Source: Akkermansia muciniphila | Lineage (GTDB): Bacteria; Verrucomicrobiota; Verrucomicrobiia; Limisphaerales; BJHT01 | DNA: 64,000 nt | Reading direction: 5' to 3' | Assembly: GCA_945861535.1 (NCBI GenBank) | Contig: CAMAUZ010000001.1 | Location: 62,001 to 126,000, forward strand | Shown: positions 1-64,000 of the stretch, piece after piece | Layout: the number at the start of each line of letters is the position of its first letter | Numbering within the stretch: the first letter of the stretch is position 1 | Made by a program: the position numbers and the translations under genes | Notes under the pieces: model-generated | Told to the model about the DNA's origin: nothing | The model's input: only the letters and a program-made list of their open reading frames with translations | Databases searched by the model: none

Positions 1-1169
1 CCGTCGGGCAGTCGGCCGCGCGTGGGCCATTCGGGAACGATCGGGAGCTTGGCGAGTTCGGCGAGGCGGGCTTCGTTGATTTCGCAGCCGAGGCCGGGGC
101 CTTGGGGGAGCGAGGCGTAGCCGTCTTTGTCCACGGACCAGGTTTTTCGCATCAGGTCTTTGGGGGTGATGCTCGGGTAGTATTCGTGAATGAGGAAAAG
201 CGCCACGGAGGCGCTGACGTGGAGGCTGGCGCTCATGGCGAGGTCGGTGGTGACGCTGTGCGGCGCGAGCGGGGCAAAATAAGTCTCTGCGAGCGTGGCC
301 ATTTTGCGCAGCGCACTGATGCCGCCGGTGTGGGCGCAATCTACCTGCACGATGTCGCCGACGCCCGCGAGGAGATAGGGCAGGATTTCCCAGATGGTGC
401 GGGCTTGTTCGCCGATGGCGAAGGGGATCGCGATGTGTTGTTTGAGGCGTTTGAACACTTCGATGTTGCCGGGCACGGCGGGTTCCTCGAGGTAGAGGAC
501 GTCGTAGGGCTGCACGGCGGCGGCGAGCTGAATGAGGAACGGCGGCGGCAGCGCGCAGTGGGCGTCGAACATCACGATGCCGTCGGGGCCGACGGTCTTG
601 CGCGCGTGCTCGATGGATTTCACATGGCGGTCAATCTCGGCGGGGGTGCCGGCGAAGGGCTGCGGACCCGCGCCAACCTTGGTCGCCGTGGCGGAGGGAT
701 AGACGCGGACCTTGTTGCGCGCGGGGCCGCCGAGGAGGCGGTAAATGGGCACGCCCCAGAGTTTGCCCGTGATGTCCCAGAGCGCCATGTCGATGCCTGC
801 GAGGGTGTGGACCATGAACGGCCCGCCGCGGATGTCGCGATGCGAGCGGTAGATTTTCTGCCAGAGGTATTCGATGCGCGTGGGGTTCTCGCCATCGAGC
901 AACTCGAAGAGTGAGCGGGCGAGCATTGCGGCGACGGTGGGTTCGAGCTGGGAGATTTCGCCCCAGCCGGTGACGCCCTGGTTGGTTTCGAGTTTGAGGA
1001 AAACCTTGCGCCCGACCGGCGTAGCCGTGAGGCGCGTGATGCGGATGCGGCTGGCGGTGTCGGCGACGTTGGCGGCGGGATTGTCCGCGGCGGAGACGGC
1101 CTCGGTGAGGGCGAGGTTGGCGGCGCTCATCGCGGAGACGGTGGTGAGCCATTGACGGCGGTTGAACAT
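1..1169 (-). CDS. Enolase-superfamily (mandelate racemase/muconate lactonizing type) enzyme, 3' end cut by window edge
   Basis: The reverse strand reads from ATG at 1169 to the window edge without a stop, giving 389 residues and no C-terminus. The first 30 residues (RRQW at 4-7, then a hydrophobic stretch ending VSAAD) look like a Tat-type export signal. The body matches the mandelate racemase fold: FDAH (D202, H204), LEEP (E228) and GEQ (E254) are the expected metal ligands and base, followed by an APHS segment that normally carries the partner histidine. DxH plus a later His is the arrangement of sugar-acid dehydratases of the galactonate dehydratase type, so acid-sugar dehydration is the best guess; the substrate is not readable from the sequence. 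Export of this family is unusual but common for verrucomicrobial sugar enzymes. Confidence 0.85.
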   Translation of the reverse strand, partial: MFNRRQWLTTVSAMSAANLALTEAVSAADNPAANVADTASRIRITRLTATPVGRKVFLKLETNQGVTGWGEISQLEPTVAAMLARSLFELLDGENPTRIEYLWQKIYRSHRDIRGGPFMVHTLAGIDMALWDITGKLWGVPIYRLLGGPARNKVRVYPSATATKVGAGPQPFAGTPAEIDRHVKSIEHARKTVGPDGIVMFDAHCALPPPFLIQLAAAVQPYDVLYLEEPAVPGNIEVFKRLKQHIAIPFAIGEQARTIWEILPYLLAGVGDIVQVDCAHTGGISALRKMATLAETYFAPLAPHSVTTDLAMSASLHVSASVALFLIHEYYPSITPKDLMRKTWSVDKDGYASLPQGPGLGCEINEARLAELAKLPIVPEWPTRGRLPD

Positions 1170-1672
1170 GGTGTGGCGGGTTGGGTTGTGGCGCGGACGT
1201 TGGGCGTTTGCCGGGGCGGCGTCAACGGGCCGATGTGCCCGCGCCTCGATGGGCGGCTGCGGTTTCATGTTTGTGGCGGTTGAAAAATCAGACTGCTTGC
1301 GCCCGGCGGCAATCCGGTTTGGCCGCCTGCCAGGCGAGTTCATCGCAAATGTCCGCGTCTCGGACGGCGGTGCGCCGGGCAACCGCCGCAGCGCCCGTTT
1401 GTGTTCGTACCTGCGCCACACCGCTGCGTTTTGCTGAAGCGGCGTGCGAGTTCCCGGGTTGCTATCGCTGGGATCATGACCCGCGGTTGGCGTTGGAAAT
1501 GGGTGGGTGAATGAGGCCGTCCGCACAGATTTTTGCTAGGCAGACAACCGCGCCCGAGCGCTTTTCACCCCGCCTATCCACCCGGTAGAAAAACCATCTT
1601 TCGCTGCTTTCGTTTTTCCCCCACGCTTACGCGGTCAATTCCACCGCCGCTCGAACTCAAAAAATCGCCGTC
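1170..1672. other. Intergenic, divergent promoter region with no recognisable feature
   Basis: About 500 bases lie between the divergently transcribed enolase-superfamily gene and the first sulfatase. Short ORFs here have no protein-like composition. I see no inverted-repeat element, unlike most other gaps in this window, and no convincing promoter hexamers. Confidence 0.5.
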
Positions 1673-3319
1673 ATGAAAAAACTGCTCCCGCTTCTCGCCC
1701 TGTGCGCCTTGTCCCTCTTCGCCAGCGCCGCGTCTGCGCGCGCCGCCGACCGGCCGAACATCCTCTTCATCTTCGCCGATGACTGGGGCCGTTACGCGAG
1801 CTGCTACAAAGGTCTCGATGGCCGCCCGACGATCAATGACGTGATCCAGACGCCCAACGTGGATCGTGTCGCGCGCGAGGGCGTGCTGTTCCGCAATGCG
1901 TTCGTCAACGCGCCGAGCTGCACGCCGTGCCGCAGTTCGCTGCTGTCGGGGCGCTACTTTTTCAACACCGGGCGCGGCGCGATTTTGCAGGGCGCGGTGT
2001 GGGACAGCGCGATCCCGACGTTTCCGCTGCTGCTGCGCGACGCGGGCTATCACATCGGCAAGAGCTACAAGGTGTGGAGTCCCGGTTCGCCGGCCGATGC
2101 GCCGTTTGGCGGCCAGCTTTACGCGTATCAAAAGGCCGGCGGCGCGTGTAATCGCTTCTCGGGCGAGGCCACGCGCCGGGTGGCAGGAGGGATGACCTTG
2201 GCCGCGGCGCGTGAGGAGATTCTCGCGCAGGTGCGCGGAAATTTTGATGACTTTCTCGCCGCACGGAAGCCCGGCCAGCCGTGGCATTACTTCTTCGGCA
2301 CCACCACCACGCATCGCGCGTGGGTCAAGGGCACCGGCAAAAAACTTTGGGGCATCGAGCCGGACGCGCTCAAGGGCAAGCTCCCGAAATTCCTCCCCGA
2401 CGTGCCTGAAGTGCGCGAGGACGTGGCCGATTATCTTGGCGAGTGTCAGGCGGTGGATGCCTACATCGGCGCGTTGCTCGAGCGACTCGCCGCCGCGGGC
2501 GAGTTGGAAAAAACCGTCATCGTTGTCAGCGGTGATCATGGGATGCCCGGCGTAACGCGCGGCAAGTGCAACCTCTACGACCACGGCACCGCGGTGACGC
2601 TGGCCATTCGCTGGCCGGGCGGCAAACCCGGCCGCGTGCTTGATGACCTCGTGCGATTGCCCGATCTCATGCCGACCTTTCTGGAAATTGGCGGCGTGCC
2701 TCCCCCGCCCAATCTCTATGGCAAGAGCCTCGTGCCGTTGCTCAAGTCCGACAAAGGCGGCCTCGTGGACCCGAACCGCGACTGGGTCATCAGCGGTCGC
2801 GAGCGCCACGTCGGCAGTGCGCGTCCGGGGAATCTGCCGTATCCGATGCGCGCCCTGCGCACGCCGGATTTTCTCTACATTCGCAACTTCGCACCCGACC
2901 GCTGGCCGATGGGCGATCCGTATGCCGCCGCCACCGATGCGCCGGATTTGAAGGACATCGACGCCACGACCCGCGCCGCGTTTCCCGACATGGATGCCAG
3001 CCCGACCAAGACGTGGCTCATCGCGCATCGCAATGACACCGAGTGGAAGGGTCACTTCGAACTCGCCTTCGCCAAGCGCCCCGGCGAGGAACTCTACGAC
3101 CTTCGCAAAGATCCCGATCAGGTGAAGAACGTCGCCGACGATCCCGCCTATGCCGCCACGAAGACGCAGCTCTCGCAACGCCTGCTGAAAACGCTCGCCG
3201 AAGCACAGGATCCGCGCGTCATCGGTGATGGCCGGACCTTCGAGCAGCCGCCGTTCACCGATCCGGAAAATGTCGGCCCCAACAAAGCGCCGGGCGCGCC
3301 GAAGAAAGGGAAGAAGTAG
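1673..3319 (+). CDS. Secreted sulfatase (alkaline-phosphatase superfamily, S1 type)
   Basis: The 548-residue protein starts with a Sec signal peptide (residues 1 to about 24, ending ARAA). It continues with the sulfatase opening strand [13 protein letters not shown], whose D36-D37 bind the catalytic calcium. The signature C83-T-P85-C-R87 fits CxPxR, in which the cysteine becomes formylglycine through a maturing enzyme, so this is a cysteine-type sulfatase. A later GDHG segment and the C-terminal [10 protein letters not shown] stretch are typical of the family. The predicted role is hydrolysis of sulfate esters on polysaccharides outside the cytoplasm. A second sulfatase follows immediately on the same strand, which suggests co-transcription. 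The exact substrate cannot be inferred. Confidence 0.93.
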
Positions 3320-3323
3320 GCCC

Positions 3324-5249
3324 ATGAAACGAAATCGCATGAATCGGCGTGTTGCTCGCGGTGAATCCGCTGCGGTTGGTAGGGCGCGTCTGTCCCCAGC
3401 GCGCCGCCGAACGTGCGGACGCGCAACCGGCGCGCTGAGGACAGACGCGCCCTACCAACGTCGGTTCTGGGTTTCCGCGCGCACCCACTTGCTTCACGCG
3501 AGCCTTCTCGTCCTCTGCGCGTTCACCGCTTTCCTCTCGCCCGCCCACGCCGCGCCCGCGCGCCCGAACATCGTCATCATCCTCGCCGACGATCAGGGCT
3601 GGGGCGACTTGAGCGGCAACGGCAACTCCAATCTCGCCACGCCGCACATCGATTCGCTCGGCAAGAACGGCGCGGTCCTCGAGCGTTTCTACGTGTGCCC
3701 CGTGTGCTCGCCGACGCGCGCCGAGTTTCTCACCGGCCGCTATCATCCGCGCGGCGGCGTGTGGAATGTTTCCACCGGCGGCGAGCGCCCGAACCTCGAT
3801 GAAAAAACCATCGCCGACGCCTTCAAGGCCGCGGGGTACGCCACGGGTGCCTTCGGCAAATGGCATAACGGCTCGCAGTATCCCTATCATCCGAACGGCC
3901 GCGGCTTCGATGAATACTACGGCTTCACGTCCGGCCACTGGGGCGATTACTTCAGTCCGCCGCTCGAGCACAACGGCCAGCCTGTCACCGGCAAGGGTTT
4001 CATCATCGACGACCTCACCGATCAGGCGCTCAAGTTCATCGAGCAGCACCGGGCGCGTCCGTTCTTCTGCTATCTCCCTTACAACACGCCGCACTCGCCG
4101 ATGCAGGTGCCCGACCGTTTTTTTCAAAAATTCGCGACCGCCGAGTTGAAACTCCGCGCCCGCGTCGGCGACAAGGAAGACCTCGACTTCACCCGCGCCG
4201 CGCTTGCCATGTGTGAAAACATTGATTGGAACGTCGGTCGCGTCCTCGCCCGCCTCGACCAACTCCAGCTCGCGAACGACACGATCGTGATTTATTTCAG
4301 CGACAACGGCCCCAACGGCGCGCGCTGGAACGGCGGCATGAAGGGCCGCAAAGGCACCACCGACGAAGGCGGTGTCCGCTCACCGTTCCTCGTCCGTTGG
4401 CCCGGCAAAATCCCCGCCGACACGCGCGTTCCGCAGATTGCCGGCGCGATTGATCTGCTACCGACTCTCACCGACCTCGCCGGCGTGGCGCGCGTGGGAG
4501 CCAAGCCGCTCGACGGCGTTTCGCTGAAACCGCTGCTCTTCGGCACGGCCACGAACTGGCCCGACCGGATGCTCTTCTCGCTTTGGGCAAACAAGGTCAG
4601 CGTCCGCACCCAGCGCCATCGCCTCGACCACGCGGGCGCGCTCTTTGACATGGTGGTCGATCCGGGACAGGACACGGACATTGCGAAACAGCAGCCCGAG
4701 ACCGCCGCGCGTCTGTCGGAGGCCGTCGCGCAGTGGCGCACTGAATTGGTCCCGCGCCTCCGCTCCGATCAGCGCGCGTTCCCCGTGGGCCATCGCGAGT
4801 TTCCCCTCACTCCGCTGCCCGCGCGCGACGGGATCGCGCACGGCGACATCAAGCGCAGCGCCAACGCGCCGAACTGCTCCTATTTCAAAGGGTGGAAATC
4901 CACCGAGGACCGCATCACCTGGGACATCGAAGTCGCCACTGCGGGCAAATACGAAGCCGTCCTTTACTTCACCTGTTCGCCCGCCGATGTCGGTGCGACC
5001 ATCGAACTCAGTCTCGGTGATCGCCGCCTCGAAGCCCGCATCACCGAAGCGCACAACCCGCCCGCCCGCGGCGATGAAAACGACCGCGTCCCGCGCAGAG
5101 GCGAATCGCTGGTGAAAGACTTCCGCCCGCTGCGGCTCGGGACCATCGAACTGCCCGCCACCCGCGGCCCGCTGACGTTGCGCGCGCTGAAAATCCCCGG
5201 CGCCCAAGTCGCCGAGGTGCGGCAGTTGCAGTTGACCCTGCTGCCGTAG
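3324..5249 (+). CDS. Secreted sulfatase with C-terminal beta-sandwich domain; 5' end carries a repeat element
   Basis: From ATG 3324 this is 641 residues. A hydrophobic signal ([14 protein letters not shown]...AHA) lies unusually far in, at about residues 56-76, then [16 protein letters not shown]. The signature is C128-S-P130-T-R132, so a formylglycine-type sulfatase. After the catalytic domain, residues of about 500-641 form a beta-rich module ([19 protein letters not shown]) that resembles carbohydrate-binding sandwiches. Residues 18-46 are translated from inverted-repeat element A1. A TTG at 3489 would place the signal peptide at the N-terminus (586 residues) and is a serious alternative start. 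The gene lies 4 bp after the preceding sulfatase. Substrate unknown. Confidence 0.9.
3375..3459. repeat. Inverted-repeat element family A, copy 1
   Basis: Arms reading GGTAGGGCGCGTCTGTCC and its complement enclose a short GC-rich centre. A nearly identical copy lies at 10775-10854. This copy sits between the first ATG and the signal peptide of the second sulfatase, so it is either translated or marks the 5' leader. Confidence 0.85.
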
Positions 5250-5264
5250 TCGCCGGTCCGGTCG

Positions 5265-5370
5265 GGTGGGGCAGGCTTCCAGCCTGACAGTTCGGGCGGC
5301 ATCCGTGCCGCCCGTTCCCCGCGGCGGTGCGGCAGAACTCGAAACACGGGGCAGGGATGCCCCGTGTACC
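5265..5370. repeat. Composite palindromic element family B, copy 1
   Basis: The stretch is built from small palindromes: a GGGGCAGGCTTCCAGCCTG unit, a GGGCGGCATCCGTGCCGCCC unit and a CACGGGGCAGGGATGCCCCG unit. The same units reappear rearranged and inverted at 26538-26667. It lies in the 340-base space between the convergent sulfatase and rho genes. The rest of that space, apart from the hairpin at 5510-5540, shows nothing recognisable. Confidence 0.8.
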
Positions 5371-5509
5371 GGCAGGCAAGGATGGCGGCCCGACAAACTG
5401 CGCGCGGGGCACGGCGTTTACCGCGCACCGCGAGGGCTGCTGACAATGGCGCGGGGTCATTCGGCTCAAGGCGGGCCGCGATGCTGGCGCACCGGGGGTG
5501 AAAAGCGAA

Positions 5510-5540
5510 CTGGGGCGGCGACAAGCTGTCGCCGCCCCAG
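5510..5540 (-). terminator. Perfect 14-bp hairpin downstream of rho
   Basis: CTGGGGCGGCGACA and its exact complement are separated by three bases. The hairpin begins 52 bases past the rho stop codon. No strong T-run follows on the minus strand, so it may be a weak terminator, an mRNA 3'-end stabiliser or another palindromic element. Confidence 0.5.
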
Positions 5541-5592
5541 TCCTTGGGAAGTTTTCGGAGTTGCGGTGAACCGCGCCGCCCCGTGCCAGCGC

Positions 5593-7170
<1,578 letters not shown>

Positions 7171-7310
7171 AAATTCAGATAACGATTGTGGCGGCGGGCA
7201 AACCAGCGTGGCGGGAATTGTTTACCGTTTGCCGGCGGTCAGTCTCGGAGACAAGACGACCACCGTTGGAGTTGCTCACCGGGAGTTTTTTTCAAGAGGA
7301 CGGCCCACCA

Positions 7311-9485
<2,175 letters not shown>

Positions 9486-9542
9486 GCAAGCGTTAAGCGC
9501 GGGCGAAAGTGCGAGGCGGACTGGCAGTCGTCAACGGCGAAA

Positions 9543-10598
9543 TCAATTCGCGCGCGCCGCCTTCAGCAAAACGATCCCTTTGAGAATATCCACCGCCCGT
9601 GCCAGCGCCGGATCCCGCATGATTTGCCGGTGCTTGTCCCCGGCGGCGCCGACAAATTCGTCCTCCTCCGTGTTCTGCCCCTCGCGCTGCCGCCGCACCA
9701 GTTCCGCCTCGTTCATGCGCCGCCGGGCCGCCGTTGTCGCCCCCGGCTTGGGTGGTGCCGCCGGGTTCAAATCGGTGAACGGATCGGCCAAATACGCGCG
9801 CTCATCATCCGACTTCACCTCGACGCTGACATCCGGCTTAAGCCCCGCGCCCGTCAGCGCCGTGCCGTCCCCGAGCCGCACCATGCCGCTGGCCAGGCGC
9901 AGCCGCTGCCCGTTCTTGAGCGGATACTCCATGAACACCCCCGCCTGTCCCGGCGTGGCCCCGCCGATGATCATCGCCGCGTTGGCTTTGCGCAAAATGG
10001 CCGCCAGCGTCTCCGCCGCCGCCGTCGTCTCGCGATTCACCAGCACCACCAGCGGACCCGCGATCACGACGTTGGTCGCGGTCGATCGCAGCACCTTGCC
10101 CTCGATCTGCAACAGCGGTTTGTCCCCCGCCAAAAACTTCTCCGCTGCCGCCACCGCCGCCAGATAATCCAGCCCGCCCGCAAACCGCAGATCTACAATC
10201 AACCCCTTCAGTTTCTTCCCCGCGCTCAGCTTCTCATGCGCCGCCGCCAGTTGGCCCGCCAGCCCCTTCTCCACCCGGTCCACGCGCACATAGCCAAAGG
10301 CGTCCTCCAGCACATTCGTCCGTCCCAGAAAACTCTCCGGCACCTTCGCCCCGCCGCCCGCCGTCCCATTCGTCAGCAACACGACCCGTCCCTGCAATTG
10401 CTGGAGCAGGCCCTGCAGGGCGGCGCGATCCAGCTCCGCCTCGCTCACGCCCACCAAGTTCGAACGGATCAAACTGAAAACCTCCTGAAACCCCGCCGCC
10501 TCCTCCGCCCGCGCGGGCGCGACCGCCACCGTCATCACCGCGACCGCCGCGACTGCCGCCACCGCGAAGGCGCGGACCTGGATCAAATTTAGTTTCAT
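9543..10598 (-). CDS. S41 (C-terminal processing peptidase)-like exported protein, probably inactive
   Basis: The 351-residue protein starts at ATG 10598, which gives a clean signal peptide ending ARA at residue 31; the longer upstream frame runs through repeat A2. The fold matches the S41 protease core: LKGLIVDLRFAGG, PLVVLVNRETTAAAETLA, IIGGATPGQ and GAGLKPDVSVE. In active CtpA/Prc enzymes the VLVN block contains the nucleophile Ser of SASASE and the later block contains FGKG with the catalytic Lys. Here those positions align with T191 and Q218, so the Ser-Lys dyad appears lost. I see no PDZ domain. It is 57 bp upstream of the three-enzyme fusion on the same strand. A peptide-binding or scaffolding role is plausible but unproven. 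Confidence 0.75.
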   Translation of the reverse strand: MKLNLIQVRAFAVAAVAAVAVMTVAVAPARAEEAAGFQEVFSLIRSNLVGVSEAELDRAALQGLLQQLQGRVVLLTNGTAGGGAKVPESFLGRTNVLEDAFGYVRVDRVEKGLAGQLAAAHEKLSAGKKLKGLIVDLRFAGGLDYLAAVAAAEKFLAGDKPLLQIEGKVLRSTATNVVIAGPLVVLVNRETTAAAETLAAILRKANAAMIIGGATPGQAGVFMEYPLKNGQRLRLASGMVRLGDGTALTGAGLKPDVSVEVKSDDERAYLADPFTDLNPAAPPKPGATTAARRRMNEAELVRRQREGQNTEEDEFVGAAGDKHRQIMRDPALARAVDILKGIVLLKAARAN

Positions 10599-10774
10599 GC
10601 TGTTTACCGCCCGCGAATCACGCGCCGGGAGACGCGCCATCAACGCCAAGCTTGCGCCGCAATATCCTGACCGAACCCTGCGGCGTCGAACCAAATTCTC
10701 ACCCCGTCGCGCCGGGTCTGATTGCCAGTGGGTGAACTGGTTCTCGGTCATGCAGCGTGGACGGACCGCCGACG

Positions 10775-10854
10775 GGTAGGGCGCGTCTGTCCTCAGCGCG
10801 CCGGGGCCTCGTGCGCACGCGCAAGCGGCGCGCTGAGGACAGACGCGCCCTACC
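10775..10854. repeat. Inverted-repeat element family A, copy 2
   Basis: Perfect 28-bp arms (10775-10802 and 10827-10854) begin GGTAGGGCGCGTCTGTCC and enclose 24 bases. The element lies between the divergent S41-like gene and the first CotH gene. Its arms match copy A1 at 3375-3459. Confidence 0.88.
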
Positions 10855-11012
10855 ACCTCACTGGCATCACCCGCTTGCAATCACGCCCGGCGTTGCCTCT
10901 GCGTCGTGTCGGCGGCACGAAGCGGTGGCGGAGATGGCCGCTTGGAGTGGGGGCGGTGACAGCGGCATTCGCCGTGAATCCGCGCACGCTCCGCGCGTCG
11001 GTAGCTGCCTCT

Positions 11013-12158
11013 ATGATTTCCATTTCTATGCGCCCGTTGCGGGCTTTGGTGTTGTCCTTGGTTTGTGCGGGCTGGTCGGCGGCTCCGGCGTCGGCCGCCG
11101 AGATTGAAGACGAGCTATATGGGACACCGAAATTGCTCGCGTTGAAAATCGAGCTGCCGGCGGCGCAGGTGGAGGCGTTGCGCAAGGATGCCAAGGCGTA
11201 TGCGAAAGGCGCGGTGCGCGAGGGAGACAAAGTGTACGCGAACGTCGGCATCCGGCTGAAAGGCGCGGCGGGCGTGCAGTTGCTCGACCGCAAGCCGAGC
11301 CTGACGATCAAGTTCGATGAGTTCGAGTCGGGGCAGTTTTTTCATGGGCACGAGAAGGTGGCGCTGAACAACGCACTGCAGGACTCCTCGTATTTGTCGG
11401 AGGCGATTGGCGGCGAGATTTACCGGGCGGCGGGCGTGCCGGCGGCGAAGGTGACGTTTGCGCGGGTGGAGTTGAACGGGCGTGATCTCGGGCTGTACGT
11501 GCTGGCGCAGACGCCGAATCGCGATTTTCTGTCCGATCATTTCAAGAAGACGAAGGGCAATTTCTACGAAGGGACCGCGAGCGATGTGACCGAGACGTTG
11601 CATCTGGATTCCGGCAAGTCACCAAAGGATCAGGCGGACCTGAAATCGCTGGTGAACGCGGCGCGGGAGACCGATCTGAATCAGCGGCTCAAGAAGTTGG
11701 GGACGGTGCTGGACGTGGATCGGTTCCTGTCGTTTCTCGCGGTCGAGGTGTTCGCGTGGCATCGCAACGGATACGTGCTCGCGCGGAACAATTACCGCGT
11801 TTACTACGACCCGGTCAGTGCGCGGCTGGTGTTCATGCCGGCGTCGTTGGATGAGCTTTTCAGCAAAAGCAACGCGCCGTTGCTGCCGGATGGGAAGGGC
11901 ATGGTGTCGCGCGCGGTGTTCGAGTCGCCCGAGGGGCGCCGGCTGTATCGCGAGCGGATGACCAAGCTGCTGGGGACGGCGTTCAAGGTCGAGACGCTGC
12001 ACGCACGGATCGCGGAGCTGGCCGCGAAGATTCGCCCGGCGGCGGCGCGCGACGCGAATGAGACGAAGGCGTTCGATGCGGCGGTGGCGCAGTTGCGCGA
12101 GAACATCACGCAGCGCGCGAAGTTTCTTGGCGAGGAACTGAAGAAGCCGGCGCAGTGA
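11013..12158 (+). CDS. Exported CotH-family protein, copy 1
   Basis: The start at ATG 11013 (or ATG 11028) gives a signal peptide ending ASAA; the open frame continues upstream only through repeat A2 and is not expected to be coding. The 381-residue protein has CotH-kinase landmarks: HEKVALNNALQDSSYLSEAI, VTFARVELNGRDLGLYVL, GNFYEG and ARNNYRVYYDP. CotH kinases phosphorylate secreted proteins and carry an acidic D-x-D pair. The corresponding stretch here reads MPASLDELF, with only one Asp, whereas the following paralogue has FPHDMDQMM. Copy 1 may therefore be catalytically weak or inactive. The next paralogue begins directly after it. Confidence 0.82.
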   Translation: MISISMRPLRALVLSLVCAGWSAAPASAAEIEDELYGTPKLLALKIELPAAQVEALRKDAKAYAKGAVREGDKVYANVGIRLKGAAGVQLLDRKPSLTIKFDEFESGQFFHGHEKVALNNALQDSSYLSEAIGGEIYRAAGVPAAKVTFARVELNGRDLGLYVLAQTPNRDFLSDHFKKTKGNFYEGTASDVTETLHLDSGKSPKDQADLKSLVNAARETDLNQRLKKLGTVLDVDRFLSFLAVEVFAWHRNGYVLARNNYRVYYDPVSARLVFMPASLDELFSKSNAPLLPDGKGMVSRAVFESPEGRRLYRERMTKLLGTAFKVETLHARIAELAAKIRPAAARDANETKAFDAAVAQLRENITQRAKFLGEELKKPAQ

Positions 12159-12196
12159 GGGGGCGGGCGGCTGGTTCAGCAACGGATGAATTACCG

Positions 12197-13846
12197 ATGA
12201 AACAGGGAACGATTTTTGCGGCCCCGGGCGGAGGCGGCGGGCGAGACTGGGTGGCGCTGCTGGTCCTCCTTGGGATTTTCCTCGGTCTCGCCGACGCGCA
12301 GGCGCGGTTGACGCCGCGAGACAAGCGCAAGGACAACGCGGCGGCGGACGCGTTCTTCGCGACCAACGGCGTGGTGATTTTGCGGATCGAGATTCCGGAG
12401 GCGGGCCTGGCGTCGCTGCGCAAAACGCCGCGCAAGTTTGTGAGCGCGACCGTGCGCGAGGGCGACAAGGTGTATGAGGATGTCGGTGTTCACATCAAGG
12501 GGTCGGCGGGGAGCTTTCGCGGCTTGGATGACAAGCCGGGGTTGACCCTGAGTTTCAGCACCTTCGAGGCGGCGGACTACTTCCATGGGCTGAAGAAATT
12601 GCATCTGAACAACGGCGCGCAGGACGGCACCTATCTCAGTGAAATGACCTGCGCCAATTTGTTTCGCGCCGCCGGGGTGCCGGCGGGGCGTGCCTCTCAT
12701 GCCATCGTCGAGTTGAACGGACGCAAGCTGGGCTTGTTCGTTTTGGTCGAAGGGATGGAGAAACAATTTCTTGGCCGGCATTTCAAGAATCCCAATGGCT
12801 CGCTCTACGGGCAGTCGGGCGGGGGCGATGTCTCCGACGCGCTGGAACGGATGGAGGGCAATGATCCGCTCACGCGCGCGGACCTGCGGGCGCTCACGGC
12901 CGCGGCGAACGAACCGGACGCGGCGCGCCGGTTGGAGGCCTTGCGCAAGACGCTGGACATCGAGCGGTTCCTCTCGTTCATGGCGCTGGAGGTGATGCTC
13001 TGCCACTGGGATGGCTACACGTTTGCGCGGCACAATTACCGGGTTTATCACGATCTCGACACCGACCGGATGCTCTTTTTCCCCCATGACATGGACCAGA
13101 TGATGGGCGACTTGAACATCGCCATCGAGCCGGGTGTGAACGGGCTGGTCGCGCAGGCGGTGATGCGGACGCCGGAGTTGCGCGCGGCCTATCGCCAGCG
13201 GTTCGGGCAGATTTTCACGAACCACTTTCAGGCGACGGTGCTCACCAACCAGATTCATCAGGTTGTCCAGCGCGCGCTGCCGGTGATGAAGGCGTACAAC
13301 CCGAATCTGGCGCGCGATTTCGAGAACAATTCGGCGGGCCTCAAGAACCGCATCGTGGGCCGCGCGCAGTCGTTGGCGCGGCAGTTTGGGCAGCCGCCAC
13401 CCCAGCCGCTGCGCTTCGAGAGCGGCGGCGCGCGGTTGAAGGATTGGCGCAAGGAACCCGGCAGTGGCAGCGGGGCGATGGACGCGGTGGCGCATTCCGA
13501 GGGGAGGAAAACGTTGTGGATCAGGAACGGCGGCGAGGGCGGGGCGTCGTGGCGGTTGCGGTTGCCGCTGGAGGCGGGGCGGTATCGGTTGGAAGGCGTG
13601 GCGAAGGTGAAGGACGTCGCTCCCGCAGTGCCGGATGGGAAAGGGCAGGGGGCGGGGTTGCGGATTTCGGGCGCGACGGTGCCGCGTCCGAATCAGCTTA
13701 CGGGCAGCTCGGGGTGGGAAAAGCTGGCGTATGAATTCGACGTGGCGTCGGGTCCGCTGGAGGTGGACCTGGTGTGCGAACTGCGGGGAAACAAGGGCGA
13801 GGTGTGGTTTGATGCGGAGTCGCTGCGGCTGGTCAAGGTGAAGTGA
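12197..13846 (+). CDS. Exported CotH-family protein, copy 2, with C-terminal beta-rich domain
   Basis: The 549-residue protein is taken from ATG 12197; a GTG at 12155 overlapping the previous stop is possible. The N-terminus has a hydrophobic export segment (WVALLVLLGIFLGLADA). The CotH core includes LKKLHLNNGAQDGTYLSEM, AIVELNGRKLGLFVLVEG, ARHNYRVYHD and FFPHDMDQMM, which retains D-x-D. Residues of about 405-549 form an added beta-rich domain (WRLRLPLEAGRYRLEGVAKV; WFDAESLRLV) resembling carbohydrate-binding sandwich modules. It is a tandem paralogue of the preceding gene. A role in cell-surface protein or polymer modification is inferred from the family only. Confidence 0.85.
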   Translation: MKQGTIFAAPGGGGGRDWVALLVLLGIFLGLADAQARLTPRDKRKDNAAADAFFATNGVVILRIEIPEAGLASLRKTPRKFVSATVREGDKVYEDVGVHIKGSAGSFRGLDDKPGLTLSFSTFEAADYFHGLKKLHLNNGAQDGTYLSEMTCANLFRAAGVPAGRASHAIVELNGRKLGLFVLVEGMEKQFLGRHFKNPNGSLYGQSGGGDVSDALERMEGNDPLTRADLRALTAAANEPDAARRLEALRKTLDIERFLSFMALEVMLCHWDGYTFARHNYRVYHDLDTDRMLFFPHDMDQMMGDLNIAIEPGVNGLVAQAVMRTPELRAAYRQRFGQIFTNHFQATVLTNQIHQVVQRALPVMKAYNPNLARDFENNSAGLKNRIVGRAQSLARQFGQPPPQPLRFESGGARLKDWRKEPGSGSGAMDAVAHSEGRKTLWIRNGGEGGASWRLRLPLEAGRYRLEGVAKVKDVAPAVPDGKGQGAGLRISGATVPRPNQLTGSSGWEKLAYEFDVASGPLEVDLVCELRGNKGEVWFDAESLRLVKVK

Positions 13847-13862
13847 GGAAGCAAGACGGCTG

Positions 13863-14052
13863 GCAAAAGAATTCGTTTGGGCAAAAAAATGGCGGATGCG
13901 GGAGGCGGGGGCGCAGACGGAAAGTGGAGGTGGAAAAAAGGACGGGGACGCCTATTCCCGAAACTGGATTCGCAAAGGAATGGAGACAAAGGAATGGGGA
14001 CAGGGAAACTTTCTGCCGTCATTCCTTTGCCTCCATTCCTTTGCCCCAAACT
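13863..14052. repeat. Inverted-repeat region family L, copy 1
   Basis: The clearest arms are GGAATGGAGACAAAGGAATGG (about 13978-13998) and CATTCCTTTGCCTCCATTCC (about 14020-14040). Upstream lie a GGCAAAAGAATTCG and a GGGCAAAAAAATGGCGG stretch of the same style. Related but not identical arrangements lie at 30628-30716 and 60386-60462. It fills the space between the convergent CotH and DUF1501 genes. Confidence 0.7.
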
Positions 14053-14209
14053 CCGACGTCCTAATCCCGTGGGACCATCGGCACCGCGCCGTTCGCAGCC
14101 AACGTCCCTCCGTCCTCCCACCAAAAACGTTTGCCCATGCGGGCGCCGTTGCGGCGCCCGGGTTCCCTTCGCTTCAACGGCGCCGGTGCGCCGAACGGGT
14201 GGCGGGCGC

Positions 14210-15646
14210 TCAACTGAACAGGCGCGTGAGCGGGGAGCCGCTTTCGACCAGCGGCACCGGGCGATTCTCGCGATTCAGCAACATCATCTCGGGGTTGATG
14301 CCGAGCGCCCAGTAGAGGGTTTTCGCGAGGTCTTCGGGCGTGACGGCGTGCTCTTTCGGATAGGCGGCGGTGGCGTCGCTGGTGCCGTACACGGTGCCGC
14401 CGCGGATGCCGCCGCCGGCCAGCAGGCAGGGGAAGCAGGTGCTCCAATGGTCGCGGCCCCAGCCCGCGTTGGCCTTGGGCGTGCGGCCCATTTCGCCGAC
14501 GGCGACGACGAGCGTTTCGTCGAGCAGGCCGCGCGAATCGAGGTCGGCGAGCAGCGCGGCGGTGGCTTGATCGAAGGTGGGGAGGAGATGTTTTTGCACG
14601 TCCTCGTTGTTGCGGTGCGAGTCCCAACTGTAGCCGTCCACGCAGTCGTAATGCACGGTGACGAAGCGCACGCCGCTTTCGACGAGGCGTCGTGCGAGCA
14701 GACAGGACTGGCCGAACAGGTGCCGTCCGTAGGCGTCGCGCAGGTGTGCCGGTTCGCGGCGAATGTCGAGGCCGGCGCGCGTTTTGTCGGACGTGACGAG
14801 CGCGAGGGCGCGGCGGCGATGTTGGTCCAGCGCCGCCCCCGCGCCCTGATCGACCCGGCGTTGGAGTTGCTCGAATTGCCCCAGCAGCGTCGCGCGATCC
14901 CGTAGGGTGGAGATCGCGACCTCGGGGGCAAGGCCGTCGATTTGAAAGGACAACTCGGTATCGGAGCAATCGCGCCAGTAGGGATTGTCGGAGAGGTCGC
15001 GTTTATCGACCTTGGTGGTGAGCGGATTGAAACCCGCGCCGAGCCAGCCCGCGTATTCGCCGGGGCGGCGATATTGGCCGCTCTCCTGCAGGCGACCGAG
15101 CCAGTTGGGGAGTGTGGCGTAGGCGGGCAGATCGCGGTCGAGACCGCCGGGGGCCTGCTGCGCGAAATATTCCACGACGCTGCCCATCGACGGCCAATCC
15201 TGCGGCGTCGCCGTGAAACCACCGCCAACGGGAATCTGCCAGCGCTTGCCAGTCTGAATGTAATGCCCGCCGCCGCTGTGGTCGTTGAAGGTGTGCGTCA
15301 TTGTCCGGATGACGCTGTATTTGTCGGAGATGGCGGCGAGCTTCGGGAGCATCTCGGAGATGCGCAGCTCGGGGGTGCGTGAGCGGATCGGACGATAGGG
15401 GCCGCGAATTTCGGCCGGGGCTTCGGGCTTCAGGTCGAAGGTTTCCAACTGGCTCGGGCCACCGAAGAGGAAGAGGAAGATGACAGATTTGGCGCGGGCT
15501 TTTGGAAGCAAGGGTGCCGCCGCCTCGGCGGCGAACACTTTCGGCAGGGACAGGCCCAGCAGTCCCGCACCCCCGATTTGCAATAGTTGCCGGCGGTTGA
15601 TCGCGCCGGAACAGACCCGTGCGGGTTGGCCTTGAATGTTGAGCAT
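14210..15646 (-). CDS. DUF1501 family protein, Tat-exported
   Basis: The 478-residue protein has a twin-arginine signal: NRRQLLQIGGAGLLGLSLPK at about residues 17-36. The body matches DUF1501, a family abundant in Planctomycetota and Verrucomicrobiota and distantly related to the sulfatase/phosphatase fold: SVIFLFLFGGPSQLETFDLKP, DHSGGGHYIQTGK, VGEMGRTPKANAGWGRDHW and GINPEMMLLNRENRPVPL. The biochemical function is unknown. In these phyla such genes often follow DUF1549/DUF1553 genes, but no such partner is present here. It converges on the CotH pair. Confidence 0.93.
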   Translation of the reverse strand: MLNIQGQPARVCSGAINRRQLLQIGGAGLLGLSLPKVFAAEAAAPLLPKARAKSVIFLFLFGGPSQLETFDLKPEAPAEIRGPYRPIRSRTPELRISEMLPKLAAISDKYSVIRTMTHTFNDHSGGGHYIQTGKRWQIPVGGGFTATPQDWPSMGSVVEYFAQQAPGGLDRDLPAYATLPNWLGRLQESGQYRRPGEYAGWLGAGFNPLTTKVDKRDLSDNPYWRDCSDTELSFQIDGLAPEVAISTLRDRATLLGQFEQLQRRVDQGAGAALDQHRRRALALVTSDKTRAGLDIRREPAHLRDAYGRHLFGQSCLLARRLVESGVRFVTVHYDCVDGYSWDSHRNNEDVQKHLLPTFDQATAALLADLDSRGLLDETLVVAVGEMGRTPKANAGWGRDHWSTCFPCLLAGGGIRGGTVYGTSDATAAYPKEHAVTPEDLAKTLYWALGINPEMMLLNRENRPVPLVESGSPLTRLFS

Positions 15647-15737
15647 GGGACGAAGTCTCCGGCGGACAGGTGGGTTTTACAAACCGAATTTGCCAGCGCG
15701 GGAAGTGAACTGGCGTGTCCAAGCGGCCCCGGGACGG

Positions 15738-15792
15738 GTTCTGGCGGCGAGACGCCACCCGAACTCGCAGGCGGGGACGCCTGCGGTACCCC
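15738..15792. repeat. Half of palindromic element family H
   Basis: GGCGGCGAGACGCC, AACTCGCAGGCGGGGACGCC and CTGCGGTACCCCG units match one side of the complete element at 59191-59297. It directly abuts element G1. Confidence 0.7.
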
Positions 15793-15799
15793 GCGGGCG

Positions 15800-15908
15800 G
15801 AGTGCGCCCGTCCCCGGGCGCAGCGAGGTGGAGCGCAGTGAGGCGTGGGAAAAATCCGGTGGCCTGTGTGCGTGCGGACGTCGCTGCGGCCGGGGACGGC
15901 CGCACTCC
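15800..15908. repeat. Inverted-repeat element family G, copy 1
   Basis: The element starts GAGTGCGCCCGTCCCCGGGC and ends with a GCCGGGGACGGCCGCACTC block. Inside is a conserved GAGCGCAGTGAGGCGTGG segment. Other copies are at 27221-27331, 57846-57957 and 61736-61844. It ends seven bases before the stop codon of the adjacent isomerase gene. Confidence 0.85.
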
Positions 15909-15915
15909 GAGCACG

Positions 15916-16824
15916 TCACGCCGCATTCGGCGCGTCGATCAGCCCGTGCGTGCGCATCCAGTTCAGATACGTGGTCGCGCACGCGTCGAGGTTGGCGAGG
16001 TCGCCGCCGCCGCGCACGGGGGAGCACATTTCGTAAACCGCAAGACCGTCGAAACCGCCGTCGCGCAGGCCGCGGAAAAAGGCGGCGTAGTCAATGAATC
16101 CGGTGCCGAAGGGCGTGGCGCGCACCCAGTCGGGCGCGAGCCGTTCGTAGTTCACCAACTCGGGGCGATAGCGGTAGCGGGGCACGCGCACATAGTCGGC
16201 GTTGGTCGTGATGATGGTGTGGGGCGCGGCTTTGCGCGCGGCGGCGTAGAGGTCTTCGCTGCGCAGCGCGGGCGACCAGGCGTCGAAGCCGAGCTTGCAG
16301 TTGGGGCGGTTGATTTCGGTGAGCAGGTCGAGCAGGGCGTCGGTGTCGAGCGCGAGGTCGTGGTGATTTTGAATCGCGAGGGCGACGCCGTGGGCGGCGG
16401 CGCGGTCGCACATTTCGCGGAGCGTGGTCACCACGCGGCGCCAGTGGACTTGCGGATCCTGGCCTTCAGATTCGTACGCGGTGAAGACGCGAACCACCGC
16501 GGCCCCGAGCGCGGAGGCGAGGCGGGCGAGCGTCTCGACGTAGGCGATTTGCATTTCAAGGACGGGCACTTCGGCGGCGGTGCTCGGGGCCAGATGCGTG
16601 TAAGCGGCGACGATGTCGCAGCGTACGCCGGTGTCGCGCAGCAGTTGCTGGAGCGCGGTCACGGCGGCGGGTGTGGCGTCGAGCGGCGAGAGGTGCGGGC
16701 GTTTGCCCGCGATCATCACGGAGGGAAAACCGAGGCGTCCGGCGCGGGTGATGAAGTCGGGCAGACTGAGTGCGGCCTGGCCCCAAAAGCCGGCGTAGCT
16801 GACCGAGAAGAGGGAGGGTTTCAT
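15916..16824 (-). CDS. Sugar phosphate isomerase/epimerase family protein (AP2Ec TIM barrel)
   Basis: The 302-residue protein has no signal peptide, so it is cytoplasmic. It has the xylose-isomerase-like TIM-barrel pattern: SVSYAGFWGQ at the start, CDIVAAYTHLAP, VVRVFTAYESEG, GVALAIQNHHD, KLGFDAWSP, TNADYVRVPRYRY and FDGLAVYEMCSP at the end. Acidic and histidine residues at strand ends are expected metal ligands, but the usual ELHP-type Glu in the middle strand reads QNHHD, so the metal set may differ. Family members isomerise or epimerise sugars and sugar derivatives; the substrate is not evident. Confidence 0.85.
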   Translation of the reverse strand: MKPSLFSVSYAGFWGQAALSLPDFITRAGRLGFPSVMIAGKRPHLSPLDATPAAVTALQQLLRDTGVRCDIVAAYTHLAPSTAAEVPVLEMQIAYVETLARLASALGAAVVRVFTAYESEGQDPQVHWRRVVTTLREMCDRAAAHGVALAIQNHHDLALDTDALLDLLTEINRPNCKLGFDAWSPALRSEDLYAAARKAAPHTIITTNADYVRVPRYRYRPELVNYERLAPDWVRATPFGTGFIDYAAFFRGLRDGGFDGLAVYEMCSPVRGGGDLANLDACATTYLNWMRTHGLIDAPNAA

Positions 16825-16870
16825 GAGCGGTTTTTTGGTGTGCGGGTGGTTGCGAGGGGCGAGGCGAGAA

Positions 16871-17082
16871 AAGCTCCAAGGCTAAAGCTCAAAGCTCAAG
16901 GGAAGGGCCAAGGACCAAGCGCCAAGTGCCGGGTGACAGGAGCGGTTGCGAGCGACCTGCAGGAATCATCATGGCCACAGCGAGAAATCGGTTGGCCTGG
17001 CGCGCATTGCATTTCTCTGCGTCGGTTTTGGAGCTTGCACCTTGGTGCTTCCCTTGAGCTTTGAGCTTTAGCCTTGGAGCTT
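16871..17082. repeat. Inverted-repeat element family E, copy 1
   Basis: The left arm AAGCTCCAAGGCTAAAGCTC continues with AAAGCTCAAGGG. The right arm is the complement (CCCTTGAGCTTTGAGCTTTA, then GCCTTGGAGCTT). The centre is a unique 130-base stretch. Copies with different centres lie at 25236-25468 and 54075-54295. The right end stops four bases short of the AIM24-like stop codon. Confidence 0.88.
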
Positions 17083-17086
17083 CTCC

Positions 17087-17920
17087 TCAGTGGTTGTCGC
17101 CGTCGAGGATGCGGCCGAGGCCGCCGAGGACGGAGCCTTCGCCGCTGGCGCGGCCGCCGGCGCTGGGGGCGTTGGCGAGGATGCGGTCGGCCATGCGCGA
17201 GAAGGGCAGGCTTTGCAGCCAGACGGTGCCGTGGCCGCGGAGGGTCGCGAGGAAGAGGCCTTCGCCGCCGAAGATCATGGACTTGAGATTGCCGGCGCGC
17301 TGGATGTCGTAGTCGATGCCGGTGGTCATCGCGGCGAGGCAGCCGGTATCGACGCGGAGGGTTTCGCCGCGCAGCTCGCGCTTGATGATGGTGCCGCCGG
17401 CATGGATGAACGCGAGGCCGTCGCCGCGCAGGCGCTGGAGGACGAAGCCCTCACCGCCGAAGAATCCGGCGCCGAGTCGTTTCGTGAAGGCGATCCCGAC
17501 AGCGATGCCCTTGGCCGCGCAGAGGAACGCGCCTTTTTCACAGAGGATTTCACCGCCGAGTTGCGAGAGGTCGAGCGGGACGATTTTGCCGGGATAGGGC
17601 GCGGCAAAGGCGACGCGGCGCTTGCCGTTGCCGCCCGTGTGCGTGAAGTGCGTCATGAAGAGCGACTCGCCGGTGAGCACGCGCTTGCCGACGCTCACGA
17701 GCGCTCCGAAGAAACCGCCGCTCGGGGCCGAGCCGTCGCCCATCTTCGCCTCGAAGGTGATGTCTTCCTCCAGGTAGCACATGCCGCCGGCCTCGGCGAT
17801 GACGGTCTCGCCGGGGTCCAGCTCGACCTCGACGAGCTGCATGTCGTCACCGTGAATCTCGTAATCGACGACGTGGGCGGTGCGCGTGGCGGGGAGAATG
17901 GGCGGGGGGTCGGAGGGCAT
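17087..17920 (-). CDS. AIM24/TIGR00266-family protein
   Basis: The 277-residue protein has the all-beta TIGR00266 layout: [87 protein letters not shown] and [20 protein letters not shown]. Repeated GG-E-G turns are typical. The family is widespread and named after a yeast mitochondrial protein; its bacterial function is unknown. No signal peptide or membrane segment is visible. The C-terminal tail is Gly/Ser-rich and ends near repeat E1. Confidence 0.9.
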
Positions 17921-18594
17921 GGGAGCGGGTGGGTTGAGGGTTGAACGGGTGATGGGTTAGCTGGGGAGGGATTGGTATTTTTGAGGCCGGATCACGGGGA
18001 TGAATTAGCACGGCCCGGTGCAGGTGGAAACGGCTATTTTGCGACGCGGCGACGGCGAGACGGCGGGGCTTGTTGCGACACTCTCCCGCGACGGAGGGCG
18101 GCGCTCACGCCGCGGGAGCGTGGACCGGGAGGGGAGCATCGGATTTGCCGGTGGCTTGTTCGGCTAAGCTGCGGTTCTGCGGTGCAAGCGCCCCGTCTCG
18201 TGGAGCAGTGTCAGGATTCGTCGAAAGCTGGGCGGCGTGCGCCGATGTGCGTGGTGGGATCGGGAATCCTGACACGGAGGAGAAGGGGACGGGGAGCAAG
18301 GAATGAAGGTCAAGGTTCGTGTGGGTGCGGGCCGGACGGAACTGCAGATCGCGGATGGCTGGAGAATGAGGAAGGCAAAGCCGGGCCGAACGCCTGTCCC
18401 CTCCGCCGCGGCTTTGGGTTGCGGTCGGTGGACGGCGCACGGACGGCGCAAACGGACGCCGGACCGGTGCCGACGGGGCGCACGAGTCCGGAAGCTGTTC
18501 GGAACCCGCTCGTGCGCACGCCCCAAGCCCGCCGGCGGAGATGCGGAAGCGGCGAGCGGCCTAAACGCCAGCGCTGCGCCGGCATCACCGTGGC
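17921..18594. other. Intergenic, no supportable gene; contains one palindromic element
   Basis: The 670-base GC-rich stretch has several overlapping long frames on both strands, none with protein-like composition (Arg/Gly/Pro-rich, no fold motifs). Apart from the TGTCAGGATTC element at 18208-18275 I recognise nothing. Confidence 0.5.
18208..18275. repeat. Short inverted-repeat element family N
   Basis: Arms GTGTCAGGATTC and GAATCCTGACAC enclose about 44 bases. Size and layout resemble REP-like elements. It is a single copy in this window. Confidence 0.7.
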
Positions 18595-18789
18595 TCAATG
18601 CGAGTGCGCTGCCACGAACTGGCCGTGCGTTTCATCGTGGCGCTCGCCCAAGGTGGCGGTCGCGGGAGCGTTCTCCGTCTCCGCCGCGCCCGCCTGTTGG
18701 AGGAAGTGATGAACGATCGCGACATACGTGGCGACGATGCTCGCGGCGACGAGAAACACGAAGAAGTCTGGGAGGCTGATCATAAACAT
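18595..18789 (-). CDS. Small membrane protein, 64 aa, unknown
   Basis: The start is ATG 18789 (or ATG 18783). Residues 5 to about 27 form one strongly hydrophobic helix (LPDFFVFLVAASIVATYVAI), followed by a polar, His-ending tail (GERHDETHGQF). Codon third positions are strongly G/C, as in neighbouring real genes, which argues against a chance frame. There is no obvious ribosome-binding site and no family I recognise. The next gene to its right is divergent. It could also be a chance ORF; support is composition and the clean membrane segment. Confidence 0.5.
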   Translation of the reverse strand: MFMISLPDFFVFLVAASIVATYVAIVHHFLQQAGAAETENAPATATLGERHDETHGQFVAAHSH

Positions 18790-19062
18790 TTTTTGTTGGG
18801 GCCGGTTTTTCGCCGGCTTGGTTTATGTGGTCACCGAACCGTTCGGCGATCACCTGAAGACAGACAAACAGCACGGTGAGAATCTCGCTTCTCCGAAATT
18901 GGCGGGACCCAACCCTTTCTTGCCCGGCACTTCGGGATGGTAAACGGCTCCACGGTGCCAGAGCGGCTGCCGCGCATATTTCTCTCGCCGCGATTTCCGC
19001 TCTGCGGTTCACTCCCGGCGTTCCCGAAAAAAATGACACCGCCCAACGCGAGCCTTTTCACC

Positions 19063-21090
19063 ATGACACGCCTCAACCTCCTCCTCCTCGCCGCCTTCAC
19101 CGCGGCGGCTGCCACTCCGCACCGTTCCGCCGCACAGGCCACCGCGGTCCCATCCGCGCCGCCGGTCCGCCTCCCGGAAGTCGTCGTGCGCGCCAATCCC
19201 ATCCATTGGCCCGACCCCGCCGCCGTCGCCGCCGCGCTGACTCGTCCGCTGCTCGACACGAACCAGCCGCTCACCGACGTGCAGGACTACATCGAAAGCC
19301 GCCTGCCGCGCCTCGACGCCCCACGGTCGAAAAGCGAGTGGCAGCAGACCGCCCGCGAACTGCGCCGCGACACCCTCGAGAAAGTCATCTTCCGCGGTCA
19401 GGCCCGCGCCTGGCGCAACGCCGAATTGGGCGTGGAATGGCTCGACACCATCCCCGGCGGTCCCGGGTATCACATTCGCAAACTGCGCTACGAAGCCCTC
19501 CCGGGTCTCTGGATTCCCGCCCTCCTCTACGAGCCGGACAATCTCTCCGGCACCGTCCCCGTCGTCCTCAACGTCAACGGCCACGACAGCGCCGGCAAAG
19601 CCGCCGGCTACAAACAGCTCCGCTGCATCAACCTCGCCAAGCGCGGAATGATCGCGATGAACGTCGAGTGGCTCGGCATGGGCCAGTTGCGCGGTCCCGG
19701 CAACAATCACGGTGCGATGAACCAGCTTGATCTCTGCGGCACCAGCGGCATCGCGCCGTTCTATCTCGCCATGACCCGCGCGCTCGACGTCCTCCTCGCC
19801 CACCGCCACGCCGATCGCAACCGCGTGGCCGTCTCGGGCCTCTCGGGCGGCGGCTGGGGCACCATCTTCATCAGCTCGCTCGACACCCGCGTCACCCTCG
19901 CCAATCCCGTCGCCGGTTACTCCAGCTTCTTCACCCGCGCCCGGTACTTCTCCGACCTCGGCGATTCCGAGCAGACCCCGAGCGACCTCGCGACCGTCGT
20001 GGATTACTCGCATCTCACCGCGATGATGGCCCCGCGCCCGCTGCTCCTCACCTTCAATGCGAAGGACAACTGCTGCTTCCGCGCCGACCACGCGCTCCAG
20101 CCGCTGCTCGACGCGGCCACGCCGGTGTACCACGCGGTCGGCAAACCGGGCGCGCTCCACTACCATGTGAACAACTCCCCCGGTGATCACAACTTCGGCG
20201 AGGACAACCGCGAGGCGTTGTATGAAATGATCGGCCACCATTTCTTCCCGGATGCGCCGGGCTATTCCAACCGCGAAATCCCGAGCCAGGCCGAAGTGAA
20301 AACCGCCGCCCAGCTTGCCATCCCGCTGCCGGCGTACAACGCCACACTCAACTCGCTCGCCCGCGAACTCGCCCGCAATCTGCCGCGCCGCGAGAAGACC
20401 TTCACCGATCAGAAAACCGCCGGCGCGTGGGGCCCCGACCATCGTCTGCACCTCCAGATGCTCGTGCATGGCAGCGACCTCGGCGTCTCCGCCAAACAAA
20501 TTGCCGCCGGCGAAAAGGACGGCCTCTGGACCTCCCACTGGCAATTGCGGCTCGGCGGCGACTGGACCGTGCCCGTCGTCGAACTGGCCTACGGTTTTCC
20601 GAAATCCACCGTCGTCTTTGTCGCCGACGCCGGCCGCGCCAAGTCCGCGCCCGAGATCGAACGCCTGCTCGCCGAAGGCAAACGCGTGCTTGCCGTGGAC
20701 CCGTTCTACTTCGGCGAATCCAAGATTCGCTCGCACGACTGGCTCTTCGCGATTCTCGCCGCCGCCACCGGCGAACGCCCGCTCGGCATTCAAGCCAGCC
20801 AGATCGCCGCCATCGCGCGCTGGGGCCGCGATCAATTCCGCCAAGGTCCGGTCGGCCTTTCCACCGTCGGCCCGCGCTCCGGCACCTTCGGACTCATCGC
20901 CACCGCGATTGAGGAAAAGGCCATCGGCCATTTCGAGCGCAAAGCCCCGCTGACGTCCTTCAAGACCCTGATCGACAGCAACCGCAGCGTGAGCGAAAGC
21001 CCCGAGCTGTTCTGCTTCGGTCTCCTCGAGTACTTCGACATTCCCCAAATCGAACTCCTCGTCGCGCCGCGGCAGATCGTGACGCGGTGA
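19063..21090 (+). CDS. Exported alpha/beta-hydrolase (acetylxylan-esterase-like), duplicated fold
   Basis: ATG 19063 gives a 675-residue protein with a signal peptide (LLLLAAFTAAAATPHRSAAQA); an upstream extension of the frame lacks coding character. The first half has the esterase core: VPVVLNVNGHDSAGKAAGY, NLAKRGMIAMNVEWLGMG, and the nucleophile elbow GLSGG with S261. PRPLLLTFNAKDNCCF and GDHNFGEDNREALYEMIGHHF follow in the positions of the acid and histidine. The second half (about 450-675) looks like a second, degenerate hydrolase lobe (VLAVDPFYFGES). It is probably a periplasmic carbohydrate esterase, consistent with the sulfatases nearby. Confidence 0.8.
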   Translation: MTRLNLLLLAAFTAAAATPHRSAAQATAVPSAPPVRLPEVVVRANPIHWPDPAAVAAALTRPLLDTNQPLTDVQDYIESRLPRLDAPRSKSEWQQTARELRRDTLEKVIFRGQARAWRNAELGVEWLDTIPGGPGYHIRKLRYEALPGLWIPALLYEPDNLSGTVPVVLNVNGHDSAGKAAGYKQLRCINLAKRGMIAMNVEWLGMGQLRGPGNNHGAMNQLDLCGTSGIAPFYLAMTRALDVLLAHRHADRNRVAVSGLSGGGWGTIFISSLDTRVTLANPVAGYSSFFTRARYFSDLGDSEQTPSDLATVVDYSHLTAMMAPRPLLLTFNAKDNCCFRADHALQPLLDAATPVYHAVGKPGALHYHVNNSPGDHNFGEDNREALYEMIGHHFFPDAPGYSNREIPSQAEVKTAAQLAIPLPAYNATLNSLARELARNLPRREKTFTDQKTAGAWGPDHRLHLQMLVHGSDLGVSAKQIAAGEKDGLWTSHWQLRLGGDWTVPVVELAYGFPKSTVVFVADAGRAKSAPEIERLLAEGKRVLAVDPFYFGESKIRSHDWLFAILAAATGERPLGIQASQIAAIARWGRDQFRQGPVGLSTVGPRSGTFGLIATAIEEKAIGHFERKAPLTSFKTLIDSNRSVSESPELFCFGLLEYFDIPQIELLVAPRQIVTR

Positions 21091-21231
21091 GTCGGGCCAT
21101 GAACCAGCGGCTGCGAACGAAGCGAAGGCTGCAACGCAGCAGCTCAACCTGGCAGCGACGCAACCACGAAAGTTTGGGACGACCGGATTGTTCCGCTGAT
21201 CCCTGTCCGCAGTTGAATATCGCCGCCTTTC

Positions 21232-21563
21232 TTGTCCCGGAGGGACGCCGCAGGAAATTAGCCGGGGGCAAGCCCGCAGCGGGCGCGGCCCCCGGTAGCG
21301 GTGGAGAAGTGCTCCGTGCCCCAGCGGGGCATCGAAGAAATCGGCCGGAGATCGCGAGGCTCGGCGGGAGGATTTCCAAGATGCGGATTCATCGCCCTTT
21401 TCCGCGAACGACGCGCGGTTGGCGGGACGCCTCGTTCGATCCATCGCGGGAAATTTCTTCGATGCCCCGCTGGGGCATGGCCGATTCCGCGCGTTCACCG
21501 GGGGCCGCGTCCGCTGGCGCGGACTTGCCCCCGGCTAATGTCCTGCGGGGTCCCTCCGGGACA
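21232..21563. repeat. Large inverted-repeat element family I, copy 1
   Basis: About 330 bases. Outer arms are TTGTCCCGGAGGGACGCCGC and its near complement GGTCCCTCCGGGACAA; next inward are TTAGCCGGGGGCAAG / CTTGCCCCCGGCTAAT; then GCCCCAGCGGGGCATCGAAG / CTTCGATGCCCCGCTGGGGC. It fills the gap before the Tat-exported gene and ends 24 bases before its ATG. A half copy is at 30317-30360. Confidence 0.85.
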
Positions 21564-21587
21564 AAAAACAACATCATTGCAGCCAAC

Positions 21588-23081
21588 ATGCTCCCCTCCA
21601 CCGCCACTCCCACCCTCCCCCGCCGCCGCTTTCTCCGCGACCTAGGCCGCTGCCTCGGCGCGGGCGGTATCCTTACCTCCTCGACCTTTCTCAACCTCGG
21701 CCGCGGCCAGACCACCGTCGCGTCCGCCCCCGCCCCCGCCCCTGCCGCCGGCGACATCGAGTCCCTCGAACATCTCGGCGAGTTCGTTCGCGAATGCACG
21801 CTGCCCGGCGAGACGCGGCGCGATGACGTGGTTCCGCGTCATGCCAACTGCATCCAGGTCGCCCGCGCGCGCTGGCTGGTGATCTACTCGACGCACGGCT
21901 ACCGCGGCGTGGACGACGAACGCAGCATCATCTACCAACTCCGCCGCGACGCCCCCGACGGGGCCGTCATCAAGGAAGGTTTCCTCGCGCGCTCGGCCGC
22001 AAACTGGCTGCCCGCCGGCGTCCCGCCACCGCCCGCGGGCAAGGTCTATTTCAAACAACACGGCCACATGGTCGCGTTCGGCGTGCCCAAGGGCGCGGTC
22101 ATCGGCGGCCAGCCCGCGCGTTCTGCCAATCTCTTCGTCGCCCAGTGGCGCGTGCTCGGCCGCGTGCTCGAGGTGCAGCGCGACTTCCTCGACAAAATCT
22201 ACGCGGACATGGCGCTGTTCCGCGCCACGCAGGGCGTCGAGCAAATCCAGTTCCGCCTCAACGACCGCGACGATGATCTCGAAATCCTCCAGCCCGCCAC
22301 GCGCCTCCGCCAAAAGGGCTTCGCCACCGGCCCCGCCTTTTGCAGTGCCGACGCGGAATGGATGAACCAGACCTTCTGCCCCGCCGTGCCCGTCAACGCC
22401 GAGCGTACCGAGTGGGCCGAATGCAATCACTTCGACCGCGGCCGCATCGCCGCGCTGAAACACCAGTTCAATCCCGCCACCGGCCGCTACGAATGGACCG
22501 CGCTCGGCCCCTTTCTCGGCGACGCCCGCCGTCCGCTCTCGGAAGCGAGCCTCGTCCGCCTTGCTGACGGCTGGCTCGTCGCCGCGCGCGGCAGCGGCCA
22601 GATCACATGGGCGCGCGCGACCGATCCCTTCACCGCGTGGTCCGACCTCACCCTCACCAAGGAACCCGCCGTCAGCGCGCCCCTCACGGCGTTCCGCTGC
22701 GGCGATGGTGTCGTGCGCCTCTTCACCGGCGACAAAGCCGCGTCGCCGCAGCGCTACGACCGCGACCCGCTCTACTGCTGGGACGTGCAGCCCGACCGCG
22801 ATTTTGCCGTCAGCCAGCGCCGCGAGATTTACTCCAGCACCGCCAGCCGTCCGCCCTTCCGCCTCGCCGTCCGGCCCAAGATCGATTTCTGCGAACTCTT
22901 CCCGCACCACGGCCGCACCCAGCTCATCGTTCACGGCGTCAGCACCCGCGCCTTCAATCATCCCTACGACGGCCAGCCCGGCATCCCGATCCTCAACGCC
23001 GCCGAGAAAAGCACCAGCGGCCTCTACGTCGCCCGCCTCACCTACCGCACCGCCCCGCCGCCCTTGTGGAATTTCGCGTAA
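21588..23081 (+). CDS. Tat-exported protein with sialidase-like repeats, function unknown
   Basis: The start at ATG 21588 gives 497 residues with a twin-arginine signal (PRRRFLRDLGRCLGAGGILT). The frame runs open upstream through repeat I1, which is not coding. The body reads as beta-strand blades with Asp-box-like and Trp-rich motifs (WLVIYSTHGYRGVDDERSI, WLVAARGSGQITWARATDPF, VVRLFTGD, DPLYCWDVQPDRDFAVS). This suggests a five- or six-bladed sialidase-like propeller. Family members include exo-sialidases and uncharacterised glycoside-binding proteins. I do not see a full sialidase Arg triad and do not assign an activity. Confidence 0.7.
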   Translation: MLPSTATPTLPRRRFLRDLGRCLGAGGILTSSTFLNLGRGQTTVASAPAPAPAAGDIESLEHLGEFVRECTLPGETRRDDVVPRHANCIQVARARWLVIYSTHGYRGVDDERSIIYQLRRDAPDGAVIKEGFLARSAANWLPAGVPPPPAGKVYFKQHGHMVAFGVPKGAVIGGQPARSANLFVAQWRVLGRVLEVQRDFLDKIYADMALFRATQGVEQIQFRLNDRDDDLEILQPATRLRQKGFATGPAFCSADAEWMNQTFCPAVPVNAERTEWAECNHFDRGRIAALKHQFNPATGRYEWTALGPFLGDARRPLSEASLVRLADGWLVAARGSGQITWARATDPFTAWSDLTLTKEPAVSAPLTAFRCGDGVVRLFTGDKAASPQRYDRDPLYCWDVQPDRDFAVSQRREIYSSTASRPPFRLAVRPKIDFCELFPHHGRTQLIVHGVSTRAFNHPYDGQPGIPILNAAEKSTSGLYVARLTYRTAPPPLWNFA

Positions 23082-23115
23082 GGCGCAGACCGTCGGGCCG
23101 TCGGTGATCCCCTCA

Positions 23116-23330
23116 GCCGTAGCGATGCACTGCGGGCAACAGGAGCGCGGCCTTTAGGCCGCAGAAACGAGCGTTCTGCATGGCGCGGGCGAGTTTTCCA
23201 GACTGCCTTTTCAGACCCACCAGACAGTGAGTCGAGGTGCCCGTTCGGGTGGTTTGAAACGGTCGCTCCGGGCGGGCGTTTCTGCGGCCTAAAGGCCGCG
23301 CTCCGGTCGCTCTGACTGCATCGTCACGGC
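23116..23330. repeat. Inverted-repeat element family D, copy 1
   Basis: Inner arms GGAGCGCGGCCTTTAGGCCG and CGGCCTAAAGGCCGCGCTCC are flanked by outer arms around AGCCGTAGCGATGCACT / ACTGCATCGTCACGGCT. The centre contains CAGACTGCCTTTTCAGACCC. Copies are at 30361-30562 and 42938-43148. Confidence 0.88.
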
Positions 23331-23337
23331 TCAGTTC

Positions 23338-23439
23338 TTCTCTGCGTTCCTTCCCCTCTCTGCGGTGTTCTGAAAAATCACCCGCCCGCGCGGTGAGTGC
23401 GCCAAACAGAACACCGCAGAGGTGGGAAGGGACGCAGAG
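23338..23439. repeat. Inverted-repeat element family M
   Basis: Arms CTTCTCTGCGTTCCTTCCCC, then TCTCTGCGGTGTTCTG, are paired with CAGAACACCGCAGAGGTGGG and AAGGGACGCAGAG, around a 30-base centre. It directly follows element D1. A further CTCTGTGCTCCTTCGCGGC half-arm is at about 23498-23516. Confidence 0.75.
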
Positions 23440-23530
23440 CGGGAAGAAATCGGAAACGATTCCCAACGTGAAAAAATCGGTCCCGCTTTTGCGCTCTCTG
23501 TGCTCCTTCGCGGCTAAAAAATCTCCACCC

Positions 23531-23920
23531 TCACCGCGGTCGCCCCGCCTCCTCCCGCTTCACCACCCGCCGTGCGAGGCCGCCGAAAAACCAAATCCCC
23601 GCGTAATTCGCCGCGAGATCCCCGAGGTCAAACGTCCGCGCCGGCCGCCAGAGTTGCGTCACTTCATCCACCGTGAAAATCGCGAACACGATCACGCTCC
23701 CCAGCAGCCACAGCCGCCCCGCGCACCAGAACTCCCGGCACCGCAGCGTCCAGTTCAGGAGAAACGCCAACCCGCCCACCAGCCCGAAATGCCCCACCTT
23801 GTCTCCGCCCGGCACCGCTTTGACCGCGTCCAGCAGATGCTTCAACTCCCGGTGATCCGCGCACCAGACAATCGTCCCCACGATCGCCGCCCACACCACC
23901 AGCAAGAAAACTCGATTCAC
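23531..23920 (-). CDS. VanZ-like membrane protein
   Basis: From GTG 23920 the protein has 129 residues: a first membrane helix (VFLLVVWAAIVGTIVW), then PGGDKVGHFGLVGGLAFLL, a helix LWLLGSVIVFAIFTV, DEVTQLW and a final GDLAANYAGIWFFG helix. D-K-x-x-H-F and D-E-x-x-Q are the hallmarks of the VanZ family, small integral membrane proteins of uncertain role; the namesake gives low-level teicoplanin resistance. The frame extends to 24028, but that extension lies partly in repeat C1 and is not expected to be coding. Confidence 0.8.
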   Translation of the reverse strand: MNRVFLLVVWAAIVGTIVWCADHRELKHLLDAVKAVPGGDKVGHFGLVGGLAFLLNWTLRCREFWCAGRLWLLGSVIVFAIFTVDEVTQLWRPARTFDLGDLAANYAGIWFFGGLARRVVKREEAGRPR

Positions 23921-24000
23921 CGCCGCAGACAACCGGACCCCATCGGCCCGGTCAAACGCCAATGCCCTTGGGAACCGTGGTGGCCCAAGAGCCAAGACCC

Positions 24001-24127
24001 GAAACCACTGACCGGCACTGACCGGCACTGACCGGCACTAATGAAAACCAATCCAAGCCATCCCCCGCGAGTCAGGTTGGATTCGGTCTTGTCCCATTAG
24101 TGCCAGTTAGTGCCGGTTAGTGGTTTC
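24001..24127. repeat. Inverted-repeat element family C, copy 1
   Basis: Left arm: three tandem ACCGGCACTG units followed by ACTAATG. Right arm: CCATTAGTGCCAGTTAGTGC, then CGGTTAGTGG. The same element with other spacing is at 28276-28390. It lies upstream of the VanZ-like gene. Confidence 0.88.
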
Positions 24128-24217
24128 AATCCGTTTGTGTCTCCGCAGCCGCCGGTTCGTGGACTACGGCGCTTCTGCCGCTTCCGCCCTGAACCGAGAC
24201 TCTGCAAATCCTCCCTC

Positions 24218-24250
24218 CCCATCCGTGTCCATCCGCATCCAACCGTGGTT
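24218..24250. repeat. Half element of family K
   Basis: CCATCCGTGTCCATCCGCAT followed by CCAACCGTGGTT is the right arm of the element complete at 57772-58010. No matching left arm is evident close by. Confidence 0.6.
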
Positions 24251-24406
24251 TACCCTCTGTTTCCACCACCGTTCCGGTGCGGTCGGCGCGAATGCCTTTG
24301 ACCCGCCCTCGCCCTTTTCCTAAAAAGACCGCCGCCGAAACTCAGCGTGTCCGCACGAGCGCCCGACTCGGAGTTAGCAAACCAAAACTCATCACCCCAA
24401 CCTCCT

Positions 24407-25216
24407 ATGCCCAACGATCGCCGCGCTCTCTGTGTCGGAATCAACCAGTTCCCCTCCGCCTCCGTCAGTCAACTCAAAGGCTGTGTCAACGATGCCCACG
24501 ACATGGCCGCCGTCTTCCGGGACCTCGTCGGCTTCAGCTCTGCTGACATCACCATTCTGACCGACCAGCAGGCCACCAAGGCCAACATCACCGCGGTTCT
24601 GCGCGACATGGTCAACGCCGCCCGTGCCGGCACGATCAAGTACCTTGCCTTCAGTCTCTCCAGCCACGGCACGCAGGTGCCCGATTTTAGCGGCGACGAG
24701 CCCGACAACAAAGACGAGGCCTTCTGCACCTACGACATGGCACCCGACGGCAGAGGCGGTTGGGACGTGTCCCGTCTGCTCGTGGACGACGAACTCCGCG
24801 ACCTTTTCCTGACTTTGCCCGCCGACGTGCTTCTCGAAGTGTACCTCGACACCTGCCACAGCGGCACCGGCCTGCGCGACCTCAGCCAGCGCATTCCCCG
24901 TTACGCGCCGCCGCCCAGTCCCGCCGCCGTGGAAGCCCTCGCCCGCCGCGCGCCGCGCGGTCTCGCCCGCAGCCTGTCCGAGGCTGGCTCGCGGCATCAC
25001 ATCCTCTGGACCGGCTGCCGCGCCGATCAGTCCAGCTACGACTCGTACTTCAACAACCGGCCCAACGGTGCCTTCACCTACTACTGGACCCGCGCCATGC
25101 GGGCCTCGAACAACACCCTCTCGCGGTCGCAAATTCTCCAGCAAGTGCGCGCCGATCTCCAGGCCGCCAACTTCAATCAGGAGCCGCAACTGCAAGCCAA
25201 CGCGACCACCACGTAG
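24407..25216 (+). CDS. Caspase-fold (C14) peptidase, orthocaspase
   Basis: The 269-residue protein starts at ATG 24407 (RRALCVGINQF is the first caspase strand). It has the metacaspase/orthocaspase core: LKGCVNDAHDMAAVFRDLVG, LAFSLSSHGTQ with catalytic H88, and LLEVYLDTCHSG with catalytic C150. The downstream segment HHILWTGCRADQSSYD and FTYYWTRAM are typical of the p10-like part. No signal peptide or extra domain is seen, so it is a stand-alone cytoplasmic enzyme. Such peptidases usually cut after Arg or Lys and have been linked to stress and programmed cell death, but the role here is not evident from its neighbours. Confidence 0.9.
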   Translation: MPNDRRALCVGINQFPSASVSQLKGCVNDAHDMAAVFRDLVGFSSADITILTDQQATKANITAVLRDMVNAARAGTIKYLAFSLSSHGTQVPDFSGDEPDNKDEAFCTYDMAPDGRGGWDVSRLLVDDELRDLFLTLPADVLLEVYLDTCHSGTGLRDLSQRIPRYAPPPSPAAVEALARRAPRGLARSLSEAGSRHHILWTGCRADQSSYDSYFNNRPNGAFTYYWTRAMRASNNTLSRSQILQQVRADLQAANFNQEPQLQANATTT

Positions 25217-25235
25217 CCGCCCGGGACGACGAAAA

Positions 25236-25468
25236 AAGCTCCAAGGACAAGGCTCAAAGCTCAAGGGAAACACCAAGGGCCAAGCGCTCCATGAGTCGCC
25301 GGAGTCCGGTGGTTGGCACAAGTAGCGCCGTGCTGCGAGGGCGCCAGCCATCGGGCCGTGCTGCCGCGAAATCCCCCGGAGTGTCATTGCCGGTGCCACC
25401 CGCGCCGCGCCGCTTGGTCCTTGCAGCTTGGCCATTCCCTTGAGCTTTGAGCTTTATCCTTGGAGCTT
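25236..25468. repeat. Inverted-repeat element family E, copy 2
   Basis: Left arm AAGCTCCAAGGACAAGGCTC, then AAAGCTCAAGGG; right arm CCCTTGAGCTTTGAGCTTTA, then TCCTTGGAGCTT. The right arm overlaps the last codons and TAA stop of the YheT-like gene. Confidence 0.88.
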
Positions 25469-26485
25469 CTCTGTCCCCTCCGCCACCGGCGGCGGCGTGT
25501 GCGTCGTCGCACCGTTGCCACCCGTTTCTCCGCTGAGAAACTCCCACGCCCGCCGCTCGCTGTAATACTCGTCGGGCCGCAGCCCGTTGCCGACGAAGCC
25601 CACATGCCCGCCATGCGCGGGCACCTCGAGATGCAGCCATTCGTGGCGCGCGGCGATGGCTTCTGGAAAACACTCCGGCGACAAAAATGGATCATCCGCC
25701 GCGTTTAACAGCAGGGCAGGGCACCGGATCGGCTCCAGGAAAAATCGTGAACTGGACCGCGCCCAGTAATCCTCCGCGTCGCGAAAGCCGTGCAGCGGGG
25801 CGGTGTACCGGTCATCAAAATCCCGGAACGTTTTCAGCGCGCCGTAATGCGCATCATCCAACGCCTCGGGAAAACGCGCCTGTTTCGCGCTGATCTTCTG
25901 ATGCAGGTCCACCAGAAAACGCTCCATGTATGGCCGGTTCTCCCGGCTCGCCATCACCTCCGCCGACGATTTCAAATCGCACGGCACCGACACGGCGACC
26001 CCGCCCACCAGCCACTGCGGCGCCCGCTCGCCGAGTTCGCCGAGCAGCTTCAAGGTCAGGTTCCCGCCGATGCTGAAGCCCACCAAACCCACGCGTTCGT
26101 ACCCGTGCCGCGCCACCGCCTCGACCACCTGCCGCAAATCGTCCGACGCCCCGCTATGGGAAAAGCGCAGCAGTCGGTTGGGCTCGCCGCTGCAACCCCG
26201 GAAGTTCCACGCCACCGCGTCCCAGCCGCGTCGATTGAACGTCCGCACCATTCCCTTCACGTAATCCCGCTGTGACGAACCCTCCAGTCCGTGCGACACG
26301 ATCACCACGTTGCGCCCGCTCGCGCGCGACCAATCCAAGTCGAGAAAATCCCCGTCCGGCAGTTCCAGTCGCTCTCGCTCGTATCGCACCTCCGGCAGCC
26401 GGCGACGCAGCACCGGATACACCGTTTGCGCGTGCCCGTTACGCAGGAACCACGGCGGCTGATAGGCTGAGGGAATCACTGGCAC
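25454..26485 (-). CDS. YheT/EMB8-family alpha/beta hydrolase
   Basis: The 343-residue protein matches the YheT family: NGHAQTVYPVLRR near the N-terminus, VVIVSHGLEGSSQRDYVKGM, AVAWNFRGCSGEPNRLLRFSHSG, the nucleophile elbow GFSIGGN, CPALLLNAADDPFL (acid) and PAHGGHVGF (histidine). These are cytoplasmic esterases/hydrolases of unknown physiological substrate. The last five residues (EKLQG) and the stop are encoded by the right arm of repeat E2, so the original C-terminus may have been replaced. Confidence 0.93.
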   Translation of the reverse strand: MPVIPSAYQPPWFLRNGHAQTVYPVLRRRLPEVRYERERLELPDGDFLDLDWSRASGRNVVIVSHGLEGSSQRDYVKGMVRTFNRRGWDAVAWNFRGCSGEPNRLLRFSHSGASDDLRQVVEAVARHGYERVGLVGFSIGGNLTLKLLGELGERAPQWLVGGVAVSVPCDLKSSAEVMASRENRPYMERFLVDLHQKISAKQARFPEALDDAHYGALKTFRDFDDRYTAPLHGFRDAEDYWARSSSRFFLEPIRCPALLLNAADDPFLSPECFPEAIAARHEWLHLEVPAHGGHVGFVGNGLRPDEYYSERRAWEFLSGETGGNGATTHTPPPVAEGTEKLQG

Positions 26486-26537
26486 TCCCCACGGGCTAAC
26501 CGTTCTCTCCCGGCCGCGTCAATCCCGGAGCGCGTCC

Positions 26538-26667
26538 GGTGGGGCAGGCATCCCTGCATGCCAGTTAGCGGGGCATCCCTGCCCCGTGTTCCCGGTGCGG
26601 CTCCGGCGCAAAAAAACGGGCGGCACGGATGCCGCCCGAACTGTCAGGCTGGAAGCCTGCCCCACAC
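26538..26667. repeat. Composite palindromic element family B, copy 2
   Basis: It begins GGTGGGGCAGGCATCCCTGC and ends GGCTGGAAGCCTGCCCCA, with GGGCGGCACGGATGCCGCCC inside. These are the units of copy B1 (5265-5370) in inverted order, with an extra GGGGCATCCCTGCCCC unit. Confidence 0.8.
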
Positions 26668-26686
26668 CGCCCGCGCGCCCACGGCG

Positions 26687-27160
26687 CTACGGCTTCGGTG
26701 GCACCGGCGTGGGGCGCGTCATCTCGAAAACACCGCGATACTTCTTGCTGTCGTAATCCGCGATGAAGTTGGTCGTCGTCGCGTGGCCGCTGTAGGTAAA
26801 GATACCGCCTGCCATTTTTCCCAGATCGGCGCTGCTGCTGAAGCGGTTGGTGCCGCCGCCCGCCGGGGTCACCGTGAGGATCGCGTCGTGGCTGTAAGTG
26901 AAGATGCGGAAGTAATACGAGTGGAACCGCGCGAGGTAGCGGCCGTCCTCCAGGCGTGTGAGCAGGCAGCGGAGCTTGCCGCTGTGGCTGTCGCTGCTGC
27001 TGATCCAGCGGCCTTCCCAGCGGCCCTCGATGCTCGCGGGCGGCGGATTGGTCTTGCTCGCAGACTTCCAATCCCGCCCAAACGTCGCGCAGCCGCTGGA
27101 CAACGGCAGCAGGCAGAGCAACGCGACAACCAGGGTCGAGCGGAGATGGTGGACTTTCAT
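26687..27160 (-). CDS. Putative lipoprotein, 157 aa
   Basis: The start at ATG 27160 gives a signal (LVVALLCLLPLSSG) ending at C24, a plausible though not perfect lipobox. The mature part begins Ser/Lys-rich, then IEGRWEGRWISSSDSHSGKLRC and LEDGRYLARFHSYYFRIFTY, an alternating beta pattern like small extracytoplasmic beta-barrel lipoproteins, and ends with TPVPPKP. Homologues in other Verrucomicrobiota would be expected, but I do not recognise a named family. An upstream extension of the frame to 27517 runs through repeat G2 and is rejected. Confidence 0.75.
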   Translation of the reverse strand: MKVHHLRSTLVVALLCLLPLSSGCATFGRDWKSASKTNPPPASIEGRWEGRWISSSDSHSGKLRCLLTRLEDGRYLARFHSYYFRIFTYSHDAILTVTPAGGGTNRFSSSADLGKMAGGIFTYSGHATTTNFIADYDSKKYRGVFEMTRPTPVPPKP

Positions 27161-27220
27161 ACACCAAATTTCTGACGCTGCGGGCGGCCTTCGGCAATTC
27201 GCATTTTCTCCCGTGCCCAA

Positions 27221-27331
27221 CGGAGCGCGCCCGTCCCCGGGTGCAGCGGCGTGGAGCGCCGGAAGGCGCAGGAAAATTCCGACGACTATCGAGCGTGCGG
27301 AAGCCGCTGCGGCCGGGACGGCCGCGCTCCG
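27221..27331. repeat. Inverted-repeat element family G, copy 2
   Basis: It starts GGAGCGCGCCCGTCCCCGGG, continues with GTGGAGCGCCGGAAGGCGC and ends CGGCCGGGACGGCCGCGCTC. It lies between the lipoprotein gene and the ROK gene. Confidence 0.8.
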
Positions 27332-27341
27332 GCACCGCTCC

Positions 27342-28235
27342 TCACGCCGGCCGGCCCAGCCCGTTCCACGCCGCGCCGAACGCCCCTGCAAATTCCCCCA
27401 GTTGCGCCGGCAGGATGCGCGCCTCATGCCCGCACACCCGCCATTCGCCACGGGCGACGAATTCCCGCAGCAATGGAAACAGCGCCTCGCCCGCTCGCGC
27501 GATGCCGCCGCCCACAATCACCACCTCGGGATCGAGAATGTTGGTGAACGAAATGATCGCGCCCGCCAGCGCCTGCACCGACTCCCGCCACACCCCCGTT
27601 GCGAACGCGTCGCCCGCGAGATGCGCCTGCACCAGTTCGTGCGTGTTCGCGAACCGGCCCCCGCCGCGCCGACCGATGGTGCAATTGCCGATGGCCAGTT
27701 CGAGACTGCCCGGCGCGCCGCAAATATCCGGCGGACCGTCGGGATCCAGACAGGTGTGGCCGAGATGCCCCGCCTTGCCCGTGTGGCCGCGAATCAGCCG
27801 GCCATCGACGAGCGCCGCGCCACCCACACCGGTGCCGAGCGTGAGCAGGATCGCGTTCTGACTGCCGCGCGCGGCCCCGAGCCAGACCTCGCCCAGCAGC
27901 GCCGCCTGCGCATCGTTCAAAACGGGAATGAGAAACGGCGTGCCGAGGTACTGGCTCCAATCCAGTCCCGCCAGCCCGCCCAAACGCCCCGGCAGCGACG
28001 CGATCGAACGCCCGTCCTTCGCCGCCATGCCCGGCGCGGAGAGGCCGATGGCTCCCGCCGGTCCGCCGAATTGCGAAGCCAGCCGCGCGACCAAATCGCG
28101 AATGGTCTCCGCGTAGTGCATCGGCCGTTCGGGATCGAACGCCACGTTCTCGCGCTGCAACGCCTCGCCCGTGCGCGTCACTGCCACCGCCTTCACGCTG
28201 GAACCACCGAGATCAATGCCGAGAAAATAACTCAT
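27342..28235 (-). CDS. ROK-family sugar kinase-like protein with altered zinc site
   Basis: ATG 28235 gives 297 residues. The ATP-binding motif FLGIDLGGSSVKAVAV opens the protein; VLNDAQAALLGEVWLGAA carries the catalytic Asp region and ILLTLGTGVGGAALVDG the second phosphate loop, all typical of ROK glucokinases. The usual ROK zinc signature (His, then CxCGxxGCxE) reads AGHLGHTCLDPDG...ICGAPGSLE: the His and one Cys remain, while the other motif cysteines are replaced. Activity as a hexokinase is likely but the metal site is degenerate. No helix-turn-helix domain, so it is a kinase and not a ROK repressor. Two bases of the frame upstream of the ATG overlap nothing coding. Confidence 0.88.
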   Translation of the reverse strand: MSYFLGIDLGGSSVKAVAVTRTGEALQRENVAFDPERPMHYAETIRDLVARLASQFGGPAGAIGLSAPGMAAKDGRSIASLPGRLGGLAGLDWSQYLGTPFLIPVLNDAQAALLGEVWLGAARGSQNAILLTLGTGVGGAALVDGRLIRGHTGKAGHLGHTCLDPDGPPDICGAPGSLELAIGNCTIGRRGGGRFANTHELVQAHLAGDAFATGVWRESVQALAGAIISFTNILDPEVVIVGGGIARAGEALFPLLREFVARGEWRVCGHEARILPAQLGEFAGAFGAAWNGLGRPA

Positions 28236-28275
28236 GTTGAATTGATGTTTGGGACGATCAAACCACGGGCAGTTC

Positions 28276-28390
28276 AAACCACTAACCGGCACTAACTGGC
28301 ACTAATGGGAAAGAGACCCGGATGAACTTCACTCCCCGGCTGCGACTCGGATTGGTTTCCATTAGTGCCAGTTAGTGCTGGTTAGTGGTT
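28276..28390. repeat. Inverted-repeat element family C, copy 2
   Basis: Left arm AAACCACTAACCGGCACTAA, then CTGGCACTAATGG; right arm CCATTAGTGCCAGTTAGTGC, then TGGTTAGTGGTT. It lies between the ROK gene and the SDR gene, on the upstream side of the ROK gene. Confidence 0.9.
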
Positions 28391-28408
28391 AAAACCCATT
28401 TTCCCGGT

Positions 28409-29284
28409 TCATTTTTTCGCCTGGATGCGCCCCCACATTTCGCCGAGGCGCGACCAGACGCTGCGGGCGGGCGCGGGTTCGCGCACCAGGCCGCGCACGG
28501 GCACCTGGCCTTCGCTCACGGACCAGCCGCCGTCCACCGCCAGCACCTGGCCGGTGACGAAGCGCGAGTCATCCGACATGAAGAACACCGCCGCGCCGTC
28601 GCAGTCCGCGGGCTGGCCGATGCGCCCGCCGTCGAGCGGTTGCTTGGTGCGGATGAAATCGAGGATGTCCGTGTCGTTCTGCGCGCGATGCGACATCGGA
28701 GTGGCGACCAGCGCGGGGGCCAGCACGTTGAAGCGGATGTTCGCCGGTGCGTAGCTCGCCGCGCACGACTGTGTCAGCCCGAGCACCGCCGCCTTGGCCG
28801 CCGCGTACGCGTGTGCCGTGAAGTAGGCCGGCGACGGCGAGAAGCCGAGCACGCTGCTCATGTTCAACACCGTCCCGCCGCTCTGCTGTTTGAGAAACTG
28901 CTGCGCCGCCGCGCGGTTCGAGAGGAACAACGCGGTGAGATTCTCGTTCAGCGTGTAATGCCAGCCCTCGTCGGTGATGTCGTGCAACGGCCCGTCGCCC
29001 TTGCGTCGTCCGCTCCCTCCCGCGACGTGATACAAACCGTGAAAGCCGCCAAAATTTCCCACCGCAATCTGAATCGCCGCCGCCGCCGCCTTCGCATCCG
29101 TCGCATCCGCCGCGAGACCGACGACCGATTTCCCGAGTTCCTTTTCCACCGCCGTTACCTTGTCCCGATCCCGCCCCACGACGACGACCTTCGCGCCTGC
29201 CGCCACGAATGCGCGCGCGGCGGACAATCCCAGCCCGCTGGTGCCGCCGACGATCACGAGAACCTTGCCGGTCAATTTGCTCAC
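28409..29284 (-). CDS. Short-chain dehydrogenase/reductase
   Basis: The 291-residue protein is a classical SDR. The cofactor loop is GGTSGLG (residues of about 13-19), with D-A-T-D at the strand-3 end, NMSS before the catalytic region and the Y-A-A-A-K dyad. Normal SDRs end near residue 255; here about 35 extra residues ([20 protein letters not shown]) follow. V-V-V-G-R-D-R-D after strand 2 favours NADP(H). Substrate unknown. Confidence 0.93.
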
Positions 29285-29524
29285 TGGGCCGTGATAACTG
29301 CCCGCCGCCGCAAAAGCCAGACCTGCAACGGAACAAAAACGGTCCGGACTGCGCGGCAGCGGGACCGTGGCAGTCTCGGTCGGAACACGTTGGCCGTGGC
29401 CCTCCCTTCGCCGCGCTCGCCTTCCACACCCCTCGGACCATGTTCAACATTGCCGGACGCGGTGGCTTCTGCGAAGAACCGCCGCGGTTCCGGTCGCCGT
29501 CGCACCGGACCGTTTTTTGAGCGC

Positions 29525-30112
29525 ATGGCAAAAGTCTATTTCTACTACTCGGCGATGAACGCGGGCAAAAGCACCGTGCTGCTCCAGTCGAGCTACAACT
29601 ACCATGAGCGCGGCATGAACACGCTGGTGTTCGCCCCGGCGCTCGACACGCGGTTCGGCCCCGGCAAGGTCACGTCGCGCATCGGGCTGTCGGCTCCGGC
29701 GCGTGTGTTCGCACCGGCGGACGACCTGCTCGCGATCGCCCGCGAGGCGCTCGAGCAACAGCCGCTGGCGTGCGTGCTGGTGGACGAGGCGCAGTTTCTC
29801 ACCAAGGCCCAGGCGCTGCAGGTCACGGACATCGCGGACACGCTGCGCATCCCGGTGCTGTGTTACGGGCTGCGCACGGATTTTCAGGGAAATCTCTTCG
29901 AGGGCAGTCAGTGGTTGCTGGCGTGGGCGGACTCGTTGATCGAGTTGAAAACCGTCTGCCATTGCGGGCGCAAGGCCACGATGGTTTTGCGGCTGGATGC
30001 GTCGGGCAAGCCCGCGACGCAAGGCGCGCAAATCGAGATCGGCGGCAATGATCGCTACGTCTCGGTCTGTCGCCGGCATTTCAAGGAAAGCCAGGCCGCT
30101 TGGTTGTTGTGA
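29525..30112 (+). CDS. tdk: Thymidine kinase (type II)
   Basis: The 195-residue protein (ATG 29525) is a standard Tdk that phosphorylates thymidine in nucleoside salvage. P-loop SAMNAGKST is at 9-17, then [10 protein letters not shown], the VDEAQFL motif with the catalytic Glu, [13 protein letters not shown] (lasso/substrate loop) and a zinc ribbon C-H-C-G...C-R-R-H. Length matches the family (about 190-205). The frame is open far upstream, but only the segment from 29525 has protein-like composition. It is divergent from the SDR gene. Confidence 0.97.
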
Positions 30113-30316
30113 GGTCGGGGCGTTGGACAGAGCTCCGCTTTCTTTGCCGCGTTGAACGGCATGGGGTTTCGGGCCAAAGCGTGAAGGTCAAAAGGTAAAG
30201 CCCAGGGGAAGTGCCGATCTGTTTAACGTTGGTCTTTCTGGCGTTGGAGCGGGGGCGGCGTTCGGGGCGGCTCTGGCCGGCCTGATACTGTTTTCGCGGT
30301 TTTGGCAGCGCCGGAT

Positions 30317-30360
30317 TCTTGCGGGGCCGCGTCCGCTGACGCGATCTTGCCCCGGCTAAT
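30317..30360. repeat. Half element of family I
   Basis: Matches one arm of the element at 21232-21563: GGGGCCGCGTCCGCTGACGC followed by GATCTTGCCCCGGCTAAT. It directly abuts element D2. Confidence 0.75.
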
Positions 30361-30562
30361 CCGTAACGATTCAGTTGGAGCGCGGCCTTTAGGCCGCAGA
30401 AGCGTGCGTCCGGCATGGGGTGAACGAATTTTCAGACTGTTTTTTTGACTCACTAAATGGGGAGCGGAGGTAGGCGTTCGGGTTGTTTGGCACGCTCGCT
30501 GCGGATGGACGTCTCTGCGGCCTGAAGGCCGCGCTCCTGTCGCCCCCACTGCATGGGTACGG
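30361..30562. repeat. Inverted-repeat element family D, copy 2
   Basis: Arms GGAGCGCGGCCTTTAGGCCG and CGGCCTGAAGGCCGCGCTCC are flanked by outer arms CCGTAACGATTCAGT and CACTGCATGGGTACGG. The centre again contains CAGACTG followed by a T-run and GACTCACTAAATGG. Confidence 0.88.
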
Positions 30563-30627
30563 CTAATATCCCCTGATGTCTCTTCGGAACAAAGGCAGGG
30601 ATGCCCTTTCAGACTGCATCCCGTCCC

Positions 30628-30716
30628 CATGATTCTGCCGCCCATGATTCTGAGCCTTCCCCCTGCGGCGGTCGCGGCAAGAGGAGTGGAACAGAATCAT
30701 CAGAGGCAGAATCATG
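30628..30716. repeat. Inverted-repeat element family L, copy 3
   Basis: Arms CATGATTCTGCCGCCCATGA, then TTCTG, and CAGAATCATCAGAGGCAGAA, then TCATG, flank a 39-base centre. It lies 124 bases upstream of the phosphoesterase ATG. Confidence 0.82.
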
Positions 30717-30839
30717 GAGGACGTTTTCCTTTGTGCTCCCGGATTTCGCGGGGTTTTGTCCAGGTCCACCCAACAGCGCGGGATTGCGGGCGGCGCGAGC
30801 GGACGGTAATGCTCCGGTCCACGCAAGCCACAGCCCTGC

Positions 30840-31748
30840 ATGAAAACCACCGCACCTCTTTCCCGTCGCCGCTTCGTCTCCGCCGCCGTCGCTGCTGGCG
30901 CTGGCGCGCTGGCGTTGCGTTCGTTCCCACTGCCCGCGGCGGACCGGGCATTGAGCGAGGTTTCGTTTCTGGTCATCACCGACACGCACCTCGGTTATCA
31001 GGACAAGGACGCTGCTGAAAAACAGTGGCTGAAGACGGTGGCCGAGCTGGCCCGCGCGCCCGGCGCGTTTGTGCTGCATCTCGGCGATGTCGTGGATGGT
31101 GGACGCGAGCCGCAATACGCGCGCTACCTCGAAGGCCGGAAGCTGATCGGCAAACCCGTCCACGAAATCCCCGGCAATCACGATCCGCAGGAACTCTTCG
31201 AGCGGCATCTGCGCAAAGACGTGAACCTCGCCTTCGAGCACGAATGGCTGCGCGTGTTGCTCATCAACAACGCGCGCACCGAATCGCACGACGGCTTCAT
31301 CACGTCGGCGCAGATCGCGTGGCTCACCGAGCAGATCGCGCTCGCCGCGAAGGCCGACCAGCGCCTCCTCTTCGCCATGCACGTCCCCGTGCATACGAAC
31401 GGCCCTCCCGACCGCGGCTGGTACGTGAAGCCCGCGAACGGACAGCGCGAGTTTTACGCGCTGCTGGAAAAACACGCGGCGCGAACCATCGCCCTGTTCC
31501 ACGGCCATTTTCACAACGGCCTGCGCGGCTGGGATGACCGTGCGCCCGTCCACGAAATCAGCTTCCCCTCCGCGCTCTACAACCTCGACCGTAAGCTCGC
31601 GGCCAAGCCGGCACCCGGCTACAACCTCCCCGAGTTCCGCCCCGGCTTCACCCGCGTGCGGATTCGCGACGGCGTGCTGGAACTCGCGTATCAACCCGTC
31701 GGCGCCGCCGAACCCGCGACGAAACAATTGTCCCTGAAACCCGCCTGA
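30840..31748 (+). CDS. Tat-exported calcineurin-like metallophosphoesterase
   Basis: The 302-residue protein has a twin-arginine signal (SRRRFVSAAVAAGAGALAL). The metallophosphoesterase motifs appear in order: D-T-H (VITDTHLG), GDVVDGG, GNHD, MHVPVH and GHFHNG, so the di-metal site is complete. It would hydrolyse phosphomonoesters or diesters in the periplasm; the substrate is unknown. It precedes a sulfatase by 5 bp, so the two are almost certainly co-transcribed and may act on the same polymer. Confidence 0.93.
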   Translation: MKTTAPLSRRRFVSAAVAAGAGALALRSFPLPAADRALSEVSFLVITDTHLGYQDKDAAEKQWLKTVAELARAPGAFVLHLGDVVDGGREPQYARYLEGRKLIGKPVHEIPGNHDPQELFERHLRKDVNLAFEHEWLRVLLINNARTESHDGFITSAQIAWLTEQIALAAKADQRLLFAMHVPVHTNGPPDRGWYVKPANGQREFYALLEKHAARTIALFHGHFHNGLRGWDDRAPVHEISFPSALYNLDRKLAAKPAPGYNLPEFRPGFTRVRIRDGVLELAYQPVGAAEPATKQLSLKPA

Positions 31749-31753
31749 ACCTA

Positions 31754-33193
31754 ATGAAAATCCTCCTCCGCCTGCTGTTCACTCTGACCCTGTTGATCGC
31801 CGCAAAAAACCCGGCCCTCGCCGCGTCGCGTCCGAACATCATCTTCATCATGGCCGACGATCTCGGCTACACGGACCTCGCGTGCTTCGGCAGCAAATAT
31901 TACGAGACACCGAACATCGACCGCCTCGCGACGCAGGGCCTCAAGCTCACCAGCCATCATCATTGCCAGAACTGCACGCCCACGCGCGCGGCCTTGATGA
32001 GCGGCCAATATGGCGCTCGCACCGGCGTTTACACCGTTGGCGGCATCGAGCGTTTCAACTGGCAGTCCCGCCCGTTGCGCCCCGTGGACAACGTGACCAG
32101 CCTTCCGCTTGACCGCCCGATCATCGCGCAGCAGCTCAAGACCGCCGGCTACGCCACCGGCATGTTCGGCAAATGGCATATCGGCGAGCAGGGCCAGTAT
32201 CATCCCGGCCAGCGCGGCTTCGACGAGGCCATCGTTTCCATGGGTCAGCATTACAATTTCGCCACGAACCCGAAGACGCCCTACCCGAAGGAACAATATC
32301 TCGCGGACTTCCTCACCGACCGCGCCGTCGATTTCATCCAGCGCCACAAGGAGCAGCCGTTCTTTCTCTACCTCCCGCATTTCGGCGTGCATTCGCCGCA
32401 CACGGCCAAACCGGAGTTGATCGCGAAGTTCAAACCCAAGCCCGGCGTGGGCGGCCACAACAACGCGACCTACGCCGCCATGATCGCCAGCGTGGATGAG
32501 AGCGTGGGCCGCGTGATGCAAACGCTCGACGACCTCAAGCTCGCCGAGAACACCGTGCTCATTTTCACCAGCGACAACGGCGGCGTGGGCGGCTACGTGC
32601 GCGAGGGCATCAAGCAGGGCGGCGACATCACCGACAACGCCCCGTTGCGCAGCGGCAAGGGCAGCCTCTACGAAGGCGGCACCCGCGTGCCTCTCATCGT
32701 CCGCTGGCCCGGCGTCACCCAACCCGGCACGACCTGCGACGTGCCGACGATCCATGTGGACATTTATCCGACCTTTCTCGAACTCGCCGTCGCGCCCAAA
32801 CCCGGGCACCCGCTCGACGGCGAGAGCCTCGTGAAACTCTTCCGGGCGCCCGCTGCGAAGCTTCAGCGCGACGCCATCTTCCAGCATTTCCCCGGCTACC
32901 TCGGCGCGGGCCAGGGAGCTTGGCGCACCACGCCCGTAAGCCTCGTTCACGCGGGCGACTGGAAGCTGCTGGAGTTCCTCGAAGACGGTCGCCTCGAACT
33001 TTACAACCTGCGCGACCACCTCGGCGAAGCGAAGAACCTCGCGCAAACCAATCCTATCAAAGCCGCCGAACTCCGCGACCGCCTCGCCGCCTGGCGCAAG
33101 GAAATCAAGGCTCCAATGCCCACGCCAAACAAGGCCGGCGGCACAGACGAGCGGAAGGGTGGGAAGAAGAAACCGGGGAAGGCGGCGAAATAA
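31754..33193 (+). CDS. Secreted sulfatase
   Basis: The 479-residue protein has a signal peptide (residues 1 to about 23, ending ALAA), then RPNIIFIMADDLGYTD. The signature C74-T-P76-T-R78 marks a formylglycine-type sulfatase. GKWHIGEQGQYHPGQRGFDE, the H-x-P region LPHFGVHSPH and FTSDNGGVGG match the catalytic core. The C-terminus is Lys/Gly-rich (GGKKKPGKAAK), a possible surface-interacting tail. It is the second gene of the pair with the exported phosphoesterase. Confidence 0.95.
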   Translation: MKILLRLLFTLTLLIAAKNPALAASRPNIIFIMADDLGYTDLACFGSKYYETPNIDRLATQGLKLTSHHHCQNCTPTRAALMSGQYGARTGVYTVGGIERFNWQSRPLRPVDNVTSLPLDRPIIAQQLKTAGYATGMFGKWHIGEQGQYHPGQRGFDEAIVSMGQHYNFATNPKTPYPKEQYLADFLTDRAVDFIQRHKEQPFFLYLPHFGVHSPHTAKPELIAKFKPKPGVGGHNNATYAAMIASVDESVGRVMQTLDDLKLAENTVLIFTSDNGGVGGYVREGIKQGGDITDNAPLRSGKGSLYEGGTRVPLIVRWPGVTQPGTTCDVPTIHVDIYPTFLELAVAPKPGHPLDGESLVKLFRAPAAKLQRDAIFQHFPGYLGAGQGAWRTTPVSLVHAGDWKLLEFLEDGRLELYNLRDHLGEAKNLAQTNPIKAAELRDRLAAWRKEIKAPMPTPNKAGGTDERKGGKKKPGKAAK

Positions 33194-33211
33194 TCGGGTG
33201 AACTTTCAACT

Positions 33212-33445
33212 GTGAATGCTTCCCTACCACTCTGGTTCGACAAAGTGTTCTGTCGCGATCTGCGAGGGAAATACGAGAACGAGGTCTTCTGGAACGTAGA
33301 ACACATTGTAAAAATTGAACTGGCCGCTTGCAGCGTGGACGAAGTGTCATCCATCATCACCCTGACCACCGGGGAAAAGTTTGATGTCGCGGGAACGCCG
33401 GAAGACTTGGTGACTCACGACCGCTACTTTTATCCGAAAACCTAA
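33212..33445 (+). CDS. Small protein with FlbD-like beta pattern, 77 aa
   Basis: It begins at GTG 33212, 18 bp after the sulfatase stop. The core VFWNVEHIVKIELAACSVDE, then VSSIITLTTGEKFDVAGTPEDL, has the residue pattern of small single-domain proteins such as FlbD (hydrophobic-x-x-I-x-x-I-E then I-x-L-x-x-G-x-x-x-V-x-x-x-P-E-D-L). Overall GC content drops below that of its neighbours. The function is unknown; I do not claim a flagellar role since no flagellar gene is near. Confidence 0.6.
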   Translation: MNASLPLWFDKVFCRDLRGKYENEVFWNVEHIVKIELAACSVDEVSSIITLTTGEKFDVAGTPEDLVTHDRYFYPKT

Positions 33446-34248
33446 GTCGTTTCTACTCAGTTAGAGCGGGACAGAAAGCCACGGAGACACGATGAACACA
33501 GCGCTGCGGAGCCGCGACCCAAGGAGCGCGGCGTTCACGCCGCCTCACCGTTGGAACGCCGTCGCGGTTCCGATCCCTCCCGCACCTCTCACGCTGAAGC
33601 GGCATAAATGCCGTGCTCCGAATTCCTCGCGCCACGCGAGAAGTTTGCAGGATTTTAGTACAGACAAACCCGCGGGATGGCGGCGGCTTCGGGATGTTAC
33701 CAATCTGTGGGCGATGACCGACCTGTAAGTAATTGGTTTCCTCTGTGTGTCTCGTATCTCTGTGGTCCAAGCTAGCCGGTTCGAGTGACTAGTCATGGCT
33801 AAGTTTTTAGGATACCTTTCGCGCCAACTCATCGAGAACTCTTTCTCGCTTCGAAAGCGTCTTTGACCATTGCCCACCTTACCCTCGCCGGCAGCCACAG
33901 CCGCCCCGCGTCAGATCGGGCAGGGCATGGAAGGCGCACCAAGGTCGTGATTCCAGGCGTTTTGTTTCCACCCATCCGGATTTTCCGTAGGGGTGCGGAG
34001 GATTTCGCCCGGGTGCGGGTGCGCCCGGCATCCGATCTGATAGTTTGGGGCAGATAAGTTGGCGGGGATCTGGCCGCTTATCTCTTGCTCGGGCGGGTCA
34101 CACCGGGGTTGTCGGGGACGGGCGTTCGGATTACCGGGTGTGGTTGTTTGGCTGCGGAATCGGACGGCGAGGTCTTCAGCCATGGACCTTTTCAGGAGGC
34201 CCGGATTGCGCATTGACGGCGTTGGGCCTGGTCGCTTGGCTACGGGTG
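33446..34248. other. Intergenic, one repeat element, no supportable gene
   Basis: An 800-base space between the small protein and the 177-residue protein. The left part is element O. The right part (about 33770-34248) has open frames on both strands, but none with recognisable composition or motif. Confidence 0.5.
33478..33768. repeat. Inverted-repeat element family O
   Basis: Left arm CCACGGAGACACGATGAACA, right arm CTCTGTGTGTCTCGTATCTC followed by TGTGG; the arms are imperfect. A GGAGCGCGGCGTTCACGCCG palindrome lies in the centre. Single copy in this window. Confidence 0.65.
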
Positions 34249-34782
34249 ATGTCTGATGACTTGTCCATGCCTTCTGATTCGCCGCCACTGATCGCGCCCG
34301 TAGCCGCTCCCATGCCTGCCGCAAACCCGCATGTCGTCGGCGAGGGTTATGAGTTCGACGCGGTGCGGGCGCAACTGGGGGGGCAGGCGGCGCCGCCTTA
34401 TTTTGTCATCCACCGGGGGGGCGTGATTGTGGGATTGTGTCTGGGGTTGACGTGGAATCCGCGCGCCGAGAGTGATCCGTGTGAGGTGTGGGTGGGACGC
34501 AAGGGTGATCTGGCCAAGTGGGGAGCCAAGCTGGCGGAGACTACCGGGCCGCTGCCGGTCTATGTGCGACGCGTGGAGGGTGGTAAGTGGATTTATACCG
34601 GTTTGTATGAAGTGACTGGGAGCAGCACCGAGCCAGATGTCATCCGGCCGAGGCTTCAGCCGCCAGTCATCACGGTAATCTCCCGGATAGTCTTTCTGCA
34701 GCGGTTTGGCACGGCCCGTGTCGCGCCGGTGGCGGCGGCTGATTCTGCGGCTGGGATTTCAACCACGGATGGACAGGGATGA
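34249..34782 (+). CDS. Hypothetical protein, 177 aa, PUA/SRA-like pattern
   Basis: From ATG 34249. Residues of about 1-30 are a Pro/Ala-rich linker; the remainder is a compact beta-rich domain: PPYFVIHRGGVIVGLCLGLT, PCEVWVGRKGDLAKWGAKLA, LPVYVRRVEGGKWIYTGLYE and IVFLQRFG. The W-x-Y-x-G-x-Y stretch next to V-x-V-R is reminiscent of small DNA/RNA-binding or SRA/PUA-like folds, but this is a pattern resemblance only. The next gene encodes the VF530 DNA-binding-type protein. The last residues (ISTTDGQG) come from repeat K2. No family assigned. Confidence 0.6.
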   Translation: MSDDLSMPSDSPPLIAPVAAPMPAANPHVVGEGYEFDAVRAQLGGQAAPPYFVIHRGGVIVGLCLGLTWNPRAESDPCEVWVGRKGDLAKWGAKLAETTGPLPVYVRRVEGGKWIYTGLYEVTGSSTEPDVIRPRLQPPVITVISRIVFLQRFGTARVAPVAAADSAAGISTTDGQG

Positions 34783-34858
34783 GTACGGATTACTGCGGTG
34801 TGGTGGGGTTTCCCGAGCGGTTGTTTTCATCCGTGTTACTCGGTTTCAAGCCGTGGTT
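34761..34858. repeat. Inverted-repeat element family K, copy 2
   Basis: Left arm AACCACGGATGGACAGGGAT, then GAGTACGGATTAC; right arm CATCCGTGTTACTCGGTTTC, then AAGCCGTGGTTTG. It overlaps the end of the 177-residue gene. Confidence 0.78.
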
Positions 34859-34916
34859 TGCCGGTTTCGCTATCCGAATTTGGGTGAGTCCTGATCTTCT
34901 CTGACTTTCTACGCCT

Positions 34917-35147
34917 GTGCCATCGCCTCCTAATCCACCCCGCGACCCGCTGCATGGGATCACGCTGGAGAACATTATCACCCAGATGGTCGAGCGGCAT
35001 GGGTGGGAGGAGATGGGAGCGCGCATTCCAATCCGGTGTTTTGAGCACAACCCGAGTGTCAAATCGGCGCTGACGTTTCTGCGGAAGACGCCGTGGGCGC
35101 GGGAGCGATTGGAAGGGTGGTTTATCCATGAGCATTGGAGCCGGTGA
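34917..35147 (+). CDS. VF530-family protein (DUF2132)
   Basis: The 76-residue protein (GTG start) matches VF530 almost end to end: DPLHGITLENIITQMVERHG, WEEMGARIPIRCFEHNPSVK and SALTFLRKTPWARERLEG. VF530 is a small helical protein family related to DNA-binding folds; its cellular role is unknown. It follows the 177-residue protein with the repeat K2 between them. Confidence 0.92.
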   Translation: MPSPPNPPRDPLHGITLENIITQMVERHGWEEMGARIPIRCFEHNPSVKSALTFLRKTPWARERLEGWFIHEHWSR

Positions 35148-35410
35148 CAGCGGGGACGGCGTAGATTCTGGCAAGCCAGAGTAGGCTTGTTCGCCGACGG
35201 GAGTCAGTCGTGTCAGTTCATGATCTTAGCCGTAGCTGTTTAGTTGGCGGGAGCGCGGGCTTCCAGCCGACACAAGCTATAACCGAGCGAAAGCGTTGCA
35301 TCGGTGCCAACCGCCAGTTCGCTGTTCACCGATCATATAACGCGCCCGGCCGAGCCGGCCGCCTCGTCGTGCGGAGGGCCGGAGTGTGTTGGAAACCCGC
35401 GCTCCCGACC

Positions 35411-35592
35411 TTGTAGGAGTCGAGGTGACGAGACACTCAACTCCATCCGCAAGCGGCCCGTCCCCATGCGGCGCAAGCTGAGTCGTGAAGCCGCGCTCAG
35501 CTTTCGCGCACCGTGGCCAAAGCACTTCCACGAAACGCAGGCCGCGCTGTGCGCGGAAGAGGTTAGAGTCTCGTCACCTCGATTCCTACAAG
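35411..35592. repeat. Inverted-repeat element family F, copy 1
   Basis: Left arm TTGTAGGAGTCGAGGTGACG, then AGAC; right arm GTTAGAGTCTCGTCACCTCG, then ATTCCTACAAG. Copies are at 39084-39261, 39294-39471 and 59308-59476. It is in the 670-base space between VF530 and the MBL-fold gene; the rest of that space shows no gene. Confidence 0.85.
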
Positions 35593-35819
35593 GGCGGGGC
35601 TGCCCGCCTGCCAACGTTCCCCCCTCCGCTAGGTTGGTCCCATGCTGGGCCCGCGCGGCGCTCGGGATCGCCTCAGGTGTCTCTGCCAACGCCGGGGGCG
35701 GGGGCGGGCCGTCCGTGAAGTGGTGGTCAGCGGTTTTCCCGCACCGGATTGACCGATGAGCGCGTGCCTTTCCGGCTTTCGGTTTGACGAAGGGGAGGGA
35801 GGGAACAAGCATCGCGCGC

Positions 35820-36770
35820 ATGAAAATACCCCGTTGGTTCTCCTTCCTCGCTGCGTTGTCGTTCGCCTTGCTGCCTTTGGTGGCGGCGGCGCAGGTTAAT
35901 GTGGTGCAGACGGTCGCGCCGAATGTCTATTTCCACGAAGGTGACATCGGACGCAAAGGGCATTGCAACAACGGCTGGATTGTCTTTGCCGACTATGTGC
36001 TGGTGATCGATGGCAACTTCCCCTCGGGCGCGCAGGAGGTGATTCCCAAAATCAAGGCGCTGACGGACAAGCCGATCCGCTTCGCGTTCAACACGCATCA
36101 CCACGGCGATCATGCGTACGGGAATCAGGTCTGGCACGAGGCCGGGGCCATGCCCGTGGCGCACATCGGCGCGCTGGCGGAGTTCAAGAAATACGAGACC
36201 AATTATTTCGGCGGCGGACCGGGCCGGTGGGAACAGGCGGCCAAGGGGCGGCCCGATGTCGCGGCGAGCCGCTTGAAAATCCCCACGGTGCTCTTCAAGC
36301 AGGAGCTCTATTTTGATGACGGCAAACAGCGGGTTGAACTGCTGCACTTCGGCGTGGCACACACGCACGGCGACGGCTTCGCGTGGTTGCCGAATGAGAA
36401 AATTCTCTTCACCGGCGATGCCTGTGTGAACGGCCCCTACAACTACGTCGGCGACGGTCACATCGGCGACTGGATCAAGACCCTGCAGGCGGCGCAAAAG
36501 CTCGGCCCGAAATTCATCTGCCCCGGCCACGGCGCGATGGGCGGCCCGGAGATGTTGGAAGATCAGATCAATTTCTTTGTCACGCTCCGCGGGGAGGTTC
36601 AGCGACTCTTCGCGGCGGGCAAGCGTGCGGCGGACGTGAAGGCGGCGGTGGACGACATCAAGGCCAAGGTCAAGGGGAACGACCGGCTGTTGCGCTACGT
36701 TGGTGGCGGTTTTGCGGCGCAGGTCGAGAAAGCGTTCGTCGAGCTGGGCGGTGCGGCGTTTCCGAAGTGA
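35820..36770 (+). CDS. Exported metallo-beta-lactamase-fold hydrolase
   Basis: ATG 35820 gives 316 residues with a signal peptide ending VAAAQ. The MBL motif NTHHHGDHAYGN supplies the first three metal ligands, then VAHTHGDGFAWLP, FTGDACVNGP and CPGHGAMGG give the remaining ones, so both metal sites look complete. Residues of about 260-316 are a helical extension. The fold hosts beta-lactamases, glyoxalase II and lactonases; the sequence does not decide between them. Confidence 0.92.
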   Translation: MKIPRWFSFLAALSFALLPLVAAAQVNVVQTVAPNVYFHEGDIGRKGHCNNGWIVFADYVLVIDGNFPSGAQEVIPKIKALTDKPIRFAFNTHHHGDHAYGNQVWHEAGAMPVAHIGALAEFKKYETNYFGGGPGRWEQAAKGRPDVAASRLKIPTVLFKQELYFDDGKQRVELLHFGVAHTHGDGFAWLPNEKILFTGDACVNGPYNYVGDGHIGDWIKTLQAAQKLGPKFICPGHGAMGGPEMLEDQINFFVTLRGEVQRLFAAGKRAADVKAAVDDIKAKVKGNDRLLRYVGGGFAAQVEKAFVELGGAAFPK

Positions 36771-36933
36771 TATTTCGCGGGCGGCGTTCGGCGGTAGTTG
36801 CACGCTCGGCGGCGGCGCTGGGAGCGTGGTCCCGCTTGCCGACGACATCGGAAGCTGGCCAAGCCGTGAGTTTTTGGGAGCGCTTGCCCGGGCGGTGGGG
36901 AGGCTTCACGGTGGGCGCGGTTGAAAGTGACTC

Positions 36934-37686
36934 ATGCCCTATTCCCATCCCCAACCGATTGATAAGGACGCCGCACTCCGGCAGGTGTGGCATTTGTTCC
37001 CCGGTGCCCTCGCCCTGGCGGGGACGGCGGGCTTCATCAATTCCGTGGCGCTCGGTTTTTTCCACGCACCGGTGAGTCACATGACCGGGGCGGTGTCGCA
37101 TCTCGGACTGGATGTGGCGGGGCGTCGATGGGTGGACGCTTCGGCGGCGCTGGGGATCGTGGTGGGGTTTGGGATCGGCGCGGCGCTGGCCGGGATGCTG
37201 GTGGGGGCGTTGAAATTGCTGCCCGGTCGGCGTTATGGCGTGGTGCTGATGTGCGAGGGAGTGTTGCTGGCCGGGGCGACGTGGCTGCTGGTGGTCCAGC
37301 ATCGACTGGGTCTGCCAATGGTGGCGATGGCGTGCGGTTTGCAGAACGCGATGACGAGCAGTTACTGCGGGCTAATGATCCGGACGACGCATGTGACGGG
37401 CACGGTGACGGACATCGGGGTGATGCTGGGGCACTGGCTGCGGCACCGGCAGATCGAGTGGTGGAAGCTGCGTTTTCTGCTGTCGGTGTTTTGCGCGTTC
37501 GGCGTGGGCGGTGTGCTGGGGGCGCTGGCGGACAACTGGCTCGGACCCGTGGCCATGGGATTTGCCGCCGGCGGGTGTTTCATTGCGGGGGCGGTGTTCT
37601 GGCTGATGACTCATCGCGGACTGGTGGAAATGGTGCAAAGCGCGGCGGTGCGGCCCCCGCGGACAGGGGTTTTTCCGGAGAGTTAG
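36934..37686 (+). CDS. DUF1275 (YoaK-type) integral membrane protein
   Basis: The 250-residue protein has about six hydrophobic helices: GALALAGTAGFINSVALGFF, SAALGIVVGFGIGAALAGML, YGVVLMCEGVLLAGATWLLV, FLLSVFCAFGVGGVLGALAD and GPVAMGFAAGGCFIAGAVFW. The conserved N-terminal FxNS...SHMTG stretch, GLQNAMTS and RTTHVTGTVTDIG motif identify DUF1275. The function is unknown; the membrane location is clear. Confidence 0.9.
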   Translation: MPYSHPQPIDKDAALRQVWHLFPGALALAGTAGFINSVALGFFHAPVSHMTGAVSHLGLDVAGRRWVDASAALGIVVGFGIGAALAGMLVGALKLLPGRRYGVVLMCEGVLLAGATWLLVVQHRLGLPMVAMACGLQNAMTSSYCGLMIRTTHVTGTVTDIGVMLGHWLRHRQIEWWKLRFLLSVFCAFGVGGVLGALADNWLGPVAMGFAAGGCFIAGAVFWLMTHRGLVEMVQSAAVRPPRTGVFPES

Positions 37687-37802
37687 GCGGCCGCTGAATC
37701 CTTCCCTTGAGGTCCCGTCTGAGACGCGTGCCAAATTTTTCCAACCCTGTTTGCTTCGCCATCGCCCCATTTTCCCGGACTGAAAACCAGGCGCCCGCCG
37801 GC

Positions 37803-39062
37803 GTGACCGGATCGTGTTTTGCGGCGCGGGCGGGGCGGGCTGCGGTCGTCGCCTTGCTGGCGTTGGCCGCGGTCACCGCGTCCGCCCAGACGCTGACCGT
37901 GTCCACCAACGATGCCGTGATGTTGCGAAAAACCATCGCGCTGGTGGCGGGTTGGGATGCACGGGGAAAATCAGCGTTTGACCCCGAGCTGGCCGCCAGC
38001 TTTGACCGCCACTGGCGCGCGATCAACGATCCGTTGCTGCGGCTCAAGGTGCGCGACCTTGGCCCCGAGTTGGAGCGCGCCGCGGTGTTGCGGCCGCGCC
38101 TCAAGGAGATCACGGCGGCCACGCTGGCGGCCAAGGGCACGGTGCGATTTGAAAACGGTGGACCGCAGTGGCTGCGCGATCTGGTGGGCGGCGAGGCGCT
38201 CCAGTTTCTCAATCGACTGACCGCGATTGATCTCTACGACCGCCAGAATCCGCACGACAAGTCCTACAAACGCAACGAGAGCCTCGTCGATCCTTGGCTC
38301 GACCGGTTGGCGGACCTGCCCGATCTGGTGAGTCTCGATCTCGCCAACACCAGCATGAGCGGCCCCGGCCTGAAGGTTGTCGGCACGCTGAAAAATCTGG
38401 AGCGCCTCAACCTCACGCTCACGCCCATCACCGATCCGCATCTCGAACATTTGCGCGATCTTACCAAGCTGCGCGTGCTCGCGCTGGCCTCGGCCAAATG
38501 CACCGGCGAAGGCTTTCGTTTTCTCAGCAATCTCAAACAGCTCGAGAACGCCAACTTCCATTTCACTCCGGTGAACGACGCTGGCCTGGCGGGCATCAGC
38601 GTCGTCACCAGCCTCGAACGCCTCGAGATTGTGCATGTGCATTTCACCGATGCCGGCGCGCCCGCGCTGGCGAAGCTGGCGAATCTCGAACGTCTCCAGA
38701 TTGGCAGCCGCGAGGCTACGGGCGCGGCAATCGCACCGCTTACGGCGTTGAAGAAACTGCGCGAACTCGATTTGCACGACGGCCAGGCCATCGCTGAGGG
38801 TGTCCGCCACGCCAGCCAGATTCCGTCGCTGCGCGTGCTGCGGATCTATGGCGTGATCAAGGACGAGGGCGCTGTGCCGATTGGCCGGCTCGTGAATCTC
38901 GAGACTCTCAGCGCGGCGGGCACGGGCATCACCGATGTCGCGTTGGAGCATTTCGCCGGACTGGCGAATTTGCGGCGCTTGGAAATCGGCGGCTGCAAAG
39001 TCACCGAGGCGGGCGTGGCGAAGCTGAAGCAGGCGATCCCCGGTTTGGAAATCGTTCGGTAG
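37803..39062 (+). CDS. Exported leucine-rich repeat protein
   Basis: GTG 37803 gives 419 residues with a signal peptide (AAVVALLALAAVTASAQ); TTG 37707 and GTG 37728 are alternatives. From residue of about 150 there are nine or so LRRs of about 24 residues with the L-x-x-L-x-L-x-x-T pattern: LPDLVSLDLANTSMSGPGLK, LKNLERLNLTLTPITDPHLE and LANLRRLEIGGCKVTEAGVA. These form the planctomycete/verrucomicrobial-type LRR solenoid. It probably binds proteins outside the cytoplasm; partner unknown. Confidence 0.87.
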   Translation: MTGSCFAARAGRAAVVALLALAAVTASAQTLTVSTNDAVMLRKTIALVAGWDARGKSAFDPELAASFDRHWRAINDPLLRLKVRDLGPELERAAVLRPRLKEITAATLAAKGTVRFENGGPQWLRDLVGGEALQFLNRLTAIDLYDRQNPHDKSYKRNESLVDPWLDRLADLPDLVSLDLANTSMSGPGLKVVGTLKNLERLNLTLTPITDPHLEHLRDLTKLRVLALASAKCTGEGFRFLSNLKQLENANFHFTPVNDAGLAGISVVTSLERLEIVHVHFTDAGAPALAKLANLERLQIGSREATGAAIAPLTALKKLRELDLHDGQAIAEGVRHASQIPSLRVLRIYGVIKDEGAVPIGRLVNLETLSAAGTGITDVALEHFAGLANLRRLEIGGCKVTEAGVAKLKQAIPGLEIVR

Positions 39063-39083
39063 CGCTGGCGGCCTTCCCGTGTC

Positions 39084-39261
39084 TTGTAGGCGTCGAGGTA
39101 ACGAGACTCTGGCCTTTTCCCCGAGAGCAGCGGACGAAGTCTTGGGGTCTGACTTGGGTGAAGCGTGTGGGATGGGAACTTTGCTGCAAGACGCCGCTCG
39201 GAGAGTGTTTGGGCGGGCTGCTCGCGGAGGGAGGTTAGAGTCTCGTTACCTCGACTCCTAC
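39084..39261. repeat. Inverted-repeat element family F, copy 2
   Basis: Arms GTAGGCGTCGAGGTAACGAG, then ACTCT, and AGAGTCTCGTTACCTCGACT, then CCTAC. The internal GAGAGCAGCGGACGAAGT and GCTCGCGGAGGGAGGTTAG segments are shared with the other copies. Confidence 0.9.
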
Positions 39262-39293
39262 CAGTCCGGGAGCGCGGACGGGGCGCCCACCTT

Positions 39294-39471
39294 CGTAGGA
39301 GTCGAGATAACGAGATTCTGACCTTCTCCCCGAGAGCAGCGGACGAAGTTTTGAGGCCCGACGTGGGCGAGGCGCGGGGGATGGGAACTTGGTTGCACGA
39401 CGCGGCTCGGAGAGTGTTTGGGCGGGCCGCTCGCGGAAGGAGGTTGGAGTCTCGTTACCCCGATCCCGACA
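39294..39471. repeat. Inverted-repeat element family F, copy 3 (tandem with copy 2)
   Basis: Arms GTAGGAGTCGAGATAACGAG and GGAGTCTCGTTACCCCGATC, same internal blocks and length as copy 2, which ends 33 bases earlier. The two copies fill the space between the LRR gene and the small minus-strand gene. Confidence 0.88.
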
Positions 39472-39482
39472 AGGCCGGAACG

Positions 39483-39770
39483 TCAGTCAATGATCACGAC
39501 CTGCAGATTCTGGCGGTCGATGGCGAACCGTTTGCCGGCGGTGGCTGGGGGGACTGCTTTGATCAGCTTGGCTGTTATCAGCGCGCCAAAATCCTGCGGC
39601 AGCTTGTTGTTCGCCTCGAGGTAGTGATGCACCGCATCGGTGAGTTTGCGTTCCACGGGATTGGTGCGCGCCGAGCCGGGTGGCGCGGTGGGGAGGAGGT
39701 CTTCGATTCTTTCCAAGCCGAGACTTGGTCCGGTTACCGGCGGGGGAACGGCGGGAGTTTCGGGGCGCAT
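39483..39770 (-). CDS. Hypothetical protein, 95 aa, possibly N-terminally truncated
   Basis: From ATG 39770. Residues of about 1-35 are Pro/Thr-rich; the rest is a compact segment: VERKLTDAVHHYLEANNKLP, QDFGALITAKLIKAVPPATA and GKRFAIDRQNLQVVIID. The LP-x-D/S-F-x-x-L pattern with P-P-x-x-x-G-K-x-x-x-I-D is common in small verrucomicrobial proteins of unknown function. The frame continues upstream to 39884, but there it enters a half repeat of family E. The original N-terminus, perhaps with a signal peptide, may have been lost. Confidence 0.55.
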   Translation of the reverse strand: MRPETPAVPPPVTGPSLGLERIEDLLPTAPPGSARTNPVERKLTDAVHHYLEANNKLPQDFGALITAKLIKAVPPATAGKRFAIDRQNLQVVIID

Positions 39771-39810
39771 TCGCCCGCCGTCAGAGACCCGCCGTTCCGC
39801 TGGTTCAGGT

Positions 39811-39850
39811 GCTTCCCTTGAGTTTTGAACTTTGAGCTTTGAGCTTCGAG
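39811..39850. repeat. Half element of family E (right arm)
   Basis: CTTCCCTTGAGTTTTGAACT followed by TTGAGCTTTGAGCTTCGAG is the right-arm sequence of family E without a nearby left arm. It lies 110 bases beyond the histidine kinase stop. Confidence 0.7.
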
Positions 39851-39961
39851 CGTCTCCAAAACCGCGTCCTACCCACCCAACCACTCACCGCCGGACGCGC
39901 TCCTCGGGGTAGGTCATCTCCTGACCATCCCCCCACGAAACATCGCCGCTGCCCGGTGGGA

Positions 39962-42640
39962 TCAGGAGACGGCGGGGCCAACCATCGCATCCAAACATTG
40001 CCGCACGGTCCGGGCCAGCAGGGCCGGTGGGAAGGGCTTCTGCAGAAAGTTCAGGCCGTGAACGAGCGGAAAGTCCCGCCCCAGCAGGTCCGGGCTGTAG
40101 CCGCTGGTGTAGAGCACCTTCAAGGCGGGCTTCTCCTGCCGCAGTTTTTCGGCCAGTTCGCGCCCGGTCATGCCTTCCGGCATGACCATGTCCGTCAACA
40201 GCAGGTCGATGCTCCGGTGATGCTGCGCCCAGACCGGCAGGGCCGCGGGGCCGGACCCGGCCTCGTGAACCTGATAGCCGTGCTTGCGCAAAACCAGGCA
40301 GACCAAGGCGCGCAATGTCGGCTCGTCCTCGACCACGAGCACCGTCTCGTGGCCGCCCCGCACTTCGGTTCGCGACGGCGGCTCCAGCGTGGCGCGCGCG
40401 GGTTCGGCCGGGGCGGGATGCGCTGCGCACGGCAGAAAAATACGGAAGGTCGTCCCCCGTCCCACCTGGCTGTCCACTTCGATCCAGCCGTGGTGCTGAT
40501 TGACGATGCCGTAGGCGGTGGCCAGGCCGAGGCCGGTGCCTTTGCCGACTTCCTTGGTGGTAAAGAACGGCTCGAAAATATGCGGCAGATTTTCGGGCGC
40601 GATGCCGGCACCGGTGTCCTCGACGGTCAGGCGCACAAACTGCCCGGGCCGGGCCTCGGGATGAAAGGCCCGCTGCACTTCCGTCGTGGTGATGATCTCG
40701 GTGGCGAGCGTCAGGGTGCCGCCGTTCGGCATCGCATCGCGGGCATTGATCGCAAAATTCATCAGCGCCTGTTCGAGCATGCCCCCGTCCGCCTCCACCA
40801 GCGCGGGCAACGGCGAATAGGTGAAGTGCAGGTGGACATCCTCGCCGATCACCCGCCGCAGCAGTTTGGCCAGGCGGCTGACGACCTCGTTCACATCCAG
40901 GCGCTGCAACAAGATCACCTGCTTGCGGCTGAAGGTTAGCAACTGGCGGGTCAGATTGGCCGCCCGGTCGGCCGCCGACAGCACCTGGTGCAGGCTCTCC
41001 TGCGCGTCCCCGCTCAGATCCCCGCGGCTCAGCAGCAGGCTGACGTGCCCCTGCACGATGGTGAGCAGGTTGTTGAAATCGTGCGCCACGCCGCCGGCGA
41101 GCTGGCCGACGGCCTCCATTTTCTGGGCCTGGCGCAACTGCCCCTCGAGGCTGAGCCGCTCGGTGATGTCGCGTGCGTAGCAATGCACTACCAGGTGCGG
41201 CAGGATCGGAAAAAATGACCACGCAATGGTGCGCGCCCCGTGCGTCGCCTCGGTCCGCGTGTGCGACCGCTCGCTCGCCAGGCACTCCTGCACGAGCTGG
41301 GCGGTGTTGACCGGGAGCATTTCTGCCGGATGCCGCTGGCCGAGCGTCAGCGCCATTTCCTGCGCGGCGGCGTTGAAATAAGTGAGGCGGCCATCCACCG
41401 AAAACTCGAGCACCGGATTGGGATTGTGCCGCGCGAAGGCCGCCAGCTTCTGCATCTCCATCTCGGTGTGCTTGCGGTCGGTGATGTCCATCACCACGCC
41501 CGACACGCGCTCCACCGGACCGCTGTCGCCTGCGGCCGAGTTGCCCTTGAGATACATCCAGCGGGTCTCCCCATCCGGCCAGCGCACGCGATGCTCCACT
41601 TCAAACGAACACTCGACCGCCCGCGCCGTATTGAGGTTCTGCTCGACCCAGTCGCGGTCGGACGGATGCACGCAGCCCAGATATGCCGCGATGGTCGGTT
41701 GAAAGCTGCCCGGTGGAAAACCGAACAGCGCCTCGATGCCTGCGGACCAGCTCACCTTGTCGTCCGGCAGATGCCAGCTCCAGGTGGCCAGCCGCGCGGC
41801 GTTGAGGGCGATGTGCAATTGCAGCGCGCTCTCGTGCCGCGCCTCGTCGGCGCGTTTGCGCTCAGTCACGTCGCGGATGAACAATTGCAGGGCCTCGCGC
41901 CCGTGGTGCAGCAGCGGGGCCGCGGTCAACTCGGCGTCCATCATCGAGCCGTCCAGCCGCACCATGCGCTCCTCCAGCACGGGCAGGGTGGCGTTCTCCG
42001 CCGCGACCCGGTTCAGGTCCCAGAGCAGGTGTTGGCGGCAGGCCGGATGGATGAGTTCCAACACGGAGCGGCCGACGATTTCCGCGGGGGTGAAGGCGCG
42101 AAACAGCCGCAGGGCCGCGCGATTGATCAGCACCACCTCCTCGCCGCAGAGCACCAGCATGGCGTCCGGCGACAACTCGACCAGCTCCCGGTGCCGCTGC
42201 TCGCTGGCCTCCAGCGCTGCCACGGCGGCCCGTTTCTCGTCCCGCAATTGTTTGGCCGCCAGCGCTTGTTTCACCGCCTCGCCCAGCCGTCCGAGCCGGT
42301 CCTTGAAGAGATAATCCGCGGCGCCCTGGCGGAGCGTCGCGATGGCCTGCTCCTCGTTGATGCCGCTGGAAACCACGATCAGCGGGATGTCCACACCGCG
42401 TTCCTGCAGCAGTTGCAACGCCGCGAGGCCGCTGAACTGGGGCAGGTAGTAGTCGCACAAAATGATTTCCGGCCCGCCATCCAACTGTGCGCAAAAAGCC
42501 TCCTGCGTCTCCACCCGTTCCCCGGTCGGCGCGAAGCCCGCCTTGCGCAATTCGTGCTCGATCAACCTGGCGTCGCCAAGCTGATCTTCGACCAACAACA
42601 CGCGGAGCGGGATCATCGTCAAAAAAATCGTGTCGGGCAT
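39962..42640 (-). CDS. Hybrid sensor histidine kinase (REC-PAS-PAS-PAS-HisKA-HATPase-REC)
   Basis: ATG 42640 gives 892 residues; ATG 42616 is a close alternative, while the frame start at 42724 lies in a repeat. Domains in order: receiver (LRVLLVEDQ, phospho-acceptor D63 in LCDYYLPQ), three PAS-like sensor domains (about 165-510, with the last ending in [10 protein letters not shown]), HisKA with H520 in [11 protein letters not shown], HATPase_c ([43 protein letters not shown]) and a second receiver (VLVVEDEP; D817 in [10 protein letters not shown]). There is no membrane segment, so it senses a cytoplasmic signal. No separate response regulator is adjacent. Half elements of family E flank it on both sides. 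Confidence 0.95.
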
Positions 42641-42698
42641 TGAAGCTTGGCCGGGTTCGAGGGGCAACACCGATTCTGCGGGGAAAAGGCGGGCGAGA

Positions 42699-42743
42699 CT
42701 TAAAGCTCGAAGCTCATGGTTCAAAGCTCAAGAAAAGCTCCGA
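42699..42743. repeat. Half element of family E (left arm)
   Basis: TTAAAGCTCGAAGCTCATGG, then TTCAAAGCTCAAGAAAAGCTC, is a variant of the left arm. It lies just upstream of the histidine kinase start, facing the half element at 39811-39850. Confidence 0.65.
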
Positions 42744-42937
42744 GGTCCAAGCAGCAACTACCGATTGGTCCGGCTTTTTTGTAGCGGAAGTCCCTTTTTT
42801 TGCGGCAGCGGGGGCAGGTGCCGTTCCCCCCCTTATTTCAATGGGGTGGGACGGGGTTTGGGCAGTTTTTTCCAGCCCAAGTTTCGCGGTGCGCGGCAGC
42901 GAAGCTCGTTTTTGCAGGCAAAACGCTCACGACTGAG

Positions 42938-43148
42938 CCGAAGCGATTCAGTTAGGGCGACAGGAGCGCGGCCTTCAGGCCGCAGAAACGTCCGCCCGCA
43001 GCGACCGTGTTACAAGCTACGGACGCGTCCTCCCACTCACCATTGGGTGAGTTCCATAAAGGGTTCGGAAATTCGCTCGCCCTCGACAGGACGCACGCTT
43101 CTGCGGCCTGAAGGCCGCGCTCCTTGCGCCCTCACTGAATGGTTACGG
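42938..43148. repeat. Inverted-repeat element family D, copy 3
   Basis: Arms GGAGCGCGGCCTTCAGGCCG and CGGCCTGAAGGCCGCGCTCC; outer arms CCGAAGCGATTCAGT and ACTGAATGGTTACGG. Its centre contains CACTCACCATTGGGTGAG, which differs from the other two copies. It occupies most of the space between the kinase and the PIG-L gene. Confidence 0.88.
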
Positions 43149-43264
43149 TTTAGCCTCCGCCGGATGCACGCCGCCCTTCCGAGTCGCGCCGTGGCGGACC
43201 GTTGCTTCGCCCGCCGGTTCCGATCCGAGATTTCCACCAGCGCGGCAGCAGCCATTCTCTTTGC

Positions 43265-43951
43265 ATGAAAACTCTCCTCGCACTCGGCGCGCACTACGAT
43301 GACTGCATCTTCGGCATTCCCGGGATTCTCCTCCAAGGCGTCCGCAAACACTACCGGGTCGTCGTGCTCTCCCTCATCGGTGACTACACCAACTGGGCGC
43401 CAGCCAGGGGCCGCGCCGCCGAATTCGTCGAAGGCACCCGCCGCCTCGCGTTGGAGCGCGGTGTCGAGATGCGCTTCCTGAACTTCGCCTCGCACCGCTT
43501 CGATGCACGACTCGAAAACAAGCTGCTGGTGGCCCGTGCCGTCGCGGAAATTAAACCCGACGTGGCCTTCACCCTCTGGAAGGATGACCATCACAACGAC
43601 CACGTCGTCGCCTCCGAACTCACCCGCGTGGCCGTGCGCAACGCCGGACAGATGCTGGAGGGAGTGACTTACCAACCGCCCGGCCGTCTCTATCTCTACG
43701 ACAACGGGCCCCGCCACACGATCGGCTTCACGCCCGACACCTACGTCGATGTGACTGACACCTGGACCGAGGCGCAGGACTGGCTCGGCGCACTCATGGC
43801 GCTGAAGGACAACCGGCCCCATGACCCCACAAAACCCGATGGCGCCAAGCAGGCGAAGGAAACGCTGGCCCGGTATCGTGGCACGTCCTGCGGCGTAAGA
43901 TATGCCGAGGCGCTATGGCTCGGACTCCCCCGCGCGGTGGAGCTCTTGTAA
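43265..43951 (+). CDS. PIG-L-family deacetylase
   Basis: The 228-residue protein from ATG 43265 has the LmbE/PIG-L layout. The zinc motif, usually PHPDDE, reads A-H10-Y-D12-D13-C: both Asp and the His are kept, so zinc binding (H10, D13) and the base (D12) remain, but the final Glu is Cys. The second motif is LWKDDHHNDHVVASE, supplying the third zinc His. The family removes acetyl groups from N-acetylated sugars such as glucosaminyl-inositol. No signal peptide. The next gene follows after 20 bp. Confidence 0.88.
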   Translation: MKTLLALGAHYDDCIFGIPGILLQGVRKHYRVVVLSLIGDYTNWAPARGRAAEFVEGTRRLALERGVEMRFLNFASHRFDARLENKLLVARAVAEIKPDVAFTLWKDDHHNDHVVASELTRVAVRNAGQMLEGVTYQPPGRLYLYDNGPRHTIGFTPDTYVDVTDTWTEAQDWLGALMALKDNRPHDPTKPDGAKQAKETLARYRGTSCGVRYAEALWLGLPRAVELL

Positions 43952-43971
43952 TTCCCGACCACCTTTCCCCA

Positions 43972-45033
43972 ATGCTCACCACCTATCGCACGCTAATCGC
44001 CTTAGCCCTGTTAAAACTTCCCGTGCTTAGTCACGCCGCCGAACCGCCTGCGGCAGGCACGGCCCCGGAAGCTGTGGTATCCCCAGCCGCCCGGGCACTA
44101 GCCTGGCCCACGCTGGAGTGGAAAAAGGGCGCGCCGTCACCGTGGGCACGGGTAGAGTCACCGACCGCCGTCGTGGGCGGGAAACTCTACTTGTTCGGCG
44201 GCTTCACCGACACGCTGGCCGCCTCGAACCAGCTTGATGTCCATGATCCGGTGAGTGACACCTGGACACGGAAACAAGACATGCCGACGCGGGTCACTCA
44301 TCTTAATCCTGCCCTCGACGGACTTACCATCTGGCTCGCCGGAGGTTTCAAAGGCAAACATCCCGGCCCGGTCACTAATGAAGTGTGGAAGTATGATGTC
44401 ACTGCGGACACCTGGACCGCCGGGCCGCCATTGCCGGAGCCGCGCGCGGGCGGAGGCCTCGAAGTCGTCGGGCGTCGGCTCCACTACTTCGGCGGCTACA
44501 AATCCGACCGTCAAACTGACTCCGGCGATCACTGGAGTCTGAACCTTGATGGCGGAAAAACCTGGGAACGCGAAGCGGACCTGCCCACCCCGCGCGGCCA
44601 TCTAAGTTCCGCTGTGCTCGACGGCAAGCTTTACGCCCTCGGCGGCGCTCACGGCCATGATAAGACCCAGAACGATCTCAACCCCTGCCATCGCTTCGAT
44701 CCCGCGACTAAGAAATGGACACAGATCGCCAGCCTGCCCGACGGCCGCAGTCACTTCGAGTCCAGCACCCTCATCCATCAGGGCCGCATCCTGATCGTGG
44801 GTGGCCGCTGCAACCAATCCAAGCCCCCGCGCAATGTCGTAGGGGATTTGTTAGAATATGATCCCAAGACCGATGCCTGGCGCATTGTCGGCGACTTACC
44901 TGTGAAAGTCCTTTCCCCATCCGCGGCCATCATCGCCGGTCGCCTCATCGTCACCGGCGGTGGCCTGAACAACCCCCGCCCCCTCACCGCCGCCACCTGG
45001 ATTGCGCCCCTTCCGACCCAGCCAGTGCGCTGA
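43972..45033 (+). CDS. Exported Kelch-repeat protein
   Basis: ATG 43972 gives 353 residues with a signal peptide (LIALALLKLPVLSHAAE). The rest consists of about six Kelch blades of 45-60 residues: VVGGKLYLFGGFTDTLAASN, VGRRLHYFGGYKSDRQT, LDGKLYALGGAHGHDKTQND and HQGRILIVGGRCNQSK, each followed by a W-x-x-x (or A-W) strand. Together they should form one beta-propeller. Some verrucomicrobial Kelch proteins resemble N-acetylneuraminate epimerase, and a neighbour is a sugar deacetylase, so a sugar-related role is possible. Confidence 0.85.
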   Translation: MLTTYRTLIALALLKLPVLSHAAEPPAAGTAPEAVVSPAARALAWPTLEWKKGAPSPWARVESPTAVVGGKLYLFGGFTDTLAASNQLDVHDPVSDTWTRKQDMPTRVTHLNPALDGLTIWLAGGFKGKHPGPVTNEVWKYDVTADTWTAGPPLPEPRAGGGLEVVGRRLHYFGGYKSDRQTDSGDHWSLNLDGGKTWEREADLPTPRGHLSSAVLDGKLYALGGAHGHDKTQNDLNPCHRFDPATKKWTQIASLPDGRSHFESSTLIHQGRILIVGGRCNQSKPPRNVVGDLLEYDPKTDAWRIVGDLPVKVLSPSAAIIAGRLIVTGGGLNNPRPLTAATWIAPLPTQPVR

Positions 45034-45404
45034 CTGCGACTTGCCCGAAACTATCCAGTCGGTGGGTGATCTACAGACCGGAGAGGCGTGTGTGCTGCAA
45101 CGGGAGAGCGAAACTCCATTCTATCGTTCACCCACATCTCCAGTGTGGACATCAATGTCCAATTGGGTGGCGGCGGGCGTTGTGGGTGGTCGTTTCGGGG
45201 GCCTGGTCGCCGTCGGGTTCGGACTGCCATCGAGCCACGCCGCCGAGTAGGGACTCCTCGCAATTTGGTTCCCCTCCCATCCCACCCGGTCGCTCGGCTA
45301 ATTAAGTTCCCACGGGCAGCCATTTTGAGATAGCCATTTTCGGATGGCTTCCTCATAATGTCAGGGCAGGAAGAAAACATGGTGTGCTAAATGGAAGGCT
45401 AAAA
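45034..45404. other. Intergenic, nothing recognised apart from a ribosome-binding site
   Basis: The 370-base space before the giant protease lacks the inverted-repeat elements found in most other gaps. A small imperfect palindrome (CCACATCTCCAGTGTGG) near 45127 is too short to interpret. I cannot place a promoter with confidence. Confidence 0.45.
45393..45398 (+). promoter_or_regulatory. Ribosome-binding site deciding the start of the giant protease
   Basis: GGAAGG lies six bases before ATG 45405. This favours ATG 45405 over the GTG at 45384, which opens the frame slightly earlier. Confidence 0.6.
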
Positions 45405-48400
45405 ATGAAACTACTTACCCGACTATCTACCTACAATTCGGCGACGAATTCGTTCCTTGCCACTGGTATTTCCGCCGCCGAATCCCCGACCGAAAAAGAC
45501 TCTCTTCCCGTGCCGACACGGGTGGGAACGATTGCCCGCGGCGTGGAGCTTGGTTCTGGCGGAACAGTCGTGGGCAACGCTCCAAGTTGGCGGCGGACTT
45601 GGCTGTTGGCGGGGTTTCTATGGTTCGCCGTGTCCTTCCCACTCGGCGCAGTGCACGAGCCGGAGCACCCCCGCTTGCCTAACTTGGATGCGCGAATCGC
45701 TGCGAAACCGGTCACGGTGGGGCAATCGAACGCCGTGGTGAATCTGCGCGCCCGGCTACCGCAGGCGGCGGTGCAGTTTGATCTGCTCACGGGATCGCCC
45801 AAGTTGATTCTGGCACGCGACGGATTTCTGAGTGGTAAGAATGGCCTGGGGCGGGGTGTTTCGGCGGCAGCAGTGCGGGCCTTTGCCCCGGGTGATCCGC
45901 TTCTGCCCACCAAGGCATTTCTTCAGGAGCACCGCGGTTTATTTGGTCACGGACCCGAGGCGCTGGGGGCGGCCAGGATCACGCGGGATTACGTTGCGAA
46001 ACACAACCGCCTCCACACGGTGATCTGGCAGCAGCAGGTGGATGGCATCCCAGTGCATGAGGGGGTGCTGATGGCGCATACCACGGCGAAAGGAGAGTTG
46101 GTGAACCTGGCGAGTCGTTTTCTCGCCGATCCAGTTCGCGCGGCGAACAACGGGACTTCTAATCGCGCTGCGCTGCTGGCCAATCCCGGCATCACGCCGA
46201 GACAAGCGATTGCCCTCGCGGCTGCCGCGGTGGGAGAAACCGTGACTGCGACTGCTGTCATGGCGGTGGAAGCCCGGTCGAGCGGCGCCGAGAAATACCA
46301 GCGCTTCCGCCATCCCCGGTTGCCGGGCGAAACCCACGCGCGTTTGGTTTGGTTGCCGCTGAACGGGACGGCCTTGCGGCTATGCTGGGACATCGTGCTG
46401 ACGAGCAAACAGCGTGGGGAGATGTTCCGGTTGTTGGTGGATGCGGCTTCCGGCAAAGTGCATGTTCGCCAAGGATTGACCGAGTATATCAGTGACGCGA
46501 CCTATCGGGTTTACACTTCCGACAGTCCGTCACCCTTTTCGCCCAGCCATCCCACGCCGCAGACCAATCTGCCGCCGCTGGTGGCCCGTTCGTTGGTCAC
46601 TCTCAAGGCGCTTAATCTCACCGCCTCACCCAAGGGCTGGATCTACGATGGCTTGAATGAAACCCTGGGTAACAATGTGGACGCCCACCTTGACATTAAC
46701 AGCGACGATCAGCCGGACCTGCCGCGCCCGCAAGGCTCTCCCTTCCGGGTGTTTGATTTTCCCCTGGATCTGACCAAGCCGCCGAGCGCCTATCAGGACG
46801 CGGCGGTGGCGCAGTTGTTCTACTGGTGCAATTTCATGCACGACAAACTCTACGAGCTGGGTTTCACGGAGGCGGCAGGCAATTTCCAGACGGAAAATTT
46901 CAACCGGGGCGGCGTGGGCAATGATGCTTTGCAGGCGGACGCGCAGGATGGTGGCGGAGTGAACAACGCCAATATGTCCACACCGCCAGACGGGCTGGCA
47001 CCACGGATGCAGATGTATGTCTTCGACCACCCGGCACCGGGCCGCGATGGTGATTTGGACGCGGAGGTCATCATTCACGAATACACCCACGGGCTGAGCA
47101 ACCGGCGCGTGGGTGGGGGCGTTGGTATCAGCGCCTTGCAGACCGCGGGCATGGGCGAGGGTTGGTCGGACTTCTATGCCCTCGCGCTGCTGAGCCAGTC
47201 AGGGGACAACGTAAACGGGAATTATGCCATTGGCGGCTATGTCCTGCAAGACTACTACGCTGGCATCCGGCGCTTTCCCTACTCGACTGATCGGACGATC
47301 AATCCGCTGACGTTGAGAGACATTGATCCCAGCTCCGGCAGCACCAACGCTTCCGGCCAGGTGCATAACCAGGGCGAGGTCTGGTGTGTGATCTTGTGGG
47401 AAGCGCGGGCGAATTTGATTAGCAAGTACGGGTGGGCGGTGGGCAATCAACTCATCCTGCAATTGGTGACTGACGGGATGGAGCTTTGCCCCGTCAATCC
47501 TAACTTTATCCAAGCGCGGGATGGCATCCTTCAAGCTGATTTGATCAATAGCGGCGGGGCCAATCAGAGCGAACTCTGGGCGGCGTTTGCCAAACGTGGC
47601 ATGGGTATCAACGCCGTTACTCCGGAGAGCTACACCACCTTCGGCGTGGTGGAATCGTTCGATCCCGCGGATGCTTTGCGAATCCAGCCGGATCTCAGTT
47701 TTGTGACCAGCGGCGGGCGCGGCGGCCCGTTCCAGCCGGTCAGTCAGAGTTATACCTTATCAAATGCTGGCCCGAGCAGTCTGAGTTGGACCGCGGCCAA
47801 GACCCAGCCGTGGGTCAGTGTGTCAGCTTCCAACGGTGCCCTTGCGCCGGGCGAGGTCATCACCGTCACCATTTCCCTGAGTGATACGGCGGCAACCTTG
47901 AGTTCTGGGGGTTACTCGGATACCGTCACCTTCACTGACTTAAGCAGTGGAATTTCCCTGACCCGCGCCGTTCGACTGACGATCAACCCCAGTTTGACCG
48001 AAGCCTTGGATGACCCGAATCGCACCTGGATAACCGGCGGGAGCGCCCCGTGGACGGGACAATTTGTAACTACGCACGATGGTTTGCATGCCGCCGAGAG
48101 CGGCCCAATCAGCGATCGTGAGGAGTCCTGGATGGAGACCACGGTAGCCGGCCCTGGAGCGCTCAGTTTCTGGTGGAAGGTTTCTTCAGAGTCCAACTTC
48201 GACAACCTCAGATTCTATGTGAATGGATCGCAACAGGGTGTCGGCATCTCCGGTGAAACTGACTGGCAGCAGTGGACGGTCGATCTCCCATCCGGAAGCC
48301 AAACCCTGCGCTGGCAATACTCCAAGGATTTTAGCTTCAGCCGGGGTTTGGACCGCGCTTGGGTGGACCAAGTCCTATTGAGCCAGGCTCCCTCAGTGAG

Positions 48401-51400
48401 CACCGGGGATGCCACCCTCATGGGCAGCAGCGCGGCGACCTTCAACGGTTTGGTCAATTCGCACGGCCTTGTCACAGCGGTGATGTTTGAGTACGGGCTG
48501 ACGACAAACTATGGGAACAGCGTGATGGCGATACCGTCGCCGGTGTTTGACAGCGTCTCTGTGGCTGTCAGCGCCGCAGTCAATGGGCTGACGGCGGGCG
48601 TGACTTATCATTATCGAATCACAGCCGCCAACAGTGAGGGCAGCAGCGTGGGCGCGGACGCATTCTTTGTTCTGCCTGTCGATCTGGCAGCGGCCTTGGA
48701 CCTGCCGGGGCTGATTTGGAACACCGGTGGCGGCGCTCCGTGGATGGTGCAGACCAATGTGACGGTGGATGGGGGATACGCCGCGCAGAGTGGTGCCATC
48801 GGAGTTGGTGAGGAGTCATGGATGGAAACCACGATCATGGGTCCGGGAGTGCTCTCCTATTGGTGGAAGGTCTCCTCGGAGTCCGGGTTTGATTATTTGG
48901 AGATCTATCTCAACGGCGTGTTACAAAACGGCCGTATTTCGGGCGAGGTGGACTGGCAATTGCAACGCATCGAGCTGCCTGCGGGACCTCAGACGGTGCG
49001 CTGGCGCTATGTCAAAGACGGCGCCGTCAGCGGCGGGAGTGATAGCGCCTGGGTGGATCAGATCACTTTCATCCCGATGCCCTATGTTTTCACTGGCCCG
49101 GCCTCGCCGATCACCAGCACCGAGGCGACGCTCAACGGGTTCGTCAACGCCAACGGCAAGAGCACCGTGGTGACATTCGAATATGGAGAGTTTCCGATGT
49201 TGGACAACATCGTGACAGCAGTGCCATCTCCAGTGGTGGGCAGCGACACCACCAGTGTGAGTGCGGTGATACGCGGTCTGAGGCCGGACACTTACTATGC
49301 CTATCGGTTAAAGGGGGTAAACCGGAACGGAGCCGGCACTGGCAGTTACGAGATTTTTGTAACGCCGTCTCCGGGGCCTATCGTTACCACGGATAGTGCC
49401 ACGGCGGTGACGGCTTCCGGCGCCACTCTCAATGGGATGGCAAACGCCAATGGCAAGCCCACCGCGGTGACGTTTGATTATGGGTTGACCATTGATTACG
49501 GCAGTACGATTACGGCGGAGCCTTCGACGGCGACCGGTCTCACCAACACCAGTGTCAGCGCGATCGTGACCGGCCTCATGCCCGGCCGGACCTATCATTA
49601 CCGGATCCGAGGCGTGAACGAAGATGCCACCACCACGGGCGCGGATGCGACGCTGACCGTCGGAGTGGAACTGGCCGAAGCTTTGGATACCCCGGGGCGG
49701 ACTTGGACAATGGGCGGGGATCTCCCGTGGGTGGGCCAAGTTGCGGTTACCCTCGACGGCGTTGATGCCGGCCAGAGCGGCACCATTCGGAGCGGTCAGG
49801 AATCTTGGATGGAGACAACTGTCACCGGACCCGGGTTGCTTTCCTTCTGGTCAAAGGTTCCCGCCGAGTTCGGGTTCGATTCTTTGGAATTCTCGGTAAA
49901 CGGTGGGCTGCAATCCGTTAGCTTCGGCGGTGCCTCGGACTGGCGGTACCAAAGCCTCAGGCTGCCGGCTGGGAATCAGACCTTGCGCTGGCGTTACGTA
50001 AAGGACCCTGGTTTCACCAGTAATCCGAGCTCCGCCTGGGTGGATCTGGTCAGTTTCAGCCCGGACATCCAGTTAGTCTGGGGTGCGATTTCTTCACCTC
50101 AGGTTGTGGGAGTGCCCTTTGCGGTCACCATTTCCGCAGCAACGCCGGACGGACTGGCAACCAATTTCACGGGACCGGTGAGCCTCAGTGGCCTGATTGC
50201 CGGTGAGGGGACCAACAACACGTTGCTCGGTGGTGTTTCCCGACCCGAATCCGAAAACAGTGGCACCTTTACTCTTGGCTATTCGTTTACCCCAAACGCC
50301 GATCTGGTGGTGACTCATGTGCGCCATTATGCCGGAACGAAAGTATCGCTTTGGACCGAGAGCGGCACGTTGCTCGCCGCCCGCGAGGTCGTGAGCGTGC
50401 CAGAGACTTGGGTGGAGACACCGCTCGCCACATCTGTCTCGCTGACTGCCGGAGCGACCTATCGTGTGGGTGTGCTGACCGGCGGCGATCGATATTATTT
50501 TGGGTTTGATCTGCCGGGGATATTTACGGATGGAACCATCGTCCAGAGTTACCATTCCGAGACTGATCGGTTTCCGGATATCAGCAATGGTCTCCGCTGG
50601 CCGTTCGTCGATCTTCGCTACACTGTCGGAACTTCGCTGCCAGTGGCCATTTCGCCCATGGTGTCCGGCAATTTTGTGAACGGGGTCTGGACAGGCAATG
50701 TCACAGTACTCGCGGCGGCGACCAACCTGTCGCTGCTGGCGGACGATGGCAGCGGACATGCCGGCAACAGCAGTCCATTTTCAGTAATCAACGCACGGGT
50801 GCCGCAAGTGATCACCTTTTCACCCGTGCGAGACCGGGTGCAGGGTGAGGCGTCGTTTGAGTTGCTCGCGACGGCGAGTTCGGGGTTGCCGGTGTCTTAC
50901 ACCGTGACCACGGGAGTGGCGACGGTGACCGGTAGTGTGGTCAGTGTCACCGGACCCGGCACGGTGACGATCCGGGTCACGCAGGCGGGGAACGGAAGCT
51001 ATCTGGCGGCACCGGCGGTGGAACGGAGTTTCAGCGTGGTCAATCCAGCGGTGCAATTGGCAGGGACGTTGAGTGGCCCGAGGTATGGGCACACGGCTAC
51101 CCGGTTGCTGGACGGAACTCTAGTGGTGGTCGGCGGCACCAATGGCAGTGCGGCGCTCGCAACGGCGGAGTGGTTCAATCCGTCCGCAGGGGTGTGGGTG
51201 GCGAAGGGCAGCATGGCAACGGGTCGCTACCGACACAGTGCGACGTTGCTCGCGAATGGGAAAGTATTGGTGGTCGGGGGAACGACGACCGGGGCGAGTC
51301 TGACGACGGCGGAGCTATACGATCCAGCCACCGGTAGGTGGAGTGCGACCGCGGGGTTAAGTGCCGCGCGGCAGAATCACGAGGCGGTGAGACTGCCGGA

Positions 51401-53087
51401 TGGCCGGGTGCTGGTGATGGGTGGACGCGGGGCCGCAGGAGTGTTGCCGACCACGGAGATATATGACCCGGTGGCCGGCTCGTGGCGGCCGGGCTTGAAC
51501 ATGATTGCGGCGCGGGAACGATTCCCCGCGACCCTGCTTGGTGATGGGACGGTATTGGTCGCGGGTGGCAACGGAGCGGGCGGGGTGCCGCTCGCGGGGA
51601 CGGAGATTTACTCATCAGTCATGGGTACCTGGAGTGCGGCGGGTGGTCTGGCGGGGGCGCGGTTCGGGCATACGGGGACCTTGCTGCCGGATGGGCGCGT
51701 GTTGGTGGCGGCTGGCATGGGATCGGCCGCCGGCACGGCGCTCGCAACGGCGGAACTCTATCAGCCCGCGACGCGCACCTGGGCGGTCACCGGGAGTCTG
51801 ATGACGGCGCGACATTCTCACTTTGCCGTGAGTTTGTTGGATGGGCGCGTGCTGGCTGGAGGTGGCTTCAATGGGGCGGTGATCCAAAGTCTGGAGATGT
51901 TTGATGCCGCGAGCGGGCGTTGGACGGTGGCGGGATACCTCAATGCGGCGCGGCGGTATGCGACGGCTAATCTGCTGGATGACCGGCGGGTGCTGATTGC
52001 CGGCGGACTGACTGCGACCGGAGCGACCCAATCGACGGAGTTTTTCCTGCCGGTGATTGGTGCCTTTGTCAGGGATGGTAGCCTAAGTCTGGCGCGCTAT
52101 TCGCATACGGAAACTTTGCTGGCCGACGGTCGGGTGTTGGTGGCTGGCGGAGTAGGAAAAGGCCCCGTGATTCAATCATCGAGTGAGACGAGTGATGCGG
52201 AGGGGGAGGTGTGGACGCGGCGGGGTGATATGATTCAGCGTCGGTTTGGGCACGCGGCGGCATTGCTGGGGAACGGGCAGGTGCTGGTCGTCGGCGGCAA
52301 GGATGTTGGTTCGCTGGCGAGCGCGGAGTTATTCGATCCGGCCGGTGGAATGTGGCTTACAACGGGCTCGCTGCGGACACCGCGCCGTTATTTGACGGCG
52401 ACGACACTCAGTGATGGGCGGGTGCTGGTGGTGGGCGGGGTTGATCCTTCCGGAAGATATCCGGCCGGGGCGGAATTGTATGATCCGATCACCCAAGTAT
52501 GGAGTGACGGACCAAGCTTGGCGGCGGGACGTTTCTATCACACGGCGACCAAACTGGCGGATGGGCGGGTGTTGGTGGTGGGTGGAATCGGCAACGGTGG
52601 ACGGCTGCGGAGCGCGGAGTTGTTCCACCCGGTCACCGGTGCCTGGACGACAGTCGGGAGCACGAGTGTCGGGCACGAGCGGCACTCGGCGACGCTGCTC
52701 GACGACGGGCGCGTGCTGGTGGCGGGCGGCTTCGGTGACGCCGGGGCGCTGACGACGGCTGAGTTGTTCAATCCCGCGACTGGGACTTGGAGTGTGATCG
52801 GCCGGTTGCGGATGGCACGGGGCGCGCATACGGCCACGATGCTGGGGAGCGGGCGGGTGCTGGTAACTGGCGGCAGCGGTGGCGATGGCATCACCCTGTC
52901 ATCACTGGTGACGGCCGAAGTCTTCAATCCCATTTCAGCGAGCTGGGGACTGACCGGGGCGCTCGGGACAGCGAGGCATAATCACAGGGCGGTCTTGCTC
53001 AACAACGGACGGGTGCTGGTTACTGGCGGCATCCAGACTCCAGCCAACAACACGCTCTCGACCACGGAGCTGTATTTCAAACCGTAG
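45405..53087 (+). CDS. Giant exported M36 (fungalysin-type) metalloprotease with CBM/Fn3-like modules and 14 Kelch repeats
   Basis: 2560 residues. A hydrophobic export segment (WRRTWLLAGFLWFAVSFPLG) begins late, near residue 65. It is followed by a propeptide (about 90-360) and the M36 catalytic domain (about 390-745) with H558-E-Y-T-H562 and the third zinc ligand E585 in GMGEGWSDF. Next come a beta-sandwich (about 765-865), three copies of a WWKVSSES-type carbohydrate-binding or MAM-like module, interleaved with three Fn3-like domains (FEYGLTT-x-YG ... YHYRI), two further beta domains (about 1556-1880) and 14 Kelch units (DGRVLVVGG pattern) from about residue 1883 to the end. Secreted and probably surface-associated; the substrate is likely protein. 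No sorting motif is visible at the C-terminus. Confidence 0.93.
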   Translation: MKLLTRLSTYNSATNSFLATGISAAESPTEKDSLPVPTRVGTIARGVELGSGGTVVGNAPSWRRTWLLAGFLWFAVSFPLGAVHEPEHPRLPNLDARIAAKPVTVGQSNAVVNLRARLPQAAVQFDLLTGSPKLILARDGFLSGKNGLGRGVSAAAVRAFAPGDPLLPTKAFLQEHRGLFGHGPEALGAARITRDYVAKHNRLHTVIWQQQVDGIPVHEGVLMAHTTAKGELVNLASRFLADPVRAANNGTSNRAALLANPGITPRQAIALAAAAVGETVTATAVMAVEARSSGAEKYQRFRHPRLPGETHARLVWLPLNGTALRLCWDIVLTSKQRGEMFRLLVDAASGKVHVRQGLTEYISDATYRVYTSDSPSPFSPSHPTPQTNLPPLVARSLVTLKALNLTASPKGWIYDGLNETLGNNVDAHLDINSDDQPDLPRPQGSPFRVFDFPLDLTKPPSAYQDAAVAQLFYWCNFMHDKLYELGFTEAAGNFQTENFNRGGVGNDALQADAQDGGGVNNANMSTPPDGLAPRMQMYVFDHPAPGRDGDLDAEVIIHEYTHGLSNRRVGGGVGISALQTAGMGEGWSDFYALALLSQSGDNVNGNYAIGGYVLQDYYAGIRRFPYSTDRTINPLTLRDIDPSSGSTNASGQVHNQGEVWCVILWEARANLISKYGWAVGNQLILQLVTDGMELCPVNPNFIQARDGILQADLINSGGANQSELWAAFAKRGMGINAVTPESYTTFGVVESFDPADALRIQPDLSFVTSGGRGGPFQPVSQSYTLSNAGPSSLSWTAAKTQPWVSVSASNGALAPGEVITVTISLSDTAATLSSGGYSDTVTFTDLSSGISLTRAVRLTINPSLTEALDDPNRTWITGGSAPWTGQFVTTHDGLHAAESGPISDREESWMETTVAGPGALSFWWKVSSESNFDNLRFYVNGSQQGVGISGETDWQQWTVDLPSGSQTLRWQYSKDFSFSRGLDRAWVDQVLLSQAPSVSTGDATLMGSSAATFNGLVNSHGLVTAVMFEYGLTTNYGNSVMAIPSPVFDSVSVAVSAAVNGLTAGVTYHYRITAANSEGSSVGADAFFVLPVDLAAALDLPGLIWNTGGGAPWMVQTNVTVDGGYAAQSGAIGVGEESWMETTIMGPGVLSYWWKVSSESGFDYLEIYLNGVLQNGRISGEVDWQLQRIELPAGPQTVRWRYVKDGAVSGGSDSAWVDQITFIPMPYVFTGPASPITSTEATLNGFVNANGKSTVVTFEYGEFPMLDNIVTAVPSPVVGSDTTSVSAVIRGLRPDTYYAYRLKGVNRNGAGTGSYEIFVTPSPGPIVTTDSATAVTASGATLNGMANANGKPTAVTFDYGLTIDYGSTITAEPSTATGLTNTSVSAIVTGLMPGRTYHYRIRGVNEDATTTGADATLTVGVELAEALDTPGRTWTMGGDLPWVGQVAVTLDGVDAGQSGTIRSGQESWMETTVTGPGLLSFWSKVPAEFGFDSLEFSVNGGLQSVSFGGASDWRYQSLRLPAGNQTLRWRYVKDPGFTSNPSSAWVDLVSFSPDIQLVWGAISSPQVVGVPFAVTISAATPDGLATNFTGPVSLSGLIAGEGTNNTLLGGVSRPESENSGTFTLGYSFTPNADLVVTHVRHYAGTKVSLWTESGTLLAAREVVSVPETWVETPLATSVSLTAGATYRVGVLTGGDRYYFGFDLPGIFTDGTIVQSYHSETDRFPDISNGLRWPFVDLRYTVGTSLPVAISPMVSGNFVNGVWTGNVTVLAAATNLSLLADDGSGHAGNSSPFSVINARVPQVITFSPVRDRVQGEASFELLATASSGLPVSYTVTTGVATVTGSVVSVTGPGTVTIRVTQAGNGSYLAAPAVERSFSVVNPAVQLAGTLSGPRYGHTATRLLDGTLVVVGGTNGSAALATAEWFNPSAGVWVAKGSMATGRYRHSATLLANGKVLVVGGTTTGASLTTAELYDPATGRWSATAGLSAARQNHEAVRLPDGRVLVMGGRGAAGVLPTTEIYDPVAGSWRPGLNMIAARERFPATLLGDGTVLVAGGNGAGGVPLAGTEIYSSVMGTWSAAGGLAGARFGHTGTLLPDGRVLVAAGMGSAAGTALATAELYQPATRTWAVTGSLMTARHSHFAVSLLDGRVLAGGGFNGAVIQSLEMFDAASGRWTVAGYLNAARRYATANLLDDRRVLIAGGLTATGATQSTEFFLPVIGAFVRDGSLSLARYSHTETLLADGRVLVAGGVGKGPVIQSSSETSDAEGEVWTRRGDMIQRRFGHAAALLGNGQVLVVGGKDVGSLASAELFDPAGGMWLTTGSLRTPRRYLTATTLSDGRVLVVGGVDPSGRYPAGAELYDPITQVWSDGPSLAAGRFYHTATKLADGRVLVVGGIGNGGRLRSAELFHPVTGAWTTVGSTSVGHERHSATLLDDGRVLVAGGFGDAGALTTAELFNPATGTWSVIGRLRMARGAHTATMLGSGRVLVTGGSGGDGITLSSLVTAEVFNPISASWGLTGALGTARHNHRAVLLNNGRVLVTGGIQTPANNTLSTTELYFKP
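51055..53085 (+). repeat. Fourteen in-frame Kelch repeats encoded in the giant protease gene
   Basis: Each unit is about 48 codons and encodes ARxxHTATLLxDGRVLVVGG followed by a TAELYDPATGxW block. I count 14 DG-x-VLV-x-GG cores. Fourteen would suit two seven-bladed propellers, though this is an inference from number only. Confidence 0.85.
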
Positions 53088-53316
53088 AGTTGGTGCCGGC
53101 CGCCGCCCGGCCCGGGCTGATGGGGGAACAGGGCCGGGGGGCTGGCTGGCTCCAGGATGGGCTTATCGCAGGGGCTATGTCGTATTCAGGCGGGCCGGGC
53201 GATACCGTCAACCGGAGTACTTGGAGCGCGGGGTGTGGGCCGGGAAATGGCTTGGAAACCAGGGGGTGGCTGCGAAGGATGCGGCCCGTTTTTTGTTTCA
53301 GTCTTAGAACACACGT

Positions 53317-54066
53317 ATGAACAGATCGAGCATGGTTTTGGTGACGGGTTCGGCGGGGCGGGTGGGGCAGACGGTGGTGGGTGAGCTGCTGGCGCGGGGG
53401 CAGGCGGTGCGCGGGTTTGACCGGGTGCCGACGCCGGGCGTGGCGGATTCGGTGGTCGGGAATATTGCGGACATCGAGGCGTGCGCGCGGGCGTGTGCGG
53501 GGGCGCATACGTTGGTGCATCTGGCGGCGACGCCGGATGATGATGATTTCATGTCGCGGCTGTTGCCGGACAACATCGTGGGTTTTTACAACATCATGGA
53601 GGCGGCGCGGTTGGCGGGCGTGCGGCGGTTGGTGTTGCCGAGCAGCGGGCAGGTGAGCTGGTGGCGCGCGCTGGCCGGGCCGTGGCCGATTCATCCCGAT
53701 GAACCGGTCGCGCCGAAATACTGGTACGCGGCGACGAAGATGTTCATGGAGTCGATCGGGCGCAGTTACAGCGAGATGCACGGGCAGAGCGTGATCGTGG
53801 CGCGGCTGGGGTGGTGCCCGCGCACGCGGGCGCAGGTGGCGGAGATCGCGGCCTCGGAGTGGGCGCAGGATGTGTATCTGAGTCCGGGGGATTCGGGGCG
53901 ATTCTTTGCGTGCGCGGTGGAGGCGCCGGAGGAGTTGAAGTTCGCGATCGTGTATGCAACGAGCCAGCCGAATCACATTCTCCGTTATGATTTGGAGCCG
54001 ACGAAACGGCTGCTGGGTTTCGCGCCGCAGGAGCGCTGGCCGCAGGGGATTGAGATTGTGAAGTGA
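53317..54066 (+). CDS. NAD-dependent epimerase/dehydratase family protein
   Basis: The 249-residue protein is an extended SDR: cofactor loop VLVTGSAGRVGQ at residues 7-18, G-F-D-R after strand 2 (NAD-type), VHLAATP, LVLPSSGQVSWW and the catalytic YWYAATK. Length and the N-terminal T-G-S-A-G-R-V-G resemble uronate dehydrogenases of sugar-acid catabolism. That fits the enolase-superfamily dehydratase at the left end, but the exact substrate is not shown. The 230 bases before it hold nothing recognisable. Confidence 0.87.
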   Translation: MNRSSMVLVTGSAGRVGQTVVGELLARGQAVRGFDRVPTPGVADSVVGNIADIEACARACAGAHTLVHLAATPDDDDFMSRLLPDNIVGFYNIMEAARLAGVRRLVLPSSGQVSWWRALAGPWPIHPDEPVAPKYWYAATKMFMESIGRSYSEMHGQSVIVARLGWCPRTRAQVAEIAASEWAQDVYLSPGDSGRFFACAVEAPEELKFAIVYATSQPNHILRYDLEPTKRLLGFAPQERWPQGIEIVK

Positions 54067-54074
54067 GCGTAGGG

Positions 54075-54295
54075 GAAAGGCCAAAGCTCAAAGCTCAAAG
54101 TTCAAAGCTCAAGGGAATGGCCAAGAGACAAGCTCCAGCCGTTGCCCAACGAGTAACGGGATCGGGCATTTATTCCGTCTGTCGGCTTGGGTGGTTCGCT
54201 TTGCGGTCCGATTTTCGCCAATTCCATCGTCGTTTGGGTTCCGGAACCCGTTTGACCCTTGTTCCTTCCCTTGAACTTTGAGCTTTGGGCTTTCC
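54075..54295. repeat. Inverted-repeat element family E, copy 3
   Basis: Left arm GGCCAAAGCTCAAAGCTCAA, then AGTTCAAAGCTCAAGGG; right arm CCCTTGAACTTTGAGCTTTG, then GGCTTTCC. The left end begins nine bases after the epimerase stop, and the element reaches to 79 bases before the MoxR ATG. Confidence 0.88.
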
Positions 54296-54373
54296 CTCCC
54301 ACCGAGCTTTCCCCTTGTTTGCCCGGGGGGCGCGCCGTAGCGTCCGCCTCCTTGCACAGCCATTGATTCCATT

Positions 54374-55442
<1,069 letters not shown>

Positions 55443-55450
<8 letters not shown>

Positions 55451-56357
55451 AGTCGCCAGTCCCAGTTTTCTCGATCCGGCGGTGCTCGCGCGGCTGCAGC
55501 ATCTGCCGCTGGTCACGCGCTTCGCGATGGAGGGCAGCATCTCGGGGCATCACAAAAGCCCGCATCGCGGATCGAGCGTCGAGTTCGCGGAATATCGCAA
55601 CTACGCGCCCGGCGACGACATCCGCCGGCTCGATTGGCGCGTGTTTGGCCGCACCGACCGGTTTTTCATGAAAGAGTTCGAGGCCGACACCAACCTGCGG
55701 TGTTACCTCGTCGTGGATCTCAGCGCGTCGATGGGTTTCACGGGACGACACGGGAGCAAGTTCAATTACGCGCGCAAGGTTGCGGGCACGCTGGGCTATC
55801 TGGCCGTGCAGCAGGGCGACGCCGCCGGGCTGGTGTGCGCGGGCGAAACGCCGCCGATCGAACTGCCGCCGCGGCGTAATCCGGCGCACTTGCAGGAGAT
55901 TTTCAACACGCTCGGCCGCGTCGCGCCCGCCGGTCCGACGGTGCTGACGAAGGTGCTGCACGAACTGGCGGAGAAGATTCGCCGCCGCGCGCTGGTGATC
56001 GTGATTTCCGATTTCTTCACCGAGGTCGAGCCGCTGCTGGAGGCGTTCCAACATCTGCGTTTTCAGAAGCACGATCTGGCGGTGTTCCAACTATTGGACC
56101 GGATGGAGAGCGATTTCAAATTCGACCGGCCGGTGCGCTTCGTGGATCTCGAAAGCCCCTTCAGCATGGTCACCGAACCGGCGATCGTGCGGGAGGAATA
56201 CCTCCGCGAGTTCCGCCGGCATGGGGAGCGGCTGCGCGGCGGCTGCCTCGAGTTCAACGCCGACTACCGCCCGGTACACACCGATGCGGACTACGAGCCG
56301 GTGCTCGCGCAATTCCTCACCGAGCGGGCGCAAGGCGCGGTCGGTGGCGGACGGTGA
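55443..56357 (+). CDS. DUF58 (vWA-like) protein
   Basis: The 304-residue protein starts at GTG 55443, overlapping the MoxR gene by 8 bp, so the two are translationally coupled. DUF58 core: FAEYRNYAPGDDIRRLDWRV, RFFMKEFEADTNLRCYLVVD and the MIDAS-like D-x-S-x-S motif in VVDLSASMGF. Usually the operon continues with BatA-type vWA membrane proteins; here the next gene is an unrelated aldo/keto reductase 470 bases away. Confidence 0.95.
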
Positions 56358-56407
56358 GCCGTCGTTTCGCCGCCGCGAGGAGCGCCTTGGAAACGGCAGT
56401 CGGGTTC

Positions 56408-56554
56408 AACCACGAAAGACACGAAAGGCACGAAAAGCCCGAAAAAAAGGGCGGAAGCGTGGTGGATCGATATCCGAATAACTCGTTCTCCAGGTGACAA
56501 CCCCCGAATTCCGCAAGCCCTTCTCCTTTCGTGCCTTTCGTGTCTTTCGTGGTT
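56408..56554. repeat. Inverted-repeat element family J
   Basis: Perfect 28-bp arms, containing CCACGAAAGACACGAAAGGC on the left and GCCTTTCGTGTCTTTCGTGG on the right, around a 91-base centre. It separates the MoxR-DUF58 pair from the aldo/keto reductase gene. The remaining 270 bases before that gene show nothing recognisable. Confidence 0.9.
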
Positions 56555-56825
56555 CCGACTGCTTTTTCTAGGATCAATGTTGCGGAAATTTGGGTCCGTG
56601 TGCGCGGCGCGTGGGGTTACCTTCCGTCCTTCGCCGCTGCGGCAAGCCATGGCCGACCGGCCAATCGAGCCGGAGTGCCCGAAGGAGAGCCCGGTCCCAA
56701 GATTCCGGCCGGTGCATCGGTGAAACGTCGCACGGTCGGCTGGGGCCGGCCTGCGCTGGCGCGCGAGCAAAACCCCTTTCCATCCGCCGGCCCGGCCCCG
56801 TAGTTTCGCGCCCGATTACTGAGCC

Positions 56826-57752
56826 ATGAAAACCATTTTGCTGGGAAAAAGTTCGTTGCGTTCGAGTCGTCTGGCCTACGGCTGCTGGCGCATTGCGCCG
56901 ACCGAGGAGGCGGGGCGGACGCTGGGTCGCGCTGCGATTCTGGCGGCGTACGAGGCCGGCTACACGTTGTTCGACCATGCGGACATTTATTGCGACGGGC
57001 GCGCGGAACAGGCGTTTGGTGCGGTGTTGCGTGACGTGCCGGAGCTGCGCGCGGGCGTCGTCATTGCCACCAAGTGCGGCATTCGCAAACCGGGCGAGCC
57101 GTCGCCGGACGCGCCGGTGCGTTACGATTTTTCCCGGTCGCACATTGTCTGGTCGTGCGAGCAGTCGCTGCGGCGGCTGGGGATCGAGACGATTGATTTG
57201 TACCAGTTGCACCGACCGGACTGGATGATGAATCCCGAGGAGGTTGCGGCGGCGTTCGCGCAGTTGCGCGAGCAGGGCAAGGTCCGCGAGTTCGGCGTGA
57301 GCAATTTCCGGCCGTCGCAGGTGACGGCGTTGCAGCGCGCGCTGCCCTTTCCTCTGGCGGTGAATCAGGTCGAGATCAGCCTGGCGTGCCTCGGCAGTTT
57401 CAACGACGGCACGCTGGATCAGTGTCTCGCGGAGCGGATCACGCCGCTGGCGTGGAGTCCGCTGGGCGGCGGTTTGCTGGCGGATGGCGCGCGGAAGTTG
57501 CTGCCTTCGCAAGAGCGCTACGACGTGACGCGAATCGTTGCGGAACTCGACGCGCAGGCGCGGACGCTCGGGACCACGCGCGGCAATGTCGCGCTGGCGT
57601 GGCTGCTGAAACATCCGGCCGGGATCGTGCCGTTGGTCGGCTCGACGAAGCCGGAAAAAATTCGCGAGGCCGCCGGGGCCGAGCCGGTCGAGCTGGCGCG
57701 CGAGCAGTGGTATCGGCTGTTGGAGGCTTCGCTCGGCGCGCCGTTGCCCTGA
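56826..57752 (+). CDS. Aldo/keto reductase
   Basis: The 308-residue TIM-barrel oxidoreductase has the catalytic tetrad in place: D in GYTLFDHADIY with Y, K in VIATKCG and H in DLYQLHRPDWM. Further family landmarks are GKVREFGVSNF, LAWSPLGGGLL and the C-terminal VGSTKPEKIREAAGA, which binds NADP(H). The pattern is close to the YdhF-type subgroup. It reduces or oxidises aldehydes and ketones; substrate unknown. Confidence 0.95.
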   Translation: MKTILLGKSSLRSSRLAYGCWRIAPTEEAGRTLGRAAILAAYEAGYTLFDHADIYCDGRAEQAFGAVLRDVPELRAGVVIATKCGIRKPGEPSPDAPVRYDFSRSHIVWSCEQSLRRLGIETIDLYQLHRPDWMMNPEEVAAAFAQLREQGKVREFGVSNFRPSQVTALQRALPFPLAVNQVEISLACLGSFNDGTLDQCLAERITPLAWSPLGGGLLADGARKLLPSQERYDVTRIVAELDAQARTLGTTRGNVALAWLLKHPAGIVPLVGSTKPEKIREAAGAEPVELAREQWYRLLEASLGAPLP

Positions 57753-57771
57753 GTCGAGCGCAGAAATTTTT

Positions 57772-58010
57772 CACCACGGATGGACACGGATAAACACGGA
57801 TGGGGAGGGGGCGGATTTTTTACGGGCGCGTGCGACCAGCAACCTCGGAGTGCGGCCGTGCTCGGCCGCAGCGACATCCGCCCGCACGGGGGCCGCAGGA
57901 ATCCGCTGAAGCCTCACGGCGCTTCACCTTGCTGCGCCCGCGGACGGGCGCACTCCGCACGCTGGTCCCGCCGCGTTCCCATCCGTGTTCATTCGCATCC
58001 CTTCGTGGTT
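57772..58010. repeat. Inverted-repeat element family K, copy 3, with element G3 nested inside
   Basis: Left arm CACCACGGATGGACACGGAT, then AAACACGGATGGG; right arm CCCATCCGTGTTCATTCGCA, then TCCCTTCGTGGTTTT. A complete family G element occupies 57846-57957 within its centre. Confidence 0.85.
57846..57957. repeat. Inverted-repeat element family G, copy 3
   Basis: Opposite orientation to the other copies: it starts CGGAGTGCGGCCGTGCTCGG and ends CCCGCGGACGGGCGCACTCC, with CGCTTCACCTTGCTGCGCC inside. It is nested inside element K3. Confidence 0.85.
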
Positions 58011-58052
58011 TTCAAACACCCCAGCCTTCGTTCGGATTAACCCGCATTCATC

Positions 58053-59096
58053 ATGTCCACCCCTGAACAACTCGGTTTTCACATGCCCGCGGAATGGGAG
58101 CGTCACGCCGGCACTTGGTTCACCTGGCCGCGGCCCGAAGGCATCAGTTTTCCCGACAAATACGAACCGGTGCCGGATGTCTATGCTGCCTTGATCCGCG
58201 AACTCGTCGCGGTCGAGGAGGTACACATCAATGTCTGGAATGCCGAGAAGGAGGCGTGGGTGCGCGGACTCTTGACCGCGCGGCGTGTACCGCTGGAGCG
58301 CGTGCGGTTTCATCATTTCCCGGCGTATGAACCGTGGTGCCGCGATCATGGACCGATTTTCGTGGTGCGCGAACGCGACGGTCGCCGGGAGCGCGCAGTG
58401 GTGGATTGGGCTTACAACGCGTGGGGCGGCAAGTATCCGCCGTTCGATCTCGACGACGCGGTGCCGCAACATGTCGCGAAGCTGCGCGGCCTGCCGTTGT
58501 TCTCGCCGGGCATCGTGATGGAAGGCGGCGCGCTCGAGGTGAACGGACGCGGCACGGTGCTCACGACGGAGGCGTGTCTGCTGAATCCCAATCGCAACCC
58601 GCATCTCAATCGCGCGCAGATCGAGCAGTATCTCCGCGATTATCTGGGCGTGACCAACGTGCTGTGGCTCGGCGACGGGATTGTCGGTGATGACACCGAC
58701 GGGCATGTGGATGACCTCACGCGGTTCGTCAACGCGACGACGGTGGTGACCGTCGTGGAGGAAGATCCGGCGGATGAAAACTACGCGTTGCTGCAGGACA
58801 ATCTGCTCCGGTTGCGCACGATGAAGGATCAGGACGGCGCGCCCTTGCGGATCGTCGAGTTGCCGATGCCGGGCGTGGTGGAATACGACGGACAGCGGCT
58901 GCCGGCGAGCTACGCGAATTTTTACATCGCGAACGAACTGGTGCTGGTGCCGACGTATCGGCATGCGAACGACCGGCGGGCGCTGGAGATTTTGCAGCGG
59001 GAGTTTCCGCAGCGGCGGGTGGTGGGGATTGATTCGACGGAGTTGATCTGGGGGCTGGGATCGTTCCATTGCATCAGCCAGCAGGAGCCGGTGTAG
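58053..59096 (+). CDS. aguA: Agmatine deiminase / peptidylarginine-deiminase-family enzyme
   Basis: The 347-residue protein matches agmatine deiminase (agmatine to N-carbamoylputrescine and ammonia), a step in putrescine synthesis. Family motifs: MPAEWERHAGTWFTWP near the N-terminus, WCRDHGPIFVV, WAYNAWGGKY, GIVMEGGALEVNG, GDDTDGHVDDLTRF with the catalytic His/Asp, SYANFYIANE and the C-terminal GLGSFHC with C340 as nucleophile. Length is typical (about 345-370). The carbamoylputrescine amidase gene is not in the window, so a broader role remains possible. Confidence 0.93.
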   Translation: MSTPEQLGFHMPAEWERHAGTWFTWPRPEGISFPDKYEPVPDVYAALIRELVAVEEVHINVWNAEKEAWVRGLLTARRVPLERVRFHHFPAYEPWCRDHGPIFVVRERDGRRERAVVDWAYNAWGGKYPPFDLDDAVPQHVAKLRGLPLFSPGIVMEGGALEVNGRGTVLTTEACLLNPNRNPHLNRAQIEQYLRDYLGVTNVLWLGDGIVGDDTDGHVDDLTRFVNATTVVTVVEEDPADENYALLQDNLLRLRTMKDQDGAPLRIVELPMPGVVEYDGQRLPASYANFYIANELVLVPTYRHANDRRALEILQREFPQRRVVGIDSTELIWGLGSFHCISQQEPV

Positions 59097-59190
59097 GAGC
59101 GGCGTGAGGAGATACCGAGCGCCAAGGGAAGGCGCAGCCTGGGGCCATCGGACCTGCGTGGGGCGCGGCAAGCGGACGGGCCGAGGCCGG

Positions 59191-59297
59191 GGTACCGCAG
59201 GCGTCCTCGCCTGCGAGTTCGGGCGGCGTCTCGCCGCCCGTTCCGCCTCGGGGCGACCCGCCCCGCGAACTCGCTGGCGAGACGCCCGCGGTACCCG
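59191..59297. repeat. Palindromic element family H, copy 2 (complete)
   Basis: GGGTACCGCAGGCGTCCTCG at the left pairs with CTGGCGAGACGCCCGCGGTA at the right, with GGGCGGCGTCTCGCCGCCCG in the centre. The half at 15738-15792 matches it. It lies in the 460-base space after aguA. Confidence 0.85.
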
Positions 59298-59307
59298 GGT
59301 GCAACCG

Positions 59308-59476
59308 TACGTTGGCAGACTCTGACCTTTTCTGCGCGAGAAGCGGACTGAGTCTCGGTGGCTGAATGGGGCGAGGTGCGTGGGACAGGAGCTTCGTGGC
59401 AAGCCGCGGCTCGGGGTGTTTCTGAGCGGGCCGCTCGCGGAGGGAGGTTAGAGTCTCCTTACGTCGTCTCCTACAA
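59308..59476. repeat. Inverted-repeat element family F, copy 4
   Basis: The right part (GCTCGCGGAGGGAGGTTAGA, then GTCTCCTTACGTCGTCTCCTAC) matches the other copies. The left arm is degraded (GTTGGCAGACTCTGACC). It directly follows element H2 and ends 80 bases before the hydrolase ATG. Confidence 0.72.
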
Positions 59477-59555
59477 CGATGGGAGCCGGCGCGCGGGACG
59501 CTCGCCGATTATCCGGCTTTGCCCACGCGCGGCTCCGGCGGTAATCATTGCGGAC

Positions 59556-60335
59556 ATGAAAACTACCCTTCTATTGCTTGCGGGAGTGCTCGTCGGCGCG
59601 GCCTCGGCACTGGCGGAAATCAATTTCAAACCCATTGAGTATCAACTTGGCGACACGATGCTCGAAGGCTTGCAGGTCGCGGACGGTGCCGTGGCGGGCA
59701 GGCGGCCGGCAGTGCTGATCGTGCATCAATGGCTGGGCCTCAGTGCTTACGAAAAGAAGCGTGCCGAGATGCTGGCGCAGCTCGGCTACAACGTGTTCGC
59801 GGTGGACATCTACGGGAAGGGCATCCGGCCCGCCACGCCGAAGGACGCCAGGCTGTTGGCCGGAAAATACAAGAGTGACCGCGCCTTGCTGCGATCACGG
59901 GTGGTGGCCGGCCTGGCGGTGCTGAAGAATCATCCGCTCACCGATCCGAAGCGCGTCGCGGCAATCGGGTATTGCTTTGGCGGCACGACGGTCATCGAGC
60001 TGGCGCGGGCGGGGGCGGAGGTGGCCGGAGTGGTGAGTTTTCACGGCGGGCTGGACAGCCTCACGCCCGACGATGGGAAGAAAATCCAGTGCCGAGTTTT
60101 GGCGTTGCACGGTGGCGATGATCCGTTTGTCGCGGCGAAGGACGTCGCGGCGTTCGCCGAGGAGATGCGGCAGGCGAAGGTGGACTGGCAGTTGTTCAGC
60201 TACGGCGGCGCGGTCCACAGCTTCACGGACTGGAATGCCGGCAACGACAACTCAAAAGGCGCGGCTTACAACGAGAAGGCGGACAAGCGCTCGTGGGAGG
60301 CGATGAAGGTATTCTTCGCAGAAATCTTCCGGTGA
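59556..60335 (+). CDS. Exported dienelactone hydrolase-family protein
   Basis: ATG 59556 gives 259 residues with a signal peptide (LLLLAGVLVGAASALA). Core motifs: PAVLIVHQWLGLSAYEKKRA, FAVDIYGKGI, the nucleophile elbow GYCFGG with C140 (Cys as in dienelactone hydrolases), VLALHGGDDPFV (acid) and GAVHSFTDW (His). The closest groups act on cyclic esters, but the export signal suggests an extracytoplasmic ester substrate. The upstream frame runs through repeat F4 and is not coding. Confidence 0.93.
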   Translation: MKTTLLLLAGVLVGAASALAEINFKPIEYQLGDTMLEGLQVADGAVAGRRPAVLIVHQWLGLSAYEKKRAEMLAQLGYNVFAVDIYGKGIRPATPKDARLLAGKYKSDRALLRSRVVAGLAVLKNHPLTDPKRVAAIGYCFGGTTVIELARAGAEVAGVVSFHGGLDSLTPDDGKKIQCRVLALHGGDDPFVAAKDVAAFAEEMRQAKVDWQLFSYGGAVHSFTDWNAGNDNSKGAAYNEKADKRSWEAMKVFFAEIFR

Positions 60336-60385
60336 GCCCGTGCGGTGAGCGTCGGTCGCGCATTGGATCGAGCCTCTGGAGGCCG

Positions 60386-60462
60386 GCAGAAAAATGGGGG
60401 CAGAAAAAAAGAGGACGGGAACTGGATACCACCAGTTCCCGTCATTTTTCTGCCCCTATTTT
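60386..60462. repeat. Inverted-repeat element family L, copy 2
   Basis: GGGCAGAAAAAAAGAGGACG and GGGAACTGG at the left mirror CCAGTTCCCGTCATTTTTCT and GCCCC at the right. It lies between the convergent hydrolase and carA genes, so it may also act as a bidirectional terminator. Confidence 0.85.
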
Positions 60463-60496
60463 CAGCCGACTTTTTTGCGGCTGAAACCGCGCCGGC

Positions 60497-61663
60497 TCAA
60501 CCCCCGCGTCGCTCGATCATTTCCCGGAACTCCGCGAAGAGCGGCGTCGAGTCGTGCGGGCCGGGCGAGGCCTCGGGGTGGTATTGCACGCAGAAGATGG
60601 GCTTCGTTTTGTGCCGCATTCCCTCGACGGTCTGGTCGTTGAGGTTGATGCGGTCCACGGCCACATCGGACGGGAGGGTGACGGGATCCACCGCGAACCC
60701 GTGATTTTGCGAGGTGATCTCGACCTTGCCCGAGGCGAGGTCTTTCACCGGTTGGTTGCCGCCGCGATGGCCGAACTTGAGCTTGAAGGTGCGCCCGCCG
60801 AACGCCTGCCCGAGAATCTGGTGCCCGAGGCAGATGCCGAAAATCGGGATGCCGCTGGCGATGAGATCGCGCACGGCTTGCACTGCGTAGCCGAGCGCCG
60901 CGGGATCGCCGGGGCCGTTGGAGAGGAAAATGCCGGCGGGTTTGTACTTGAGCGCGTCGGCGGCGGGCGTGGTCGCGGGCACGACCTGCACGCGAAAGCC
61001 GCGCTGCCGCAAACGGCGGAGGATGTTGTATTTCATCCCGAAATCGTAGGCGACGATCGGGATGTCGGCGGGCGGCAGGGGATCGCGGAGATTGCGGGCG
61101 TCGGCCACTTTGGCGAGGCCGCGCACGAGGTTGAAACTGGCGCTGTCCTTGTCGTGCTCGTCCCACACGAACGGCTCGCGATGGGTGACTTCTTTGACGT
61201 AATCGACGCCGACGAGGCCGGGCCATTGGCGCGCGCCGTCGATGGCTTGGGCGTCGGTGATGGACTCGGTCGAGATGAGGGCTTTCAACGCGCCGCCGAT
61301 ACGGAGCTTTTTGGTGAGCGCGCGGGTGTCGATGCCTTCGATGCCGGGGATGCCGTTGTTGGCGAGGTATTCGCCGAGGGAAAGTTCCGCGCGCCAGTTG
61401 CTGACGACGGGAGAAAGCTCGCGAATGACGAAACCGGCGGCGTGCGGACGCCACGACTCGACGTCTTGGGAATTGACGCCGTAATTGCCGATCTCGGGAT
61501 AGGTCATCGTGACGATCTGCCCTTTGTACGAGGGGTCGGTCAGGATTTCCTGGTAGCCGGTCATGGAGGTGTTGAAGCACACCTCGCCGCACGCTGTGGC
61601 GCGCGCGCCGAAGGCTTTGCCGCGAAACACCGTGCCGTCTTCCAAGGCCAAAATCGCATTCAT
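60497..61663 (-). CDS. carA: Carbamoyl-phosphate synthase small subunit
   Basis: The 388-residue protein is the glutamine amidohydrolase subunit that supplies ammonia to CarB for pyrimidine and arginine synthesis. N-terminal CPSase domain: [44 protein letters not shown] and [15 protein letters not shown]. The class I amidotransferase domain follows: [22 protein letters not shown], nucleophile Cys in [10 protein letters not shown] and the [11 protein letters not shown] His/Glu. Length is normal. It is on the same strand as pyrC and the thioredoxin gene, separated by repeat G4. carB is not in the window. Confidence 0.98.
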
Positions 61664-61735
61664 TGGTTCAATAAAACTGCGCGGATGCTAGGGGCGGAGG
61701 TGGGTGGGTCAAGGAGTTCCATGGCGGGCGCGACT

Positions 61736-61844
61736 GGAGTGCGCCCGTCCCCGGGCGCAGCAAGGTGAAGCGCAGTGAGGCGTGGAAAAATTGCGGGGCC
61801 TGCGGGCGTGCGGACATCGCTGCGGCCGAGGACGGTCGCACTGC
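61736..61844. repeat. Inverted-repeat element family G, copy 4
   Basis: GGAGTGCGCCCGTCCCCGGG at the left, GTGAAGCGCAGTGAGGCGTG inside, and GCTGCGGCCGAGGACGGTCG followed by CACTGC at the right. It lies between carA and the thioredoxin gene. Confidence 0.85.
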
Positions 61845-61884
61845 GGGAGCGCTGTGCGCCGCCGCCCGCCGCGCCGACGTGCGC

Positions 61885-62388
61885 TCACTTCAGCTTGATC
61901 GCCTTGAGCTTGGCGACGTACTGCGCCGGCGTTTCGTCGTCGTAGCCTTCTTCGCGCCAGAGTTCTTTGCCGTCGGCGTCGGTGACCACCAGCGTGGGGT
62001 AGCCGTCAATTTTGAATCTGTCCGACAAGGTTTTGTTGGCTGCCTTGAGTGCGTCGGGCTGCGGGTGGTTCATCGGGAAATCCACTTCCACGAGCACCAA
62101 GGCGGTCTTGGCATACGCGGCGAACTCCGCGCTGGTGAGCACTTTCTTCTTGATCGCCTTGCACGCCGAGCACCAGTCGGAGCCGGTGAAATCGAGGAAG
62201 ATGCGTTTGCTGTCGGCCTTCGCTTTTGCCTGTGCGGCGGAGAAATCGGTGAGCCACTCGGCCGCGTCGCCCGCGACGGCAGCGGCCGGAGCGTCGCCTT
62301 TCGCAGCCGGCGTTTCGCTGTTGTCGCAACCGGTCCAGGCGAGGCACGCGGCGAGGCTGGCGAGGAGAATGGGGCGCTTCATTTTCAT
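61885..62388 (-). CDS. Thioredoxin-fold lipoprotein
   Basis: The 167-residue protein has a signal peptide ending in a lipobox (AACLAWTGC, C21), so it is an anchored periplasmic protein. After an Ala-rich linker, the thioredoxin fold begins: KRIFLDFTGSDWCSACKAIK with the C-x-x-C pair WCSAC, then VLVEVDFP and the cis-Pro loop DGYPTLVVTDADG. It resembles verrucomicrobial thiol:disulfide exchange or cytochrome maturation proteins. The ATG overlaps the pyrC stop as ATGA, implying translational coupling with a pyrimidine gene, an unexpected partner. Confidence 0.93.
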   Translation of the reverse strand: MKMKRPILLASLAACLAWTGCDNSETPAAKGDAPAAAVAGDAAEWLTDFSAAQAKAKADSKRIFLDFTGSDWCSACKAIKKKVLTSAEFAAYAKTALVLVEVDFPMNHPQPDALKAANKTLSDRFKIDGYPTLVVTDADGKELWREEGYDDETPAQYVAKLKAIKLK

Positions 62389-63782
62389 GCGAGGGTAATG
62401 TTGTGGGCGAGGCTCGGATCGCGCCAGACGACGCGGCCGCCGACGATGGTGACGACGGCCTTGCCTTTGAGCGGCCAGCCGTAAAAGGGGTTGTTGAGCG
62501 ATTTGCTGGCAGTGTCCGCGCGCTCGAAAACCCAGTGCGCATCGGCGTCGATCACGGTGATGTCCGCGATGGCGCCGGGGCTGAGCGTGCCGCGTTCGAG
62601 CTTGAGCAGGCGGGCGGGGGCGAGGGTGTATTTCTCGATCACCTTGGCGAGCGAGAGGCGCCCGGCGTGGTAGAGCTGCATCAGCGAGATCGCGAGTTCG
62701 TTCTCCAAACCGGTGATGCCGAACGGCGCGGAATCGAACTCGACCTCCTTCTCGAAATCACAATGCGGCGCGTGATCGCTGCACAAGATTTCCAGCGTGT
62801 CGTCCGCCAGCCCCGCTAGAATCGCCTCGCGATCGTGCGCCGACCGGAGCGGCGGATTCATTTTGAAATTGGTGTCGTAGGACGGCCACGCCGGACGGCG
62901 GCTCGGGTCGGGTTCGTAGCCGAAGAGGCTCTTCCCGTCCTTGGCCCAGAAGGCCTCGCTTCCCGCAACCGCGGCGTCGGTGAGCGTGAAATGATGCGGG
63001 CAGGCCTCGCCGGAAATGGGCACGCCGCGCTGCTTGGCTTCGCGCAGCAGGCGGATGCTCCCCGCCGTGCTCATGTGCTGGCAATGCACCGGAGTACCCG
63101 TCAATTCGGCCAGCAGAATATTGCGCTGCACGATCGCCTCCTCGCCCACCGCCGGCCAGCCCCGCAGGCCCAGCGCCGTGCTCCAGTAGCCCTCGTGCAT
63201 CACGCCGTCCATCGCCAGCGCGTAGTCCTGGCAATGATCCATCGCGGGCAATCCGAACATGCGCGCGTATTCGAGGGCGCGGCGCATGAGGTCGTTGTTC
63301 TGCACGCAATGACCGTCGTCCGTGATCGCGACGATGCCGGCCTTGAAGAGCTGCCCGATGGGCGCGAGTTCCTCGCCCGCGATGCCCTTCGTGATCGCGC
63401 CGGTGACGAACACGTTGACCGAGGCTTCCTTTTCCGCCTTCTCCCGCAGCAACGCGACCACCGACGTGCTGTCGATGGAGGGCGTCGTGTTGGGCATGCA
63501 CACGACGGTGGTGAAGCCGCCCTTGGCCGCCGCCTTGATGCCGGTGGCGATGGTCTCCTTGGCCGACTGTCCGGGTTCGCGCAGGTGGACATGCAGATCG
63601 ATAAAGCCGGGGCAGACGACTTTGCCGCGGGCATCAATGCGGACGACATCGGCCGGCGCGGCCGCGCCGGCGTCACGCCCGACCGCGACAATGCGGCCGG
63701 CGGCGACCAGCACGTCGGCGGTTGTGTCCAGATGGTTGGCGGGGTCAATGACGCGGCCACCGGTGAGCAATAGAGAACTCAT
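62385..63782 (-). CDS. pyrC: Dihydroorotase
   Basis: The 465-residue protein (ATG 63782) is an amidohydrolase-superfamily dihydroorotase that closes the pyrimidine ring. Zinc motif DLHVHLREPGQ, then VVCMPNT, the second metal region AITDDGHCVQNNDLMRRAL, VHCQHMST, CPHHFTLTD, NPPLRSAHDREA and the catalytic SDHAPH. The length and the DLHVHLREPG motif place it in the class I type. The C-terminus overlaps the thioredoxin lipoprotein start by four bases. carA follows in the same orientation. Confidence 0.97.
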   Translation of the reverse strand: MSSLLLTGGRVIDPANHLDTTADVLVAAGRIVAVGRDAGAAAPADVVRIDARGKVVCPGFIDLHVHLREPGQSAKETIATGIKAAAKGGFTTVVCMPNTTPSIDSTSVVALLREKAEKEASVNVFVTGAITKGIAGEELAPIGQLFKAGIVAITDDGHCVQNNDLMRRALEYARMFGLPAMDHCQDYALAMDGVMHEGYWSTALGLRGWPAVGEEAIVQRNILLAELTGTPVHCQHMSTAGSIRLLREAKQRGVPISGEACPHHFTLTDAAVAGSEAFWAKDGKSLFGYEPDPSRRPAWPSYDTNFKMNPPLRSAHDREAILAGLADDTLEILCSDHAPHCDFEKEVEFDSAPFGITGLENELAISLMQLYHAGRLSLAKVIEKYTLAPARLLKLERGTLSPGAIADITVIDADAHWVFERADTASKSLNNPFYGWPLKGKAVVTIVGGRVVWRDPSLAHNITLA

Positions 63783-63848
63783 GGGGCGGAAAGAATACCG
63801 GCGCGCGAATTGACAACGCAAGCGCCCTCGCTAATCTGCCTCCCGGTT

Positions 63849-63922
63849 GCGGGCGTAGCTCAATGGTAGAGCCTCAGTTTTCCAAACTGGCCACGAGGGT
63901 TCGATTCCCTTCGCCCGCTCCA
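63849..63922 (+). tRNA. tRNA-Gly (anticodon TCC)
   Basis: A 74-base cloverleaf: acceptor stem GCGGGCG pairs with CGCCCGC, D-arm TAGCTCAATGGTAGA, anticodon arm TCAGT-TTTCCAA-ACTGG with anticodon TCC, T-arm GAGGGTTCGATTCCCTT and an encoded CCA end. It lies 67 bases from the pyrC start and is divergent from it. Confidence 0.97.
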
Positions 63923-64000
63923 CTTCCCTCCAAAAATCTTCGCGGGACCACCCAGCGGCGCGGTTGCGCCCGAATTCTGAATTCTGGGTACCGCAGCCGT

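Follow-up and report, generated by a model that had tools for sequence, protein, structure and literature searches.

The closest described systems resemble the protein analysed here in different parts. The Aspergillus metalloprotease Mep (4k90) is like it in the M36 catalytic domain and the zinc motifs, and the bacterial long-tailed M36 proteins of NCBIfam NF038111, NF038112 and NF038113 share both the catalytic domain and long C-terminal tails with it. The secreted VesC protease of Vibrio cholerae also joins a protease to a MAM/CBM-like beta-sandwich, and for its C-terminal domain its authors report structural similarity to meprin, receptor phosphatase mu and reelin (PMC7771236). Meprins, which are secreted or surface proteases, carry a sandwich of this kind as well. 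However, VesC and the meprins belong to other protease clans, have one such domain instead of three and lack a Kelch array. A natural 14-blade protein, Nostoc WRAP, folds as two seven-bladed rings (PMC9218822). It is like the present array in having 14 blades in one chain and two rings (predicted here), but it is a STAND ATPase protein with near-identical blades (PMC9218822), whereas neighbouring units in the array described here are about 41% identical. Literature searches on M36 with Kelch, fungalysin in Verrucomicrobia and Kelch repeats in Verrucomicrobia found nothing relevant.

In the 64,000-nucleotide stretch of DNA that was analysed (the window), the gene is one open reading frame with no internal stop, on the forward (+) strand as are all of its parts located below, at 45384-53087 from a GTG or 45405-53087 from an ATG. 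The ATG start gives a protein of 2560 aa, and residue numbers throughout count from it. The single chain contains an M36 zinc protease, a BACON-like Ig domain, three MAM/CBM-fold modules, three Fn3-like domains, DUF4082 and 14 Kelch units. With a probability of about 0.8, this is a secreted multi-module M36 zinc metalloprotease with a tail that ends in two seven-bladed Kelch propellers and holds the enzyme on its target; both the export and the targeting role are inferred. The protein would be exported as a zymogen and its propeptide then removed, and the M36 domain would cut protein outside the cell. The tail (Ig, MAM/CBM-fold, Fn3, DUF4082 and the two Kelch propellers) would keep the protease at a target that is polymeric or bound to a surface and may be protein, glycoprotein or polysaccharide. 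On this reading the combination arose when modules circulating in this verrucomicrobial order were shuffled. Within its genus the entire gene is a presence/absence locus. It is the single M36 gene of its genome. There is no sign of foreign origin by composition, with a GC3 of about 0.71 for the gene and 0.66-0.86 for its neighbours.

The M36 (fungalysin-type) assignment of the preliminary description is borne out. Residues 402-737 (46608-47615) match Pfam PF02128 with an E-value of 3e-115 and a score of 386 bits against a curated threshold of 23.3, and they align over the full length of the domain to Aspergillus Mep (E 4e-80). Both zinc-site motifs, HEYTH at residues 558-562 (47076-47090) and GEGWSD at residues 584-589 (47154-47171), are intact and are kept in this alignment. 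A weak FTP propeptide motif is found at residues 193-235 (45981-46109; PF07504 E 0.0012), and its 19.1 bits are marginally under the cut-off of 21. The protein scores far under the full-length cut-offs of NF038111-NF038113, with 402 against 885 for the T9SS-dependent, 357 against 1500 for the myxosortase-dependent and 335 against 1700 for the rhombosortase-dependent model.

The tail has three domains in addition to those of the preliminary description, namely a BACON-like Ig domain, a DUF4082 block and a probable Ig-like stretch. The BACON-like domain occupies residues 765-850 (47697-47954; Pfam PF19190 with E 1e-4, which falls short of the curated cut-off). It is conserved directly after M36 in many relatives, and a similar domain is present in about 25 other M36 entries. 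The MAM/CBM-fold modules are located at residues 855-1000 (47967-48404), 1086-1230 (48660-49094) and 1414-1559 (49644-50081); modules 1 and 3 are supported by a local HMM and alignment A1, and module 2 by its predicted structure and fold matches. The three are copies of one module, with copies 1 and 3 being 53% and 51% identical to copy 2. No Pfam family covers the module, and none of its 29 members has a Pfam MAM match. The structure of module 2, predicted from an alignment with 29 relatives, has a pLDDT of 94.6. Its best solved fold match is the C-terminal domain of VesC (6bqm; Z 16.0, rmsd 2.8, 127 aligned), followed by meprin MAM domains (meprin alpha Z 12.7 and below), neuropilin, reelin, gingipain cleaved-adhesin domains and many CBMs. 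The earlier term "CBM/MAM-like" is therefore right as a description of the fold, from which the adhesive role given to the modules in the preliminary description is an inference. A 3571-aa verrucomicrobial frame elsewhere (L011:10028-19495) consists in part of 22 tandem copies of the module.

Fn3-like domains 1, 2 and 3 lie at about residues 1000-1088 (48402-48668), 1235-1320 (49107-49364) and 1325-1412 (49377-49640). The third has a Pfam fn3 match of E 9e-9; the first is similar to the other two copies and alone gives a weak fn3 match (E 0.005), and the second is similar to copies 1 and 3 with a weak Fn3-family match. The DUF4082-containing block spans about residues 1556-1795 (50070-50789). 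The Pfam match lies at residues 1615-1698, PF13313 matches the isolated block with an E-value of 5e-11, and blocks about 50% identical to it occur in the tails of other M36 proteins. The linker at about residues 1800-1882 (50802-51050) is probably Ig-like; it had no match in a Pfam search, and similar stretches are found in L148.

The Kelch array was counted at exactly 14 units and runs to the C terminus, and the span given for it in the preliminary description (1883-2560) is correct to within a strand. The units start at residues 1891 to 2522 with a spacing of 47-52 aa. Kelch_1 scores 203 bits against a threshold of 20, and overlapping Kelch families match with E-values down to 2e-61. The unit count, the comparison of arrays and the model place units 1-7, the first predicted seven-bladed propeller, at residues 1883-2228 (51051-52088) and units 8-14, the second, at residues 2229-2560 (52089-53087), ending at the stop codon. 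In the model of the array, which was built from one sequence and has a mean pLDDT of 54, most structural matches belong to one of two groups. Model residues 348-685 match galactose oxidase and the seven-bladed PLL lectins (Z 22-24), whereas model residues 1-351 match other propellers (Z about 20-21). The array thus appears to divide at unit 7/8, and the halves match separate propellers. Duplication of a whole propeller was also considered as the source of the 14 units and is unsupported, as units compared at lag 7 are just as similar as units compared at lag 1 (identity 0.415 in both cases).

Two seven-bladed propellers, as proposed in the preliminary description, are the best reading of these data. 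The alternatives, a single large ring or a division other than 7+7 (6+8, for example), find some room in the model, which is weak at units 7-8 and too weak to fix the blade count of the first ring, but they are improbable in view of the other arrays. All 22 regular arrays that were compared have either 7 or 14 contiguous units. These are eleven arrays of 14 (the one in the window included), an extra 7 in L136, the two 7s of L156 and eight single-7 proteins, among them L143 and L145, both with weak last units; a few divergent proteins with 5-7 irregularly spaced units were left out and have no bearing on the comparison. In L156 the two sets of seven are separated by a linker. Among the first 13 units of the 11 arrays of 14, it is regularly unit 7 that diverges most; its mean rank by profile score is 3.0, a value that none of 20,000 shuffles reached. 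In addition, the last unit stops at one and the same place in 7- and 14-unit arrays, before its final strand, as would be the case in a ring that is closed by the N-terminal strand. Regular Kelch arrays in this order thus come in sevens, which allows 14-unit proteins to be read as twin propellers. It is still less likely that the array serves as a catalytic domain (galactose-oxidase/GlxA or NanM type) and not as a binding module. GlxA and glyoxal-oxidase models do match the Kelch units and galactose oxidase is among the top fold matches; however, the matches track the shared Kelch repeat, and the NCBIfam GlxA model gives 124 against a cut-off of 800. Copper radical oxidases (AA5) require a Cys-Tyr cofactor, and residues 1883-2560 contain zero Cys and hence no such cofactor.

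Because the same fusion is present in no second genome of those sampled, the assembly might be suspected of having joined an M36 gene to an unrelated Kelch gene, but such a chimera is very improbable. The frame is a single open one of 7.7 kb whose GC3 stays even (0.66-0.74) between residues 63 and 2560, a chance join would need to be in frame, the host contig is 225 kb long and both flanks are syntenic with the same-genus genome G001. For the N terminus, the preliminary description noted a late signal segment and suggested either a different start or an extended signal. The hydrophobic segment is real, at about residues 64-82, and VHEPEHPRLPNLDAR comes next. A GTG at 45570 (residue 56) yields MGNAPSWRRTWLLAGFLWFAVSFPLGA, by inspection an ordinary signal peptide (45570-45650), followed by VHEPEH. 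In homologous M36 proteins a short signal peptide stands immediately before a PxLPNxDxR-type mature start (e.g. ...GQEVGA-FKESERDPLPNIDVR). Because the signal peptides of these homologues directly precede the same kind of mature start, the mature protein would begin at about residue 83. Codons 1-56 have a GC3 of 0.55, compared with 0.66-0.74 in later segments, and the 55 codons upstream of the GTG look non-coding. The true start is therefore probably GTG 45570, which would account for the late position of the hydrophobic segment, and of the two earlier suggestions the different start is favoured over the extended signal. Translation from ATG 45405, with a long N-terminal extension and an internal signal or anchor, is less likely. 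This codon has a good Shine-Dalgarno-like GGAAGG 7 bases upstream, a better box than that of the GTG; against it stand the low GC3 of its first 56 codons and the homologues' short signal peptides, which end at the same place.

M36 proteins are present in 67 of the 320 genomes of the order and are mostly 1100-2800 aa long with varied tails. The comparison set comprises 83 distinct M36 proteins besides that of the window, of which 67 have a complete C terminus. Its coverage is good for this order and very slight for other phyla. Of the features in the long tail, a MAM-like module is found in 13 of the 83, while Kelch units, which form the end of the protein described here, are found in none. As the protease core and the MAM-like module are shared with relatives, the Kelch ending is a private feature of this protein. 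In a tree of M36 domains it groups weakly with L063 (family f6), and the distribution is patchy. The architecture had been called uncommon, and this is correct for the combination and not for the parts, since relatives also have long M36 proteins with many modules, Kelch arrays of 14 units and the MAM-like module, each of them recurrent. By sequence comparison, then, the M36 and Kelch combination is new among the sampled genomes, while the kind of protein is not, and the gene documents a new pairing of enzyme and propeller.

Other 14-unit Kelch proteins of the order (L133, L135, L139, L134 and others) have units of about 48 aa, the same end point as the window protein and best stretches 45-50% identical to it. 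None has M36. In its place L134 (L134:2515-6288) has a kumamolisin-type protease (Pro-kuma_activ E 4e-25, GTS motif), which is unrelated to M36, and its last 670 residues are 14 Kelch units that reach the C terminus, as in the window protein. L140 and L142 combine a MAM-like module with 7 Kelch units and no recognised protease, and L152 has 7 Kelch units and then an FGE-sulfatase domain. The same parts are therefore combined in many different ways in the order. No Kelch relatives were found in viral contigs. A separate 2288-aa protein (L136:5861-12724) has 14 + 7 Kelch units and then Ig, MBG and NHL repeats.

Most complete M36 relatives (59 of 67) end in an FYR-type domain of about 75 residues, with the ending FYR(V/A)xxP or similar, and the same domain is found on many Kelch proteins, e.g. 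L133, L137 and L142. It has no significant Pfam or NCBIfam match and is a candidate sorting or anchoring domain in the order. Together with the MAM/CBM-fold module it makes two widespread unnamed modules on many secreted verrucomicrobial proteins. The window protein does not have the FYR-type domain, so its release, export or anchoring may differ. A tentative suggestion is that in this order tandem double Kelch propellers could be a C-terminal cassette for targeting that is portable between proteins. It would have been added on separate occasions to secreted proteases of unrelated types (M36 here, the kumamolisin type in L134), where it would replace the FYR-type domain and so set the location or exit of the protease.

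A blastn comparison of the window with L168 (G001:C247) showed that the block at 45035-53238 is absent from G001, where both flanks are side by side. The DNA similarity ends at 45034, beside the left gene's stop codon, and begins again at 53239; in G001, 9 bases separate these two points. The left neighbour protein is 80% identical and the right 96%. Since the flanks adjoin in G001, the whole gene and its upstream region form an 8.2-kb presence/absence block, which holds only this gene and lies between a Kelch gene and an epimerase-like gene. The block ends were scanned for direct words of at least 8 bases and inverted words of at least 9 bases; none is shared and there is no transposon sign. 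The region upstream of the open reading frame is not a genomic repeat. The comparison with G001 is compatible with either gain or loss of the block, and the empty-site pair offers a way to ask what difference it makes to acquire or lose a protease of this kind. The gene just upstream (43915-45033) encodes a separate Kelch protein that has weak NanM-like matches and is 80% identical in the same genus.

Follow-up and report, generated by a model that had tools for sequence, protein, structure and literature searches.

How two inverted repeats come to lie one inside the other between two bacterial genes, whether they form one unit, and which of them arrived first are the questions raised by a 300-bp intergenic gap in the window studied here, i.e., the whole 64-kb stretch of DNA analyzed, which belongs to the draft genome (7.94 Mb in 169 contigs; internal label G000) of an uncultured Verrucomicrobiota bacterium. 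An earlier note on this DNA had placed a complete element of one repeat family, G, between the two arms of an element of another, K (this copy is termed K3), and had concluded that K arrived before G and that G can insert into K, taking this as an argument for active movement at some time.

Organization of the K3 locus

The gap is flanked by two co-directional genes, and two nested inverted repeats occupy most of it. The features of the locus and the further K and G copies of the window are listed below; the products of the two genes are presumed from sequence features.

56826 to 57752, + strand: upstream gene, ORF of 308 aa, presumably aldo/keto reductase
57765 to 57813, + strand: left arm of K (K profile, 54.1 bits)
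57814 to 57845, no strand: part of the K loop left of G, 32 bp, matched by neither the K nor the G profile
57846 to 57957, + strand: complete G element, 112 bp (G profile, 88.9 bits; ends aligned in 20 copies)
57958 to 57968, no strand: part of the K loop right of G, 11 bp
57969 to 58016, - strand: right arm of K, degraded (K profile, 22.9 bits)
58053 to 59096, + strand: downstream gene, ORF of 347 aa, presumably agmatine deiminase
15799 to 15909, 27222 to 27331, and 61736 to 61844: further G copies, no K in the same gap
24211 to 24252: further K arm, single (K profile)
34756 to 34790 and 34825 to 34858: further K arms, forming a short-looped pair (K profile)

The presence of a complete G between the K arms was confirmed by the profiles of both families, by the aligned ends of G, and by the lack of any K match in reversed sequence. 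The nesting holds with slightly wider bounds than had been given for K, the profile span being 57765 to 58016 instead of 57772 to 58010. The outer arms (57773 to 57814 and 57968 to 58009) are 79% complementary over 42 nt and enclose the inner inverted repeat (57846 to 57872 and 57931 to 57957; 85%). The left arm turns its outer end to the aldo/keto reductase gene, 12 bp past the stop codon, and the right arm turns its outer end to the agmatine deiminase gene; in a sister species of the same genus, the two arms score 55.5 and 18.0 bits, respectively. G itself comprises two GC-rich, GGAG-tagged palindromes in inverted order, and its removal leaves a K loop of 32 + 11 = 43 bp. At least 48 matches to the locus were found in the genome, mainly to its G part (40 scored of 283 candidates), and Rfam gave no match up to an E value of 1. 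The agmatine deiminase is at most 82% identical to its best named relatives, which come from metagenome-assembled Verrucomicrobiota; records of this genome itself were possibly left out of that list.

Build, copies, and position of K

The arms of K are composed of 10-nt units (CCACGGATGG ACACGGATAA ACACGGATGGGG). A profile built from 31 arms detected 24 arms at E values of ≤1 in an unselected sample of 800 kb (contigs C1 to C4), and none in the same sequence reversed. Adding 40 loci picked for K or G gave a 921-kb set, which is thus partly selected and holds 65 K arms at E values of ≤0.01, 21 of them from the unselected 800 kb. When two arms were neighbors within 1 kb in this set, they were convergent in 17 of 18 cases. 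Seven of the 17 pairs have short loops of 9, 41, 44, 45, 48, 52, and 63 bp, i.e., six of the seven lie within 41 to 63 bp, and the remaining 10 have long loops of 131 to 755 bp. The copies of K lacking G for which the earlier note had called are found among these short-looped pairs, and K pairs elsewhere are either empty or contain other repeat families. Once the recognized guest is removed, the loop shrinks to 43 bp at K3 and, in three further copies with a guest, to 57, 60, and 65 bp. A special likeness between the paired arms of one copy was considered and dropped, as arms of the same copy are no more alike than arms of different copies (0.628 versus 0.643; 1,592 of 2,000 shuffles reach the value). 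Some arms (e.g., at L031, L035, and C1:212183) end inwards with GGATGAAAACC(A/G)AGC and not with GGATGGGGA, as if two kinds of arm existed. At about positions 1290 to 1430 of locus L028 (G000 C103), we noted an inverted repeat that is built like K and that the sister species lacks; its arms (AACCACTAACCGGCACTAACTGGCACTAAT...) likewise consist of 10-nt units and have AACCAC at the outer end.

Gene positions were obtained with a simple purpose-made gene finder, which classified 83% of the sequence as coding and recovered both neighbors of K3. Genes flank 60 of the 65 arms on both sides; for these, the median distance to a gene is 31.5 bp at the outer end of K and 267.5 bp at its inner end. The outer end, AACCAC, points to genes of either orientation: to a 3′ end in 31 arms and to a 5′ end in 29. 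Other repeats, defined as sequences with three or more matches elsewhere (baseline, 59 of 400 random 200-bp pieces), were present within 200 bp of an arm on the inner side in 40 of 65 cases and on the outer side in 2 of 65 in the 921-kb set; the corresponding values were 14 and 1 of 21 in the unselected sample and 20 and 1 of 31 for unpaired arms. This contrast arises largely because coding sequence flanks the outer side of K.

Among 288 sampled genomes of the phylum, 22 contain a strict K pattern, including the present one, and its spread is patchy. The pattern has 60 sites in the present genome and 51 in one genome from another family, in which pairing is less regular, 4 of 10 neighboring pairs being convergent (25 loci; 5 of 30 were left out as overlapping). 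MITEs are short, noncoding elements with inverted ends and many dispersed copies, and K, being short, noncoding, and dispersed in many copies with inverted ends, resembles them; it is unlike them in that target-site duplications were absent from the 17 pairs, the direct similarity of the flanks equaling that of shuffles, and in that no autonomous partner was found at the scanned Y1 transposase and RAYT loci, none of which contained K; the K pairs considered had their arms within 1 kb of each other.

G resembles a REPIN

Judged by its anatomy, G appears to be a REPIN-like, GGAG-tagged element: it shows two REP palindromes in inverted order and occurs in many dispersed intergenic copies. Its ends (CGGAG...CTCCG) align with small changes in all 20 aligned copies, whose flanks are unrelated. 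We found 33 copies or fragments in the 921-kb set, which is partly selected for G, and 14 in the unselected 800 kb; some of the copies stand in tandem. The number of tandem copies is higher in the sister species at L005, L013, L015, L016, and L017 (the contig of the present genome ends soon after L017), and at L003 three tandem copies are seen here versus a fragment in the sister.

The model for REP-associated transposases, NF047646, detected five loci at E values of ≤1, one of them above the cut-off; two proteins reached 78.1 and 59.1 bits, the cut-off being 80. Tagged palindromes were sought at four of the five loci, and these four RAYT-type genes (L097/L274, L098/L275, L099/L277, and L276) each lie next to their own family of GGAG- or GTAG-tagged palindromes. 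The GGAG tag of G recurs in the palindromes at three of the four RAYT loci of this genome (L274, L275, and L276), and the fourth (L277) has GTAG. At the Y1 and RAYT loci tested in this draft assembly, from which the gene in question is possibly missing, no RAYT gene was flanked by a complete G; half a G lies near the Y1 transposase locus L094. The G profile did not match the palindromes at the L098 RAYT locus. A global alignment of the two scored 22.5 versus 5.0 for shuffles (standard deviation, 4.0), and it did so in both orientations, so that the score may be carried by the ends; a kinship of G with these palindromes was dropped, given the orientation-independent score and the missing profile match.

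Inverted, tagged palindromes, dispersed copies, tandem arrays, and the presence of RAYT-type genes in the same genome are features that G shares with the REPIN/RAYT system as described in PMC3116915, where singlets are treated as remnants of REPINs. Unlike in that description, the tag is GGAG and not GTAG (for GTAG tags, see PMC6006769), and a RAYT gene flanked by the complete element was not found at the loci tested. Presumably, G was moved by a RAYT acting in trans.

K and G are separate elements

Among the 33 G copies of the 921-kb set, two share their gap with K, K3 being one of them, and both lie within the K arms. K is present in 17 of 525 gaps and in 6,894 of 136,388 intergenic bases; 11 gaps contain G and one contains both, versus 0.55 expected. 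An enrichment of G in K gaps was therefore dropped. The count fits chance, and the nesting of G in K consequently requires no special affinity. Counted by locus, K accompanies G at 2 of 18 loci, one of them K3.

That the arms of K carry G and the whole moves together as one composite would accord with the same K[G] being present at K3 in both species and with the position of both gap-sharing G copies inside the arms. It is contradicted by the small number of G copies with K in their gap and by the K pairs that are empty or filled by other families. Moreover, at the second K[G] (L004) the loop remainder is 65 bp versus 43 bp at K3, and the sister frame at this position, i.e., the pair of K arms, holds no G but D, another palindromic element described below. 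The same G inside K at various sites, as expected of a composite, was not observed. We regard a composite as very improbable, the empty K copies and the G copies lacking K having largely refuted it: K and G are separate elements.

Junctions

The comparison of junctions for duplicated bases, which the earlier note had proposed as a check, yielded none for either family. Relative to shuffles, no target duplication was seen at 19 G copies (9 of 28 were left out as tandem or without clear ends) or at the 17 K pairs, and the inverted similarity of the flanks of G and K did not exceed shuffles. The sequences GACCAGC and GCTGGTC around the G of K3 had suggested that G generally lands at the tips of hairpins; this idea was discarded, as the signal was not above shuffles. 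Movement of the IS200/RAYT type is compatible with an absence of target duplications. The missing duplications fit such movement and are equally expected at old, decayed sites.

Comparison with a sister species and other genomes

In the sister species (G001), the whole K3 locus, including K[G], aligns with 1,077 of 1,202 columns identical (90%) and a single gap. As K[G] is common to both species, the insertion at K3 predates their split. The two genes were found together in 16 genomes belonging to other families of the order, and none of the 16 has a K or G profile match between them; 14 of these gaps measure -1 to 104 bp and two measure 183 and 229 bp. The 183-bp gap (L115) contains text that looks K-like by eye and has no profile match, and the 229-bp gap (L119; G026) between the same two genes holds a different inverted repeat of short tandem units (AAATCCGAAATCCGAA...).

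For the usual order of events, 24 further K loci were compared with the sister. Three arms near locus ends were left out, and 33 of 38 arms could be scored (for three, the outer flank was not found, and two were cut by contig ends). Both species share 22 of the 33 arms. In this comparison, which covers K loci only, the 100 bp of interior adjoining a shared arm are unaligned at 15 of 22 arms and aligned at 7, of which K3 contributes two. The other 11 arms are missing or unrecognized in G001, including one that is displaced (L050) and one that can be discerned by eye below the threshold (L031). At L040, the frame is present in both species and holds three G copies (77 to 85 bits) in the sister and none here; at L026, it holds G here and D in the sister. 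The differing interiors, together with L040, speak against K arms that always enclose the same G, the case that the earlier note had named as its refutation. L034, with D in both species and a K arm here only, does not fit a strict rule of K first. Of 14 G loci, 8 have G in both species, 5 have none found in G001, and 1 has a fragment there. Several loci carry K, and several carry G, in only one of the two species, so that each family has undergone movement or loss after the species separated. Clean junctions of filled and empty G sites were not obtained between the two species, the gaps being too rearranged.

Two further loci deserve mention. At L022 (G000 C3; L222 in the sister), the left K arm is present only here and the right one only in the sister, with different contents, as if a K pair had lost one arm in each lineage. 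Within the K arms of L040 (G000 C7; about positions 1030 to 1500), an inverted repeat (ACCACAGAGACACGATGAACACAGAG...) encloses a GGAG-headed palindrome, giving three levels by eye.

The claims of the earlier note on order and movement can be assessed accordingly. K before G is supported in general, as judged from empty K copies and from shared frames with other contents. At K3, K is probably older than G; the sister has the same K[G], and no genome with K and without G at this site was found among those compared. Movement or loss since the split is evident for both families, K3 itself having been filled before it, and nothing points to present activity.

D elements inside K frames

D is a palindromic element of 190 bp (copy L043:1271-1460), and its head, TTTGGAGTGCGG, resembles that of G. 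At 25 K loci, a full-length D was found in the sister only at 10 and in both species at two (L034 and L035); 9 of the 10 sister-only copies lie beside a K arm that the sister has kept. Such copies possibly represent insertions there or losses here, and differences between filled and empty frames in general can alternatively be losses in the present genome. The D copy at L050 (G000 C36:12481-12818) is whole in the sister and consists here of two fragments separated by about 170 bp. In total, at least 43 full-length matches to D were counted in the sister and about half that number in the present genome.

The association was quantified with D copies picked irrespective of K, a K arm being scored within 250 bp; the sister sample of 29 derives from its 30 best loci, and 2 of 25 loci of the present genome had no D of at least 150 bp. 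D faced the inner side of a K arm in 10 of 21 cases in this genome and in 11 of 29 in the sister, and the outer side in 0 of 50. From the share of K in the intergenic bases, about 1.1 and 1.5 cases would be expected, i.e., D lies about ten times above expectation (binomial, 2e-8 and 8e-8 under a null set by this share, and 1e-5 and 7e-5 under twice this share). Arm and D are separated by 1 to 147 bp, and the sequence in between is unlike across loci. These varied distances and unlike intervening bases indicate that the sites with D in K did not arise by the copying of a single K[D] unit. No full-length D is present in the unselected 800 kb, which has 21 K arms.

Discussion

The history that we favor, with a probability of about 75%, is that K, a dispersed inverted-repeat element with a basic loop of about 45 bp, would have inserted into a short gap between two genes in an ancestor of the genus, and that G, a REPIN-like dimer of a type linked to RAYTs, would then have entered the K loop before the two sampled species diverged. 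K loops would serve more generally as settling places for small palindromic elements, the arms persisting near genes and the contents changing.

The opposite order, in which K arms formed around a G already in place or were added to it later, could draw on L034 with its shared D and its K arm in the present genome only; we consider it very improbable, given that empty K loops match the size of K3 without G and that shared frames have different contents. How guests come to lie within K is a question on which two further explanations bear. The hairpin loop of K may be a preferred landing site that attracts REP-type palindromes, including G. The concentration of D inside frames and its absence from their outer sides speak for this, as do the remainders next to D, which differ in sequence between loci and look like separate landings, and published cases of REP dimers within palindromes. 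G, however, is not enriched in K gaps, its flanks show no inverted complementarity above shuffles, the spread of arm-to-D distances indicates no fixed site, and no full-length D accompanies the 21 arms of the unselected sample, so that we hold such attraction to be possible at rather less than even odds. Alternatively, K merely widened a tight gap, and later insertions were tolerated within it and selected against nearer to genes. The short outer and long inner distances of K from genes and the chance-level rate of G within K gaps agree with this reading, which in our estimate falls a little short of an even chance: D exceeds the base-share expectation about tenfold, and 8 of 26 G copies without K lie only 6 to 26 bp from a gene, showing that proximity to genes is not always purged.

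A broader proposal, which we advance tentatively and at less than even odds, is that K may belong to a class of gene-hugging frames whose loop is preferred by certain REP-type palindromes, chiefly D, with frames that last and guests that turn over. If this is true, what lies in a gap would be replaced time and again between sister species within a frame that is itself old, and K3 with its G would be one filled frame.

Three families of REP dimers, GTAG-15, GTAG-23, and CGTC-1, provide the closest precedents; we take their hosts to be Anabaena variabilis, Thermomicrobium roseum, and Halothiobacillus neapolitanus, respectively. Di Nocera, De Gregorio, and Rocco describe these dimers as lying inside longer palindromes, and the passages of their article on A. 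variabilis and H. neapolitanus report no empty target palindromes (PMC3733652). The present locus likewise has a REP-type dimer inside a longer repeated palindrome; unlike in the cases described there, the arms of K consist of 10-nt tandem units, K also occurs empty, and it holds several families. Tobes and Pareja (PMC1525189) further describe insertion sequences that use REPs as their targets; as there, a palindromic repeat receives another mobile element, the guest here being a small noncoding palindrome and not an insertion sequence. Searches for K-like strings, Verrucomicrobia repeats, and MITE nesting did not reveal the K family in print, which is weak evidence, and searches of the literature on Verrucomicrobia and RAYTs and on cyanobacterial tandem repeats gave nothing relevant beyond PMC3733652. 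The nesting of G in K is a fresh example of a kind already published and is ordinary by itself. The comparison of two species shows how small repeats stack between bacterial genes, with arms often shared and contents that differ, and it provides a set of orthologous loci at which one can test how REP-type elements choose their targets and turn over.
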